This document shows, piece after piece, positions 1-53,879 of a DNA stretch of 53,879 bases (its first letter is position 1; each line of letters starts with the position of its first letter). The notes under the pieces were generated by a model. The model was not told the DNA's origin. It saw only the letters and a list, made by a program, of their open reading frames with translations, and made no database searches. Source of the stretch: Bacillota bacterium. GTDB taxonomy: Bacteria; Bacillota; Negativicutes; Sporomusales; CTSoil-080. The stretch is from NCBI GenBank assembly GCA_017889635.1, contig JAGGAC010000015.1, positions 1 through 53,879 of the forward strand. Direction: 5' to 3'. Both the position numbers and the translations under genes were made by a program.

Positions 1-95
1 TCGTTTTCAAATACTGCATTTCGAATACAAAAACTGCGTTTCGTTTACAAATATTCACTTGTCGATTTACAAAATGGCATCTCGCCTTTCAATTA
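1..95. repeat. Array of imperfect 20-bp direct repeats at the window edge
   Basis: The trinucleotide TCG recurs at 1, 21, 41, 62 and 82, each time heading an imperfect copy of a unit like TCGNNTACAAANACTGCNTT; the fifth copy is the weakest. Spacing is 20, 20, 21 and 20 bp, two helical turns, and the array may continue left of the window. It ends 10 bp before the promoter of the Phd-fusion gene. Two readings fit: an array of protein-binding sites upstream of that gene, or the end of a Tn7/Tn5053/Mu-type transposon, whose ends carry such spaced transposase sites. It is not CRISPR: there are no unique spacers. No transposase is visible. Confidence 0.6.
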
Positions 96-104
96 AGCGA
101 ATTT

Positions 105-133
105 TTGTAGTAGTAATAAGTGTATGATATAAT
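105..133 (+). promoter_or_regulatory. Sigma-A-type promoter of the Phd-fusion gene
   Basis: TTGTAG (105-110), a 17-bp spacer and TATAAT (128-133) lie 47 bp before the ATG at 180. The -10 element is perfect and the -35 is moderate. The repeat array lies directly upstream. Confidence 0.55.
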
Positions 134-179
134 TTATATAAAAATAATTACCAAAAATGTAAAATAAGGGGTAGAAATA

Positions 180-983
180 ATGAAAAATGACTTTACTGTT
201 TATATTATGCCAATCATTGCTAAATTCAATAAAGAAGGAATCAATTTTCAAACACTTACATTTGCAGCGCAGGAATTGAAGATTTTAAACCGAAGTTGTT
301 GGAACTTTTTTGCAAATGCTCTCTCAGCTGGTAATGAAATAGAGAGAATATTGTTTCAAATTGTTAGTTCGGGAGGGAAAATTAATGAAGCTGTAATTTT
401 GACCGAAATAGATAAATGCTTAGATAAATGCGGGGAAGTAGCTTCATATTCAATGTCGTCAATTGAGCAAGAAGCAGAACAGAAAATTGATCGTAACTTT
501 TTTATTAAGCCAATTGCTGAGAATCTTAGAAAAAGTGGAGTAAGTGTTAAGTCAATTGCAGCCACTGTTGAAGAACTTAAAAATTTAGAAAAAGAAGCAG
601 AAACATTTCGCCTAAACTGTTACCGAGTTTTGGCAACAATAGATAAAGAATTATATAAAGCTATTCATTCAGATGAAACAATTAATGAACGAAACATTAC
701 AGAAGAACTTAAGCAAATCTCTGCGATGCCTAAGATACAAGCCTATGATAAAGAAGATCAGAAAGACAAGATGTCTTTTATCACCACAAATAAGATTGAA
801 TACATAGACATGGTCAATGTTACAACTGCAAGAAACAATTTATCTAAACTAATTGCTAAAACTTTAACGACTAAAGAGCCTATAGCCATTACTTCTAAGA
901 AAGGCAATGTAGTACTAATTTCGGAAGATGTTTGGAGAGATATTCAAGAAACAGAAACTATTAGGCATGAAAACTTCAGTTGA
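180..983 (+). CDS. Phd/YefM-type antitoxin domain fused to a duplicated N-terminal domain
   Basis: A 267-residue protein. The last 60 or so residues (from about 208, containing TTARNNLSKLIAK and VVLISEDVW) look like a Phd/YefM antitoxin, a DNA-binding and toxin-neutralising fold. The first 200 residues are unrecognised but contain an internal duplication: residues about 10-55 (IMPIIAKFNKEGINF, AAQELK) resemble about 107-155 (FIKPIAENLRKSGVSV, TVEELK). Classical Phd antitoxins are about 80-90 residues, so this is an N-terminally extended form. No toxin gene follows; the next gene has its own promoter. AAGGGG precedes the ATG by 8 bases. The C-terminal domain call is fairly sure; the biological role is unknown, and the gene may be host, transposon or prophage DNA. 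Confidence 0.7.
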   Translation: MKNDFTVYIMPIIAKFNKEGINFQTLTFAAQELKILNRSCWNFFANALSAGNEIERILFQIVSSGGKINEAVILTEIDKCLDKCGEVASYSMSSIEQEAEQKIDRNFFIKPIAENLRKSGVSVKSIAATVEELKNLEKEAETFRLNCYRVLATIDKELYKAIHSDETINERNITEELKQISAMPKIQAYDKEDQKDKMSFITTNKIEYIDMVNVTTARNNLSKLIAKTLTTKEPIAITSKKGNVVLISEDVWRDIQETETIRHENFS

Positions 984-1021
984 GAAAGTCGGCAGATGAC
1001 AATAAATACACAATAAGTTTA

Positions 1022-1081
1022 TTGACATCCTAAATTTTACCATATATAATTGTATTAACAAATAAGCGAACACGCTTATTT
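1022..1081 (+). promoter_or_regulatory. Consensus promoter overlapping a palindromic operator
   Basis: TTGACA (1022-1027), exactly 17 bp, and TATAAT (1045-1050) form a perfect sigma-A promoter. Ten bases downstream is a perfect inverted repeat AAATAAGCG-AACA-CGCTTATTT (1060-1081), where bound repressor would block transcription. The start of the XRE gene follows at 1099, so autoregulation by that protein is the simplest reading. Confidence 0.75.
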
Positions 1082-1098
1082 TTGAAAGTGGTGTAATA

Positions 1099-1482
1099 GT
1101 GACGACGGAACAGATGAAGAAGTTCGGGGAGTTTATTGAAGAACGCAGAAAAAAAGCAGGCATTACCTTGAGGGGATTAGCCGGTATTCTTGAAATAGCT
1201 CCTTCCTACATGAGCGATATTGAAAAAGGCAGACGTTATCCACCTGACAAAGAAAAGTTGGATGAAATTGCAAAACAGTTAATGCTAAGTGAAGATGATA
1301 AAAATCTTATGTTCGATCTTGCTGCCAAAGAGAAAGAAAACACAATTTCACCTGATTTGCCAGAATATATCATGGAAAAAGATTTAGTTCGTGTTGCTTT
1401 GAGAAAGGCACGGGATAACAACGTTAGTGATCGCAAGTGGGAGCGAATCATCAAAATTTTGGATGAAAGCGAGGAAGGATAG
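1099..1482 (+). CDS. XRE-family repressor (ImmR-like)
   Basis: A 127-residue protein with a helix-turn-helix of the Cro/CI (HTH_3) class at residues about 8-65: the stretch ITLRGLAGILEIAPSYMSDIEKGRRYP is the classic recognition helix region. The C-terminal half is charged and probably mediates dimerisation. It starts at GTG and is followed, with an overlap, by an ImmA/IrrE metalloprotease. In ICEBs1 and phi105-like phages this pairing is ImmR-ImmA, where the protease cleaves the repressor on induction. The palindrome at 1060-1081 is its likely operator. I infer it to be the lysogeny regulator of the prophage; the regulator class is certain, the specific job is inference. Confidence 0.88.
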   Translation: MTTEQMKKFGEFIEERRKKAGITLRGLAGILEIAPSYMSDIEKGRRYPPDKEKLDEIAKQLMLSEDDKNLMFDLAAKEKENTISPDLPEYIMEKDLVRVALRKARDNNVSDRKWERIIKILDESEEG

Positions 1483-2275
1483 TATCATTGATATCGATTT
1501 TAGGAAAAAAGCGAATGGATTGCCAATTCTTTCAAAAGTAGATATTGATGTTTACGCAGAAGCATTAGTAAGTGATTTTAAACCAGAGTTGCTAAAAATA
1601 CCAGGACCGATGCCTATTGAAGAATTTATAGAGTTGTACCTTAATCTAAAAGTCGATTATAAAAATCTGTCAGATGATGGCAATACCTTGGGTATGATAA
1701 CGTTTAATGACGGTTATGTCGAAGTCTATGATGATCGAAATAATAAAGAATTGCTGGAAGTTGAAGCAGGCACAATATTTATTGACAATGCTTTGATCGA
1801 TGATGAGTATCAACATGGCCGGTGTAGGTTTACGTTTGCTCATGAGCCAGGACATTGGATTTTTCATCGGCATATGTATACCATAAATAAAAAGCAGACT
1901 TCTTTATTTGATTTTGATCATGAGATACAGACGGTTTGCCATAAATGCTTAAAAAAGCATGTAGGACATATGAGCAAACAAAATTATTTTTCAACCGATG
2001 AGGATTGGCGGGAATGGCAGGCCGACTATTTTGCTTCGGCACTTCTTATGCCGAAAAAATCCTTTAAAGTAGCAGTAGAGGATTGCATGTCAAAACAAAA
2101 GATATCAGTTGATGCTTTTAGGGTAAAGAGTCCTGGTGAAATGTTTTTCCCTTCTCGGCAGATTATCGTAAATTTAGCTCAGCTTTTTGATGTGTCAAAT
2201 CAAGCTGCAGCGTTGCGAATGTACAAGCTGGGATATATTTCAGATCAATTGATATCATTACAACAAGCCATTTGA
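1463..2275 (+). CDS. ImmA/IrrE-family metallopeptidase
   Basis: About 270 residues. The zinc-protease signature HEPGH is in the segment RFTFAHEPGHWIFHR, and the third region WQADYFASALLMP supplies the downstream acidic or metal-binding part typical of the DUF955/ImmA family. It overlaps the end of the XRE gene, as in ImmR-ImmA pairs, and probably relieves repression by cleaving that repressor. The start is uncertain: ATG 1463 is used here, but a good AGGAAGG lies at 1472 in front of an ATT codon. In the HExxH motif the second position after Glu is Pro, which still leaves both zinc histidines and the glutamate. A terminator follows. Confidence 0.87.
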   Translation: MKARKDSIIDIDFRKKANGLPILSKVDIDVYAEALVSDFKPELLKIPGPMPIEEFIELYLNLKVDYKNLSDDGNTLGMITFNDGYVEVYDDRNNKELLEVEAGTIFIDNALIDDEYQHGRCRFTFAHEPGHWIFHRHMYTINKKQTSLFDFDHEIQTVCHKCLKKHVGHMSKQNYFSTDEDWREWQADYFASALLMPKKSFKVAVEDCMSKQKISVDAFRVKSPGEMFFPSRQIIVNLAQLFDVSNQAAALRMYKLGYISDQLISLQQAI

Positions 2276-2326
2276 TGGTCTACATATTTCATAAGATTTA
2301 CAGCTTGCCTGGAAAGCTAATTAGCT

Positions 2327-2369
2327 AAAAAAAGAGTTAACCGAAAACAGTAAAGTTAACTCTTTTTTT
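2327..2369. terminator. Bidirectional rho-independent terminator
   Basis: AAAAAAAGAGTTAAC (2327-2341) is the perfect reverse complement of GTTAACTCTTTTTTT (2355-2369), with a 13-base loop. A- and T-runs on either side let it work in both directions. It closes the lysogeny operon. Confidence 0.85.
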
Positions 2370-2452
2370 AATAAAATAATGTTCGCCAAAAAGCGTGAAT
2401 AAGTACAGCGGTGTATAAGTGCAAAAATACAAACGTAAAAGGTGGAATGTCA

Positions 2453-2605
2453 ATGTCCGTACAGGTCAAGTGCTTAAAATGTAAAAAACGAGTATTTGAT
2501 TTGATGAGCAAGACAATTGGTGGAATTGAAATAAAGTGTCCGCATTGTGGCACAGTTGTTGGCTATGACTTTAATAATAATCAAATAATTGGAAAAGAAA
2601 AATAA
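2453..2605 (+). CDS. Com-like small zinc-ribbon protein
   Basis: About 50 residues with two CxxC knuckles, CLKCKK and CPHC, separated by about 22 residues: VKCLKCKKRVFDL ... IEIKCPHCGTVVGYD. This matches the Com family of phage zinc-finger proteins; Mu Com activates translation of mom. No mom-like gene is adjacent, so the target is unknown. ATG 2453 is preferred over 2447 because GGTGG is then 7 bases away. It lies between two strong terminators, so it is probably an independent early transcript. Confidence 0.72.
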   Translation: MSVQVKCLKCKKRVFDLMSKTIGGIEIKCPHCGTVVGYDFNNNQIIGKEK

Positions 2606-2642
2606 CGCATACCGAGCAACGGAGCCTGAAATAAGAGCTACC

Positions 2643-2694
2643 AAATAGCCGGATGATTGCCAAGTAATTGGCTTTCATCCGGCTATTTTTTTTT
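2643..2694 (+). terminator. Strong rho-independent terminator
   Basis: AAATAGCCGGATGA (2643-2656) pairs perfectly with TCATCCGGCTATTT (2675-2688), and an inner stem GCCAA/TTGGC extends the hairpin; eight or more T follow. It separates the Com-like gene from the sigma-like gene. Confidence 0.88.
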
Positions 2695-2722
2695 GCCATA
2701 AAACCGGGGGAGGACAACGATT

Positions 2723-3130
2723 ATGAAAATGAAATACGAATTTTTGACCGGGGAGATTATCGAAATTGAAGTTTTAGACAATATAGGCGAAGTGGCGATT
2801 GGAATTGACAGAGATATGTATAACAGTAATCGCCGAGAAACCAGGAGACATAATTCTATTGATTTCTTGGCGGAGCAGGGAATGCAGATAGCAGATTCCA
2901 GTAGTCAAGTTGCAGCCAATGTTGAAGCGCGGGAAACAGAGGAAGTTCTACATAAAGTGATCGCTATGCTTCTACCGCAACAGCAAAAATTAGTCCGACA
3001 AATATTTTTCAATGAGCGTTCAATGGCGGAGATCGCCAGCGAAGAGGGAGTTACAGCCAAAGCCATTCAGTATCGCGTTAATAAGATTAAAGCCAGGCTT
3101 AGAAAAATAATTGAAAAAAATTTGGACTAG
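2723..3130 (+). CDS. Sigma-70-like factor (region 4 HTH)
   Basis: A 135-residue protein whose C-terminal 65 residues (from VLHKVIAMLLPQQQKLVRQIFF through AEIASEEGVTAKAIQYRVNKIKARLRKI) form a sigma-70 region 4 helix-turn-helix. A recognisable region 2 is missing, so this is a short phage/ICE-type sigma-like regulator, not a full sigma factor. GGGGGAGGA lies 11 bases before the ATG. It is first in the early gene block, after a strong terminator, which fits control of downstream early or late promoters. Which promoters it recognises cannot be told from sequence. Confidence 0.8.
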   Translation: MKMKYEFLTGEIIEIEVLDNIGEVAIGIDRDMYNSNRRETRRHNSIDFLAEQGMQIADSSSQVAANVEARETEEVLHKVIAMLLPQQQKLVRQIFFNERSMAEIASEEGVTAKAIQYRVNKIKARLRKIIEKNLD

Positions 3131-3215
3131 GGGCTTCCTTTTTGCTTTTCCCACGGCTATATAGTAGAGACACTTTTTTACAGTCTCAAAAAAGTCGCGA
3201 AGGAGGCGAAATTAT

Positions 3216-3374
3216 ATGCAAACCATCCGGATCACTATTTCCACCGAAAAGCCCGCAAATGTTGTGATTACCGAGAAAAAGGCTGAAATCAAAGAAACCA
3301 AAAGAAAAGCATTAAAGGCGCTGGAAGCTATGTTCAAACCTCTGCTGAACGGGGGGAAGCGATCGTGTGAATAA
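3216..3374 (+). CDS. Small basic protein of unknown function
   Basis: A 52-residue ORF starting MQTIRITISTEK with an excellent AGGAGG 9 bases upstream. The second half is Lys-rich and probably helical (AEIKETKRKALKALEAMF). No family is recognised. Its stop overlaps the next tiny ORF by 8 bases. The good ribosome site and position in the early operon support translation. Confidence 0.6.
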   Translation: MQTIRITISTEKPANVVITEKKAEIKETKRKALKALEAMFKPLLNGGKRSCE

Positions 3375-3450
3375 ACACAACTGCTATGCCAAAATGTTCA
3401 GGGTGGATCAGGGAGAAACAGTCTGCTTATTAGTTTATGAAAGTAGGTGA
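3367..3450 (+). CDS. Possible 27-residue peptide
   Basis: GTG-started ORF (MNKHNCYAKMFRVDQGE...) overlapping its neighbours on both sides, with a GGGGGG tract just upstream. The overlaps suggest translational coupling, but the length makes it uncertain. Function unknown. Confidence 0.35.
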   Translation: MNKHNCYAKMFRVDQGETVCLLVYESR

Positions 3451-3454
3451 AAAT

Positions 3455-3787
3455 TTGAAATTAGTATATGTGTGTAGTCCGCTTAGGGATAACATTCAGC
3501 GCAATATCCGTAAGGCCAATGGCTATTGCCGGTTTGCTACGAAGCAATCAGTGGTACCAATTGCTCCGCACGTAATGTTTACAAGGTTCCTAGATGATGA
3601 CATATCGGAAGAACGGGAGATGGGACTAGTGATGGGAATGGAAATCCTAAAGCGGTGCGATGAAGTTTGGGTATTTGGAGATCGGTTAACAAAAGGTATG
3701 CAGGCAGAGTTGTTGGCAGCGCAACAGATGAAATTGCCAATCAGATATTTTACCGACAAATGCGAATGGAGAGATTTTAATGGTTAA
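3455..3787 (+). CDS. DUF4406/DUF7768 protein (deoxyribosyltransferase-like fold)
   Basis: About 110 residues. The motifs KLVYVCSPLRDNI, IAPHVMFTRFLDDD, CDEVWVFGDRLTKGM and the terminal acidic region match the phage DUF4406/DUF7768 group, which has a nucleoside 2-deoxyribosyltransferase-like fold. Usual length is about 100-120 residues. TTG 3455 is chosen because AGGTG sits 5 bases upstream and family members start at M-KLVYVCSP; an ATG at 3437 would add six residues. A role in nucleotide metabolism is plausible but unproven for the family. Confidence 0.8.
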   Translation: MKLVYVCSPLRDNIQRNIRKANGYCRFATKQSVVPIAPHVMFTRFLDDDISEEREMGLVMGMEILKRCDEVWVFGDRLTKGMQAELLAAQQMKLPIRYFTDKCEWRDFNG

Positions 3788-3857
3788 TGATTTACAAGTT
3801 ATCGACCAATGCTCAGTAACAAGTTGCAGTGTAACGGGTAGACACGGACGATTATGA
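3780..3857 (+). CDS. Possible 25-residue peptide
   Basis: ATG at 3780 overlaps the end of the preceding gene by 8 bases and the frame stops three bases before the helicase start. Sequence MVNDLQVIDQCSVTSC... carries two cysteines. No homology recognised; it may be only a coupling leader. Confidence 0.25.
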   Translation: MVNDLQVIDQCSVTSCSVTGRHGRL

Positions 3858-3860
3858 GCT

Positions 3861-5042
3861 ATGATAAAACTTTATCCTCATCAGGAGCAAAGCCTGATAC
3901 AAACCAAAAACAAGAACCGCGTGGCATATTATCTTGACATGGGGCTGGGCAAAACTTTTGTGGCAAGTGAAAAGGCCCAAGAACTGAATAAACCAGCTTT
4001 AGTTGTTTGTCAGAAATCAAAGATCAGAGATTGGGTGGAACACTTTAGACAAAACTACAATCTGTCATTAACCGTTATTAATTACGATTTAATTTGGCGA
4101 AGACCGAAATATCTTGAATGGACAGACTTCACCTTAATTCTTGACGAATCAAGCCTAATAAAAAATGAAACCGCCAAGCGAACAAAATATATTCTCGGCC
4201 TCCATCCAGCGAATGTCATTCTATTATCCGGTACCCCTACAGGCGGTAAATACGAGAAACTTTGGAGTCAGTGCCGCCTGCTTGGCTGGAATATATCTAA
4301 AAAATTGTTCTATGACCACTACATAATAACCGAAACCATTGAAGTTGGTGGGTTTCCGATTAAAAAAGTAGTTGGCTATCGAAATGTAGATAGGTTGAAA
4401 CATAAGCTTAGACAATACGGGGCCGTGTTCATGAAGACCGAGGACGTATTTGACTTGCCGGAGCAAGTGGACATTGTGATGCCGATAGCGGTGAACAAAG
4501 AATATCGCCGATTTAAACGAGACCGATATCTGGTTTTTGAACATGTTGAATTAGTCGGGGACACATCATTAAAACAACTGCTTTATGAGCGTCAACTATG
4601 CGGCCAGTACAACAAAAACAAAATAGTTGCCTTAAAAGATTTGATCGAATCCACTAATGACCGCATGATTATATTCTATAACTTTACCGCTGAGTTCGAC
4701 ATTATAAAAACTCTAACCGACCGGCCGATTAGTTTCATTAATGGGGCTGGAATGAATTTAACTAATTACGAAAACTGGTCTGATAGCATTACCCTTGTGC
4801 AGTACCAAGCCGGCGCGATGGGCCATAACCTTGAACGTGGTAATATCATCGTCTATTTCACACCACCGCTCAGTTCGGAGCTTTTCGAGCAGTCAAAAAA
4901 ACGGATACATCGTATCGGTCAGACAAAACCCTGCTTTTACTATTATCTCGTAATCGAAAAGTCCGTAGAAGAAAAGATTTTGGATGTACTAAAGCAGCGC
5001 CAAAACTTTACTGATGCGCTGTTTAAGGAGGCGGGCGATTGA
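3861..5042 (+). CDS. SNF2-family DEAD/DEAH helicase
   Basis: A 393-residue superfamily-2 ATPase. Walker A is DMGLGKT (residues 26-32), Walker B is LDES (94-97), motif III is LSGTP, and the C-terminal half ends with the SNF2 motif VI region SKKRIHRIGQTKP. It is a compact phage form with few insertions. It opens a run of replication/recombination genes and its stop overlaps the start of the VRR-NUC gene by 3 bases, implying coupled translation. Such SNF2-plus-VRR-NUC pairs are common in Firmicutes phage replication modules; the exact substrate is unknown, but replication-fork or recombination-intermediate remodelling is likely. Confidence 0.92.
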   Translation: MIKLYPHQEQSLIQTKNKNRVAYYLDMGLGKTFVASEKAQELNKPALVVCQKSKIRDWVEHFRQNYNLSLTVINYDLIWRRPKYLEWTDFTLILDESSLIKNETAKRTKYILGLHPANVILLSGTPTGGKYEKLWSQCRLLGWNISKKLFYDHYIITETIEVGGFPIKKVVGYRNVDRLKHKLRQYGAVFMKTEDVFDLPEQVDIVMPIAVNKEYRRFKRDRYLVFEHVELVGDTSLKQLLYERQLCGQYNKNKIVALKDLIESTNDRMIIFYNFTAEFDIIKTLTDRPISFINGAGMNLTNYENWSDSITLVQYQAGAMGHNLERGNIIVYFTPPLSSELFEQSKKRIHRIGQTKPCFYYYLVIEKSVEEKILDVLKQRQNFTDALFKEAGD

Positions 5043-5326
5043 CAGAAAAGCAATTTCAAAATAATGTGATTGAGTTTTTGAAGTCCCAGAACATCTACCA
5101 TATCAAAATATGGGGCGGCGGTTATCAGAAAGCGGGCATTCCGGATTTGATCTGCTGCATTCGTGGTAAATTTATGGCCTTAGAACTAAAAACGGAAAAA
5201 GGAACGCCTACCGTCTTGCAAAAATATAACCTCTTTAAAATCCAGGAAGCGGGAGGATATGCCAGAATACTCCGACCATCGGAATTTGATCGGTTCAAAA
5301 GGGAGGTGCTTACCGATGCGATTTAG
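5039..5326 (+). CDS. VRR-NUC domain nuclease
   Basis: A 95-residue single-domain nuclease of the PD-(D/E)XK superfamily. Catalytic residues are visible in GIPDLICC (D) and FMALELKTEKG (ExK), and the C-terminal HRD-like region QKYNLFKIQEAGGYARIL closes the fold. Standalone phage VRR-NUC proteins are 85-130 residues. TTG at 5039 overlaps the helicase stop. It probably cleaves branched or recombination intermediates together with the SNF2 protein. Confidence 0.9.
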   Translation: MTEKQFQNNVIEFLKSQNIYHIKIWGGGYQKAGIPDLICCIRGKFMALELKTEKGTPTVLQKYNLFKIQEAGGYARILRPSEFDRFKREVLTDAI

Positions 5327-6920
5327 TCACTCCAGGGTTAGTGCTTTTACCAAATGTCCCTATAAATTTAAGTTGCGGTATTTAATAGGCGTTAATACGA
5401 TTCGTGATTCCGCGCCGGACGATGCGCTTATTGTAGGAAATGCAATGCACAAAGGAATCGAACAAGGCATAGCAGCGGCGGGTCAGTGGTACAGCGAACA
5501 GTTTAGTGTTCTCACCAATCTAAACATCAACGAAATAATAAAGCTGGAAACCTTGCTGCCGAAGGTTAGGAAGTTAATCGATTACGACAAATCCACTTTT
5601 GAATTTGAGATACAGACAAACGATTTTGTCGGCTATATCGACCTTATAGTCAAAAAAGAGGATAACGTTGTTGAACTCTTTGACTTCAAGCACTCCAATC
5701 ATGTGGACAGGTACCTAGAATCGGAGCAGCTCCACATCTATAAGCACTACCTGGAAAAAATCCACCCAGTACACGTTAGCCGCATGGGCTACATCTTTAT
5801 TCCCAAAGTATCCATACGACAAAAGAAAACCGAGGATTTATACCAGTTTCGAAAGCGCCTGCTTGAAACACTGCACGAAGCAAAGGTGAGCGTATGCGAA
5901 GTAACGTATGATCAGCAAAAAGTTGACCGCTTTTTTCAGAACATCGGTCAAATCAATGAAGCAAATGAATACCCGAAAAACCCTACAAAACTGTGCGACT
6001 GGTGCCAATACCAGGAATATTGCGTGAAAGGAATGGATTATATGTTGATACTGCCTAAAAACGAACGGGTTCAAGTAGATAAGGGGACTGCTCCTGTACT
6101 ATGGCTATATGGAGTACCTTTCAGTGGGAAAACAACTTTTGCTAATCAAGCTCCCGATGTGATACACCTCAATACCGATGGCAACGTAAAATACGTGGAC
6201 GGTGCTAGAATTATTGTCCGTGACGAAATTAAAATAAATGGCCGCATTAAAGAAACGGTTTTTGCCTGGCAGATGTTCAAGGAGGCGGTGGAAACGCTGT
6301 GCATTGGTCAGCACGATTTTAAAACCATCGTTATTGACTTGGTGGAAGACCTTTTGGAACACTGCCGGATTTATATGTATGACAAGCTTGGCATCACTCA
6401 CGAAGCTGATGCCGGCTACGGCAAAGGTTACGATATGGTGCGAACCGAGTTTTTACCACAGCTTCGAAGACTTACCAACGCTGGCTATGGAGTTATCCTC
6501 ATAAGTCACGAGGTTGCGGCAGAAATAACCAAGCGCAACGGAGAAAAGGTCACCACGATCAAACCTAATCTGCAGGATAAGTACGCTAGCAAGATCGCTG
6601 GCATGGTCGATATCGTGGGCCGCGTCATCATCGACGAAGATGACTGCCGCTGGATAAAATTCAAAACCGACACTATCCAGTTTGGTGGTGGGAGGCTAAA
6701 ATTCGGCACGGACAAAGTGGAACTCGACTATAACAAATTTATGGAGCTTTACCGGACGACGAAGCCGGAAGTCGGCACGAGACCTGTACAGCCTAGTGCG
6801 GCTAAAAAGGAAGTGTCAGCTGAGACAAAGGATAATGAAGCGGTGAATGTTACCCAAAGCGAAGCGGAACGTAATGCTGGGGAGGACAAGCCTAAAAGAC
6901 GTTCACGGAGATCTGCATAA
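5316..6920 (+). CDS. Fused RecB/Cas4-like nuclease and Sak4-like ATPase
   Basis: About 534 residues from ATG 5316 (AGGGAGG 8 bases upstream); it overlaps the VRR-NUC gene by 11 bases. Residues 1-250 are a PD-(D/E)XK nuclease of the RecB/AddB/Cas4 type: first Cys in TKCPYKFKLRY, active-site DLI and ELFDFKHS (Dx...DxK), and a CDWCQYQEYC cluster that would complete a four-cysteine iron-sulphur site. From about 275 an AAA_24/Sak4-like RecA-fold ATPase follows: Walker A GVPFSGKT, Walker B TIVIDLVED. The tail (residues about 490-534) is disordered and ends in basic KPKRRSRRSA. In most related phages nuclease and ATPase are separate genes. Likely role: end resection plus strand annealing in phage recombination. 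Confidence 0.87.
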   Translation: MRFSHSRVSAFTKCPYKFKLRYLIGVNTIRDSAPDDALIVGNAMHKGIEQGIAAAGQWYSEQFSVLTNLNINEIIKLETLLPKVRKLIDYDKSTFEFEIQTNDFVGYIDLIVKKEDNVVELFDFKHSNHVDRYLESEQLHIYKHYLEKIHPVHVSRMGYIFIPKVSIRQKKTEDLYQFRKRLLETLHEAKVSVCEVTYDQQKVDRFFQNIGQINEANEYPKNPTKLCDWCQYQEYCVKGMDYMLILPKNERVQVDKGTAPVLWLYGVPFSGKTTFANQAPDVIHLNTDGNVKYVDGARIIVRDEIKINGRIKETVFAWQMFKEAVETLCIGQHDFKTIVIDLVEDLLEHCRIYMYDKLGITHEADAGYGKGYDMVRTEFLPQLRRLTNAGYGVILISHEVAAEITKRNGEKVTTIKPNLQDKYASKIAGMVDIVGRVIIDEDDCRWIKFKTDTIQFGGGRLKFGTDKVELDYNKFMELYRTTKPEVGTRPVQPSAAKKEVSAETKDNEAVNVTQSEAERNAGEDKPKRRSRRSA

Positions 6921-6958
6921 TTTATATAGAAAAAATGTAAGTGAGGAGAGCGTTTACC

Positions 6959-7417
6959 ATGGCAAATATTTGGGAGAAATGGGATAAAAAAATCGATATC
7001 GCTGGTTTAAAAGACGACGTCAAAAAAGCTGCGGAAAATAAACCGGATTATAAAGATGTGCCAAAAGGCAAGTATGAAGTAAAGATAACGAAACTTGAAC
7101 TAAGGGCAAGTAAGAAGTCAGATGAACCTATGCTTGCTTGCTGGATGAAAATTATTGCCGGCCAATATAAGGGACAGTACGTATTTTATTATCAGATGCT
7201 CACCACGGGCTTTGGCATTCATGCCGCCAATGGTTTTTTGCGCAGTTTAGATAGCAACGTAGATATCGCTTTTGATAACTTTAAACAGTACAACGACATG
7301 CTCATGGACATAATGGAGGCCATTGAAACAGAAAAATTAGAGTACGTTATCGACTACGGCGAAAATGATAAGGGTTACAAAACTTATAAAATTGAAGATG
7401 TCTTCATAGAAGCATGA
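6959..7417 (+). CDS. DUF669 protein (putative ssDNA-binding accessory)
   Basis: A 152-residue protein matching DUF669: an N-terminal helix, then KGKYEVKITKLELRASKKSDEPMLACWMKIIAGQYKGQYVFY, the typical OB-like core. DUF669 genes regularly sit beside Sak4-type ATPases and phage polymerases, and are thought to bind single-stranded DNA. ATG 6959 is used, after GAGGAG. Its stop overlaps the polymerase start (ATGA). Confidence 0.85.
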   Translation: MANIWEKWDKKIDIAGLKDDVKKAAENKPDYKDVPKGKYEVKITKLELRASKKSDEPMLACWMKIIAGQYKGQYVFYYQMLTTGFGIHAANGFLRSLDSNVDIAFDNFKQYNDMLMDIMEAIETEKLEYVIDYGENDKGYKTYKIEDVFIEA

Positions 7418-9108
7418 TTTTCTTTGACTTCGAAGTTTTTTGTCATGACTGGTTAGTGGTGTTGGCAAATGCCAACACCCAAACCTTTCAGACAATCATG
7501 AACAACTCGGACAAGCTTCGCCGTTATTACGAAAAGAACAAAGACCAAATTTGGATTGGTTACAACTCACGAAGTTACGACCAATACATCCTAAAAGGAC
7601 TACTGCTAGATTTTGACCCTTACCAAATTTCAAAATTTATTATTGCCGATGGACGTAAGGGCTGGGAATACTCAAGTGCCTTCAAAAAGATCCCGCTTAA
7701 TGTATTTGATATTATGACCACTATGCACGGTTTAAAACAGTTGGAGGGCTTCATGGGTAACGACATCAGGGAAACTAATGTCAGCTTTAAAACCGAACGT
7801 AAATTGACTGAAGCAGAACTAAAGGAAGTTGAAACCTACTGTAGGCATGATGTGGAGCAAACTATGGAAGTGTTTATGAACCGAATCGACGAGTTCGAAA
7901 GCCAACTGTCACTGTTAAACAGCTTTAAACTGCCACTGAGTTTTATTCATAAAACCAAGCCCCAACTAGCAAGCATTATTTTGGGCGCGACCAGGTGTTC
8001 CTATTCCGATGAGTTTAAGATCACGGTACCGGACACAATGCGACTATCTAAATATCGATATATTGCTGACTGGTACAACGAGCCAGTAAACAGGGATTAT
8101 AATAAATCCTTAAAAACAATAGTCGCCGGTATTCCTCATATCTTCGCCTGGGGCGGATTGCATGGTGCAGTCAATAACTACCGGGGAGAAGGTTTATATT
8201 TAAACATCGATGTTGCCTCGTATTATCCGGCGCTCATGATTGAATACAACTTTTTGAGCCGCAGTGTTGCCGATACCGATAAGTACCGACAAATCAGAGA
8301 TGACCGCATCCGGCTTAAGAAGGAAAAAAATCTTCTTCAGCAGCCGTACAAAATTGTGCTCAACAGCACCTATGGGGCAATGAAAGACAAATATAACGCG
8401 CTGTATGATCCGCGCCAGGCCAATAATGTTTGTGTCGGCGGACAGCTTTTACTCCTTGACTTGATTGAAAAACTAGAGCCATTTTGCCAAATTATCCAGT
8501 CCAATACCGACGGAGTAATTGTTAAACTCGATAGTGTAGATGTCGATGCTATAAAAGCTATTTGCGGCGAGTGGGAAAGGCGCACCCGCATGGTGCTTGA
8601 ATTTGAGACGTTTACACGTATCTATCAGAAGGACGTTAATAATTACATTATTCTTCGTGATGACAACACCTATAAAGCAAAAGGGGCCTATGTCAAAAAA
8701 CTCGACTTTCTGGACAATGATCTGCCGATTGTGAATAAAGCGCTTGTAAACTATTTTACCCAGGGCTTACCTTTGGACGAGACAATAAATAATTGCACCA
8801 ATCTGATGGAATTTCAGAAAATCGTTAAGGTATCAAACAAATATATGTATGCCGCGCATGGCAGCAAGATTTTAAACGAGCGCGTACTGCGGGTATTTGC
8901 TTCTCGTAGCAAACGGGATCAAGGAGTATTCAAGTATAAGTCACTTGAGCGTACTGAAAAAATCGCCAATACTCCGCCAAGGTGCTTTATTGAAAACGGC
9001 AGCGTAAATAATGTGCCGTTACCTCTGAAACTCGATATTCACTGGTACATTGAAGTGGCAAGAAAACGTCTGAACGACTTTTTGCCAGGTGGTGACGGGT
9101 GTGTTTAA
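7414..9108 (+). CDS. Compact family-B DNA polymerase with 3'-5' exonuclease
   Basis: A 564-residue polymerase. Exonuclease motifs: FFDFEVF (Exo I, DxE), IGYNSRSYD (Exo II), YCRHDVEQT (Exo III). Polymerase motifs: NIDVASYYPALM (motif A), KIVLNSTYG (motif B), SNTDGVIVK (motif C). Motif C has NTDG where cellular family B enzymes have DTDS, so the first acid is Asn, a variant seen in phage enzymes. It is short for the family (cellular enzymes exceed 750 residues), with no clear terminal-protein-binding insertions noticed. Overlap with the DUF669 gene and the primase downstream show a phage-encoded replisome core. Confidence 0.88.
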   Translation: MIFFDFEVFCHDWLVVLANANTQTFQTIMNNSDKLRRYYEKNKDQIWIGYNSRSYDQYILKGLLLDFDPYQISKFIIADGRKGWEYSSAFKKIPLNVFDIMTTMHGLKQLEGFMGNDIRETNVSFKTERKLTEAELKEVETYCRHDVEQTMEVFMNRIDEFESQLSLLNSFKLPLSFIHKTKPQLASIILGATRCSYSDEFKITVPDTMRLSKYRYIADWYNEPVNRDYNKSLKTIVAGIPHIFAWGGLHGAVNNYRGEGLYLNIDVASYYPALMIEYNFLSRSVADTDKYRQIRDDRIRLKKEKNLLQQPYKIVLNSTYGAMKDKYNALYDPRQANNVCVGGQLLLLDLIEKLEPFCQIIQSNTDGVIVKLDSVDVDAIKAICGEWERRTRMVLEFETFTRIYQKDVNNYIILRDDNTYKAKGAYVKKLDFLDNDLPIVNKALVNYFTQGLPLDETINNCTNLMEFQKIVKVSNKYMYAAHGSKILNERVLRVFASRSKRDQGVFKYKSLERTEKIANTPPRCFIENGSVNNVPLPLKLDIHWYIEVARKRLNDFLPGGDGCV

Positions 9109-10951
9109 GGGATATCTGAAAACCAGCGGCAAAGTTCCGCGCGAGAAACTGCAAAACATTAGACCATGTCCCCCGCCAAGGGGAGACTATGCTGGTGTTT
9201 TGGCTGACGATATGATTCAGATCGATGTGGACAATAAAGAACACGCCGAAATTGTGCACAACATCATAAAACAACTTGAGCTTAACTGTAATATCTTGAA
9301 AACCACCAGGGGCCTGCATTTCTATTTTAAAAACGCTGGCGTAAGAAATAAGTCGGTAAAATCTTTCACTCCCATCGGCATTCCGGTTGATGTCGGCGTA
9401 GGTCTAAAAAACGGAATTGTTCCATTAGTGGTGAACGGCGTGGCAAGAGCATGGGTAAATAAAACTGAAGATGTGGAAGCTTTACCCCCGTGGCTGCGAC
9501 CGGTGAAAATCAGCCCGGTGGACTGGTTCAGCTTAGGCGAAGGCGATGGCAGGAACCAGGAGCTGTTTAACTATATCATTAAACTGCAGTCGGCAGGTTT
9601 ATCTAAAGCGTCTATCATTGAAACAATAAACCTTATTAATCGGTATATCCTAAAAACACCGCTGCCCCAAAAAGAAATTGACACCATTACCCGTGATGAG
9701 GCATTCCCGACGGAAATGTTTTTTGGCGAGCGCGGCGGTTTTTTGCACGACAGGTTTGCTTACTGGTTTTTAAATAATGAGCATGTGACCAGAATCAACG
9801 AGGTCCTGCACATTTATTACAATGGCCTCTATACGAGTAACGAAGAGATCTTTGAGCGTAAAATGCTGGACAAAGTTCCAAATTTGAAAGCCAGTCAGCG
9901 AAATGAAGTTCTGCGCTATATTCGGGTCCAGTGTGAGCACGAAACTAAATCGGCCGAGCCGCGCTACATAGGTCTAAAAAGCAAGATTTACGATATTAAA
10001 ACCGAGCAGCTGATGGATTACAATCCCAACATCGTACTGAAAAATAGAATACCGTATGACTATGACCAGGATGTGTATGATTCAATCGTTGATGAAGTGA
10101 TCAACAAAGTCACCTGCTGGGATTCGAGCTTGCGGCTGCTGGTGGAAGAAATGATCGGATACTGTTTGTACCGGAAAAAGACGTTCGGGAAGACGTTCTT
10201 CCTAAACTCTGGCGGTGAAAACGGCAAATCAACTTTTCTGGATATGATCAAGACTATGCTGGGCCGAGAGAATATAGCGAGCTTAGAACCAGCCGACTTT
10301 GAAAAACGCTTTGTCAATGCGCAGTTATTTGGTAAACTGGCAAACATCGGCGATGATATTAGCAGTAACTATCGGGAGAACTCCAGCATCTTTAAAAAAC
10401 TTGTTACCGGTGACAGCATCATGGTAGAAAACAAGGGTGAAAAGCCGTTCATGCTAGATAACTATGCCACACTTATATTTTGTACTAACGAGATGCCACG
10501 CATTAACGATCAGACGCACGGCTTTATGCGACGTTTAATAATTATTCCGTTCAACGCTAAATTCAGCCCGGAAGAACCTGACTATGACCCGTTTATCAAG
10601 GAGAAGCTGCTCACGGAAAACGGCATGAAGTACTTGCTCCGGCTGGCGATAGCCGGACTCAAACGGCTTTTGGCTAATAAACAGTTTACGGATAGCGCCA
10701 AAGTATCTGAGCAGTTAAAAGAGTACGAGGAAATCAATAACCCAGTCATACTGTTCGTGAAAAATCATGAGATTGAAAACCAGGCGGCATCTGATGTGTA
10801 TCTGAAATATGCCTCCTGGTGCCGGGAAAACGGCTTGTCGCCGGTAAGCAATATTAACTTTGGCAGGATACTAAGCAGTAAGCAAATGTTTAAAAGTGAA
10901 GTGCGGAAAATTGACGGTAGGCCAATTCGGATTTATATGAAGTATCAATAG
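9101..10951 (+). CDS. PrimPol-D5 primase/helicase
   Basis: About 616 residues. The N-terminal AEP/PrimPol domain shows catalytic IDVD (DxD) and the downstream TTRGLHFYF histidine motif. PriCT-like helices follow, then a D5_N region and a superfamily-3 helicase: Walker A SGGENGKST, Walker B ANIGDD, sensor LIFCTNEMPR, arginine finger FMRRLIIIPF. It therefore couples primer synthesis and unwinding, and acts at the origin. GTG 9101 is preferred (AGGTGG 8 bases upstream); GTG 9089 is also open. The candidate origin lies immediately after the stop. Confidence 0.92.
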   Translation: MFKGYLKTSGKVPREKLQNIRPCPPPRGDYAGVLADDMIQIDVDNKEHAEIVHNIIKQLELNCNILKTTRGLHFYFKNAGVRNKSVKSFTPIGIPVDVGVGLKNGIVPLVVNGVARAWVNKTEDVEALPPWLRPVKISPVDWFSLGEGDGRNQELFNYIIKLQSAGLSKASIIETINLINRYILKTPLPQKEIDTITRDEAFPTEMFFGERGGFLHDRFAYWFLNNEHVTRINEVLHIYYNGLYTSNEEIFERKMLDKVPNLKASQRNEVLRYIRVQCEHETKSAEPRYIGLKSKIYDIKTEQLMDYNPNIVLKNRIPYDYDQDVYDSIVDEVINKVTCWDSSLRLLVEEMIGYCLYRKKTFGKTFFLNSGGENGKSTFLDMIKTMLGRENIASLEPADFEKRFVNAQLFGKLANIGDDISSNYRENSSIFKKLVTGDSIMVENKGEKPFMLDNYATLIFCTNEMPRINDQTHGFMRRLIIIPFNAKFSPEEPDYDPFIKEKLLTENGMKYLLRLAIAGLKRLLANKQFTDSAKVSEQLKEYEEINNPVILFVKNHEIENQAASDVYLKYASWCRENGLSPVSNINFGRILSSKQMFKSEVRKIDGRPIRIYMKYQ

Positions 10952-10955
10952 CTCC

Positions 10956-11179
10956 GGTTACGGAGGTTACGGATAAGTTTACAGATGGTTACAGATGAAA
11001 GCCGCATAAATACTGAAGGTTACAGAGGTTATATATATTCTATATAAATAAAGATTTATCAATAAATATATAAATATATATATAATAGGGATTTTATAGT
11101 AATCTGTAACCACAATGCGTATGAAACCAGTAAATATGTGGGTTTGTCGTGGTTTCAGATGATTTTGGTGTGTGTAACC
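10956..11179. other. Candidate replication origin: iteron-like repeats around an AT-rich core
   Basis: GGTTACGGA occurs twice in tandem (10956-10973) and GGTTACAGA at 10987-10995 and 11018-11026; degenerate copies lie at 10976-10985 and 11027-11035. About 75 bases of almost pure A/T follow, then an inverted copy TCTGTAACC at 11103-11111 and a half copy near 11172. Repeats flanking an AT-rich stretch directly after the primase-helicase gene are the expected layout of a phage origin. The rest up to 11444 holds no convincing gene; a short dyad GACAAAC-AAG-GTTTGTC is at 11354-11370. Confidence 0.6.
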
Positions 11180-11444
11180 AAATGTGTAACTAAGTAATGG
11201 TTTTAGTAGTCATAGTTAGCAAAAATATTACCAATTTGTCGCTGTCTGGGGCAATTAGATCATTAAAAGATATAAAACCGGAATATTTTCAGGGATATTT
11301 ACGGGAGAATGCGTTAAAATGCGTTGGTTGGTTGTAATGAAGAGTTTGATAGCGACAAACAAGGTTTGTCAGACCTAGCAAAAAAGAAGCTGGACAAGCA
11401 GCCTTGTTTGATGCCATTAAAGGCAGAGCTGGGGAGGTGTGTGT

Positions 11445-11864
11445 GTGACCAAAAAGGAACTATCTCAGCTGTACTATTTAAACCGCGAGATTGGAGAACT
11501 GCAAATCCGGCTGGGTGAGTTGGAGTGCTTGGCAACTTCTTGTACGGCACATATAACCGGTATGCCAAGAGCTTATGACATATCCGATAAGCTAAGTAAA
11601 TACGTTGCCGAAATTGCTGACCTAAAAAGCTTGCTCGACCTCAATCTTAAGAAGTGTTTCTATGAACTGAACCGATTGAATCGCTACATACAAAGTGTTG
11701 ACGACAGTGAAATGCGAATGATCCTAAGCCTTCGGTATATTAACGGCTTAAGCTGGAATCAGGTTGCAGCAAGCATCAGCATTTGTGCTACAGAGGATAG
11801 TGTGAGAAAGGCTCATGACAGATTTTTAAAGAAAAGTTGTCCGATATGTCCGGGTGAGAAGTGA
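11445..11864 (+). CDS. DUF1492 / ArpU-like late transcription regulator
   Basis: About 139 residues, largely helical. The C-terminal region MILSLRYINGLSWNQVAASISICATEDSVRKAHDRFLKK is a sigma-70 region 4-like HTH, and the N-terminal part is coiled coil; this is the DUF1492 layout found just upstream of packaging genes in Firmicutes phages (ArpU/RinA-like late activators). Normal length is about 130-150 residues. GTG 11445 follows GGGGAGGTG. A terminator follows, consistent with a regulator that reopens transcription into the late operon. Confidence 0.82.
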   Translation: MTKKELSQLYYLNREIGELQIRLGELECLATSCTAHITGMPRAYDISDKLSKYVAEIADLKSLLDLNLKKCFYELNRLNRYIQSVDDSEMRMILSLRYINGLSWNQVAASISICATEDSVRKAHDRFLKKSCPICPGEK

Positions 11865-11901
11865 TAGGATAGTATCATAGAAGAATATAAGAAATGATAA
11901 G

Positions 11902-11933
11902 CCCTTGGAGCAGCAGGCTCTGAGGGTGTTTTT
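11902..11933 (+). terminator. Rho-independent terminator after the DUF1492 gene
   Basis: CCCTTGGAGC (11902-11911), loop AGCAG, GCTCTGAGGG (11917-11926) and a T-run from 11929. The stem has two G-T pairs. Confidence 0.7.
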
Positions 11934-11994
11934 ATGCCATGAATTATTTATACAAACAGGTATGGCAATCGCCAAATGAGAAAGGAGCTTTAGC

Positions 11995-12444
11995 ATGACG
12001 CCTGCTCAAAAACAAGAAATATATAAACTCCGCCTGCAAGGCTTGGGCTATAAAGCCATTGCTCGGGAAATGCTCATCAGCGTAGATGCCATCAAAGGTT
12101 ATTGTAAACGACACGGCTTAAATGACTCAGCAAAACTCGTACCGCTTAATGCCAAAACGATTGAAAAAAACAGCGGCCTTTGCTTGCAATGCAAAAAGCC
12201 TATCAGGCAAAATAAACGAGGTAGGACTAAAAAATTCTGTTCCGATATCTGCCGATACACCTGGTGGAATGAAAATCGAGATCAGTGTAGTAAAAGCAGT
12301 GCTGCAAGCTATCCGTGCACCTGCCAACATTGCGGACAAAATTTTATTTCGTATGGCAACAAGCAACGAAAATATTGTAGCCATGACTGTTACATCAAAG
12401 CAAGATTTTGGCGTATGGAACTGCAAGACAAAAACGTGCCGTAA
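11995..12444 (+). CDS. HTH protein with two treble-clef-like zinc sites
   Basis: A 149-residue protein. Residues 1-45 (QEIYKLRLQGLGYKAIAREMLISVDAIKGYCKRHGL) are a resolvase/sigma-like helix-turn-helix. Two similar zinc motifs follow: CLQCKKPI...KKFCSDICRYTWW and CQHCGQNF...RKYCSHDCYIKARFW, each with CxxC and C-x3-C halves. Such HTH-plus-zinc proteins are found beside phage and ICE regulatory genes. AAGGAG lies 9 bases before the ATG. DNA binding is likely; the target is unknown. Confidence 0.68.
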   Translation: MTPAQKQEIYKLRLQGLGYKAIAREMLISVDAIKGYCKRHGLNDSAKLVPLNAKTIEKNSGLCLQCKKPIRQNKRGRTKKFCSDICRYTWWNENRDQCSKSSAASYPCTCQHCGQNFISYGNKQRKYCSHDCYIKARFWRMELQDKNVP

Positions 12445-12554
12445 CTATGGTGCTGGATCCGCCAGGTGGTAAACGGTGGAACAATCAATCCGAGGCGATA
12501 CAACTAGCACTTGGATAGACCTATAGGAGCAAAGAATTTTTGTGGAGATGACAT

Positions 12555-12680
12555 ATGCCGATTGTAGTGTGCAGCCGGACAGACTGCTTAAATCAAAAAC
12601 GTGATGTCTGTACGGACAATATCATTGAGTGGTGTCATGGACAGTGCAATGGATATATCTCCCCAGTAGCCACGCAATGA
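12555..12680 (+). CDS. Small cysteine-rich protein
   Basis: A 41-residue ORF, MPIVVCSRTDCLNQKRDVC..., with five cysteines in the pattern C-x4-C-x7-C-x7-C-x3-C, suggesting one zinc site. GGAGATG is 5 bases before the ATG. No family name can be given with certainty. Confidence 0.55.
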   Translation: MPIVVCSRTDCLNQKRDVCTDNIIEWCHGQCNGYISPVATQ

Positions 12681-13063
12681 AAGCGAACAATGCGTCTCTG
12701 GTTGAACGTAAGCATGGGGCAATAACACAAAAGCATGGCAGGATCGTAAAATGAGCAAGGACGAGCCCACACATATTTGACGGTTCCTTCCAGCGGGGGT
12801 GGGGGCATGCGGGTGCGACGAGCCCCGAGTAATTTCTGGATAAAGTCCAAAAAAAACCTTTGACTTTTTGACTTTGTAAATCTAGAAATCCGCCGAGCAT
12901 GCGGGATTCCGGGTTTAAAGGTTCTGAAGCAAGGTGCTTTAGGAATTGAATTATAGCAAAAGTAGCGCTGCAATTTATGGTTGCCTCATATTGACTGAAA
13001 GCGGATAGTGGTAGTAATATAAGCATAAAATAAGAATATTTTATTGCTACGGGAGGCATTGTT
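12681..13063. other. Non-coding region with G-rich tract; candidate packaging (cos) site
   Basis: About 380 bases without a convincing gene. It holds a very G-rich tract (about 12794-12826, with CGGGTGCGACGAGCCCCG), the word CATGCGGG twice about 90 bases apart (near 12806 and 12898), and a tandem TTTGACTTT repeat (near 12858-12877). GC content jumps against the surrounding AT-rich DNA. The phage has a Nu1/GpA terminase, which cuts at cos sites normally located upstream of the small terminase gene. The inference is positional; the terminase gene is 2.3 kb away. Confidence 0.35.
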
Positions 13064-13348
13064 ATGAATATAAAACCATCTGCGGCGATACGTAAAAACT
13101 ATAACGAAATTTCAGCACTTTGTAAGACTACCAAAGAGCCTGTTTTTCTTACCAAAAACGGAGAAGGCGATTTAGTGGTTATGGACATCGCCACATTTTC
13201 CCGGCGTGAAAGCATGCTGAAGCTCAGGGAGCAGCTTGTCGCAGCTGAAGAAGACCGATTGCTAGGCAAAAAGGGATTTTCAATCGATGAAATAGATGCG
13301 ATGATGAAAAGTGCCATTAAGGATGTTGCTAATGAGTCAAGAGGATAA
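13064..13348 (+). CDS. Phd/YefM-family antitoxin
   Basis: A 94-residue protein: IKPSAAIRKNYNEISALCKTTKEPVFLTKNGEGDLVVMD is the Phd/YefM DNA-binding core, and the charged C-terminal helix wraps the toxin in this family. GGGAGG is 9 bases upstream of the ATG. It overlaps the RelE/ParE toxin gene by 17 bases, the usual order antitoxin-toxin. Likely autorepressor and plasmid-like stabilisation or anti-phage function of the prophage. Confidence 0.9.
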   Translation: MNIKPSAAIRKNYNEISALCKTTKEPVFLTKNGEGDLVVMDIATFSRRESMLKLREQLVAAEEDRLLGKKGFSIDEIDAMMKSAIKDVANESRG

Positions 13349-13649
13349 ACGGTACCAAGTTATTATTTCGGATAGAGCGGGAGAAATGCTCGTACAGCAC
13401 GCACATTTTTTAGCGCAGGTCAGCTTAGCGGCGGCTGACAAACTTAGGGTAGATATAATTGAGTCGGCAAAATCCTTGCAAGAATTTCCGGAGCGAGGTT
13501 CCTGGATTGTTGATTCGGCATTGCCCCTGAATGTATATAGAAAACTTCTGGTTGATAGACGGTATATGCTTATTTATAAAATCAAGGGTGATAAAGTATA
13601 TATTGACTATATGGTGGACTGTCGCCAGGAATATGCCTGGTTGAAATAA
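13332..13649 (+). CDS. RelE/ParE-family toxin
   Basis: A 105-residue protein, YQVIISDRAGEMLVQHAHFLAQV ... NVYRKLLVDRRYMLIYKIKGDKVYIDYMVDCRQEY, with the RelE/ParE core including the C-terminal beta-strand VYIDYMVD. ATG 13332 lies inside the antitoxin gene. Whether it cleaves mRNA (RelE) or blocks gyrase (ParE) cannot be decided here. A terminator follows. Confidence 0.88.
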   Translation: MSQEDKRYQVIISDRAGEMLVQHAHFLAQVSLAAADKLRVDIIESAKSLQEFPERGSWIVDSALPLNVYRKLLVDRRYMLIYKIKGDKVYIDYMVDCRQEYAWLK

Positions 13650-13671
13650 TTAAATAAACTATAGATTATTT

Positions 13672-13696
13672 AACGTCCGTTAGCTGGGCGTTTTTT
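13672..13696 (+). terminator. Terminator after the toxin-antitoxin pair
   Basis: AACGTCC (13672-13678) pairs with GGGCGTT (13686-13692, one G-T), followed by six T. It lies directly before the ribosome site of the next gene. Confidence 0.7.
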
Positions 13697-13712
13697 GTTT
13701 GGAGGAAAGCGT

Positions 13713-14990
13713 TTGGATATTCAGATATTGTCAATAGAAAAGCTCAATCCTGCGCCATATAATCCGCGTCTTGACCTAAAACCTGGCGATAAGGATTACG
13801 AAAAACTCAAGAAATCTATTCTCACCTACGGCTACATTGATCCAATCATTGTTAACAAACGCGGTTATGTGGTTATTGGCGGCCACCAGCGCCTAAAGAT
13901 ACTCCAAGAAATGGGGCATAATAAAGTTGAGGTTTCCTTGGTGGATTTGCCACAGGAACAAGAGAAGGCCTTAAACATTGCTCTTAATAAGACTGGCGGT
14001 GATTGGGATATACCAAAACTGCAGGATTTGCTCGCTGAGCTTCAGCAAACAGGAATGGACCTTGAGATTACCGGGTACGACGATTTAGAGATTGAAGAAC
14101 TGATGCGTGCCGCTTTGGCTGATGACGAGGCCGAAAGTCTAAAAAAGCAAGTGGAGGAGGATGACTTTGATGCAGATAAAGCCGCTGAAGAAAGTATTAA
14201 TCCCGTTACACAGCCAGGAGATATCTGGCTATTGGGCAGTCACCGCCTTCTTTGTGGCGATGCAACCAAAACGGAAAATGTCCGTCGACTTATGGATGGT
14301 AAGGTTGCTGCAATGGTATTTACAGACCCTCCGTATAACGTTGATTATACCGGCGGGACTGTCGGCAAGTTGAAGATTCAGAATGACAATATGTCTGATG
14401 CCGACTTTTATCGTTTTCTTCTAGAGTCATATAAAAACATGTTTGATCAAGTAGCGCCAGGCGGCGCTATTTATGTTTGTCATGCCGACACGGAAGGACT
14501 TAACTTTCGCAAGGCGATGTTGGATGCAGGCTGGTTATTAAAGCAATGCTTGATCTGGGTAAAAAACTCGTTAGTGCTTGGCCGGCAGGACTATCATTGG
14601 CAGCATGAGCCTATTCTTTACGGCTGGAAGCCAGGTGCTGCACACACATGGAACAGCGATCGCAAACAAACCACGGTCTGGCAGTTTGATAAACCTGGTA
14701 GAAATGGCGATCATCCAACAATGAAGCCGGTGGGAATACCGGGCCAAGCGATACAAAACAGCAGTAAGCGTGGCGATATCGTGTTAGACCTATTTGGCGG
14801 TTCAGGTTCTACGCTTATAGCGGCTGATAAGACTGAACGCAGTTGCTATACCATGGAAATTGATCCCCAATATGCGGATGTCATTGTGAAACGGTATATT
14901 GAACATACAGACAGTGATAAAAATATATTTTTAATTCGTGGCGATACCCGGCTGGCGTACGACAAAGTAGCAAGCAAATTAACAGCATAA
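13713..14990 (+). CDS. ParB-like domain fused to beta-class DNA methyltransferase
   Basis: About 425 residues. Residues 1-90 form a ParB/Srx-like nuclease domain (NPAPYNPR, YGYIDPIIVN, VVIGGHQRLKILQEMG). From about 160 a DNA methyltransferase follows with motif IV DPPYNVDY before motif I LDLFGGSGSTLIA, the order of the beta class (N6-adenine or N4-cytosine). TTG 13713 follows GGAGGA by 6 bases. ParB-MTase fusions are common just upstream of phage terminase genes. It may methylate phage DNA against host restriction or modulate packaging; no cognate restriction gene is adjacent. Confidence 0.93.
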   Translation: MDIQILSIEKLNPAPYNPRLDLKPGDKDYEKLKKSILTYGYIDPIIVNKRGYVVIGGHQRLKILQEMGHNKVEVSLVDLPQEQEKALNIALNKTGGDWDIPKLQDLLAELQQTGMDLEITGYDDLEIEELMRAALADDEAESLKKQVEEDDFDADKAAEESINPVTQPGDIWLLGSHRLLCGDATKTENVRRLMDGKVAAMVFTDPPYNVDYTGGTVGKLKIQNDNMSDADFYRFLLESYKNMFDQVAPGGAIYVCHADTEGLNFRKAMLDAGWLLKQCLIWVKNSLVLGRQDYHWQHEPILYGWKPGAAHTWNSDRKQTTVWQFDKPGRNGDHPTMKPVGIPGQAIQNSSKRGDIVLDLFGGSGSTLIAADKTERSCYTMEIDPQYADVIVKRYIEHTDSDKNIFLIRGDTRLAYDKVASKLTA

Positions 14991-15019
14991 AGATAATTTG
15001 TGAAGGAGATTGCCTTATT

Positions 15020-15118
15020 TTGCGGCAAACGCTAATAGACATAATCGAGTTTTGGGAATTAAGCGACGCTGCCCTAGACTTTTACGATGAAATAGTCGGA
15101 GTAATGTTATTTGAATAA
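15020..15118 (+). CDS. Possible 32-residue acidic peptide
   Basis: TTG-started ORF (RQTLIDIIEFWELSDAALDFYDE...) with AAGGAGA about 10 bases upstream. Predicted helical, acidic. Function unknown; it ends inside the following hairpin. Confidence 0.4.
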   Translation: MRQTLIDIIEFWELSDAALDFYDEIVGVMLFE

Positions 15119-15156
15119 AAACTAAGCCGCCTGTAAGGGTGGTTGTTTTTAGTTTT
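15117..15156 (+). terminator. Terminator-like hairpin before the small terminase gene
   Basis: AAAACTAAGCCGCC (15117-15131) pairs with GGTGGT and TTAGTTTT (to 15156), with a T-run inside the right arm. It ends just before the GGAGGGG ribosome site of the small terminase gene. Confidence 0.6.
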
Positions 15157-15167
15157 GGAGGGGCACT

Positions 15168-15701
15168 ATGGATTGGTCGCAGGACCTTGAGGGGAAAAAG
15201 TGCATATCAACTGGTGCCTTATGTGAGATTCTTGGGGTTACGAAACAGTCTCTCAATTACTGGGAACAACAGGGTTGTCCTAAGGTGGCACATGGCTGGT
15301 GGTGTATTGCCGAGGTGTTGCGTTGGCGTGGTTTGGTTGGGCCGGGCGTTAGGACCGAGGGTGAAGCCTATGAACTGACACATAAGGAACAGAAGACTAA
15401 GGCGGAAGCGGATCTTAAAAAAATCCAAGCCGCAACGGCGGCGCTTAGACTTTCCGAAATTAAGGGTAAGTTTATTACTGTAGAAGAAGTCAATGAGACA
15501 TTGACAGATTTCTTTGCCGTACTTAAAAAATCTCTTTTAAGTTTGAACCGGAAAATATCGCAGGAGGTTATGCCATTTGTCGGTCCAGCGGTTGCCAGGA
15601 CGGTAGAACGGGTGGTGATGGAAATTGTTAATGACGCCCTTAAACAAATCAGTACCGACGGTCAATACACGCCGCCGCGCAAAAGAAAAACCAAACATTA
15701 A
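15168..15701 (+). CDS. Terminase small subunit (Nu1-type)
   Basis: A 177-residue protein: an N-terminal winged helix (CISTGALCEILGVTKQSLNYWEQQGCP) as in lambda Nu1, then a long coiled coil (KEQKTKAEADLKKIQAATAALRLSEIKGKFI) and a C-terminal helix that would bind the large subunit. It recognises the packaging site. Overlaps the large subunit gene by about 70 bases. Confidence 0.85.
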   Translation: MDWSQDLEGKKCISTGALCEILGVTKQSLNYWEQQGCPKVAHGWWCIAEVLRWRGLVGPGVRTEGEAYELTHKEQKTKAEADLKKIQAATAALRLSEIKGKFITVEEVNETLTDFFAVLKKSLLSLNRKISQEVMPFVGPAVARTVERVVMEIVNDALKQISTDGQYTPPRKRKTKH

Positions 15702-17487
15702 ATGGCCCGAGTGGCTTGCCCACCGGCTTGAGGTGCTCAAACCGCCGGAAATTATGACGGTCAGCGTTTGGGCTGATAAGCATCGGGTGCTGGACGGACG
15801 AGCGTCAGCAGAACCAGGCAAATGGAATACCAATAAAACACCGTACTTGCGCGGTATCATGGATGCTTTCTGTGATTTAGATATTGAAGATATTACCTTT
15901 GCTAAAGGCTCGCAAATTGGCGGAACAGAAGCGGAATATAACATGCTCGGGTTTGCCATTGACCAAGACCCCGGTCCCGCCCTAATTGTTTATCCAACAG
16001 ATAAACTGGCCGAGTTTTCTTCAGAAAACCGAATCGAACCCATGATATATAAATCACCTGTGCTGGCAGAAAAATATAATAAACGCGCTTCGGAAAAACT
16101 GGAACTGCAGCTAACGGATATGTATGTTGCGCTTGTCGGGGCTAATTCTCCATCCAATCTAGCTTCAAGGCCAGTGCGCTACGTATTTTTTGATGAGATA
16201 GACAAGTTTCCCAAATGGACCGGTGGAGAAGCCAACCCGATCGCACTGGCCATTGAAAGAACCAAAACCTTCCACAACCGTAAGATTGTGAAAATATCTA
16301 CACCCACGCTTGTTTATGGTAACATTTGGCAGTCATATCTTGCGGCTGATGTAAAATATAAATATCATGTCCCCTGTCCCCAGTGCGGCTATCGACAAGA
16401 AATCAAATTCAAGCAGATAAAATGGCCGGAAGGGGCGGATGGACAAAGTGTGCGCGGGGCTGCCTGGTATGAATGCGTTGATTGTGGTGCTGCGCTGTAT
16501 GACAAAGATAAAATGTCGATGCTGCGTGCCGGCCAATGGGTAACGAAGGACTCTGTTCCTGAAGGACTACGATCCGTTGCCTTTCATCTATCATCCATCT
16601 ACTCTCCGTGGTTGTCGTTTGGGGATATTGCCTCTCAATTCCTGAAATCGAAAGAATATCCGGAGCTATTGATGAACTTCATTAACTCATGGTTGGCCGA
16701 ACCTTGGGAGCCAAGGTCTAGCAAAATGCAGTCAGACATCGTGTTAGCCAAAGCGTGGACAAATGAACGTGCCAAAGTGCCAGAAGAGGCCCAACTACTT
16801 ACCATGGGCGTTGACGTACAGCTTAATCACTTTTGGTGGTCGGTGCGGGCATGGGGGCCGGACTTAACCTCTTGGCTGGTAGATTACGGCCGGGCAGAAA
16901 CCTGGACTGCCATTGAGGAGATTCTCAACCAAAAATATGTTACATGTGAGGGAGAAATCAAAGAGATTAATTTGGCTTGCATCGACTCTGGGTTTAATAC
17001 GGATGAAGTATATCAATTTTGTGCGAGAACCCCAGGACTTTGCCTACCGACCAAGGGCAGTTCACATGCCATGACCAGCCGCTATCGAGTCACGATCATT
17101 GATAAGGGCATTGGCTATGGTCTTCGGTTATATTTGTTTGATACCGGCCAGATGAAAGACTTTATCGCTGGCCGCTTGACGTTTGAACCGGGGACACCAG
17201 GTGCCTGGCATGTTTTTGCCGGTTGCGGGCGTGACTACGCGGATCAAATTTGTGCAGAACAGAAGGTCGAAGTTAAAAACGGCACACGCATAACCTATGA
17301 ATGGCAAAAAATCAGCTCCCATGCAGAGAACCATTACTTAGACTGCGAAACCAACAATACTTTGGCGGCGGAAATATTAGGTGTGAGGTATTTACAAAAC
17401 TCTCCTATTATAATGCACCAACCTGAGGTGCAAGCATCAGACAGAATCGCGTGGCTTGGAGATACAAGTAACTGGATAAAAAAATGA
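15625..17487 (+). CDS. Terminase large subunit (GpA family)
   Basis: About 620 residues, the size of lambda GpA. Walker A-like region FAKGSQIGGTEAE, Walker B YVFFDEIDKFP, a zinc-ribbon insertion CPQCGY...CVDCGAAL (residues about 252-295), and a C-terminal RNase H-like nuclease with GVDVQL and later acidic residues. GpA enzymes cut at cos sites, so unit-length genome packaging is expected. The start is TTG 15625 or ATG 15631, inside the small subunit gene. The gene is followed by about 250 bases without a gene and then a cargo gene, a break in the usual terminase-gpW-portal order. Confidence 0.94.
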   Translation: MLMTPLNKSVPTVNTRRRAKEKPNIKWPEWLAHRLEVLKPPEIMTVSVWADKHRVLDGRASAEPGKWNTNKTPYLRGIMDAFCDLDIEDITFAKGSQIGGTEAEYNMLGFAIDQDPGPALIVYPTDKLAEFSSENRIEPMIYKSPVLAEKYNKRASEKLELQLTDMYVALVGANSPSNLASRPVRYVFFDEIDKFPKWTGGEANPIALAIERTKTFHNRKIVKISTPTLVYGNIWQSYLAADVKYKYHVPCPQCGYRQEIKFKQIKWPEGADGQSVRGAAWYECVDCGAALYDKDKMSMLRAGQWVTKDSVPEGLRSVAFHLSSIYSPWLSFGDIASQFLKSKEYPELLMNFINSWLAEPWEPRSSKMQSDIVLAKAWTNERAKVPEEAQLLTMGVDVQLNHFWWSVRAWGPDLTSWLVDYGRAETWTAIEEILNQKYVTCEGEIKEINLACIDSGFNTDEVYQFCARTPGLCLPTKGSSHAMTSRYRVTIIDKGIGYGLRLYLFDTGQMKDFIAGRLTFEPGTPGAWHVFAGCGRDYADQICAEQKVEVKNGTRITYEWQKISSHAENHYLDCETNNTLAAEILGVRYLQNSPIIMHQPEVQASDRIAWLGDTSNWIKK

Positions 17488-17679
17488 TAAGATGACACAA
17501 TTAATAGGTTTTTCTGGCTGGTAATTGGCCCATAAAGTTATTCACGGAACTTTGATGGTGCTAAAGGACATTAAGCGCCTTTACGCGGCGCAGATTGTAG
17601 ACTATACATAAGGGTTTCTTCTTGGACATTTCTACCGTGCTTCAATGGCTCATTCCCAAGCCTCCTTAATTCTCTGCAT

Positions 17680-17709
17680 TTGCTAAGGATTTACCTATGC
17701 TTGTATAAT
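17680..17709 (+). promoter_or_regulatory. Promoter of the cargo gene
   Basis: TTGCTA (17680-17685), 18 bp, TATAAT (17704-17709); the ATG follows 27 bases later with AGGAAGG. A private promoter inside the late operon is typical of a moron gene expressed in the lysogen. Confidence 0.55.
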
Positions 17710-17736
17710 GGTAAAAATACTAGGAAGGAAATTTAA

Positions 17737-18039
17737 ATGAAGTTTCAAATTACACCTACAGCAAAACACCTAATTTTAAATCGAGGTTGCCAAATAATGT
17801 TGAGTATAGAAAAAGAGCAATGTTACGCCTGTGCTGGTGAAGTTTCAGTACCTTACTTATCTGCACGATTAGGAAAGCCCAATGATTCGCAAATAAGTGA
17901 ATATAAAATAATCTCTGAAGATGATATTAGTATATATGTGAATAATGGATTCGATAAATTTGATACGTCGGTTACACTTGCTATTGAATTGAGCGATTCA
18001 CATAAAGAAACTCTAGCTATATATGGACTAGTAATATAA
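17737..18039 (+). CDS. HesB-like / CC-Se-motif family protein (cargo)
   Basis: A 100-residue protein, MKFQITPTAKHLI ... CYACAGEVSVPYLSARLGKP ... YKIISEDDISIYVNNGF. The layout (two close cysteines, a proline-rich loop ending in LGKP, then I-x-VYV) resembles the HesB-like CC/Se-motif family, some of whose members are selenoproteins. Here both positions are Cys and no in-frame UGA is needed. Flanked by its own promoter and a terminator, so expressed independently. Function unknown. The family call is tentative. Confidence 0.5.
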   Translation: MKFQITPTAKHLILNRGCQIMLSIEKEQCYACAGEVSVPYLSARLGKPNDSQISEYKIISEDDISIYVNNGFDKFDTSVTLAIELSDSHKETLAIYGLVI

Positions 18040-18133
18040 CTTTTTAGATAAGACGGTTTTCATAACATTCTCGGATGGTGCTACTGTGCTTTGTATACGC
18101 TTATTGACCTATAGTTTAATAAACACGCTAATT

Positions 18134-18168
18134 GCCGCTTGTTTTAATACAAGACGGCTTTTATTTTT
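18134..18168 (+). terminator. Terminator after the cargo gene
   Basis: GCCGCTTGT (18134-18142), loop, ACAAGACGGC (18149-18158, one bulge), then a T-rich tract. It precedes the gpW ribosome site. Confidence 0.65.
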
Positions 18169-18187
18169 AATAGGGGGTGATAGATAC

Positions 18188-18451
18188 ATGAGTATTGTAC
18201 AAGAGTTATTAACTCAGGTTGAAACAGCAATCGCTAATCTTTTAACTGGTGCTGAAGAAATCTCGATTAGCTCCCGCAAATACCGGAAAACCGATCTAGA
18301 TAAACTTAGAGTCATGCGTAAAAATCTTCAGGAAGATGTTTTCTATGAACAAGTATCAGCAGGTGGCACAACACGTGCTTATGCTGCCTGGCCAACACGT
18401 CGAGGAGGTATTCCACCGTGGACTTCGGTAAATCCATCGAACGAATCGTAG
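18188..18451 (+). CDS. gpW-like head-tail joining protein
   Basis: An 87-residue protein. The helix IVQELLTQVETAIANLLTG, the short hairpin SSRKYRKTDLDKL and the following helix are the lambda gpW fold, although lambda gpW is only 68 residues. GGGGGTGA precedes ATG 18188. It lies directly upstream of, and overlaps, the portal gene, as gpW does in lambda. It seals the filled head and receives the connector. Confidence 0.78.
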   Translation: MSIVQELLTQVETAIANLLTGAEEISISSRKYRKTDLDKLRVMRKNLQEDVFYEQVSAGGTTRAYAAWPTRRGGIPPWTSVNPSNES

Positions 18452-19974
18452 GCTGGATCTCACCAAAAGCTGCCTTTGAACGACAAGCCTACCGCGAGGC
18501 ACTTGAAGTGAAAGAGCGCCAGCGAGAACAGCGACGTAATTACGATGCGGGGATGTTGAACCGGTTTAATAATCGCTGGAATGCCGCCTGGGGCAGCGGC
18601 GAACTGGTGGATAAACCGTATCGTCAGCGTCTTTTATTAATTGCTCGCGACCTTGAACGTAACAATGACATTGCGAAATCCATTATTAACCCCTTCGAGC
18701 GTAATGTCGTTGGTCTTGGCATTAACGTCCAAGCGAAAACGGAGGATGATGGACTAAATCAAGAATTCGAATGGGTATGGTCAGAATGGTGTGAGCAGGC
18801 AAATGGTGATGTTACAGGCCAACTAACCTTTATGGAAATACTTCGCATGATGCTTAGACGTACCATAATTGACGGTGACATCGCCGCTATCGAGGTCTAT
18901 GATCCTAAAGCCTCGTTTATTCCCTATCGACTGCAACTCATCGAAGCCGATATGTTTGATACAACCCTGTTTGAGAACAGTCAAAATGGCAATCGAATAT
19001 ATAGCGGCGTTGAAGTCGATAGTATTCTGCGACCGGCAGCGTATTGGTTCAGGCAATCGACGCTCGACTATTATCTATACAACATAGAATCCATGAGAAT
19101 TCCCGCCGAACAGGTGATTCATCTCTTTACCAAGCAGCGAGTTACTCAGGTGCGGGGGATATCTCTTTTGGCATCAAGTATTGAATCAATCCAGGATATA
19201 GGCGATTACCTTGAAGCCGAGCGGGTCAAGGCCCGGATATCCGCCTGTTTTGCAATGTTCATCGAAACAACGCCGCAGGGAGTTATGGGACGGACCGGTC
19301 AAATGCAGATGGATTATCAGAAACGGAGACGTGATTACTTAGAGCCGGGAATGCTGGAATATCTCCTTCCCGGCGAATCCATGAATGTGGCCAGTCCCTC
19401 GGGGATAAACACCAACACCCGCGATTTTGTCCAGACTAACTACCGCATAGCCTCCGCCGGACAGGGTTTAAGCTACGAAGCTACAAGCCGCGATGTGTCA
19501 CAGGTGAGTTATTCATCTGCCCGGCATAGCGCTTTGGAAGACCGAAGAGCCTACCAGCCGGTGCAACAGTGGCTTATTGAGCATTTCTGCCGACGTGTGT
19601 ATAAAAGGGTCATCACTTCAGCGGTGTTATGCGGTCGCCTGAACATTCCAGACTTCTTTACTCGGCAAAGCGAATACTTAAAACACAAATGGCTGCCGCC
19701 TGGCTGGGATTGGGTGGACCCCTTGAAAGATGTAACCGCAAGCAAACTAGAATATGCCATGGGACTCACCACCTTGGAACAGCTTTGCGCGGAACAAGGC
19801 AAAGATTACAAAGATATTATCGCCCAGCAAGCCAAAGAACGCGCACTTCTCAAGGTAAATGGCATCAACATTGACGCAGCCACCGGAGTGGTGAAGGTCC
19901 AAGTAAAGGAGGAAAACAGTGGAGATGGAGAAAAAAATTCAGCAGCGAAGGATGAATCAGACGTTTTACCGTGA
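18418..19974 (+). CDS. Portal protein (lambda gpB family)
   Basis: A 518-residue portal: N-terminal YDAGMLNRFNNRWN, INPFERNVVGLGINVQ, and the core IIDGDIAAIEVYDP match the phage_portal_2 family. It forms the dodecameric ring at the head vertex. GTG 18418 with GAGGAGG; it overlaps the protease-capsid gene by 56 bases. Size is normal. Confidence 0.93.
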   Translation: MDFGKSIERIVGWISPKAAFERQAYREALEVKERQREQRRNYDAGMLNRFNNRWNAAWGSGELVDKPYRQRLLLIARDLERNNDIAKSIINPFERNVVGLGINVQAKTEDDGLNQEFEWVWSEWCEQANGDVTGQLTFMEILRMMLRRTIIDGDIAAIEVYDPKASFIPYRLQLIEADMFDTTLFENSQNGNRIYSGVEVDSILRPAAYWFRQSTLDYYLYNIESMRIPAEQVIHLFTKQRVTQVRGISLLASSIESIQDIGDYLEAERVKARISACFAMFIETTPQGVMGRTGQMQMDYQKRRRDYLEPGMLEYLLPGESMNVASPSGINTNTRDFVQTNYRIASAGQGLSYEATSRDVSQVSYSSARHSALEDRRAYQPVQQWLIEHFCRRVYKRVITSAVLCGRLNIPDFFTRQSEYLKHKWLPPGWDWVDPLKDVTASKLEYAMGLTTLEQLCAEQGKDYKDIIAQQAKERALLKVNGINIDAATGVVKVQVKEENSGDGEKNSAAKDESDVLP

Positions 19975-21964
19975 TGCGGCGATTGAACTTTCAAGTATTG
20001 ACCCTGAAAGCCGTGTCGCTGCAGTATCATTTTCCAGTGACCAGCCGGTAGAACGTTACGACTGGTGGGATGGCAAATACAATGAGATACTTGGCCACGC
20101 TAAAGGCAATGTCGATCTCTCGCGGCTTCGTGAAATCGGCGTTGCCTTATTTAATCACAATCCAGCTCAGCCTATTGGTAAGGTGCTTAGCCCGGTTATT
20201 GACAGTAAAAGCAGGAAAGGTACGGCCATCATCCAATTCGACAGTGACGAAGCTAGTGATGTTATTTATCAGAAGGTACTGAGTGGAACCTTAAAAGGTG
20301 TATCTGTTGGTTACCGGGTGACGGATTGGGAGTCGGTTGACGTTGGCGAAACCTCAAGCGACGGGCTTTATCCAGGCCCCTGCGAAATCGCGCGAAACTG
20401 GGAGCCGTTCGAAATCAGTATTGTCAGTGTACCGGCTGATTCGACTGTGGGCGTGGGACGCAGTATGGAGGAGGTTGAGCAAAAACTAAGTGTAGTAATT
20501 GAAAAAATAGTAGATAGAAAACTGACTAATCGAGAAGCTCCACCGGTAAACGAACCGGCTGGGGCCATTTTATTGCCGGAAATAAGCGAAGTCCGGCAAG
20601 TAAAATCAGAAGGAGGACAAGACATGGCAGATAAGCCTAACCAAACCGAGGTGCCTACTATCGACGAGAGGGCCATCCGCGAGGAAGCAGCACGAAAAGA
20701 ACGTGCCAGAGTAACCGAAATTCGCGCAATGTTTCAGTCATTTGCTGATCAAATCGGTTTAAAAGAAGATGGGTTTATTGATAACGAGGTAACTGTGGAA
20801 GAAGCCCGTAAAGCTATTATGGAGGATATCGCTAAACGAAAAGCTGCCCCTGTTTCCCAGACGCCTGAAATCCAATTTGTTGCCGATGAAGAAGATAAAT
20901 TCCGGGCAGCAGCTGTGGATGCGCTGGCTTGGCGGTCGGGATTAAAACAGGCCAAACCGGCACCTGGTTTTGAGGCGTTGCGCTGTGTCAACTTGGTGGA
21001 TTTAGGCCGTCTTGTGTATGAAAGAAGCACGGGAAAAAGATTTCAATCCTTTGACCGGGACCTCTTGGTTCGAGAAATGGTCCAGTCGTCGGTGTTTTCA
21101 TACATACTGCAAAACGTCGCCGATAAAGCCATGCAAAATGCGTATCAGCTTGCACCGGTTACCTATCCGGTATGGACAAAACATGGAGTACTGAATGACT
21201 ATAAACCTGCACTTCGGGCGCAACTTTCAGAAGTGCCGCTTTTAGAAAATGTCGGCAAAGGGGCGGAATACAAATTAATTACTCTGACAGATGCTGGTGA
21301 ATGGATTCAATTATCGAAGCGAGGTAACTTGTTCACAATTACTCGTGAGGATATTCTAAACGACGATATGCATGCCCTAGTAGACTTCCCGGCCCGATGG
21401 GCTGCTGCCGCGCGGATGACGATTAATCAGGATGTGTACACCGTATTAAACTCTAACCCTACCATGGGCTATGATAGCACCGCCTTATTTGCCAATGCCC
21501 ACAGTAATATTGCGACCGCAAATAAAACAGCGCCGTCGAAGGCCTCCTTACAGGCGGCCATCCAGGCTATGATGCTGCAAACCGGCCTAAAAACTAGTAT
21601 TCCGTTGAATGTCCGGCCTAAATTCCTGTTAAGCCCGGTTGCGTTGATGTTTGGTGCTAAGCAACTGCTGCAATCCACCGCTGATCCGACCGCATCGAAT
21701 GCGGGGGCCGTCAACGTGCTGCAGGATATTGTGCAGTTGGTTACCGACCCTTTACTGGATGCTTCCAGCAGCACCGCCTGGTACTTGGCCTCTGACCCAT
21801 CGATCACAGATACTATCGAGGTCGCCTTCCTAAACGGCCAGGATTCGCCGTATATTGAACAGCAAAATGGCTTCCAAGTGGATGGCTTTACCTATAAGAT
21901 CCGAATTGAATATGGAGTTAAGGCGCTTGACTGGAGAGGGTTGTTTAAAAATCCTGGTGCATAA
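19919..21964 (+). CDS. Prohead protease-major capsid protein fusion
   Basis: A 681-residue polypeptide. Residues 1-190 are an HK97-type (S78) prohead protease: the His in LFNHNPAQPIG, the Ser in LKGVSVGYRV, and ISIVSVPADSTVG. A Glu/Lys/Arg-rich helical stretch (about 245-330) fits a scaffold. From about 340 the major capsid fold runs to the end (LITLTDAGEWIQLSKRG, ARWAAAARMTINQDVY, FLLSPVALMFG). One gene thus carries protease, scaffold and shell protein; self-cleavage would release them. Such fusions are known in Firmicutes and Proteobacteria phages. GTG 19919 follows AAGGAGG. Confidence 0.92.
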   Translation: MEMEKKIQQRRMNQTFYRDAAIELSSIDPESRVAAVSFSSDQPVERYDWWDGKYNEILGHAKGNVDLSRLREIGVALFNHNPAQPIGKVLSPVIDSKSRKGTAIIQFDSDEASDVIYQKVLSGTLKGVSVGYRVTDWESVDVGETSSDGLYPGPCEIARNWEPFEISIVSVPADSTVGVGRSMEEVEQKLSVVIEKIVDRKLTNREAPPVNEPAGAILLPEISEVRQVKSEGGQDMADKPNQTEVPTIDERAIREEAARKERARVTEIRAMFQSFADQIGLKEDGFIDNEVTVEEARKAIMEDIAKRKAAPVSQTPEIQFVADEEDKFRAAAVDALAWRSGLKQAKPAPGFEALRCVNLVDLGRLVYERSTGKRFQSFDRDLLVREMVQSSVFSYILQNVADKAMQNAYQLAPVTYPVWTKHGVLNDYKPALRAQLSEVPLLENVGKGAEYKLITLTDAGEWIQLSKRGNLFTITREDILNDDMHALVDFPARWAAAARMTINQDVYTVLNSNPTMGYDSTALFANAHSNIATANKTAPSKASLQAAIQAMMLQTGLKTSIPLNVRPKFLLSPVALMFGAKQLLQSTADPTASNAGAVNVLQDIVQLVTDPLLDASSSTAWYLASDPSITDTIEVAFLNGQDSPYIEQQNGFQVDGFTYKIRIEYGVKALDWRGLFKNPGA

Positions 21965-22006
21965 TGAGCGTTGCGAAAACACTAAAAAAGAGAGGTGAAA
22001 AAATAA

Positions 22007-22345
22007 ATGTCTATCCAATGTACGTACTATCAAGAAGGGAATATTATTGATTATACCAATACTGGTTCTTCGGCATTAAGTGCTGGAGACCCGGTACCTA
22101 TGACGGATGCTTTTGGCGTTGCAGTGTATGGAATTGATGCCGGGGATACTGGCCCCGTGGTAGTCAGTGGAGTTTTTATTGTGACTGTAGATTCAACCGT
22201 GTCTTATGCTGCCGGTGATAAATTGTACTGGGATGCCACTAATAAGCTGTTTACAACCAGCACAACCAGTACCACTTACGCTGGTTATGCGGCAAAGGAG
22301 AAGGCTGTCGGAACTTCCGTGGGTTATCTAAAGTTAAATTACTAA
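22007..22345 (+). CDS. DUF2190 capsid decoration protein
   Basis: A 112-residue beta-rich protein: YYQEGNIIDYTNTGSSALSAGDPVPM and YAAGDKLYWDATNKLFTT are the DUF2190 signature, a capsid-cement family. It follows the capsid gene as expected. AGAGG is 11 bases upstream of ATG. Confidence 0.85.
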   Translation: MSIQCTYYQEGNIIDYTNTGSSALSAGDPVPMTDAFGVAVYGIDAGDTGPVVVSGVFIVTVDSTVSYAAGDKLYWDATNKLFTTSTTSTTYAGYAAKEKAVGTSVGYLKLNY

Positions 22346-22390
22346 AATATGAGACTTTATTGGTACCTATTTCTTTAGTCGGAGGTATGT

Positions 22391-22678
22391 ATGGCAGTAT
22401 ATGTATACGGAGTGCTGGCCAATAGGCCGCCTATTCTACAAATTACTACGTCACTAATCACTGGAACAACGGAGGATACCTTAACCTTTTCCGGTGCAAT
22501 GACTCGCCTGGTTGTAAAAAATACTGGCACCGCAGCGTTAACTTTTAGTGTAAATGGTGCTGCAAGTTTAACTGACAGTGTAGAAGCGGGAGCTACTCTT
22601 GATGATTCCTTTTTGGAATTTAATAGCCTTGTGCTAAGCGGAACAACAGGCTCGAGTTATACGGTGATGGTGGGGTGA
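22391..22678 (+). CDS. Small beta-rich virion protein, unknown
   Basis: 95 residues, rich in Thr, Ser and Gly, no predicted helix (LITGTTEDTLTFSGAMTRLVVKN). Composition and position between decoration and head-completion genes suggest an additional head surface protein. GGAGG precedes ATG 22391. No family recognised. Confidence 0.6.
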   Translation: MAVYVYGVLANRPPILQITTSLITGTTEDTLTFSGAMTRLVVKNTGTAALTFSVNGAASLTDSVEAGATLDDSFLEFNSLVLSGTTGSSYTVMVG

Positions 22679-22682
22679 TAGT

Positions 22683-23003
22683 ATGACGCTAAAATCACAA
22701 ATCTTGGCCGATACGGATATTTTCTTAAACACAGACGAGTTTGCCGAGGTGTGCAGCGTTGAATTGAAGGGCGTGACCTACAATATCCCCGCTGTAATTA
22801 GTATGGATGAAAGCCTTGCTTTTGCTAAAGGGTGGGAGGGCGTTTACCAGAGTAATGTAATTGTGTCTTTTCGAACCTCTGATGTGGCAAGCAAACCGGT
22901 CAGAAATCAAATTCTTATTCTGAACGGTAAAAGCTATGTGGTTACCGATTGTCAGGAAGAAATCGGGATGCTTGTCGTAAAATTGGAGGTGCCGGAAACA
23001 TGA
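22683..23003 (+). CDS. Head-completion / head-tail attachment protein
   Basis: A 106-residue protein. NTDEFAEVCSVELKGVTYNIPAVIS and NQILILNGKSYVVTDCQEEIGMLVVKLE match the gpFII-like attachment fold (DUF of Bee14/Phage_attach type). Its stop overlaps the next start (ATGA at 23000). It would join head connector and tail. Confidence 0.7.
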   Translation: MTLKSQILADTDIFLNTDEFAEVCSVELKGVTYNIPAVISMDESLAFAKGWEGVYQSNVIVSFRTSDVASKPVRNQILILNGKSYVVTDCQEEIGMLVVKLEVPET

Positions 23004-23557
23004 TCGAGTTAAACGCCGAGGGAATCGCTAAAGCACATGTGCTTCTTAGCCATATTGAAAACGGTGCGTCTAAAGCAATTTCAGCGGCGTTAAATCGAAC
23101 GGTCGACGGTGTGAAAACCGATGTTACGAGGAAAGTAGCTGAGACTTATGACATTAAGGCCAAAGATGTTCGGGCAAGCTTGAAGGCTCAGAAATCAACT
23201 ATGGCCACTCTTAACGCAAGCGTTAGTGGAAAGGGAAGTCCCATCCCGCTAATAAAATTTAGAGTAACTCCGAATAAATTGGGACAACAAAGAACAGGTA
23301 CAGTACTCAGGGCTTCGGCTAAGCGCTCGGGAGGTAAGCCGATTCCCGGGGCATTTTTGGCCCAATTTAAAAGCGCCCATATCGGGGTTATGCAAAGAGT
23401 AGGCAAAAACCGCTTACCTGTTAAAGAATTGTACGGGCCAGCAGTTCCTCAGATGATGAGCGAAAATAAGGTTCGGCAATATGTAATGGATGGAGCCAAT
23501 GATCGTTTTGAAAAACGTCTGGACCACGAAATAGAAAGGCTATTAAATAAGGGGTGA
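23000..23557 (+). CDS. Minor tail protein Z-like (GpZ)
   Basis: A 185-residue basic protein. AISAALNRTVDGVKTDVTRKVAETYDIKAKDVRASLKAQKST and the C-terminal YVMDGANDRFEKRLDHEIERLL fit prophage minor tail protein Z (lambda gpZ family), which helps the tail bind the head. Overlaps the upstream gene by 4 bases. Found in lambda-type siphophages but also in contractile hybrids such as this one. Confidence 0.78.
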   Translation: MIELNAEGIAKAHVLLSHIENGASKAISAALNRTVDGVKTDVTRKVAETYDIKAKDVRASLKAQKSTMATLNASVSGKGSPIPLIKFRVTPNKLGQQRTGTVLRASAKRSGGKPIPGAFLAQFKSAHIGVMQRVGKNRLPVKELYGPAVPQMMSENKVRQYVMDGANDRFEKRLDHEIERLLNKG

Positions 23558-23561
23558 TAAT

Positions 23562-24053
23562 TTGCTTGATCCATTACTGTTAGACAGCTTGGCCGATTTT
23601 CTGACTAAAAAAGTAGCTGATTATACTGTTGAGGATGAGAACAAAACCCTGTGGCCGTTTACGGTGGTACGGGGTTTTTTACCGCCTAAACGGACGGACG
23701 AAACTGAAGACTATGAAAAGTTTTGTATTCTGGTCCGTTACGATGATGGTGAAGCGGACTGGAATGCGGTTGAGAATCAAGCGAAAGCAATAAACCGCAT
23801 GACTATAGCTGTTCGCACAGCGTCGTTTGACCCGCAAATCGGGCCGAGAAATACAATAAACACAATGGCTATGATTCAGCGAATGATCTATACGTCGCCA
23901 ACATTAGCACGAAAGTATCGAGCGACGTTCCCTTTCAAATGGAAAGCACCCACAGGCGACACTTTGCCAATCTGGCAGGGAGAAATGGTCGTTCCGTGGA
24001 TTGTACCAATGCCGCAGGAAATATTGGAGTTTGGAGGTAGAAAACATGGCTGA
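23562..24053 (+). CDS. Tail terminator-like protein
   Basis: A 163-residue protein (TTG start with GGGGTGA). Position between gpZ and the sheath, plus WPFTVVRGFLPPKRTDETEDYEKFCILVRYDDGEAD, fit the tail-completion (gpU/gp10-like) proteins that cap the tail end. No clear signature residues; the role is by position. Confidence 0.55.
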   Translation: MLDPLLLDSLADFLTKKVADYTVEDENKTLWPFTVVRGFLPPKRTDETEDYEKFCILVRYDDGEADWNAVENQAKAINRMTIAVRTASFDPQIGPRNTINTMAMIQRMIYTSPTLARKYRATFPFKWKAPTGDTLPIWQGEMVVPWIVPMPQEILEFGGRKHG

Positions 24054-24351
24054 AGAAACGACCCAAGAAACAATCAAGAGTAGTGCTAAAGTGGATGCTG
24101 CAGCAACAACCAGCCAAGTTATTTACTGTGGGCCATCGCTTCCCGCAAAATACGGCTTACAAAAACACACCATATTTTTAGGCGGTTTGCCTGACCATGT
24201 TGCTAAACTGGTTTCAGAAATCCCGGCAATTGGCATGCTCATAGTCCCGGTTGAAAGCTTAGTTGCAACAACTAAAGCGCTTAGGCGATCAGGCTGTGTA
24301 GAGTCAGCAAGCTATAAAGCAATAAAAAACGTTTTTAGAAAAGGAGTTTAG
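24046..24351 (+). CDS. Conserved phage protein before the sheath, unknown
   Basis: A 101-residue protein beginning MAEETTQETIK, with core VIYCGPSLPAKYGLQKHTIFLGGLP. GGAGG lies 8 bases before ATG 24046 and it overlaps the upstream gene. It would normally be followed directly by the sheath gene. No function can be assigned. Confidence 0.62.
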   Translation: MAEETTQETIKSSAKVDAAATTSQVIYCGPSLPAKYGLQKHTIFLGGLPDHVAKLVSEIPAIGMLIVPVESLVATTKALRRSGCVESASYKAIKNVFRKGV

Positions 24352-24389
24352 ATAAATACGTAGAAATAAACACCAAAAAATGGAAAGGG

Positions 24390-25160
24390 GTGTTTGAGAC
24401 GAGTAGTGCACAAAATAAAAATGACATGGTTTTTGTGAGCGGTGGAATGTTTATTATGGGAGATACATTCTGCGTAGGCTGTACTGATGCGCCGAAACAC
24501 AATGTGACAGTCAATGGTTTCTATATTGGAAAATATGAAGTGACTATAGAACAATATAATGGCTACCGAGAGGCTATTAACAACAGCAATCGATTGGATG
24601 AAGAAAACGTTGATTCAGAACGTTCACAGTATCCGATTGGGGGAGTCTCTTGGTATGATGCGGTGGAATATTGCAACTGGAGAAGTGAAAAGGAAAAGCT
24701 TACGCTAGCCTATTCTGGTACAGGGAGCAATGATATAGCTTGTGATTTTTCGACTAACGGTTATAGATTGCCGACTGAAGCTGAGTGGGAGTATGCTGCT
24801 AGAGGCGGTATTCACTATAAGGATGGATATTGTTATAGTGGAAGTAATACTGCTAGTGAAGTAGGATGGTATTCAATATCGAGTGCACAACCTATTGGCG
24901 GGAAAAATCCTAATCAACTAGGAATTTATGATATGAGTGGTAATGTTATGGAATGGTGCTGGGATTGGTATATGGACGATTATTATAAAAAGGGAGAAAA
25001 TAATAATCCCAATGGGCCTAAATATGGTGATGAAAAAGTAGTGCGAGGTGGGGAGTATGGAAATGGAGAAGGCTGGTTATATGTATGTAATCGGTTACAT
25101 CTTTTTCGACGGCACACGTCGAATGGAGTAGGCTTTAGGTTGGTAAGATCAAATTTGTAA
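24390..25160 (+). CDS. Formylglycine-generating-enzyme / C-type-lectin-fold protein (cargo)
   Basis: About 256 residues, a single FGE-sulfatase (SUMF1) domain: MVFVSGGMFIMG, IGKYEVTIEQYNGY, PIGGVSWYDAVEYCNWRSEKE, YRLPTEAEWEYAARGG, GIYDMSGNVMEWCWDWY and a terminal VVRGGEYGNGEGW...VCNRLHLFRRHTSNGVGFRLV. One FGE-type Cys (in CNR) is present but its partner is not, so oxidase activity is doubtful. The C-terminal RGG...GFR region is exactly where diversity-generating retroelements vary lectin-fold proteins; no reverse transcriptase is in the window. GTG 24390 is the first start, ATG 24426 an alternative. AT-rich codon use unlike the tail genes and its own terminator mark it as inserted. Confidence 0.88.
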   Translation: MFETSSAQNKNDMVFVSGGMFIMGDTFCVGCTDAPKHNVTVNGFYIGKYEVTIEQYNGYREAINNSNRLDEENVDSERSQYPIGGVSWYDAVEYCNWRSEKEKLTLAYSGTGSNDIACDFSTNGYRLPTEAEWEYAARGGIHYKDGYCYSGSNTASEVGWYSISSAQPIGGKNPNQLGIYDMSGNVMEWCWDWYMDDYYKKGENNNPNGPKYGDEKVVRGGEYGNGEGWLYVCNRLHLFRRHTSNGVGFRLVRSNL

Positions 25161-25270
25161 TTTTATAGCTGCTTTTACATTAATAACTGGTTGTGACCTT
25201 AAACAGAAGGTCTAATATGGTTATAAGCAGTTTGTGGCGAAAAAGCATAGCCTAATATACTGCAATAAAT

Positions 25271-25300
25271 GCCGGGACAAATATGGTTCTGGCTTTTTTT
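25271..25300 (+). terminator. Terminator after the lectin-fold gene
   Basis: GCCGGGAC (25271-25278) pairs with GTTCTGGC (25286-25293, two G-T), then seven T. A TATAAT at 25351-25356 downstream may restart transcription for the sheath, though no good -35 is visible. Confidence 0.75.
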
Positions 25301-25377
25301 ATGAAAAAGAACATTTATTAAATGATTTATAAAAGAAATCAAATGAACGATATAATCGAATTGTGAGGAGGGATAAC

Positions 25378-26850
25378 GTGAGTTTTAAACATGGGATTTA
25401 CGTTTCAGAGGTGTCAACCAGCATCGTTCCACCGACGTCGACTGATGCGGGGATACCAGTAGTAATTGGTACAGCGCCGATCAACTTAGGCGACGATCCA
25501 AATGCAGTAACCAACGTACCAATTCTTTGTGAAACCTACGCGGAAGCGGTAGCGGCGCTGGGGTATAGTACGGACTGGGATAATTATACGTTGTGTGAGT
25601 TTATGTATTCTCACTTTCAATTATTTGCCGTTGCCCCAGTGGTATTTATTAATGTCCTTGATCCTACCTCACACATTACCTCAATTTCAAATGCAAGCGT
25701 GACATTATCGTCCGGGGCGGCCACAGTCGAGGTTGCTGGCATCTTGCTTGACAGTTTAACCGTAGCGCTGACCACCGGCGGAACCGCGCTAACGGTCGAC
25801 ACGGATTATACGGCATCTTTTGATGATGATGGTTACGTAGATATTGCCTATATCTCAGGCGGGGCGATAACCTCTGAGTCGGCGACAATTTACATCAGCT
25901 ACAATAAGCTTGATCCTTCTCAAGTAACATACTCCGATATTATCGGCGGTGTCAGCACTTCGACCGGCGCGTACACTGGCCTTGAATTAATCAACCATGT
26001 CTATCCCTTGCTTAGAGTGGTGCCAGGACAGATCTGCGCGCCATATTGGTCAACTAAACCAGCGGTTGCTGCTGTCATGGAGGCTAAAGCCGCATCCATC
26101 AATGGGATATTTAAGTGCATTGCCTTAGTAGATATTCCCACAGGCACCGTCACTAAATACAGTGCCGCGCCTGCGTGGAAGGAAGATAACAATTATACAT
26201 ATGCCAGGCAGGTGGTTTGTTGGCCGAAAATAAAGCTAGACGATTATGTATTTCATATGTCAACCCAGGTGGCTGGACTAATTGCACTATTGGATAGCGA
26301 AAACGACGATATTCCCTATGAAAGTCCGTCGAATAAGAGCCTGGAAATGGACAGTCTGGTGCTCGAAGACGGAACAGAAGTAACCTTGGCGCTGGATCAG
26401 GCAAACTACCTGAATGGGCAGGGGATTGTTACAGCGCTAAACTGGATTGGCGGCTGGAAATTGTGGGGCAATCGCACTGGGGCCTATCCAAATAATACAG
26501 ATCCCAAAGACGCCTTTATAGCTATTCGGCGAATGTTTGACTGGCAGGCAAATGAGTTTATTCAAACGTTCTGGAGTAAGGTGGACAAGCCAGTAAATCG
26601 GGTGTTCATTGAAGCAATTCTGGACTCTGAGAATATCCGGTTGAACGGACTTGCGTCAAGGGGATATATTCTTGGTGGCCGGGTGGAATTTTTGTCGACG
26701 GAAAATGCAACGACTGACCTTGAGGATGGAAAAATAACTTTCCACACCTACATTACTCCGCCGACTCCGGCTGAGGAAATTTCTGATACGTTGGAATACG
26801 ACACCGATTATTTATCAACGCTGTTCTCAAGTAGCACAAGTTCGTCGTAA
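25378..26850 (+). CDS. Contractile tail sheath protein
   Basis: About 490 residues. N-terminal FKHGIYVSEVSTSIVPP and VPVVIGTAPIN-like strands, and the C-terminal domain with ANEFIQTFWSKVDKPVNRVFIEAILDSENIRLNGLASRGYILGG, are the phage_sheath family of P2 gpFI type. It contracts around the tube at infection. GTG 25378 follows GAGGAGGG by 5 bases. This defines a myovirus-like particle. Confidence 0.96.
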   Translation: MSFKHGIYVSEVSTSIVPPTSTDAGIPVVIGTAPINLGDDPNAVTNVPILCETYAEAVAALGYSTDWDNYTLCEFMYSHFQLFAVAPVVFINVLDPTSHITSISNASVTLSSGAATVEVAGILLDSLTVALTTGGTALTVDTDYTASFDDDGYVDIAYISGGAITSESATIYISYNKLDPSQVTYSDIIGGVSTSTGAYTGLELINHVYPLLRVVPGQICAPYWSTKPAVAAVMEAKAASINGIFKCIALVDIPTGTVTKYSAAPAWKEDNNYTYARQVVCWPKIKLDDYVFHMSTQVAGLIALLDSENDDIPYESPSNKSLEMDSLVLEDGTEVTLALDQANYLNGQGIVTALNWIGGWKLWGNRTGAYPNNTDPKDAFIAIRRMFDWQANEFIQTFWSKVDKPVNRVFIEAILDSENIRLNGLASRGYILGGRVEFLSTENATTDLEDGKITFHTYITPPTPAEEISDTLEYDTDYLSTLFSSSTSSS

Positions 26851-26863
26851 AGGAGGGAGATAA

Positions 26864-27385
26864 GTGAGCGTTTTACCTGAAAATATGGTCAGTTATATGG
26901 TCTATCTCGATGGCGATAAACTGCTGGGCACGGCTGGTGTGGATCTTCCGGGTCTCGATGCTTTAACGGAAAAAGTTAAAGGAGCGGGGATTGCCGGTGA
27001 AGTAGATGCTCCGGTACTTGGTCATTACGCAGAAATGGGACTCACTATAAGCTGGCGAACCATCACGGCGAACCTTGCTATTTTAGCCGCCCCAGAAGCC
27101 CATGCCATCACCTTTCGCGGCAGCCAGCAGACCTATGATTCTTCGGAAGGAACTTTTAGCACGGTGCCGGTAAAAATTATTGTTAAGGCCACGCCCAAAA
27201 AGACGTCTCTCGGCAAACTGGTTGTGGCCGGTCAAACCGATTCTAAAAATGAGTTTGAAGTCAGTTATATCAAGATCTATGTCGATGGTGACGAGCTTCT
27301 TGAAATAGATAAATACAATTTTATCTGCACGATTGACGGAACCGACTACCTTGAGAGCGTGCGCAGTGATCTCGGAATGAGCTAG
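26864..27385 (+). CDS. Tail tube protein (P2 FII-like)
   Basis: A 173-residue protein matching the phage tail tube family: MVSYMVYLDGDKLLGTAGVDLPGLDALTEKVKGAGIAGEVD and YIKIYVDGDELLEIDKYNF. It polymerises as stacked hexamers inside the sheath. GTG 26864 with AAGGAGGG. The order sheath then tube is canonical. Confidence 0.95.
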   Translation: MSVLPENMVSYMVYLDGDKLLGTAGVDLPGLDALTEKVKGAGIAGEVDAPVLGHYAEMGLTISWRTITANLAILAAPEAHAITFRGSQQTYDSSEGTFSTVPVKIIVKATPKKTSLGKLVVAGQTDSKNEFEVSYIKIYVDGDELLEIDKYNFICTIDGTDYLESVRSDLGMS

Positions 27386-27396
27386 GAGGATAAGTG

Positions 27397-27675
27397 ATGG
27401 AAAAATTGGTACTGAAAAAGCCATTAGAGTATGAAGGCAAGAAATATGAAGAACTGCAGTATGATTTAGACAAGCTTACTGGCGATGATTTACTTACCGC
27501 CGAGGCAACAGTTAATAACGCGGGCATGCTTGCTCCGGTTATTGATTTATCCAAGGCTTATCAAGCGGCAGTTTTCGCTCGTGCGGCTAAAATTGAGTTT
27601 CCAATGATGCGAAAACTGTCAGCTAAGGATTTTACCGAGGCAACAGCGACGGTAATGGCTTTTTTTGGCGAGTAG
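27397..27675 (+). CDS. Tail assembly chaperone (gpE-like)
   Basis: A 92-residue protein, LKKPLEYEGKKYEELQYDLDKLTGDDLLTAEATVNNAGM, of the phage_TAC E/41/14 family. It coats the tape measure during tail assembly. AGGAGG lies 7-8 bases before ATG 27397. Its 3' end carries a slippery heptamer and a downstream -1 frame (see 27660-27666). Confidence 0.9.
   Translation: MEKLVLKKPLEYEGKKYEELQYDLDKLTGDDLLTAEATVNNAGMLAPVIDLSKAYQAAVFARAAKIEFPMMRKLSAKDFTEATATVMAFFGE
27660..27666 (+). promoter_or_regulatory. Programmed -1 ribosomal frameshift site
   Basis: T TTT TTT in the frame of the chaperone gene (codons GCT TTT TTT GGC), an ideal X XXY YYZ heptamer, six bases before its stop region. A -1 slip enters a 54-codon frame that is open until the TAA at 27828-27830. 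P2-like phages make their E and E+E' chaperones this way. Confidence 0.85.
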
Positions 27676-27830
27676 GACTGAAAAAACTACCAGGGCAGAT
27701 GTTGCAGGGGGTTTGCCTTGAACTTTCCCGGTCCGAAAATGCATCTTTGGAGTATTGGATGGCGATGTCCATAGAAAAATTGGTTCTATGGCTTGACTTT
27801 ATAAGGGAAAACCATAGAAGGGAGGGATAA
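27666..27830 (+). CDS. Frameshift extension of the tail chaperone (E')
   Basis: Read only after the -1 slip: WRVGLKKLPGQMLQGVCLELSR ... EYWMAMSIEKLVLWLDFIRENHRREG, 54 residues, helical. No start codon with a ribosome site is available of its own in the first third. The complete E+E' protein would be about 144 residues. It would bind tape measure and tube protein, as GT does in lambda. Confidence 0.8.
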   Translation, partial: WRVGLKKLPGQMLQGVCLELSRSENASLEYWMAMSIEKLVLWLDFIRENHRREG

Positions 27831-27832
27831 TT

Positions 27833-29698
27833 TTGGCGAAAGTATATCAAATTGCTTTTCAATTGGCCGGAAAATTAGGTTCGAACTTCGGCTCTACTTT
27901 TCTCTCGGCGCAGAAACATATCAGTGGTTTAGACCAGCAAATTAAGAAATTGAAGCAAGATATGAAGGGTTCTGGGGCCAATAAGGGGCAATTACAAGCG
28001 GAAATAGATGGTTTACTGGTGCAAAAAGCCAAATTTATAGCTGCTCAAAACGCTGCCGACAAGTTTAAAAAGTCGACAACGGAGGCTTTTAAGGCAGCTG
28101 CGATTACTGCCGGAGTTGCGACAGCTGTAGTTACTGGGTATTATGCCAGTGCTATGAAGCTGGCCAATGGTGTCATGGAACATGCAAAGCATGCCCAAAC
28201 CGCCGCCAAAATCGCCGGGGTCAGCGCCGCGTGGTATGAAAAGATGAGCTATGTCGCTAAAGCGGCTGGGGTTAGCGCCGAGTACTTTGACAAGTCCCTT
28301 GGGAAAATGGTCATTAATCTTGGTGAAGCAAAGCGCGGAAACAAGGAAATGCTTACCGTGTTCTCACAATTAGGCATATCGGCGCAAGAGTTGCAACGAA
28401 TGAGGCCTGAACAGGCATTCCTGAGGATTACCCAAGGCTTGAATGGAATAAATGATGCGGCAGTGCGGACTGATTTAGCGAGAAAAGTTTTTGGCAAGAT
28501 CGGAACAAGTATGATTCCCCTGACCAAAATGAGTGTCGAGGAAATTCGAGCGCTTGAAAAAGAAGCAAAACGTATGGGGATTGTACTGAATGACTCAGCC
28601 TTAGAGCAGGCTAAGGGTTATCGCTTAGCTAAAAATAAATTCGATGCGGTGTGGGCTGGAACGAAGCTTGGAATTGGTCAAGCGCTTCTGCCTGGATTAG
28701 CAACTGGTATGGAAAATATATCGAAACTGGCGGTCAAGTACCAGCCGGCAATTAGAAATTTTGCTAAAGACCTTGGCCAAGGGTTTAAAGATGCTACGCC
28801 AGAACTTTCAAGGACAGTAAAATTAATGGCTCGGCTGGCAAGTATGGCTTACCGTGGAGCAAAGATAGTTTCGAATTTAATTGGCGGGTTTCATAACCTG
28901 GTCTATTTTGCAGCGGCTTGGATTGGGCTAAAAATGGCTGTAGCACTATTCAATACAGGAAGGGCTATGTTAACGGCAGGAAGAGATACATACAAATTAA
29001 TCGGTCATATTCGGAATCTCCATATTATGACGACGCTGGCGAATGCAAGAATGAAAGTCATTGCTTTTACTACCAAAGCGTGGGCTGCGGCGCAGCGGGT
29101 ATTAAACTTTGTTATGAAGGCTAACCCGATATTGAGGGTAGTTATGGTGGCGATAGCTCTTGGCACGGCGGCAATTTGGGTCTATAAGAATTGGGATAAA
29201 GTAAAGGCGTATTTCAGTAATTGGAATGGAGTAATAGATGCAATCGGCAGTTTTATCGAAAACGTGAAAAACCTATTTGTGCCGTTGTTTAACTGGATAT
29301 CAGATAAGTGGAATGCGATAAAAAATGCATTTAGCAGCGTGTCTTATGCAGGCAGTTACCCAAACGGAGCACCAGCGATGCCCGGGTTTCCTGGTCATGC
29401 GACCGGCGGCATTTTTAACCGAGAACATATCGCCAGGTTTGCCGAAGGAGGTAAGCCGGAAGCGGCTATTGCTCTTGATGGGTCTAGAAGGTCAAAAAAA
29501 ATATGGGCGGCAGCCGGTCAAGCGCTTGGGATGGGCGGACAGCGGGGTGGAACTGGTCCGATCAGTATAACCCAAGTATTTAACATAAACGGCGGCAGCC
29601 AAGCGGAGGTGGAAGCCGGGGTTAATCAGGCAAACAGTAATTTACTCCGGCAAATTGAAGCCTTAAAGAGCAATGAGGAGCGACTTAGCTATGTCTAG
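27833..29698 (+). CDS. Tail tape measure protein
   Basis: A 621-residue protein with an N-terminal coiled coil (residues about 25-70), hydrophobic alpha-helical stretches (about 85-115 and 345-465) and a glycine/proline-rich C terminus. SYVAKAAGVSAEYFDKSLGKMVINL and QLGISAQELQRMRPEQAFLRI are tape-measure-like repeats. From the usual 1.5 angstroms per residue, the tail tube would be about 90 nm long. TTG 27833, GGGAGGG upstream. No lytic transglycosylase domain is seen. Confidence 0.92.
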   Translation: MAKVYQIAFQLAGKLGSNFGSTFLSAQKHISGLDQQIKKLKQDMKGSGANKGQLQAEIDGLLVQKAKFIAAQNAADKFKKSTTEAFKAAAITAGVATAVVTGYYASAMKLANGVMEHAKHAQTAAKIAGVSAAWYEKMSYVAKAAGVSAEYFDKSLGKMVINLGEAKRGNKEMLTVFSQLGISAQELQRMRPEQAFLRITQGLNGINDAAVRTDLARKVFGKIGTSMIPLTKMSVEEIRALEKEAKRMGIVLNDSALEQAKGYRLAKNKFDAVWAGTKLGIGQALLPGLATGMENISKLAVKYQPAIRNFAKDLGQGFKDATPELSRTVKLMARLASMAYRGAKIVSNLIGGFHNLVYFAAAWIGLKMAVALFNTGRAMLTAGRDTYKLIGHIRNLHIMTTLANARMKVIAFTTKAWAAAQRVLNFVMKANPILRVVMVAIALGTAAIWVYKNWDKVKAYFSNWNGVIDAIGSFIENVKNLFVPLFNWISDKWNAIKNAFSSVSYAGSYPNGAPAMPGFPGHATGGIFNREHIARFAEGGKPEAAIALDGSRRSKKIWAAAGQALGMGGQRGGTGPISITQVFNINGGSQAEVEAGVNQANSNLLRQIEALKSNEERLSYV

Positions 29699-29900
29699 CA
29701 CCTATAAAACAAAACAAGGCGATATGTGGGATTGGATTGCGTATTCCCAATTAGGGGATGAGCTCTATATGGATGACCTTATTGCGGAAAATATAAAATA
29801 CCGGGAAGTGGTTGTTTTCCCGGCGGGTGTTACCCTTACCATTCCAACAATATCAACGCCGGTGGGCAGTAGTTTGCCGCCATGGAAGCAGTCAACATGA
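29691..29900 (+). CDS. Tail protein X (LysM-like)
   Basis: A 69-residue protein: STYKTKQGDMWDWIAYSQLGDELYMDDLIAENIKYREVVVFPAGVTLTIP is a P2 gpX, with a LysM-like fold. ATG 29691 overlaps the tape measure gene by 8 bases, and its end overlaps the hub gene (ATGA). Confidence 0.92.
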   Translation: MSSTYKTKQGDMWDWIAYSQLGDELYMDDLIAENIKYREVVVFPAGVTLTIPTISTPVGSSLPPWKQST

Positions 29901-30742
29901 CTACAACAGTAAGACAGGCATCGGTTAAGATTATCTATGATGCCAAAGACATTACGAAAAATATAGCACCGTTCCTCTTAGATTTCGAGTACACCGACAA
30001 TGAATCCCATAAGGCTGATGACATTCAACTTACCCTAGAGGATAAAAACCAGTTGTGGATGTCCGAATGGATGCCGACGAAAGGGGACACCATCACAGCA
30101 TCGATTATAGTAGAAAATTGGTTTAATCCAGGTGAGTCGTTGTCCCTTCCTTGCGGCACCTTCAGTGTCGATGAGGTGGAATTCTCTGGGCCGCCGCATA
30201 TTATCCGGATTAAAGGAGTATCGGTACCGACTTCAACAGATATTCGCGGTCAGGCAAAGACGAAGGCTTGGGAGAAAATAACCCTGGAAAGTATCGCCGA
30301 GGACATTGCAAGTTTCGCCAGTTTGACACTGATGTATGAGTCGGACACCAACCCCCAGTATCTACGAATTGATCAGGTAGAAACCTCGGATTTGGCCTTT
30401 TTGCAAACACTTTGTGAAAAAGCCTGTGTAGCCTTAAAGGTAACGGATAATAAAATTGTTATATTTGATGAACGAACCTATGAAGAAAAAGATTCGGTGC
30501 GGACAATTAATCGCAAGGGCGGCGATGTCATTTCGTTTTCATTAAAATCAAAAACGGCGGGCACAGCAAAGGCGGCTGCTGTTACTTATTCAGATCCACT
30601 CACGGGAAAGACTGTATCGGGTACATATACTGATTCAAACCAAGAATCGGGAGTAACAATTAACGTTAATGATTGTCCAGACGGCGATTATGATGACGAA
30701 CTTGCTAGTACGGAGCTTGATGAAGCGGATGAGGAGGAGTGA
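29897..30742 (+). CDS. Baseplate hub protein D, N-terminal part
   Basis: About 281 residues of the late control protein D/hub (GPD) family: RQASVKIIYDAKDITKNIAPFLLDFEYTDNESHKADDIQLTLEDKNQLWMSEWMPTKGD and the tail-hub barrel GEKITLESIAEDIAS. Whole D proteins are about 350-400 residues and one chain; here the frame stops within a run of acidic codons (DELASTELDEADEEE). The missing C-terminal domain is encoded next, in another frame. ATG 29897 overlaps the X stop. Either two chains assemble, or this is a broken gene. Confidence 0.88.
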   Translation: MTTTVRQASVKIIYDAKDITKNIAPFLLDFEYTDNESHKADDIQLTLEDKNQLWMSEWMPTKGDTITASIIVENWFNPGESLSLPCGTFSVDEVEFSGPPHIIRIKGVSVPTSTDIRGQAKTKAWEKITLESIAEDIASFASLTLMYESDTNPQYLRIDQVETSDLAFLQTLCEKACVALKVTDNKIVIFDERTYEEKDSVRTINRKGGDVISFSLKSKTAGTAKAAAVTYSDPLTGKTVSGTYTDSNQESGVTINVNDCPDGDYDDELASTELDEADEEE

Positions 30743-30747
30743 AAATA

Positions 30748-31101
30748 GTGGCTGACGACGAGGAAGAATTAGTTGCCGAGGAAACTGATGAAGAATTATC
30801 GGAAGAAGAATCCGAGGTTGATGAAGACAACTCAGATGATAGTTCAGATAGCTCGAGTGAAAGTTCAACCGGTATTACACCGGCAAAGATGGCTAAAAAC
30901 GCTCTCAGAAAAGCCAATAAACAAGAAAACACCGGCAGCATAACACTGGTCGGTGATCCGCGCTTAGTGGGTGGGGTAACGGCAACACTAAAAAACTTTG
31001 GCTCTTTTGACAGTAAATACATCATTTCCAAGGCGGTTCATCGTATTTCTGGAGGCTATACGACAGATATAGAAATAAGGAAGTGCCTCGATGGATATTA
31101 A
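30748..31101 (+). CDS. Baseplate hub protein D, C-terminal part
   Basis: About 117 residues. The first 40 are almost all Glu, Asp and Ser (an acidic low-complexity linker), then NALRKANKQENTGSITLVGDPRLVGGVTATLKNFGSFDSKYIISKAVHRISGGYTTDIEIRKCL, the normal C-terminal end of D proteins. GTG 30748 follows AGGAGG; GTG 30739 overlaps the previous stop. The acidic linker spans the gene break, with GAG/GAA repeats that are prone to slippage. Good ribosome site and intact frame suggest a functional split hub. Confidence 0.82.
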   Translation: MADDEEELVAEETDEELSEEESEVDEDNSDDSSDSSSESSTGITPAKMAKNALRKANKQENTGSITLVGDPRLVGGVTATLKNFGSFDSKYIISKAVHRISGGYTTDIEIRKCLDGY

Positions 31102-31654
31102 TAGTGTTTTCGGCAATCGCAAAGGATCTGGAAAAGATGAAGCCTTTCAAAACATGCTCCGCTATGGCAAAGTTTCGTCAGTCAATTCGAAGCTGCATAC
31201 TGTAAGGGTGGCATTTGCCGATAAAGGTGGAGTCGTTTCCCATAGTCTGCCGGTATTGATTCGTGGATCATTGAAAAATAAACATTATCACTTGCCGGAC
31301 GTCGATGAAGACGTCCTTTGTGTATTTCTGCCCAACGGAATCCAACGAGGCTTCGTGCTTGGCAGCTTTTATAACGTTAACAATTCACCGCCGGTAGCTT
31401 CGGCAGATAAAGAACATGTTACGTTCAGCGATGGCACGATTGTGGAATATGACCGGTCTAGCAGCACAATGACGGTTGACTGCATAGGTACGATCAATAT
31501 TACAGCAGCTAATGGCGTTACTATAGCCGGAAACGTTACGGTTACCGGTAGTATAGCGGCCAGTGGCGATGTGACCGCAGGAAATATATCTCTCGAAGCT
31601 CACGTTCATAGTGGCGTTGCGTCTGGCGGCAGCACAACTGGCGAGCCGGAGTAG
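31091..31654 (+). CDS. Baseplate spike protein V
   Basis: A 187-residue protein, gpV family: OB-fold (YGKVSSVNSKLHTVRVAFADKG), YHLPDVDEDVLCVFLPNGIQRGFVLGSFYN, then a beta-helical stretch and EAHVHSG at the tip, the HxH iron-binding motif of contractile spikes. It pierces the outer membrane, which fits a diderm host. Overlaps the hub C-part by 11 bases. Confidence 0.93.
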   Translation: MDINSVFGNRKGSGKDEAFQNMLRYGKVSSVNSKLHTVRVAFADKGGVVSHSLPVLIRGSLKNKHYHLPDVDEDVLCVFLPNGIQRGFVLGSFYNVNNSPPVASADKEHVTFSDGTIVEYDRSSSTMTVDCIGTINITAANGVTIAGNVTVTGSIAASGDVTAGNISLEAHVHSGVASGGSTTGEPE

Positions 31655-31666
31655 GGTGGTGGAATT

Positions 31667-32188
31667 TTGGCTATAGGCAGCCTAGGAGATATTACGTTTG
31701 AAGTTTCGAGAGATAAGGTCTTTACTTTTGATGAGCTTAGACGTGATGTCAAAATGAGATATGCTAAACATGAGATAATTGGAAATAAACCAATTTTAGA
31801 ATTGGTCGGCCCTGATCTTAGTGAAATAAAGTTCAAGATGATATTGTCGGCATCAATGGGTGTTAATCCTCTCAAAGAAATGGACGCAATATATACCGCA
31901 TACACTAACGGTGAGGCTATGGTTTTGATGTTGGGAAACTACGTCATTGGTAATTATAAATGGGTGATTAGTGACTTTTGTGAGGGGTATTCTGCGATCG
32001 ATAACCTAGGAAATGTGTGGCGGTTGGAAGTCGATATTACGCTGCAGGAATACGTTGAGCAGATCGGCGACTCAACATCTTCAACAACGACGACGTCCAC
32101 AACCACATCAACTACCTCATCATCTGATACCGATAGTACAAGTATTAGTGGCGATGGGGATGGAGGGGAAAACCCGACATTGGGGTGA
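31667..32188 (+). CDS. Tail protein U-like (gpU)
   Basis: A 173-residue protein, TTG start with GGTGG. IGSLGDITFEVSRDKVFTFDELRRDVKMRYAKHEIIGNKPILELVGPDLSEIKFKM is the phage P2 gpU family. The C-terminal 35 residues are a Ser/Thr-rich low-complexity tail. P2 gpU closes the tail end. Confidence 0.85.
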   Translation: MAIGSLGDITFEVSRDKVFTFDELRRDVKMRYAKHEIIGNKPILELVGPDLSEIKFKMILSASMGVNPLKEMDAIYTAYTNGEAMVLMLGNYVIGNYKWVISDFCEGYSAIDNLGNVWRLEVDITLQEYVEQIGDSTSSTTTTSTTTSTTSSSDTDSTSISGDGDGGENPTLG

Positions 32189-32193
32189 TATAT

Positions 32194-32502
32194 ATGGATG
32201 AATATTTAGTAACTGCTTCGACAGGAACGATAAATTTCGGGGCAATCGGAAAGGAAGAAATACTGCAAAATGTGAGATATATCATTAACACGCCGAAATA
32301 TTCCGTTCCGCTAGCTCGGGAGTTTGGGATTGATTTAACCTTACTGGATAAGCCAATGCCAGTGGCAAAACAAAAGCTGGCGGCGGAGCTTGTAACGGCT
32401 ATTAGTAAATATGAAACACGAGTTGGTGTAACCGGAGTTACCTTTACCGGGGATGCTGAAACTGGCAAACTGGTTCCGAAAGTGAAGGTGTACATTAAAT
32501 GA
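32194..32502 (+). CDS. Baseplate wedge protein W (gp25-like)
   Basis: A 102-residue protein: EEILQNVRYIINTPKYSVPLAREFGIDLTLLDKP and the conserved EPR-like segment ISKYETRVGVTGVTF are the GPW/gp25 family. It joins the baseplate to the sheath and starts sheath polymerisation. The overlapping stop (ATGA) links it to J. Confidence 0.94.
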   Translation: MDEYLVTASTGTINFGAIGKEEILQNVRYIINTPKYSVPLAREFGIDLTLLDKPMPVAKQKLAAELVTAISKYETRVGVTGVTFTGDAETGKLVPKVKVYIK

Positions 32503-33614
32503 GTATTACCCTGTCATCCTTGCCAACCGTAACCTTTGCTGAAAAGGATTCGACAACTATTGAAAGTGCTATTATAACGACCTATGAATCTATATCTGGT
32601 AAAACCTTAGCCTCTGGTGATCCGGTTAGGCTTTTTTTATTGTCGATAGCCAGTCTTATTATTCAACAGCGGACAATTATTAATAATGCCGGGAAGATGA
32701 ATCTCCTTGCCTATGCCACAAGCTCTTATTTAGATCATATAGGCGCTCTTTTAGGTGTAGAAAGAACGGCGGCGACTTATGCTACAACAACCCTAAAGTT
32801 CACTATTTCGGCTGCCCAGACAAGTGTTTTAACTATTGCCTCAGGGACTCGAGTGAGTGTGGGGTCGCTGATATTTGCAACAACAGAAGATGTAGAAATT
32901 GCGATTGGCGATACAACTGCGACAGTAACCGCCAAGTGTACTACAGTTGGGACGACTGGTAATGGTTATTTAGCCGGCCAAATTACACAAATTGTTGATA
33001 CCTTTACCTATTTTAAGTCAGTCATCAACACCACCATCTCAAGTGGCGGGGCGGCTGAAGAAAGTGATGACGAGTTTCGAACAAGAATCCAAGAGGCTCC
33101 GGAGACCTTTTCCGTAGCCGGGTCTTCCGGAGCTTATGAATACTGGGCCAAAACGGCATCAACCTCAATTTCTGATGTGGCCGTTACTAGCCCCGGCGCT
33201 GGGACGGTGGATATTAGGGTGCTTATGTCCGGTGGAACCTTGCCAACACAAACGATGCTGGATAGTGTGCTGGAAATATGTAGTGCTGATGATGTCCGGC
33301 CGCTTACTGATAACGTAACTGTAGCTGCACCGGACACTGTCAGCTATGACATTAATTTGACCTACTATATTGATTCAGATAGTTCCTCACTTGCGACCAG
33401 TATTCAAACTGCGGTGACTACAGTCATAACTACCTACACTACTTGGCAATGTGCAGCTTTAGGGCGAGACATCAATCCTTCGGAACTTATATACCTCATT
33501 GTGGCTGCCGGAGCCAAGCGGGCGGTTGTTACAAGTCCAGTTTATACGGCGGTGGCCGATACCGCTGTCGCCAAGCTTGGAATTTCGACGGTTACTTACG
33601 GAGGGGTTGAATAA
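32499..33614 (+). CDS. Baseplate wedge protein J
   Basis: A 371-residue protein of the baseplate_J family: SGKTLASGDPVRLFLLSIASLIIQQRTIINNAGKMNLLAYATSSYLDHIGALLGVERTAA, and EESDDEFRTRIQEAPETFSVAGSSGAYEYWAKTAS. It forms baseplate wedges. Overlaps both neighbours by 1 to 4 bases. Confidence 0.95.
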   Translation: MSITLSSLPTVTFAEKDSTTIESAIITTYESISGKTLASGDPVRLFLLSIASLIIQQRTIINNAGKMNLLAYATSSYLDHIGALLGVERTAATYATTTLKFTISAAQTSVLTIASGTRVSVGSLIFATTEDVEIAIGDTTATVTAKCTTVGTTGNGYLAGQITQIVDTFTYFKSVINTTISSGGAAEESDDEFRTRIQEAPETFSVAGSSGAYEYWAKTASTSISDVAVTSPGAGTVDIRVLMSGGTLPTQTMLDSVLEICSADDVRPLTDNVTVAAPDTVSYDINLTYYIDSDSSSLATSIQTAVTTVITTYTTWQCAALGRDINPSELIYLIVAAGAKRAVVTSPVYTAVADTAVAKLGISTVTYGGVE

Positions 33615-34258
33615 TGCAGAATATCCGTAACTTTGACTTATTAAGCTTAGTTCCACCATCTATTAAAAATGACTCGCAGGTTATAGCTGCCTGTAGTGCG
33701 CTCGAAAGTGAGATTCAAGCAGTATCGATAGCTATTGATGATCTTTTTATTATTGCCAAGCTATCCTCTCAGCCAGAAGCGGTTATTGACCATCTGGCGT
33801 GGCAGTGGCATGCGGATTTTTATGAAGATACATCAGATTTGGCAACGAAAAGGTCCTTGGTTCAGAACGCGATTAACTGGCACCGTAAAAAAGGCACAGC
33901 TGCTGTAGTACAAGAATACGTTACAACAGTTTTATCTGACGGTGTTGTTAGTGAGTGGTTCGACTATAATGGTGAACCGTACTATTTTAAGGTATCAACC
34001 GATGAAGTCTTATCTAGTTCGACGGTGTACGATAAACTGGTTGAAATTATTAACGCGGTTAAAAATGCTCGCTCTTGGCTAGAGGGGATAATTATAAACC
34101 GCTCCTGGACTGGAACCACGTATTTCGGTGGGGCATTGAGCTTAGGAAGAACGATAACGCTGAAGCCGGTTGCCTATGGAATGAGTGCGGTGAGTGCACC
34201 TGTGTATTATGGCGGAGCGATACATATGGGTAAGCGGCTAACGCTTACGGAGGATTGA
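33614..34258 (+). CDS. Baseplate protein I
   Basis: A 214-residue protein of the tail protein I family: LVPPSIKNDSQVIAACSALESEIQAVSIAIDDLFIIAKLSSQPEAVIDHLAWQWHADFYED and RSLVQNAINWHRKKGTAAVVQEYVTTVLS. It anchors the tail fibres. TAATG overlap with J. Confidence 0.93.
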   Translation: MQNIRNFDLLSLVPPSIKNDSQVIAACSALESEIQAVSIAIDDLFIIAKLSSQPEAVIDHLAWQWHADFYEDTSDLATKRSLVQNAINWHRKKGTAAVVQEYVTTVLSDGVVSEWFDYNGEPYYFKVSTDEVLSSSTVYDKLVEIINAVKNARSWLEGIIINRSWTGTTYFGGALSLGRTITLKPVAYGMSAVSAPVYYGGAIHMGKRLTLTED

Positions 34259-34260
34259 CT

Positions 34261-35508
34261 ATGGCCTTTAGTGGTGTAGCAATGACTACGTTGGGAAGTA
34301 ATTTACAGACCAAAGTTCAGGCGGGTGCGACTCTAACTTTTACGAAAATTAAAGTTGGCGATGGCGTATTAGCCTCGGATACCACCCTTGCTTCGTTGTC
34401 CGATTTAATTGAAGCAAAGCTAGAGGTAGAAATCGAATCTGTGACAGCTTTAGGCGATGGCACATATAGGGTTCGAGGCACGTTTACCAACGCGAGTATA
34501 ACTACAGGCTTCTTCCTAAGAGAAGTCGGGCTCTTTGCCAGTGACCCTGATGTTGGAGAAATTTTATATGCAGTTGCCAACGCCGGTGAGGGAGACGAAT
34601 GCGACTACCTTCCAGCCAGTGGCAGTTCAGTGGTAGTGGAACAGGTCGTGAATATTGTAACCGCAGTTGGCAGCGCGTCTAGTGTAACGGCGACGATTGA
34701 TGAGGGAACAGTGTTGTTATCCAAGGCGACCTTTACAACACACCAACAAGCAAGTCCGATTGATCATCTGGATAGTTCCGTTACCGCGGCTAAGTTGGCG
34801 GATAGTGCGGTTACCGATGCTAAACTAGGTACACGCGAGATTGATGATACAGTAACTGCAACCAGTGGGGTTGGGGTGCTGACTGACTTATTGAGTAAAA
34901 TCGGTTATATGCTAAAGTCAATCACGGGGAAAACGGCCTGGTATACAACACCAGCGACTACTTTAGAAGCAGCGAATACGCATAGCAACGATATGGATAA
35001 TCCCCATGTCGTAACGATATCCCAAATAGGAGCGGCGGCCAGTGTAGCGGGGAATCCACCTGGAGCAATTCTGCAGTATGCTGGTAACTTGGCTCCTACT
35101 GGATATCTATTGTGTGATGGATCAGCTGTATCGCGGACTACTTATGCAGATTTATATGAGGTAATAGGTACGAGCTACGGAACAGGTGATGACTCAACGA
35201 CTTTCAATCTGCCGGATTTGCAGGATAAATTCCCGCTTGGCAAAGGTACCACCTACTCAACCCTTGGGGCTACTGGCGGTGAAATTACCCATAAGTTGAC
35301 GCTTGATGAAATGCCAGTACATACCCATGATTTAGTATTAGATTCTATTGGCGGCGGCAGTGGAAACAATCTAGAAAGTGGTGGCTGGGGCGGCGACGAT
35401 GTGGTAAAGGAATCGGATGTAGCTAAAACAACAGAAGCCACTGGCGGTGGCGGTGTTCATAATAACATGCCGCCGTATATTGTGGTAAATTACATTATCA
35501 AGTATTAG
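34261..35508 (+). CDS. Tail fibre with tail-collar domain
   Basis: A 415-residue fibre. Residues 1-140 are an anchor domain shared with the next gene (MAFSGVAMTTLGSNLQTKVQAG, TTGFFLREVGLFASDPD). A Ser/Thr/Ala-rich shaft follows, then a collar domain near residue 275: GAILQYAGNLAPTGYLLCDGSAVSRTTYADLYEVIG and FNLPDLQDKFPLGKG. Ends with YIVVNYIIKY. Receptor binding is probable. ATG 34261 is chosen; a TTG 6 bases earlier overlaps the I stop. Confidence 0.9.
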   Translation: MAFSGVAMTTLGSNLQTKVQAGATLTFTKIKVGDGVLASDTTLASLSDLIEAKLEVEIESVTALGDGTYRVRGTFTNASITTGFFLREVGLFASDPDVGEILYAVANAGEGDECDYLPASGSSVVVEQVVNIVTAVGSASSVTATIDEGTVLLSKATFTTHQQASPIDHLDSSVTAAKLADSAVTDAKLGTREIDDTVTATSGVGVLTDLLSKIGYMLKSITGKTAWYTTPATTLEAANTHSNDMDNPHVVTISQIGAAASVAGNPPGAILQYAGNLAPTGYLLCDGSAVSRTTYADLYEVIGTSYGTGDDSTTFNLPDLQDKFPLGKGTTYSTLGATGGEITHKLTLDEMPVHTHDLVLDSIGGGSGNNLESGGWGGDDVVKESDVAKTTEATGGGGVHNNMPPYIVVNYIIKY

Positions 35509-35520
35509 GAGGCCACATAT

Positions 35521-38500
35521 ATGGCGTTTAGTGGGATGGCTTTAACCGAAAAGGGGACAGCCTTACAAGCAAAAGTTCAATCCGGAGGAACCCTTGTTTT
35601 TACCAAGCTCTCATTTGGTAAGGGAATATTATCATCAGATATCACGCTTGCATCGCTAACCGAGCTTATTGATGCGCAAATGACCGTTGAAATAGAATCA
35701 GCTGTAGTGCTAAGTGACAATGATTGTCGTGTTCGGGGTACTCTGACCAATGCCAGTCTTACGACTGGTTTTTTTGTGCGTGAAATTGGACTTTTTGCGA
35801 CCGATCCCGATACTGGAGAAATATTATATGCTGTAGCTAACGCTGGTGATGAGTGTGATTTCCTTCCAGCAAGTAGCTTGGCCGCGGTAGAACAGGTAGT
35901 CGATGTAGTAATCAGCATTGGTAGTGCCACTAATGTAACTGTGACACTTGATGAAAGCGCGGTATTAGCGACTAAAACAGAAATTACATCGTTAAACAAT
36001 ATAAACTATGAGTCGACTGGATATGGGATAATAGTTGGTTTAGCCGTGTCAGCTCAAGCTACTGCGGATATGACCGTTGCCATCGATGAAGGTGTTGCCC
36101 ATATGCCGAGTGGGCAACGCTTTCAAATAGATGCGATATCCTCTCAGACAATTGATACTGCCGATAGTACAAACCATCGAATTGACATAATCTATGTTAG
36201 TTCCTGTGGTAAGGTGGTGTATAAACCAGGAACAGCTGCTAGTTCTCCAGCTGCTCCCGCTTTGCCGGAGGGGGCATTAACATTGGCGGAGCTTTTGGTT
36301 ACGGCTAGTACCACAACGATTACAAGTGATGATATAACCGATAAGCGAACGATGAAAATAAATTTACAGTCGCTAACTGATTATACTGGTACTGCTAAAC
36401 TAGCCGATATTAAAACCCTTGGTCCGTGGGCAGATATCCGAGCCTATGGTGCGGCTGGTGATGGGAGCACCGACGACTTAAGTGCTTACAAAGCACTCAG
36501 GTCTCGGGCCTTTGCGGCGGCTGATAATGTATTAACGGAAGCAACCTGGACCCAAGCGACGATAAGTACAGGCATTGGCAGTGCGGTTACGATAAAAACC
36601 AATACGACCAGACTGTATACTACCGTTGCTGTGTCGCCAAGCACGACTTATATGACCAGCCTTGATGCGGGGTATATGTTGATTGTGGAATTAGACTCAT
36701 CCGGTGTCTGTACCGAGATTCACTCTTTTAGTTCAAGTGCAATTAATTTCACCACCAAAGCCACGACAACTCAGGCGGTTGTGGTGATAAAAGTCGATGA
36801 TACGACAACGATAACCGTATCAACTACAGTAAATCCAGTTATCAAAGCCCCAAACGCTGTTGCTTATTTACCCGGTCCGGCCACCTATTACTTCGCCGGA
36901 ACCAGGCCGGATTTAACCGGGTGTCATATCTATGCCGACCATGATGTTGTAATTCAAGTTGATGAAAATCCAAATATCAAAGACATGCATTTTCTAACCC
37001 CAGTTACCATCTATAATTCTGGGCATGGAACTACCTTTACCAAATCCGCAAATGTAAATGTACCGTGGGAACTATACAATCTTGGAACAGCGGCTAGTTT
37101 TATTGCTGAACAGGAATTCAAATGTATTGATATGACTACATTAACGACATCGGCGATTACTTCAGTGAATACCTACGGAGCTTTTACCGGCACTGTTACC
37201 GCGAATGAAATAGCTTGGTCAACGGCCTTTAACTCCGGTCAGGAAGGCGTACTTTTTAATCCGGAAGTAGGTAACTCTTATGAAGTTACTTTTTCGGCAG
37301 GTACGGTTACCTCAAACGGTTTTGTCTCAGCGGTTATTATGACCGCGACTCAGCGCTACGATTTTGCCCTCTATGGTAATACCGCTGGGCTGACGATGGT
37401 GTTTCAATCTAATGACAGCAGTACCAGTGATATAGCCACAACCATATACAAATTACCAAATGGCTATGCTTATTCCTTATACTCATCCGGTTCAGTGTCG
37501 ATGAAATTACGGTCTGTTGATACAGATATGGTAGAAGTATATGTGAATGAATATAAAGTGGGATGTTTTGAGCTATCTTCAGACATAACAACTGCCGGGT
37601 TCGCAGTCAGTTACCATATAGCTGGTGTGGTTACGATTAACAATTTTATTGAGTACACCAAAGATAATTTTCAAGCTGCTAGGCCGCTGAGTATCGGTAT
37701 TGTGGGGGATAGCATCAGCTATGGAGCGTGGGCAACGATTCCCTATGATGCCATGTTGAAAGCAATAGCCCAGAACATGCCGGGGATAGGGAAAGTTTCA
37801 GTAACTAATTACGCGATTAGCAGTACGTCGGCGGTTAGCTGGGCGGCAAGTATTGAAAGTTATGAGTTTAGTTCCCATGACTATGTATTGGTGATGTTAG
37901 GGACCAATGATGTTCAAGGTGCGGTAAGTGATTCAACTTTTGAAACTGATTTAACAACAATTGCAAATAAGATCGTAGCAGATGGCTCAGTACCGATTAT
38001 CGGGGTTTTCCCGGTCTATACTGAGGCGGCGGTATCTGGTATTACCGGGGTGACGACAAGCTACTATACACAAGGAGCATTAAAACGCAGTATCATAAAA
38101 CGGATGTGTGCCGCCAACGGTTATGAGATGGCCGATGTGCAGGACTGTTTTGGGAGTAATCTTGGCTGGTACAATGATAACATTCATCCTACGGCAGAAG
38201 GCTTTGTGGCAGTGGCCAAAGCCTTTGCTTATGCCCTATGCCGGGCTGAACGGCCCAAACCGGTAAAAGTAAGCTCGTTAAATGCTTTAACTGTCAGCGG
38301 CAATACAACCTTGGGAGGGACGCTGACAGTAGCGGGGGCAACGGCGCTTGCTTCTACTCTGTCCGTGGCGGGGAGCACTACTTTATCCGGCAGTTTAGCG
38401 CCGGATGGTGGGATATTGAGTGATACTTATAGCAGTATAAAAATCGGAACAAACGCATTAGCGTCGTCGACGGGCTACTATAACGCCGGGGTTGGCCATA

Positions 38501-39444
38501 GTGCTTTAAGCGGAAATGCCACCGGGGAATCTGGGGTAGCGGTAGGCTACCAGGCCTTGTATAGCAATACTACCGGGAGCTACAACACCGGGGTGGGGAG
38601 AAGGGCAGCTTGCGCCAATAGTACTGGCAGCTATAATACGGCAATCGGCAGCGGGGCGTTAGCCAGTGATTTGCGGAACTATAATACGGCGGTTGGCTAT
38701 CAAGCTCAGGCAAATATGGTGTCTGCTTCCGGGTATAATACGGCCCTGGGTTACCAAGCCCTGCTGGGCAATAGCGATTTAACTTCTAGTACGGGGAGTT
38801 ATAACACGGCTATCGGTACAAGCAGCTTGGTAGCTGACACAACTGGCTCGTTTAATACCGCTTTAGGGTATTTGGCGGGAAAGACCATAACAACCGGAAC
38901 TTATAATACGGCGATTGGCTGTAATGCCGGGGCGTCGATCGGGACCTATACCAATTGCACCGCCTTGGGTTATAGCGCCGATATTACCGCATCTAATCAG
39001 GTGCAATTAGGCAATTCTTCTACCACTGTTTACTATTATTCATTGGCATCTAGGTCCGATCGGAGGGACAAAACCGATATTGCCGATACATCATTAGGGC
39101 TGGAGTTTATCAATAAACTAATCCCGCGGCAGTTCCGATGGAATTACCGGGATGATTATCCGAGTGTTGATGAAAATGACGGCTCTAAAACCCGGACCCG
39201 TTACCACCAGGGGATAATAGCCCAGGAATTAAAGACCGTCATGAATGATCTGGGAATAGACTTTGCCGGGTATCAAGACCATTCGGTTTGTGGCGGTGAG
39301 GATGTTCTGTCAATCAACTACCTGGAACTCATCGGGCCGATGATTAAGGCAATCCAGGAGCTAAGTGCAACGGTAACTGCCCAGGCAGCGACAATAAAAA
39401 TTCTGGAAACCACCGTGGCAGGTTTAACAACTGCCACTAATTAA
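35521..39444 (+). CDS. Long tail fibre with SGNH hydrolase and S74 chaperone
   Basis: A 1307-residue protein. Residues 1-140 repeat the anchor domain of the preceding fibre. Near 302 PWADIRAYGAAGDGSTDD starts a pectate-lyase-like segment. Residues about 722-905 are an SGNH/GDSL hydrolase: IGIVGDSISYG (Ser 731), GTND, and DNIHPTAEGF (Asp 886, His 889), so it can deacylate or esterase a surface glycan. About 970-1160 hold trimeric repeats such as NTAIG and NTAVGYQA. The end (SRSDRRDKTDIADTS...) is a peptidase S74 intramolecular chaperone that trims itself. A host cell-surface-modifying fibre is likely. Confidence 0.94.
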   Translation: MAFSGMALTEKGTALQAKVQSGGTLVFTKLSFGKGILSSDITLASLTELIDAQMTVEIESAVVLSDNDCRVRGTLTNASLTTGFFVREIGLFATDPDTGEILYAVANAGDECDFLPASSLAAVEQVVDVVISIGSATNVTVTLDESAVLATKTEITSLNNINYESTGYGIIVGLAVSAQATADMTVAIDEGVAHMPSGQRFQIDAISSQTIDTADSTNHRIDIIYVSSCGKVVYKPGTAASSPAAPALPEGALTLAELLVTASTTTITSDDITDKRTMKINLQSLTDYTGTAKLADIKTLGPWADIRAYGAAGDGSTDDLSAYKALRSRAFAAADNVLTEATWTQATISTGIGSAVTIKTNTTRLYTTVAVSPSTTYMTSLDAGYMLIVELDSSGVCTEIHSFSSSAINFTTKATTTQAVVVIKVDDTTTITVSTTVNPVIKAPNAVAYLPGPATYYFAGTRPDLTGCHIYADHDVVIQVDENPNIKDMHFLTPVTIYNSGHGTTFTKSANVNVPWELYNLGTAASFIAEQEFKCIDMTTLTTSAITSVNTYGAFTGTVTANEIAWSTAFNSGQEGVLFNPEVGNSYEVTFSAGTVTSNGFVSAVIMTATQRYDFALYGNTAGLTMVFQSNDSSTSDIATTIYKLPNGYAYSLYSSGSVSMKLRSVDTDMVEVYVNEYKVGCFELSSDITTAGFAVSYHIAGVVTINNFIEYTKDNFQAARPLSIGIVGDSISYGAWATIPYDAMLKAIAQNMPGIGKVSVTNYAISSTSAVSWAASIESYEFSSHDYVLVMLGTNDVQGAVSDSTFETDLTTIANKIVADGSVPIIGVFPVYTEAAVSGITGVTTSYYTQGALKRSIIKRMCAANGYEMADVQDCFGSNLGWYNDNIHPTAEGFVAVAKAFAYALCRAERPKPVKVSSLNALTVSGNTTLGGTLTVAGATALASTLSVAGSTTLSGSLAPDGGILSDTYSSIKIGTNALASSTGYYNAGVGHSALSGNATGESGVAVGYQALYSNTTGSYNTGVGRRAACANSTGSYNTAIGSGALASDLRNYNTAVGYQAQANMVSASGYNTALGYQALLGNSDLTSSTGSYNTAIGTSSLVADTTGSFNTALGYLAGKTITTGTYNTAIGCNAGASIGTYTNCTALGYSADITASNQVQLGNSSTTVYYYSLASRSDRRDKTDIADTSLGLEFINKLIPRQFRWNYRDDYPSVDENDGSKTRTRYHQGIIAQELKTVMNDLGIDFAGYQDHSVCGGEDVLSINYLELIGPMIKAIQELSATVTAQAATIKILETTVAGLTTATN

Positions 39445-39463
39445 GAGGAGCAAGGCCTCTTAA
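39441..39463 (+). terminator. Hairpin at the end of the fibre gene
   Basis: TTAAGAGG (39441-39448) pairs with CCTCTTAA (39456-39463), including the stop codon, then a short T-rich stretch. Probably a weak terminator or processing site. Confidence 0.5.
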
Positions 39464-39484
39464 TTTATTCGGGGAGGGGATGAG

Positions 39485-39667
39485 ATGGTTCAGGATACTT
39501 GTCTGGAACACTCTGGCTGCGAAGCCAGAATAGAACAACTAGAAAAAAGCAATGCCGACATTTCTAAAAGGCTTCATGAGATAGAAATGGCAGTGTGGAA
39601 AGCAGCTGGAACAAGCGGGGTGGTAACTGCTGTTTTGGTAGTGGTTCTGGAAAAAATGCTAAAATGA
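39485..39667 (+). CDS. XhlA-like lysis-associated membrane protein
   Basis: A 60-residue protein: a short coiled coil (CEARIEQLEKSNADISKRLHEIEMAV) then one membrane helix (GTSGVVTAVLVVVLEKML). This matches haemolysin XhlA, which works with a holin and endolysin. GGGGAGGGG upstream. No separate holin is obvious. Confidence 0.75.
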   Translation: MVQDTCLEHSGCEARIEQLEKSNADISKRLHEIEMAVWKAAGTSGVVTAVLVVVLEKMLK

Positions 39668-39765
39668 TACGAAGATGACACTTTCAGTGAAGGTTTAGAT
39701 GATAATATTTAAATTAAAGAGTACTGCCGTTTGGGCGGGTTTTTTATTGAAAGGGGTGATTCTCT

Positions 39766-40230
39766 ATGGAAGTTATACAAAATGATTGGCCTTGGCCATG
39801 GGGACTGACGGTTAGAGGATCAACGGCGTATATTGTTGTGCATCATACAGCAGGCCCGCAAATGCAGGATACGCAAGCTATATGGGATGAGCACATCAAA
39901 GCTGGATTTAATGGAATTGGCTATCATCGAATTATTAAAGGTGATGGAACTATAGTCCAGGGGCGTCCTGATGATGTTGTCGGCGCACATGCTCAAGGTG
40001 TAAATTATTGCTCTGTTGGCGTAAGTTTAGAAGGAAATTTTGAGGAAGATGATACTCCAACAGCTGCCCAAATCGACTCACTACAATGGTGCTTGGATGA
40101 TTATAAAACTATGTATCCAAATGCTCAAATTATTGCTCATAGGGACGTTGCAAGGATAGTTGAGCGTCCTGAGTTTGCTACAGCCTGTCCGGGAGATACG
40201 CTGTATAACATAATACCTAATATTGTTTAG
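39766..40230 (+). CDS. N-acetylmuramoyl-L-alanine amidase (endolysin)
   Basis: A 154-residue Amidase_2/PGRP-type enzyme: zinc ligands His 26 region in VVHHTAGP, IIAHRDVA and TACPGD; YHRIIKGDGTIVQGRP and GVSLEGNFEED are family signatures. It cuts between muramic acid and the peptide stem. No separate wall-binding domain, as usual for endolysins of diderm hosts. AAGGGGTGA upstream. Confidence 0.93.
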   Translation: MEVIQNDWPWPWGLTVRGSTAYIVVHHTAGPQMQDTQAIWDEHIKAGFNGIGYHRIIKGDGTIVQGRPDDVVGAHAQGVNYCSVGVSLEGNFEEDDTPTAAQIDSLQWCLDDYKTMYPNAQIIAHRDVARIVERPEFATACPGDTLYNIIPNIV

Positions 40231-40231
40231 A

Positions 40232-40270
40232 AAGTCGCTGCTGAATAAAGTGCAGACGGCTTTTAATTTT
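40232..40270 (+). terminator. Hairpin between endolysin and peptidase genes
   Basis: AAGTCGCTGC (40232-40241) pairs with GCAGACGGCTT (40252-40262, one bulged base), then a T-rich stretch. Similar ACGGCTTTTA-type hairpin as at 18134. Confidence 0.6.
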
Positions 40271-40286
40271 AAAGGAGAGTGGCATT

Positions 40287-41030
40287 ATGCGTAAATATTT
40301 ACTCAAAAAAGATACCCCAGACCTAAGAGACTTTATATTTTGTTCAGGTTGTTATAAAAAAACTGAACAACTTCCGACAAGCGTGGACCTGCGTAAAAAA
40401 TGCAGCCCGATAGTAAACCAGGGGGAACTGGGGAGTTGCACCGCTAATGCGATTGCAAGCGGCCTGAGAGAGTATCTACTCATCAACAAGGAAATAAAGT
40501 GGATGCAATTGTCTCGGCTTTTTCTGTATTATGAGGAACGTCTGATGGAAGGCACAGTAAATGAAGACAGTGGGGCAGAGATTCGGGATGGCATGAAAGT
40601 GTTGAACCAAACCGGCGTGTGCCCGGATGCCGATTGGCCCTATGAGATTTCCACCTTCACCAACCCACCAACTGACAAAATGGTTGCTGATGCCGCACCG
40701 TACAAAGTTGCTGAATACTACCGTATTACGTCACTGGCACAGTTAAAGGCAGCGCTGGCAGAAGGCTTGCCAGTTGTAATTGGTATTGAAGTCTATGATT
40801 CATTCGAGAGTGACGATGTTGCAAGCAGTGGCGTTGTGCCAATGCCAGATATCACTAAGGAGCAAGACCTTGGCGGTCACGCGGTGCTGGTGGTTGGCTA
40901 TGACGATGATAAGAGTCAGCTAATAGTAAGGAATAGCTGGGGCATAACCTGGGGCGACCTGGGTTATTTTTATTTGCCATATGACTACTACGATAAATAC
41001 GCCAGCGATTGCTGGACAAGCAGGGGGTAA
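40287..41030 (+). CDS. Papain-like (C1A) cysteine peptidase
   Basis: A 247-residue peptidase: oxyanion and nucleophile in NQGELGSCTANAIASGLREY, His in DLGGHAVLVVGYD and Asn in VRNSWGITWGDLGYFYLPYDY. All catalytic residues are present. No signal peptide or pro-domain is seen. C1A peptidases are unusual in phages; here one sits between endolysin and NlpC-like genes. It may act on host cell-surface proteins or on virion proteins; AAGGAGAG upstream. Confidence 0.9.
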   Translation: MRKYLLKKDTPDLRDFIFCSGCYKKTEQLPTSVDLRKKCSPIVNQGELGSCTANAIASGLREYLLINKEIKWMQLSRLFLYYEERLMEGTVNEDSGAEIRDGMKVLNQTGVCPDADWPYEISTFTNPPTDKMVADAAPYKVAEYYRITSLAQLKAALAEGLPVVIGIEVYDSFESDDVASSGVVPMPDITKEQDLGGHAVLVVGYDDDKSQLIVRNSWGITWGDLGYFYLPYDYYDKYASDCWTSRG

Positions 41031-41032
41031 TT

Positions 41033-41806
41033 ATGGACATTGAAGAAGTTGAAAAACAGGTATTACCATACCTCATAAAACTCGCTGAGTCGCCACCAGT
41101 GCAGGCCGAACTACAGGTCGCAAAGGTGGCGATTATTAATTTGATTGAGCAGGAAGCAGTCAAAGCCATACCTTGGGGGCTACGGACCATCGCCCGTTTA
41201 ATGCAATGGATAAATAAAAAATTAGGAGCGTGTTCAACTATGGGAAAGAAATTCGCGGATACTGATGTTACTTCAACTGGAGCAGTCACTATCACAGTCC
41301 AAAACAGCGCCGAAACTGTATTATCAGGGGCTGCGGTCAGCGTAACGATTGACGGTACTACCACTACGATGACTACCGGCACTGATGGCACCGCTACTTT
41401 CAGCGATTTGGCAATAGGTACGCAGACCTTTACCGCAACATTGGCTGGCTATACGGATAATACTGTTGATGTGACGATAGAAGCTGGCGACACGGTTAGC
41501 GGAACTATCATATTGATTGCCACTGCGGTCAGTGCAGTGATTACGGTTATTACTGAGGTATTGAGTGAGTTATCTGACCTAATCACTGATGCTTCAACGG
41601 AGGCTGTAGCAACGGTAATAACTGAACTTGAAAGCGAGAGCGATACCACATCTAGCCTATGGGTTAAGATACGGGATAACATGGAAAAGGCCATATTGGT
41701 ATCCATTAAGAGCATTGTTATTTCAACCTTGGTCAGCGTCTTGACGGATAAAATCGAATCATACTTAGAAAAAGTTCTGGCTAACGAAGCAAACGCTAAT
41801 AAATAA
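41033..41806 (+). CDS. Ig-like/Cna-B-type domain protein with membrane-type helices, unknown
   Basis: About 257 residues. Residues 1-70 are helical. Residues about 75-155 (VTITVQNSAETVLSGAAVSVTIDGTTTTMTTGTDGTATFSDLAIGTQTFTATLAGYTD) form a carboxypeptidase-regulatory/Cna-B-like fold. The C-terminal part (AILVSIKSIVISTLVSVLTDKI) is amphipathic. Overlaps nothing, ribosome site GGGGG. Role unknown; surface or virion attachment is possible. Confidence 0.6.
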   Translation: MDIEEVEKQVLPYLIKLAESPPVQAELQVAKVAIINLIEQEAVKAIPWGLRTIARLMQWINKKLGACSTMGKKFADTDVTSTGAVTITVQNSAETVLSGAAVSVTIDGTTTTMTTGTDGTATFSDLAIGTQTFTATLAGYTDNTVDVTIEAGDTVSGTIILIATAVSAVITVITEVLSELSDLITDASTEAVATVITELESESDTTSSLWVKIRDNMEKAILVSIKSIVISTLVSVLTDKIESYLEKVLANEANANK

Positions 41807-41816
41807 TTGAGGTTAG

Positions 41817-41849
41817 GCCTGGTCATTTGATCGGGCTTTATTTTTTTTA
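41817..41849 (+). terminator. Rho-independent terminator
   Basis: GCCTGGTC (41817-41824), ATTT loop, GATCGGGC (41829-41836, two G-T), then TTTATTTTTTTT. Directly before the next small gene. Confidence 0.8.
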
Positions 41850-41865
41850 GGAAGGCGTATGTCTT

Positions 41866-42057
41866 TTGATAGATAAGATGGTTTTTGAAAATGCCCTTGT
41901 GGATGCCTACGATGTATGCTTAGAGAAGTTATTCGGTGCTTTTGTTAGCGAATTGGCGAGTGGGCAACTTATTGATGATGCCGGTCAGCGATTTAAAGCC
42001 GGTGTTGATTTCGCAAACCAGGCGTTTGCTTATGCCAAACAATTGAGGGAGGGATGA
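41866..42057 (+). CDS. Small acidic protein, unknown
   Basis: A 63-residue helical protein, VFENALVDAYDVCLEKLFGAFVSELASGQLIDDAGQRFKAGV. TTG start with AGGAAGG 12 bases upstream, so the start is uncertain. Overlaps the next start. No family recognised. Confidence 0.55.
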   Translation: MIDKMVFENALVDAYDVCLEKLFGAFVSELASGQLIDDAGQRFKAGVDFANQAFAYAKQLREG

Positions 42058-42059
42058 AC

Positions 42060-42518
42060 ATGTCTAAAGTAAAAGTTTTATTCGCATTTTCTGATGGTTT
42101 GGAAATAGATCGTCTTGTCGATTGGGGCGAGGGCGGCGGTGACTTACCGTGTCATACCGGGATATTTCTAAATGGGTATATTTATGAAGCCCTAAAACAA
42201 GGCTTTGTAAAATCATCCGAAAATTCCTATGATGGTCGCCGGATTAAAATTTTAGAAGTAGATGTTCCTAACATAGAAGAAGCAGAAGCCGAGGCTGAAA
42301 AATTATTAGGCACGCCCTATGGTTGGAAAGCGTGCCTTGATGGTGGCTTGCATGATGTTCTAGGGGTAACTGTTCCTGGCGATGGAGAAAAAACGGTGGA
42401 TTGTTCGGAGTCTGTAACTCGGATTTTACAGGCTGGAGGACTGGATATATTTCGAGATTTTTCGGCGGATAATGTGACTCCTGCTGACTTGTTGAAGAAG
42501 TTGCAGAAACTGATATAA
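42060..42518 (+). CDS. NlpC/P60-like (permuted) peptidase
   Basis: About 152 residues: DLPCHTGIFLNGYIYEALKQGF carries a His and KTVDCSESVTRILQAGGL carries a Cys, the order of the permuted NlpC/P60 (YiiX/YaeF-type) fold. LLGTPYGWKACL supports it. A phage wall hydrolase is plausible. ATG 42060 follows GAGGGAGGG; ATG 42054 overlaps the previous stop. Confidence 0.65.
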   Translation: MSKVKVLFAFSDGLEIDRLVDWGEGGGDLPCHTGIFLNGYIYEALKQGFVKSSENSYDGRRIKILEVDVPNIEEAEAEAEKLLGTPYGWKACLDGGLHDVLGVTVPGDGEKTVDCSESVTRILQAGGLDIFRDFSADNVTPADLLKKLQKLI

Positions 42519-42582
42519 TGATTCAAGCTTCATGGCATGGCACCTTTTGAGTATCATGCCTACTTATTATCAACTTCATCAT

Positions 42583-42615
42583 AAAAAATGCCTGGGAATC
42601 AGCATGTTCCCAGGC
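42583..42615 (-). terminator. Terminator of the minus-strand secreted protein gene
   Basis: GCCTGGGAA (42590-42598) and TTCCCAGGC (42607-42615) pair perfectly; the A-run at 42583-42588 gives T on the minus strand. The plus-strand operon also ends near here. Confidence 0.75.
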
Positions 42616-42687
42616 AAATCGTGTTATTTTTTCTTTTGTCTACTTGATGGGGAGCAGTTCAGTAGGTGGAGGGGCTTCCTTGTATTC

Positions 42688-43314
42688 TTATAATGAGGAG
42701 GTATCAATTGTCAATTCTTTCAAGGCCTTTTCAATTGCTTCATTATACGCTTTGTCAAACGATGGCACTCCAGCATAGACTGCAGTGCTCTTTCCGTCTT
42801 TAATAATTTGCTTGCTAAGTATATATTCGCCTGTTGCTATATCTAGCAAGCGTACATCGCAAGTAACAGTTGTTTTGAAAGACACGGAAAGAAGTCCTGA
42901 ACTTACTTGCGGTATGCCATTAGAAATATTAATAAAAAGTGCATAGTCGGCCTTGATTTGTTTTCCAATTTGTTGAATATCTTTTCTATTTAGAGGTTGC
43001 GAGTAGTATTGGTTAAAAACCATCCTATTATCTTCTCTGTATGTACGTACGGCTAACTCTGTCGTGTCAAACGGAATAATTTCAAACTTATATTCTGGGA
43101 AAATAGCACGTACTTTCTCTGGCAACATGGCCCGAATTTTTTCGTTGTTTACATATGTTATTGGAGCTTCTAGAAAAACACCAACTACCTTTGCTTTCGG
43201 TAGATTTGGCTGGTTTTCATTAAAGCCATTAAAACCATTAAAACTGATACTTTCAGCAAATCCTACTGACGAAAAAGTCAATAACAATAGTACGATTAAA
43301 CATATTTTTCGCAT
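42688..43314 (-). CDS. Secreted protein with signal peptide, unknown
   Basis: A 208-residue protein: signal peptide MRKICLIVLLLLTFSSVGFAES, then short FNGFNGFN repeats, then a mixed alpha/beta domain (KVVGVFLEAPITYVNNEKIRAMLPEKVRAIFPEYKFEIIPF; ALFINISNGIPQ; TCDVRLLDIATGEYILSK). Strand order and the final helix look like periplasmic lipoprotein-type domains seen in Negativicutes. AGGGAG is 8 bases upstream of the ATG on the minus strand. It runs against all neighbours, so probably a lysogeny-expressed cargo gene. Function unknown. Confidence 0.7.
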   Translation of the reverse strand: MRKICLIVLLLLTFSSVGFAESISFNGFNGFNENQPNLPKAKVVGVFLEAPITYVNNEKIRAMLPEKVRAIFPEYKFEIIPFDTTELAVRTYREDNRMVFNQYYSQPLNRKDIQQIGKQIKADYALFINISNGIPQVSSGLLSVSFKTTVTCDVRLLDIATGEYILSKQIIKDGKSTAVYAGVPSFDKAYNEAIEKALKELTIDTSSL

Positions 43315-43623
43315 CGCTTCAACTCCCTAATATATTCTACTTAATGAACTACTACAAATTACACAATTTTCCTCTATTGCACGACAAAATTGTTAAAAAT
43401 TATTGAATAATTGTAATAAAAATTGGCATTTTGTTAGGTGTAAGTTAGATTGCTAGCAATGGCCTCTAATGCGAAATATTCGCTAGTCGCATGATAAAAG
43501 CTAATATTATAAAAAAATGCACAACATATGCACTGAGAAAGGTATTATAAATAATAGTTTGTTACTCAACATTTTGGATTATTTCGAGGAGTTATTTTTC
43601 CAGAACGTTTGTACCCTTTTTAC

Positions 43624-43673
43624 TTGATTTGTTACCCGCCTAGAATTATAATAATCATACGAACAAATGTTCC
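43624..43673 (+). promoter_or_regulatory. SOS promoter with LexA box
   Basis: TTGATT (43624-43629), 17 bp, TATAAT (43647-43652), followed by CGAACAAATGTTCC (43660-43673), a perfect match to the Bacillus LexA/DinR box CGAACRNRYGTTYC. The box overlaps the transcription start, so LexA would block it. The rest of 43315-43623 holds no convincing gene. Confidence 0.88.
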
Positions 43674-43692
43674 TTTAAAAGGTGGGTACAAA

Positions 43693-44790
43693 TTGAGTCG
43701 TACAATTTTACATGTAGATATGAACAATTGCTATGCCAGTATCGAATGCCTGTACAGACCTGAGATTCGTAATTCACCGGTAGCGTTAGGCAGTGATCCT
43801 GAAGCCCGGCACGGAATTGTTTTGGCTCAAAATTACATTGCAAAGGGGATGGGTGTTAAAACCGGAGCGGTTCTTTGGCAAGCAAAACAAAAATGTCCGG
43901 GGCTTGTAATTGTGCCGCCGGACTTTAAGAAATATCTGATATTTTCACGTATGGCGCGGGAAATCTATTCTGATTATACAAACCAGATTGAGGCATTTGG
44001 TATTGATGAAAATTGGTTGGATGTGACCGGTGCTGAACACATATTTGGTGACGGTGAAAAGATTGCCGATACTATTCGCCAACGAGTGAAAAGTGAGCTA
44101 GGTGTTACTGTGTCCGTGGGCGTGTCATGAAATAAGATTTTTGCTAAACTCGGTAGCGACATGAAAAAGCCAGATGCGATAACGGTAATTTCCGAAGATA
44201 ACTTTAAACAAAAGGTATGGCCGCTGTCGGTTGGTGACTTATTATACGTTGGTCGGGCTACTAAGCAAAAATTTGAAAACAGGGCTATTTTTACAATTGG
44301 CGATTTAGCAAAACGGAATGTAAGAGATTTAAAATTATTGCTTGGTGTATGGGGAGAGACACTGTGGCAGTTTGCCAATGGCCTAGAATCGGCACCTGTC
44401 CGGCAAGTGGGCGAAGAAAACATAGTTAAGTCAGTGGGAAATAGCACGACAACGGTCAGGGACTTGCTGAACAATGAGGATGTGAAATTGATTATTTATG
44501 TGCTGGCTGAAAGCGTTGCGGCGCGGCTACGGCAGCATGGGCTAAAATGCACAACGGTTGCTATTAGTGTGCGTGGGGCTGATCTAGTAACGGCAGAAGG
44601 TAATATTCAACTTGATTTATTTAATTGTGATCAAGCGGATAAAGAATCGCTGGAACGGACTATTGATATGCTTCGCATTCGGTTTGGCTCATACTGTATA
44701 TAGCGGTGTGCGATGATGCTTGACAGTAATTTGACCGGATTCAACCCAAAAGAAGACCATGTTATTCATCCTGTATCCTTCTTTAAGTGA
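43693..44790 (+). pseudogene. Broken Y-family (translesion) DNA polymerase
   Basis: The N-terminal TILHVDMNNCYASIECLYRPEI (catalytic DxxNCYAS) and FGIDENWLDVTG are the palm of UvrX/DinB-type polymerases. The frame is interrupted by TGA at 44128-44130, where the family has Trp (VSVGVSWNKIFAKLGSD), and by TAG at 44701-44703, where it has Gln. Both are single G:C to A:T changes. Near residue 300 the little-finger domain looks shortened (AISVRGADLV joins two segments usually about 45 residues apart), so the total of 365 codons is short. TTG 43693 follows AGGTGGG. Surely once functional, SOS-induced; now apparently inactive. Confidence 0.87.
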
Positions 44791-44794
44791 TAGT

Positions 44795-45025
44795 ATGGGA
44801 AAAGTATTTGTAGAAGTTACAGCAAAACATGATAAAGAGGGAATGGTACGGCCATTATCTATAACTTGGGAAGATGGCCGGGAGTTTAAAATTGACAGGG
44901 TTATTGATGTGTGCAAAGCTGCTTCTTTAAAGGCTGGTGGCTTGGGGATACGATACACTTGCAAGATAATGGGTAAGCAGATTTATTTGTTTGATGATGA
45001 TGGTCGCTGGTTTATTGAATCCTGA
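44795..45025 (+). CDS. Conserved small protein paired with Y-family polymerase, unknown
   Basis: A 76-residue protein, GKVFVEVTAKHDKEGMVRPLSITWEDGREFKIDRVIDVCKAASLKAGGLGIRYTCKIMGKQIYLFDDDGRWFIE. A beta-rich SH3-like fold is likely. It directly follows the polymerase (4 bases) and I recall the same pair in other Firmicutes. Role unknown, perhaps a polymerase accessory. A damaged copy of its 3' end lies at 46272-46310. Confidence 0.7.
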   Translation: MGKVFVEVTAKHDKEGMVRPLSITWEDGREFKIDRVIDVCKAASLKAGGLGIRYTCKIMGKQIYLFDDDGRWFIES

Positions 45026-45261
45026 CGTTCCCCTTCACTATTACTATAATTCTTGCAAATAAAAGTGTTTTTGCAGTCTTTAGCAAAGTTAATCTGGTTA
45101 GTCAAAGCTTCTATAACATCACTTAGTTGTTCAGAGGATAAAGTTGTTAAATTTATGGCTTTGTCATTACCACTTATGATGTTATTAATTTGATAGCTAA
45201 AATACCCCAAATTTAGTAACTGTTTTTTTAACTCTTCAATATGTGATATAGCATGTTGCAA
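44983..45261 (-). CDS. Small helical protein, unknown
   Basis: A 92-93-residue minus-strand protein starting LQHAISHIEELKKQLLNLGYFSYQINNIISGNDKAINLTTLSSEQLSDVIEALTNQINFAKDCKNTF. Helical. TTG 45261 follows GGGAGT; an ATG at 45276 is alternative. It overlaps the convergent gene by 43 bases. No family recognised, and the gene call depends on protein-like composition. Confidence 0.5.
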   Translation of the reverse strand: MQHAISHIEELKKQLLNLGYFSYQINNIISGNDKAINLTTLSSEQLSDVIEALTNQINFAKDCKNTFICKNYSNSEGERQDSINQRPSSSNK

Positions 45262-45354
45262 GAAAATTACTCCCATCAGAAACTTATTATTAAATATAGT
45301 TATTCCCTAATTTACAATAAATACCTTTTGGTGATTCAAAAAAAATACATCCTA

Positions 45355-45391
45355 ATAAAAGAAGCTCAGTCTATAGGCTGGGCCTCTTTAT
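45355..45391 (+). terminator. Terminator-like hairpin
   Basis: GAAGCTCAG pairs with CTGGGCCTC (one mismatch, one G-T) around a seven-base loop, followed by TTTATT. Confidence 0.5.
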
Positions 45392-45487
45392 TAGGTGGGG
45401 TGAATTGGCTGCAAATATATATAACTTTATTTCTCATGCATGAGACAATATATTTCGTGTAATATTTTATATATTTTCCTGTAAATG

Positions 45488-45516
45488 TTCTATTTGTTAA
45501 TTTATGGATGTATAAT
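45488..45516 (+). promoter_or_regulatory. Promoter of the outer-membrane protein gene
   Basis: A perfect TATAAT (45511-45516) lies 33 bases before the ATG; the best -35 at 17 bp (45488-45493) is poor. GAGGAGG follows before the start. Confidence 0.45.
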
Positions 45517-45548
45517 ACTTGAGGGAGTATTATCGAGGAGGTTCATGA

Positions 45549-46220
45549 ATGAAAAAATCAATTCTTATTACTACAGTTGCCTTGGCTTTTTCCTTAGCAA
45601 GCGTATGTAGTGCAAGCCCTTTGACGGATTTTTCTACTGGTAAAGCGTCTATCGACTTGAACGTGCGTTCTTGTGGCGATGTGGATGTTAGTGCTGAAAG
45701 CTATAGTTATACCCTTGACGGTAAAAATGACAACTTTGAAGGCGCCCTTACATATGGCCTTGGAAACAATTTTGCAGTTCAATATCGTAATACCACAGGC
45801 GACTCAAAGACCATAGGCTATTATAGTCTAAAAACAACTTCCAAAGCGCAGGAATTTAATGTACTTTATAAGGTAAACAACAATCTTGAGGCCTTTGTAG
45901 GTTGGACACAAGCAAAAGCTGGTATATCATCTTATTCAATGAAACTAAATGGCAACGATGTAAATGGTTACCAGATCGGGGTAACAGGCTTTGCCACTTT
46001 ATCCCCTAAAGTAAATGGTTATGCATCGATAGCGGCTGGCAATCATATCACCAACTATGGGGTTGGCGTGGGTTACGAATTATCGAAAAACTGTGAGTTT
46101 AATATTGGTTATAAAGACACAAAATATAAGGATTTGTCTATAGTATATGCTGGAGATTCCTACTCTGGATACGATTATGAGTTAAAAGGCATGACCTACG
46201 GCGTAACTTTAAAATTTTAA
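45549..46220 (+). CDS. Outer-membrane beta-barrel protein (porin-like)
   Basis: A 223-residue protein: signal peptide MKKSILITTVALAFSLASVCSAS, then about 8 amphipathic strands with alternating residues (FEGALTYGLGNNFAVQYRN, LEAFVGWTQAKAG, CEFNIGYKDTKYKDLS), ending MTYGVTLKF, the C-terminal Phe used by the BAM machine. No SLH domain is seen, so it is the small-barrel type. GAGGAGG is 8 bases upstream. It implies a diderm host. Inside a prophage it may be a conversion gene that alters the cell surface or excludes other phages; this is inference. Confidence 0.85.
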   Translation: MKKSILITTVALAFSLASVCSASPLTDFSTGKASIDLNVRSCGDVDVSAESYSYTLDGKNDNFEGALTYGLGNNFAVQYRNTTGDSKTIGYYSLKTTSKAQEFNVLYKVNNNLEAFVGWTQAKAGISSYSMKLNGNDVNGYQIGVTGFATLSPKVNGYASIAAGNHITNYGVGVGYELSKNCEFNIGYKDTKYKDLSIVYAGDSYSGYDYELKGMTYGVTLKF

Positions 46221-46250
46221 TACTTTTTATTTACATACTCTCACAAAATT

Positions 46251-46273
46251 CGTCCTTTATAGGACGTTTTTTT
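46251..46273 (+). terminator. Terminator of the outer-membrane protein gene
   Basis: CGTCCT (46251-46256), TTAT loop, AGGACG (46261-46266), seven T. Confidence 0.85.
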
Positions 46274-46310
46274 GTTTGATGATGAAGGTAAGCGGTTTAT
46301 TGAGAAGTGA
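46272..46310 (+). pseudogene. 3' remnant of a second copy of the 44795 gene
   Basis: The frame TTG TTT GAT GAT GAA GGT ... TGA encodes LFDDEGKRFIEK, which matches LFDDDGRWFIES at the end of the gene at 44795. It abuts the terminator of the outer-membrane gene. The rest of the copy is absent, so a duplication and loss, or an insertion between copies, took place. Confidence 0.6.
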
Positions 46311-46414
46311 ATAAAAGGATATTGGAGTATCGCCGTTGATAGGTTGACAGCGTAAAAAAGCCCTGGCATGTGCTTGGACTTTGCGGTTTATTAGTATAAT
46401 ATGATGGTGAATGT

Positions 46415-46501
46415 TTGAAAAAGGGTAAGAAAGTCGATGAATTAAAATTAGCAATTGAGAAGGATTATGTAAGAAAATTTTGGATGGCGGCAAAGGGGTA
46501 A
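46415..46501 (+). CDS. Possible 28-residue basic peptide
   Basis: TTG start after GGTGA, sequence MKKGKKVDELKLAIEKDYVRKFWMAAKG. A TATAAT at 46395-46400 lies upstream, with TTGGAC 15 bases before it (short spacing). May be the leader of the following gene. Confidence 0.35.
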   Translation: MKKGKKVDELKLAIEKDYVRKFWMAAKG

Positions 46502-46507
46502 AGTTAG

Positions 46508-46831
46508 GTGACAAAAGAGATAGCACATAATAAATTAGTACGAGATAAGATTATTGATATTATTGAAGATGCAGGGAAAACAGCAATTTGGCATATTGCT
46601 GAAGACCTGGAGTATGAAACGAAGTTGTATGAAAAAGTAATAGAGGAAGTTGCCGAGTTCAAAAATAATCCTAGTGAAGAAGAAGCTGCAGACATATTAG
46701 AAGTAATTTATAGCTTAATTTCTTACTATGGGTTAAACCTGGATGTTATTGAAGCAACTCGAAAGAAAAAGGCAGAAGGTAGAGGTAGTTTTAAATGTAA
46801 GATTGTACTTGAAAGCGTGATTCAGTCATAA
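46508..46831 (+). CDS. MazG/HisE-like NTP pyrophosphohydrolase
   Basis: A 107-residue all-helical protein: NKLVRDKIIDIIEDAGKTAIWHIAEDLEYETKLYEKVIEEVAEFKNN and EEEAADILEVIYSLISYYGL carry the EExxE/ExxD metal sites of the MazG-like phosphoribosyl-ATP pyrophosphohydrolase superfamily. GTG 46508. It would remove or hydrolyse nucleotides or alarmone-like compounds; substrate unknown. Confidence 0.85.
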   Translation: MTKEIAHNKLVRDKIIDIIEDAGKTAIWHIAEDLEYETKLYEKVIEEVAEFKNNPSEEEAADILEVIYSLISYYGLNLDVIEATRKKKAEGRGSFKCKIVLESVIQS

Positions 46832-46934
46832 TACTATGTTTGGTGTGCTATCGCCTCGGAGTGAGTGTTTATACAGATATTTTTAGATCTTTATACAGAA
46901 ATAACTATGTATAAATTGCATAAACGGCCAAATG

Positions 46935-46973
46935 AAATCCAGGAACCGGGGAAGTCCCGTCGTTCCTGGATTT
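46935..46973. other. Long perfect hairpin without T-run
   Basis: AAATCCAGGAAC (46935-46946) and GTTCCTGGATTT (46962-46973) pair perfectly; an inner CGGG/CCCG adds four pairs. No T-run follows. With the hairpin at 47042 it fills the 46832-47267 gap, in which no intact gene is seen. Confidence 0.6.
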
Positions 46974-47031
46974 AAATGTTAACAGAATGGTTCAATATCG
47001 GACGTTGGTTAAAAATAGAATTTTACAGTGA

Positions 47032-47301
47032 GCCACAGAAAAATGGGCGCAGTGCGGGGGTGAAATCCCAGTTCCTGCGCTCATTGTTTTTAGATCGGCC
47101 GTAGTCTCTGATTACGTTGGCGTCTATAGCGATGAGGCAAAGTTTATTTATGCCCACAACACACGTAGTGGGGATTATTCTGTTGGCGGCGATTCTTGGG
47201 AAACTATTTGGAGTGATATGATTATGATCCTTACATGGATTGATCAGCAGCATGCCAGGGCGACATCATGTGTCGCTCTGGCTATATTATTATTTTGGTA
47301 G
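47032..47301 (+). pseudogene. Startless reading frame, possible gene remnant
   Basis: A 90-codon frame without ATG, GTG or TTG in its first half encodes VVSDYVGVYSDEAKFIYAHNTRSGDYSVGGDSWETIWSDMIMIL. Composition is protein-like. It is interrupted in the front by a terminator hairpin and overlaps the next gene. Possibly the end of a lost gene. Confidence 0.3.
47042..47091 (+). terminator. Terminator-like hairpin
   Basis: AATGGGCGCAG (47042-47052) and CTGCGCTCATT (47075-47085) pair with one G-T; GTTTTT follows. Confidence 0.6.
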
Positions 47302-47891
47302 GGCTATTGGTATGGAATAAACTCCATGCGCCAGTGCCGGTAATCATTGAAATTCAAGCGCATGCAACCACTTCTGCCGGTGTGGAACAAGCGGCCACTG
47401 TAGCCCAAGTCCCAATTTCCTCGACACAGGCTGTTACGATTGCAAATGCAATCAAGGATGATGTAGTAAAATCGCCGGTTTCTGTGGCGCAGACGTCAGG
47501 GGAGAGGCTAGAGACTACAGTAAAAACAGAACTACAAAAATCTGGCGGGCAGTTTGCTATTGTAACCGATGCCAAACAGCCTGCTACTACTCCTGCATTA
47601 CCGAAGATAAGTAGCAAAATAACATCTGCGGCGGAGAGTCATGAAACCATTTTGCCCAATACGCCAGTTACGCTAAATCAATATAATATTAAGGCGTATC
47701 CGGATCGGTTAATTCAAATCGACGGCAGTTACCAGGAAGTGATGGCAGCTTATAGCTGGAAAGTCAATGTGCCAAAGATACCGATTATTTCTCCACATGG
47801 GGATGTTGGGTATTTGGGAGTATACGGGCATGCGAACTTAGACAATCCAGCTATGTCGCGGGTGGGCGTTATGCTCACTATACCGAGATGA
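47268..47891 (+). CDS. Membrane-anchored extracytoplasmic protein, unknown
   Basis: A 207-residue protein with an N-terminal membrane helix (YIIILVGLLVWNKLHAPVPVIIEI), an Ala/Thr/Val-rich low-complexity middle (about 30-130) and a small C-terminal domain (NIKAYPDRLIQIDGSYQEVMAAYSWKVNVPK...). CAGGG precedes the ATG weakly. Located on the outer side of the inner membrane by prediction. Could be a superinfection or lysis (spanin-like) factor; unproven. Confidence 0.55.
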   Translation: MCRSGYIIILVGLLVWNKLHAPVPVIIEIQAHATTSAGVEQAATVAQVPISSTQAVTIANAIKDDVVKSPVSVAQTSGERLETTVKTELQKSGGQFAIVTDAKQPATTPALPKISSKITSAAESHETILPNTPVTLNQYNIKAYPDRLIQIDGSYQEVMAAYSWKVNVPKIPIISPHGDVGYLGVYGHANLDNPAMSRVGVMLTIPR

Positions 47892-47894
47892 AAT

Positions 47895-47944
47895 AAAACC
47901 ATGATCCTGCAGGACGTTTTATTCTGCGAGATCATGGTTTTTTT
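47895..47944. terminator. Bidirectional terminator between convergent genes
   Basis: AAAACCATGATC (47895-47906) and GATCATGGTTTT (47930-47941) are perfect complements, with T-runs on both strands. It separates the 47268 gene from the convergent nuclease gene. Confidence 0.88.
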
Positions 47945-47955
47945 CAGGCGGGTTA

Positions 47956-48891
47956 TTATTTTGTGAAGTATTCTGAAACTAAATCGAAATTCAAGTAACG
48001 GTTATAAAAAGTATCAATCCAAACGTTTAGATAGGCAGTTGGACAGTTTCTTTTAATAACATCTACAAAATCTTCTAAACATAGTCTTACAATTTTATTA
48101 TGGAAATTGGTTTGTAGTTTTGCTTTATAATTAGTGAATTCATCGGATGCATGTGGCTCATCTTTGGGAGCCAGAATTATGCTAGTTGAGGCATCAGAAA
48201 CTGTATGTATTCGGTATGTTTCGGTCAATAAAAAATTGCGCGTAAGCTGACAGCAACCTTTTTCCTCAATCTCAGCCATAGCTGTAGGTGTGAACAAGGT
48301 AACAAGATCAGGATGTATGCGGGTGTTTTTTCCGGTATTAAGACCAAGTACGTCCGTATATTTTGTTTCGATACCAATTATCCCGGTTTTCATGGTAAGA
48401 GTTTGATACTCAATGAAAGCATCAAAAGCTGATTTATCATTAATTAAGTCCTTGTAATTTGGCGGAATAAATTCGATTTCTATCCGTATGATTTTTGCGA
48501 TATTTAAATGAGGCAACAATTGCTGAAAGGTTTGTGTGACAAAGTCATTGTGATTCTTTAAGGCTGCCATTAGCGGATAGAATAAGTTGAAGCACATAGG
48601 TTGGCTAGATAACATATTGTTAAATAACCGATAACTATCAATCGTTTCATATTCTTTTTTGTGATTAACGCGATTTATGGCGTATTCAAAGATATCTCTG
48701 GATAAAAAATTTTTCCCAGTAACTTCACCGTTCTTTAGCATATTGCCTCTGAGCGGGCCGTGTATACTCGGTCCATTGCCGCAATCTTCCATTAGGAATA
48801 TGGTTCTATAGAATGATTGGAGTAGTCTTGCCTTTCTTTGAAATGGACTATCTTTTACAGATTGATTGCCAAATGATTTTGTTATATTCAT
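47956..48891 (-). CDS. PD-(D/E)XK restriction-like nuclease (PGN_0703 family)
   Basis: About 311 residues from ATG 48891 (GGAGGAG upstream on the minus strand). LLSSQPMCFNLFYPLMAAL, IEIEFIPPNYKDLINDKSAFDAFIEY and MKTGIIGIETKYTD (the ExK) match the PGN_0703 putative restriction endonuclease family. Active-site residues are Asp in FDAFI and Glu/Lys in IETKYT. No methyltransferase is adjacent; the ParB-MTase is 33 kb away. A perfect palindrome CTTCGATTCGAAG (48914-48926) lies just upstream and may be an operator. A phage-exclusion role is plausible. Confidence 0.75.
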   Translation of the reverse strand: MNITKSFGNQSVKDSPFQRKARLLQSFYRTIFLMEDCGNGPSIHGPLRGNMLKNGEVTGKNFLSRDIFEYAINRVNHKKEYETIDSYRLFNNMLSSQPMCFNLFYPLMAALKNHNDFVTQTFQQLLPHLNIAKIIRIEIEFIPPNYKDLINDKSAFDAFIEYQTLTMKTGIIGIETKYTDVLGLNTGKNTRIHPDLVTLFTPTAMAEIEEKGCCQLTRNFLLTETYRIHTVSDASTSIILAPKDEPHASDEFTNYKAKLQTNFHNKIVRLCLEDFVDVIKRNCPTAYLNVWIDTFYNRYLNFDLVSEYFTK

Positions 48892-49010
48892 GTGGACTCC
48901 TCCATGTAATGAACTTCGATTCGAAGAGTTTGGCCAGTTAGTATAAAAAAAGTGTAACATTACCAGAACTGAACCACAAGAAATAATTAATAGAAAGGAT
49001 GGTTTTGAGT

Positions 49011-49157
49011 ATGCCGGAACCTTTGGTATATCCAGTGGTGTCAAATGCCTATGAGATAGCCAATAGTATTGTTAAGAATATGCTGCAAAAAGGCTTAATT
49101 AGCAAACGAGAATATGAAAAAATCGCTGCGAAAAATAAACAAACATTTATCGCGTAA
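49011..49157 (+). CDS. SHOCT-like small protein of the recombinase module
   Basis: A 48-residue protein: MPEPLVYPVVSNAYEIANSI and NMLQKGLISKREYEKIAAKNKQTF; the C-terminal half resembles a SHOCT domain (helix-loop-helix, GLISKREYE). AAGGATG is about 10 bases upstream. Small genes of this type precede serine recombinase clusters in Firmicutes elements; maybe a directionality factor. Function unproven. Confidence 0.65.
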   Translation: MPEPLVYPVVSNAYEIANSIVKNMLQKGLISKREYEKIAAKNKQTFIA

Positions 49158-49203
49158 CTCGCGGTAGATTAACTTGCTATTACAGCGTATAAGAGCTAAC
49201 ATA

Positions 49204-49241
49204 ACCTACCGTCTAAACTACGGAAGGTAGGTATATTTTTT
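49204..49241 (+). terminator. Terminator between SHOCT-like gene and recombinases
   Basis: ACCTACC (49204-49210) and GGTAGGT (49226-49232) pair, followed by TATTTTTT. It could make recombinase expression separate from, or dependent on readthrough of, the small gene. Confidence 0.65.
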
Positions 49242-49295
49242 GTCCTAAAGATATTTCCGCTTTCCTCGAAGTTGCGGATTGGAAAGGAGCAGAGT

Positions 49296-50918
49296 ATGAA
49301 AACAGTAACAACAATTAAAGCAGCACCAGGTTGTGATGAAGCTGGAAAACGGATTAATAAGCCTCGTGTTTGTGCCTACTGTCGTGTGAGTACGATGCAT
49401 GAAGAACAACAAAATTCGTTTGATGCACAAATTCGGCATTACAACAGCATGATCGAGGGAAATCCCGATTGGAAATTCGCCGGCATTTATGCGGATGAGG
49501 GGATATCCGGTAAGAGCAAGAAAAATCGAACAGAATTTTTACGAATGGTTCGGGATGCGGAAAATCGAAAGCTTGATCTTGTAATTACCAAGTCCATTAG
49601 CCGTTTTGCCAGAAATACCGCCGATTGTATTGAAACGGTCCGATTTCTGAAAAGTTTAGGGGTAGGGGTGCTTTTTGAAAAAGAAAATATTAATACGCTA
49701 AACGCAGAAAGTGAATTAATTTTAACTATTTTAAGCTCCATTGCAGAAGAAGAACTAATATCTACGTCGCAGAACATTCGCTGGTCTAATCAAAAGAGAT
49801 TCAAGCAAGGCAAGATGCATTTAGTGACAGAACGTTTTATGGGATATGACAGAGATGGCAAAGGCGGACTGATTATTAATGAAGAACAGGCGGCGATTGT
49901 CCGCAGAGTATTTGATGAAAGCATTTCTGGTATGGGGGTCACCTTGATTGCAAGGGGATTAGAGGAAGATGAAATCAAAAATGTGTCAGGCGGTACACGC
50001 TGGCAACCTTCAGTAGTGCTTGGAATGCTTAAAAATGAAAAATATGTAGGAGATGCGATTCTTCAAAAGACGGTCACAGCGAATACCATTACGTTTAAGA
50101 GAAAGGCCAATGAAGGAGAAGCACCGATGTACTATATTCGCGATAATCATCCGGCGATTATTGAACGAGACAAATTTGAATTGGTGCAGGAACTTCTTAA
50201 AGAACGCTCCAGCGGGAAAGGATATAGGCCTGAAATGGCTTGGAAGTATCAGAACCGATATCCATTCAGTCAGAAAATAGAGTGTGGTAAGTGCGGAAGA
50301 AGCTATAGGCATCAAATCTATAATTGTTCAAAGCCTTCCAAACAGCAATTTTGGGGATGTGCTAATTATATGGAACGAAAAATTGCTACTTGTGATATGA
50401 AGTCAATCAAAAATGATACACTCGAGCGTTTATTTGTGAGGCTTTTCAATAAGCTGTTAACCAACAGAAATATTTTGACTTCGTTTTCTGCCACACTTAG
50501 GTTGGTCAATCACGTCAAAATTGGTGGCGGTAAACTGGATGATATTAATGCAGAAATTAATGGCTTGCTCAAACAGGAGCATGTTTTGCTTGAACTCTAT
50601 GAGAAGGGTGTGGCGGACAAAGCCATTGTCCGAATTGAGCACGAAGAATTAATTGGCAAGCTTGGTAGGGTAAGAGCGGAGCGCAGTAACATTATTGAGC
50701 AAATCGAAAGTCAAGATGAACGACTAAAACAGACAGAGAAACTGATCGCATTTTTTGATGGAGTGGAAAATCCAATCGAGAGCTTTGATGAAGATTTATT
50801 TGCGACCATTGTAGATAAGTTAGTGGTAAAAGAACGGGAATGTATTGTGTTCCGGCTGAAAAATGGCATGGAGCTTGAGGAACGTTATAAATGGCAGCGG
50901 GGTGCCGATAAAGTGTGA
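49296..50918 (+). CDS. Large serine recombinase A (intact)
   Basis: A 540-residue recombinase. Catalytic N-terminal resolvase domain: [13 protein letters not shown] (Ser 32), [27 protein letters not shown]. The Recombinase domain (from about 165) contains RWQPSVVLGMLKNEKYVGDAILQKT. A zinc ribbon follows (CGKCGRSYRHQIYNC...WGCANYMERKIATC) and a coiled coil (about 410-485). ATG 49296 with GGAAAGGAG. This is the standard integrase of prophages of this type; B starts 10 bases after its stop. Confidence 0.95.
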   Translation: MKTVTTIKAAPGCDEAGKRINKPRVCAYCRVSTMHEEQQNSFDAQIRHYNSMIEGNPDWKFAGIYADEGISGKSKKNRTEFLRMVRDAENRKLDLVITKSISRFARNTADCIETVRFLKSLGVGVLFEKENINTLNAESELILTILSSIAEEELISTSQNIRWSNQKRFKQGKMHLVTERFMGYDRDGKGGLIINEEQAAIVRRVFDESISGMGVTLIARGLEEDEIKNVSGGTRWQPSVVLGMLKNEKYVGDAILQKTVTANTITFKRKANEGEAPMYYIRDNHPAIIERDKFELVQELLKERSSGKGYRPEMAWKYQNRYPFSQKIECGKCGRSYRHQIYNCSKPSKQQFWGCANYMERKIATCDMKSIKNDTLERLFVRLFNKLLTNRNILTSFSATLRLVNHVKIGGGKLDDINAEINGLLKQEHVLLELYEKGVADKAIVRIEHEELIGKLGRVRAERSNIIEQIESQDERLKQTEKLIAFFDGVENPIESFDEDLFATIVDKLVVKERECIVFRLKNGMELEERYKWQRGADKV

Positions 50919-50928
50919 GGTGATCAAT

Positions 50929-51936
50929 ATGGCAACAATTCCCTTGTATCCATACGGCTACAAGTTGAATTTTCTAGGCAGAAAAGAGATTCATGAAGAA
51001 AGGGCAGCCGTTGTTCGGTTAATTTACGAAAAATATATAGAAGGCATGAATCGTTATGCTATTACCTGGCATCTGATCAAGCATGAAATTTTACGGCCGC
51101 GTGGCGACTCTTGTGATTGGCAATATAGTATGGTATCGAGAATCTTAGAAGATGAAAGATATTTGGGAAATGAAAAATATCCGCCGATACTTTCTGCAGA
51201 GATGTTCGAAGCGGCTCAGGCAGTACGCCAAAGGGAAAAAGACAAAGCGGCTGCATCACGGCATGAAAGTTGTAATGCGAATCGAAGGTATCATTTTTCA
51301 GGTTTTATCCAATGTGGAAGCTGTGGTAGCAAATATATCCGGGGACTCCAGCAATGCGGCGTTCATCGAAAAGCAAGTTGGCGATGTCGAAATTATCATT
51401 TGAAAAATGAGGGTAAGTGTAAAGCTAGCGGCAATATTTATGAAGAAGTGCTAGAAGTGGTTTGTGTTAAAGCCTATAATCGGGTGCTAAGAGAGTGTCT
51501 TGCCGGAACAATTTATGCTGAATCAAAAGCTAGTCAACCAGCTTCAGATAAAACCTTGGAAATGCTGATATATGAAACGATTGAGCAGATGAAGTATGCA
51601 GATGAACTTAGAATGGAAGAACTTCAAAATGATTTGAACGTATTAATGAAAAAACGAACAGAAGCTGAATGGAAGTCCACTCCACTGGATTTAGGCAATT
51701 ATGAAACAGAGAAACTAGGTCGACATTTTGAAAAATATCCAGCACTCATGCTGGAATTAGATATAGAAAAAATTAAAGCTGTGTTTTCTAGAATTGTGGC
51801 CTCAGAGCCAGGAGAGTTGAAGCTAATTCTTAAAAATGGCAATGAAATATTCGAAAAATATAAGCCGATGAGGGGGCAGACGAAACATGCGAAAGAGAAT
51901 AGAGGTTATACCTGCAAAGCAGATTCAAGAACTTAG
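50929..51936 (+). CDS. Large serine recombinase B lacking the catalytic domain
   Basis: A 335-residue protein from ATG 50929 (AGGTGAT). It begins directly with [50 protein letters not shown], the start of the Recombinase domain, then [17 protein letters not shown], and the zinc ribbon [36 protein letters not shown], and a helical tail. No resolvase domain, no catalytic Ser. The upstream frame in the same phase does not supply one. It could bind att sites or the other recombinases as a non-catalytic partner. Frame is intact and overlaps the next gene by 50 bases. Confidence 0.9.
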
Positions 51937-53453
51937 GGGGCTTGAAGCAACAGCCAAAACTAGAGTATGTGCTTATTGCCGGGTTTCAACAGACAACGAA
52001 GACCAGCTCAGTTCTCTAGAAGCGCAGGTGAAGTTTTACTCAAATTTAATCTCCAATAACCCAGCGTGGGAATTTATAGGTATTTATGCGGATGAAGGGA
52101 TTAGCGGTACCAATACTAAAAAGCGGCTTGAATTTAATAGAATGATTGACGATTGCATGGCGGGGAAAATTGATATGGTTATGACAAAGTCAATCAGTAG
52201 ATTTGCACGTAATACGCTGGATTGCCTGCAATATGTGCGGCAACTTAAAGAAAAAAGTATTGCAGTTTTTTTTGAAAAAGAGAATATTAACACACTAGAT
52301 GGGCGGGGCGACTTGCTAATTAGCATTATGTCATCACTTGCGCAAGAAGAAAGTTCAAATTTATCGAAAATAACCCGCATGGGTATTGTGTATCGATTTC
52401 AAGAAGGTAAGGTTTGGGTGAATCATAAATGGTTCTTGGGGTATACAAAAGATGAAAATGGTAACTTGGTAATTGTTCCAGAACAAGCTGAGGTTGTGCG
52501 GCGAATTTATCGAGAGTATCTTGAAGGAAAAAGTGCCAAGAGTATTCTGAAAGGCTTAGAACGGGATGGGATACGAAATGGTGCCGGTCATTTAAAATGG
52601 CATGACACCAATATTTATCAGATCTTAAAAAATGAAAAATATACGGGTGACGCGTTGCTGCAAAAGTCGTATACCATTGATTTTTTAAACAAAAAGAGAG
52701 TGCGCAATGATGGTTATGTTCCTAAATATTATGTGGAAAACAGTCATGAAGGAATTAGCTAGAAGGAACAACTTGAGAGGTTATTCTAAAACTGGCAAAA
52801 GTGAATTCTCTAGTAAATATCCGTTTTCTGGAAAGATATATTGTAGCAATTGCGGGGCTAAGTTCAATCGGCAGATTTGGGGTACTGGGAAGTATAAAAA
52901 AGGCGTCTGGATTTGTGCCAATCACCGAATGAATGGTGAGGAGGCTTGCTCGCAGAAGGCGGTAATAGAACGAAAGCTAGAACAGGCTTTTGTAAGGGCC
53001 ATGAACCAAGTCATTGGTGGCAGAGAGGCCTTTATGAATAAACTTTTTGATAATATTTATGAAAGTATCGAGTCTGTTGAGCATGAATATACGCAGGAAC
53101 AGATAAATGAGCGGCTAGAGGAACTTCAGCAGGAAATAATGAGTTTGGTTCGATTGAATGCAAAAACCGGGCTTGATACCAGGGCTTATGACAGTGAGTA
53201 TGGTCAACTAACAAAAGAAATTGAGCGATTTAGGGAACTGCGGCAGAAGTTACTGGATGATGAGGCCCAAAAGGTGATTAGAATTCAGCGGATTGATGAG
53301 TTAAGACAGTTCATTCAGGAACAGTCTTCGCCGCTTGAACGGTTTGATGGAGACATCTTCCGCAGGCTAATCGAGAAGGTCAGTGTGAAGTCTTTGATTG
53401 AGGTGACCTTTGTTTTTAAGACGGGACTGGAGGTGAGGGAGGTTTTGGGATAG
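51887..53453 (+). pseudogene. Large serine recombinase C, frame disrupted by a deletion
   Basis: Residues 1-291: resolvase domain [13 protein letters not shown] (Ser 34), [27 protein letters not shown], then Recombinase domain to NSHEGIS and a TAG at 52760. The rest ([13 protein letters not shown]..., zinc ribbon CSNCGAKF...CANHRMNGEEAC, coiled coil) continues in another frame to 53453. Compared with recombinase A, about 12 residues between NSHEGI and ELARR are absent, so this is a short out-of-frame deletion, not a single-base slip. ATG 51887 follows GAGGGGG. The truncated product keeps the catalytic domain but lacks the zinc ribbon. Confidence 0.87.
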
Positions 53454-53496
53454 ATACAAAACACAATACTGGCAGTAGCCGACATATTTATGCCAT

Positions 53497-53527
53497 AAAT
53501 GCAAATAATATTTTATTATTTGCATTT
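53497..53527. repeat. Perfect AT-rich palindrome after the recombinase genes
   Basis: AAATGCAAATAATA (53497-53510), TTT, TATTATTTGCATTT (53514-53527). Perfect 14-bp arms. Could end recombinase transcription or be part of the attachment region; its right arm overlaps the next dyad by four bases. Confidence 0.6.
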
Positions 53528-53580
53528 AATCTATTGAAGTGAAAATAAAAATAAAGTATAATCACTTCAATAGATTAAAT
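53524..53580 (+). promoter_or_regulatory. fic promoter bracketed by a 19-bp inverted repeat
   Basis: ATTTAATCTATTGAAGTGA (53524-53542) and TCACTTCAATAGATTAAAT (53562-53580) are perfect complements, 19 bases apart. Within them TTGAAG (53534-53539), 17 bp, TATAAT (53557-53562) form a promoter. A dimer bound here would cover both elements. The Fic ATG follows 15 bases later. Confidence 0.8.
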
Positions 53581-53594
53581 GAAGGAGCGATACT

Positions 53595-53879
53595 ATGGAT
53601 GCTCGCGCAGGTAGGAAGGTAAAGCAAGGTAGCGGCAAGGCGGAATATTTTTGTTTTGTTCCGGCTGACCTGCCACCGCAAAATCCGCCTATTCAGTACG
53701 ATGACGAATTGATATACCTGGTATCTGAGGCAAATAGGTTTATCGGCAGGCTGGATGAAGTGACTGATACTCTGATTTCCCCCAGCTACTTTGTATATAT
53801 GTACGCAAGAAAAGAAGCCGCTCTTTCCTCCCAGATCGAAGGGACAAGAGCGACTTTTTCGGATCTGATTAAGGCGGAA
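53595..53879 (+). CDS. Fic-family protein (N-terminal part, cut by the window end)
   Basis: The first 95 residues of a Fic protein: AEYFCFVPADLPP, ANRFIGRLDEV, SYFVYMYARKEAALSSQIEGTRATFSDLIKAE. SSQIEG is the (S/T)xxxE(G/N) inhibitory motif of class II Fic enzymes, which blocks ATP binding by the AMPylation site; the catalytic HPFxxGNGR lies beyond the window. GAAGGAG precedes the ATG. The enzyme would AMPylate a target protein; many of this type have a C-terminal winged helix and may control their own promoter. Probably the chromosomal flank, though it could be last in the prophage. Confidence 0.85.
   Translation, partial: MDARAGRKVKQGSGKAEYFCFVPADLPPQNPPIQYDDELIYLVSEANRFIGRLDEVTDTLISPSYFVYMYARKEAALSSQIEGTRATFSDLIKAE

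Follow-up and report, generated by a model that had tools for sequence, protein, structure and literature searches.

A gene for a formylglycine-generating enzyme (FGE)-type, C-type-lectin-fold protein lies in a prophage of a Bacillota bacterium, where it separates the neck genes from the sheath gene. It very probably belongs to a moron-like cargo cassette that encodes a non-enzymatic binding protein, and the C-terminal segment of that protein would have diverged by ordinary evolution and not through a diversity-generating retroelement (DGR). The window referred to here is the whole stretch of DNA that was analysed, 53,879 nucleotides of contig JAGGAC010000015.1 (assembly GCA_017889635.1). The insert is absent from the corresponding site of related loci, its product has the fold of known DGR targets, and the draft assembly contains neither a DGR reverse transcriptase nor a template repeat.

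The gene is an intact 256-aa open reading frame at 24390-25160 on the forward strand. Its product matches the FGE-sulfatase profile PF03781 over the full length (165 bits, E 3.4e-48, profile positions 3-255 of 255), and an AlphaFold2 model with an input of 37 sequences reached a pLDDT of 88 and a pTM of 0.89. The top Foldseek match in the PDB is TvpA (2y3c, Treponema denticola variable protein 1; E 1.6e-21, TM 0.81 by query length); formylglycine-generating enzymes come next, and TvpA also ranked first in the sequence search. Which start codon is used is uncertain, as the ribosome-binding site of the GTG at 24390 is poorly spaced and an ATG at 24426 offers an alternative. No signal peptide was seen in the 256-aa protein.

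The gene order around the FGE-fold gene is phrog_27 neck, phrog_2581, phrog_4089, FGE-fold gene, phrog_23 sheath and a phrog_55 structural gene. The upstream flank, on the forward strand, consists of a neck or tail completion protein (22997-23557; E 3.8e-44 to phrog_27), a virion structural protein (23562-24053; E 1e-18 to phrog_2581) and a small 101-aa gene (24046-24351; phrog_4089) that directly precedes the sheath gene in relatives. The downstream flank is the tail sheath gene itself (25378-26850, +; E 9.9e-92 to phrog_23). The distance from the pre-sheath gene to the sheath gene is 7-66 bp in 20 related loci, as against 1,030 bp in the window; these 20 sheath loci comprise only those with a findable pre-sheath gene and represent 19 distinct ones, as L028 and L045 are one prophage. 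The empty-site relatives include a second prophage of the source genome, on contig C144, whose sheath is 81% identical. The site is likewise empty in Faecalibacterium phage Epona, which has a homologous tail module with a sheath 44% identical to that of the window and where a 255-bp gene ends 22 bp before the sheath. Among the FGE loci fetched, no other phage has an FGE gene beside the sheath gene. The preliminary description, in which a lectin-fold FGE-type cargo protein was said to interrupt the order from head-tail joining protein to sheath in the tail module, is borne out on each of these points, and the sequence comparisons support a cargo insertion in a contractile-tailed prophage.

The inserted segment spans approximately 24352-25377 (+), about 1.03 kb, as bounded by its absence from relatives and by its composition. 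In the relatives L045, L026 and L027 the motif AAAGGAG stands just upstream of the sheath GTG. Its counterpart in the window, at 24341-24347 (+), was kept upstream of the insert and, judging from the alignment of relatives, is probably the former ribosome-binding site of the sheath gene, split off by the insert; the window sheath gene now has a new GAGGAGGG. Alignment with the empty-site relatives also indicates that the pre-sheath gene probably starts at 24046 and not 24001, and the sheath gene probably at 25378 and not 25363. The G+C content of the insert is 37.6%, compared with 44.3% and 46.8% in the flanks; since 11% of the stretches of equal size on the contig reach values as low, composition alone is weak evidence. 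No convincing target-site duplication flanks the insert, and no tRNA was found near it. The source genome carries four different homologous tail sheath genes, on contigs C71, C144, C21 and C119, and several related prophages therefore coexist in one genome. The C144 sheath locus and IMG/VR contig 3300033434_000381 share 11.5 kb of identical sequence.

Morons are single collinear genes that lie between conserved structural genes, have an atypical base composition and carry their own terminator. The insert has most of this anatomy. The FGE-fold gene resembles phage morons such as HK97 gp15 in being a single collinear inserted gene of atypical composition (37.6% vs 44.3%/46.8% G+C), absent from the corresponding site of relatives (20 loci). 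A stem-loop directly follows the stop codon (25166-25232, +; z -3.2 vs shuffles), with an 8-bp outer stem and a 6-bp GACCTT/AAGGTC inner stem closed by a 6-nt loop. Further downstream, an intrinsic-terminator-like hairpin of 8 pairs, 5 of them G-C, is followed by TTTTTTT (25271-25300, +; z -3.5 vs shuffles) and is predicted to serve as the cassette's own terminator. In contrast to known morons, the gene has no convincing promoter, as promoter-like matches before it are no more frequent than in shuffles. No Rfam family matched anywhere in the window, including the region 3' of the gene. That region was also considered as a mobile repeat; it is unique in the genome, and among viral contigs it occurs only in one from the same population. 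Elsewhere in the window, two more AT-rich stretches with open reading frames (42688-43314, - and 17737-18039, +), one of them in reverse orientation and with a start resembling a signal peptide, are possible additional morons. The window also holds three or four large serine recombinase frames in a row (49272-53453); the final pair, at 51887-52762 and 52707-53453, resembles a single recombinase gene broken by a frameshift.

The closest relatives of the gene by identity are in the chromosome of the source genome itself. Five further FGE domains are found there on contigs C17 and C18, in genes that have apparent N-terminal signal sequences and adjoin proteins with WG-like repeats. These chromosomal genes are up to 56% identical to the window gene in protein and 66-71% identical in DNA over about 330 bp. 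Their loci (L049 on C18 and L050 on C17) form an unusual cluster that is rare in the order and include one gene with two tandem FGE domains. Only one of 27 other genomes of the order, G026, has a homologue. In a tree, the window sequence sits on a long, unsettled branch. Identity thus suggests capture from the host's chromosomal FGE genes, a question that the tree does not settle. Among viral sequences, IMG/VR contig 3300031577_000020 carries the gene unchanged, including an identical RGG...GFR segment, and matches the window at 99.99-100% identity across more than 10 kb. It almost certainly comes from the same population as the window, and is therefore uninformative on variation. The collections searched yielded no independent close relative of the gene. 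The best viral structure match is the FGE-like protein of Microcystis phage LMM01 (A0A7F1; phrog_18508), which is likewise a stand-alone phage FGE-fold protein but is only about 30% identical to the window protein.

The resemblance to DGR targets, which the preliminary description had pointed out, is real. TvpA is a predicted lipoprotein that is diversified by a DGR with reverse transcriptase and template (PMC4891356), and FGE-superfamily DGR targets are known from Faecalibacterium phages Epona and Lagaffe, where the FGE/C-type-lectin fold acts as a binding scaffold (PMC5883640). The window protein shares with TvpA the FGE-type C-type-lectin fold and a C-terminal RGG...GFR segment of equal length; in the window this segment lies at 25044-25139 (+), the position of the DGR variable repeats in TvpA-like proteins. 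It differs from TvpA in lacking a reverse transcriptase, a template repeat, a signal sequence and a bias of the segment toward codons ending in C or T (NNY codons). In Epona (L251) the arrangement is also different: an Mtd-like target (29401-30648) and a reverse transcriptase (31093-32247) follow the tail-fibre genes.

Neither a reverse transcriptase nor a template repeat was found in the window, as had been noted at the outset, and the search of the assembly that the preliminary description called for likewise gave no DGR-type reverse transcriptase and no template repeat, the first part of the outcome named there as refuting the idea. The source genome is a 4.54 Mb draft in 152 contigs, about 99% complete. 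It has a single RVT_1 match, a group II intron-like 610-aa frame with the motif QGGVLSP, and no DGR-clade reverse transcriptase. A blastn search of 24960-25160 against the genome returned only the region itself and chance matches. In an adenine-tolerant search, in which each C, G or T of the gene may be the same base or A in the template, the gene itself was the sole match at up to 3 mismatches, and the search gave no template repeat. A window-scale version of the test served as positive control on FGE relatives with DGR-type reverse transcriptases (motif IGxxTSQ). Template repeats were recovered in three of them, L111 (Saprospirales), L115 (Verrucomicrobia) and L118 (Candidatus Cloacimonadota), whose best 60-bp windows had 6/6, 6/6 and 9/9 mismatches at template adenines. 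L166 and L169 gave none, and the sensitivity of the test is therefore incomplete. In L111, L115 and L118 a DGR-type reverse transcriptase adjoins the FGE-fold gene, the mismatches in the repeat core fall at adenines, and the DGRs appear complete. Two loci from the same class as the source genome, L236 (G052) and L238 (G055), have reverse transcriptase genes with the DGR-type motifs IGALTSQ and IGNYTSQ. On contig C6 of the source genome (L001; 703-2520 and 3213-3686, -), a group II intron-like reverse transcriptase/HNH frame lies beside a truncated ParB/methyltransferase-type gene, an intact homologue of which is at 13695-14990 of the window; the C6 intron may have inserted into the methyltransferase gene of another prophage.

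The segment itself departs from the consensus of its family, RGGSW.......R.A.R....P......GFR, as had been described, and at matched scaffold identity it is the most divergent of 109. Family-wide, scaffolds that are 45-55% identical have segments just 25-27% identical, so divergence of the segment alone is not a sign of a DGR. In the window protein the framework R, A and P residues are changed too; in L111, L115 and L118 these residues do not differ from template to target. Templates of DGRs consist mostly of AAY codons, and diversified codons therefore end in C or T. The NNY fraction of the window gene is 0.42 in the segment and 0.56 elsewhere in the gene. This excess is the lowest of 105 non-redundant proteins, compared with a mean of +0.17 (s.d. 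0.13) in the other 104 and +0.29 to +0.39 in the DGR-linked L111, L115 and L118, by a measure that is sensitive to amino-acid composition and does not amount to a formal test. The codon measure points away from a DGR. Phage DGRs have a hairpin with a 7-10 bp GC-rich stem and a 4-nt GRNA loop (PMC3240598); downstream of the window gene no such hairpin is present, only GACCTT-AAACAG-AAGGTC and a T-rich stem. With no DGR reverse transcriptase and no template repeat in the draft assembly, and with a reversed NNY signature, a DGR acting in cis or in trans was rejected. The earlier proposal that the segment is rewritten in trans, or that such rewriting has been lost, thus finds no support in the machinery, the codons or the hairpin.

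Of the competing explanations, the one that fares best is that the gene is an orphaned target, formerly rewritten by a DGR and left to drift after the retroelement disappeared, though we consider it distinctly improbable. TvpA is its best match in structure and sequence, relict tvpA copies are documented in T. denticola strains that lack the reverse transcriptase (PMC4891356), and some family members, such as L118, have apparently complete DGRs. The chromosomal paralogue on contig C17 also has a high NNY fraction (0.875). A drifted target is harder to reconcile with a codon signature that is not just absent but reversed, with changes in the R, A and P framework that stays fixed from template to target in L111, L115 and L118, and with the lack of both a DGR-type hairpin and a template-repeat remnant. 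The C17 paralogue (L050 2467-3321, -), with 87.5% NNY codons in its segment in a genome that has no DGR reverse transcriptase, was noted separately; its high value is possibly a fossil of past DGR diversification, or possibly a composition effect.

Less probable still is that the gene supplies host metabolism with a working enzyme, whether formylglycine-generating or another catalytic member of the FGE superfamily, in spite of the full-length PF03781 match and the strong structural matches to FGEs. The window protein shares the fold and scaffold motifs with the formylglycine-generating enzymes 6muj, 2q17 and human SUMF1 but not their catalytic Cys pair. FGEs have two copper-binding active-site cysteines; in the alignments to 6muj and 2q17 only one of them is matched (VCNR with YCNR) and the first is absent. 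Because just one of the two is kept, catalysis is unlikely. Least probable of all, and in our view very unlikely, is that the gene is an active target of a DGR located elsewhere in the cell, which would have escaped the draft assembly. The draft consists of 152 contigs, and targets remote from their reverse transcriptase are known (PMC4891356), but the genome is about 99% complete with a single, group II intron-like RVT_1 match, the adenine-tolerant pattern found no template at up to 3 mismatches, NNY codons are not in excess, and the IMG/VR copy is identical in the segment.

The moron-like cargo cassette accounts for these observations as follows. A cassette of leader, FGE/C-type-lectin-fold gene, hairpin and terminator would have entered the late structural operon of a prophage with a contractile tail, at the precise junction of the small pre-sheath gene with the sheath gene, and the FGE-fold gene is collinear with that operon. 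The product would retain the FGE/C-type-lectin scaffold without the catalytic cysteine pair and would thus act in non-enzymatic binding, either as a late product that travels on the virion or through expression in the lysogen. For its C-terminal, ligand-facing segment, ordinary evolution of the kind seen family-wide, without a DGR, would account for the divergence. Such a binding protein is the most likely product; its lack of enzyme activity is inferred from the missing Cys pair, and its ligand binding and the timing of its expression are inferred as well. Several points count against the cargo reading: no convincing promoter was found, which leaves the cassette short of one textbook moron feature; the start codon is uncertain; the long tree branch gives no confirmation of an origin from host FGE genes; and the extreme divergence of the segment, the highest among 109, would be compatible with unusual selection. 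A more specific version, which we put forward as a speculation with a small chance of being right, is that a non-catalytic FGE/C-type-lectin-fold binding protein, perhaps captured from a host family whose C-terminal segments evolve fast, sits on the virion by the sheath as an accessory adhesin, and that the evolution of its ligand loop is unusually rapid with no retroelement involved.

The window adds a case of cargo insertion between prophage neck and sheath genes, at a site that is empty in the other relatives examined. For the wider family, an FGE/C-type-lectin fold combined with divergence of the RGG...GFR segment does not on its own amount to evidence for a DGR, and codon and template tests of the kind illustrated here tell DGR targets from look-alikes.
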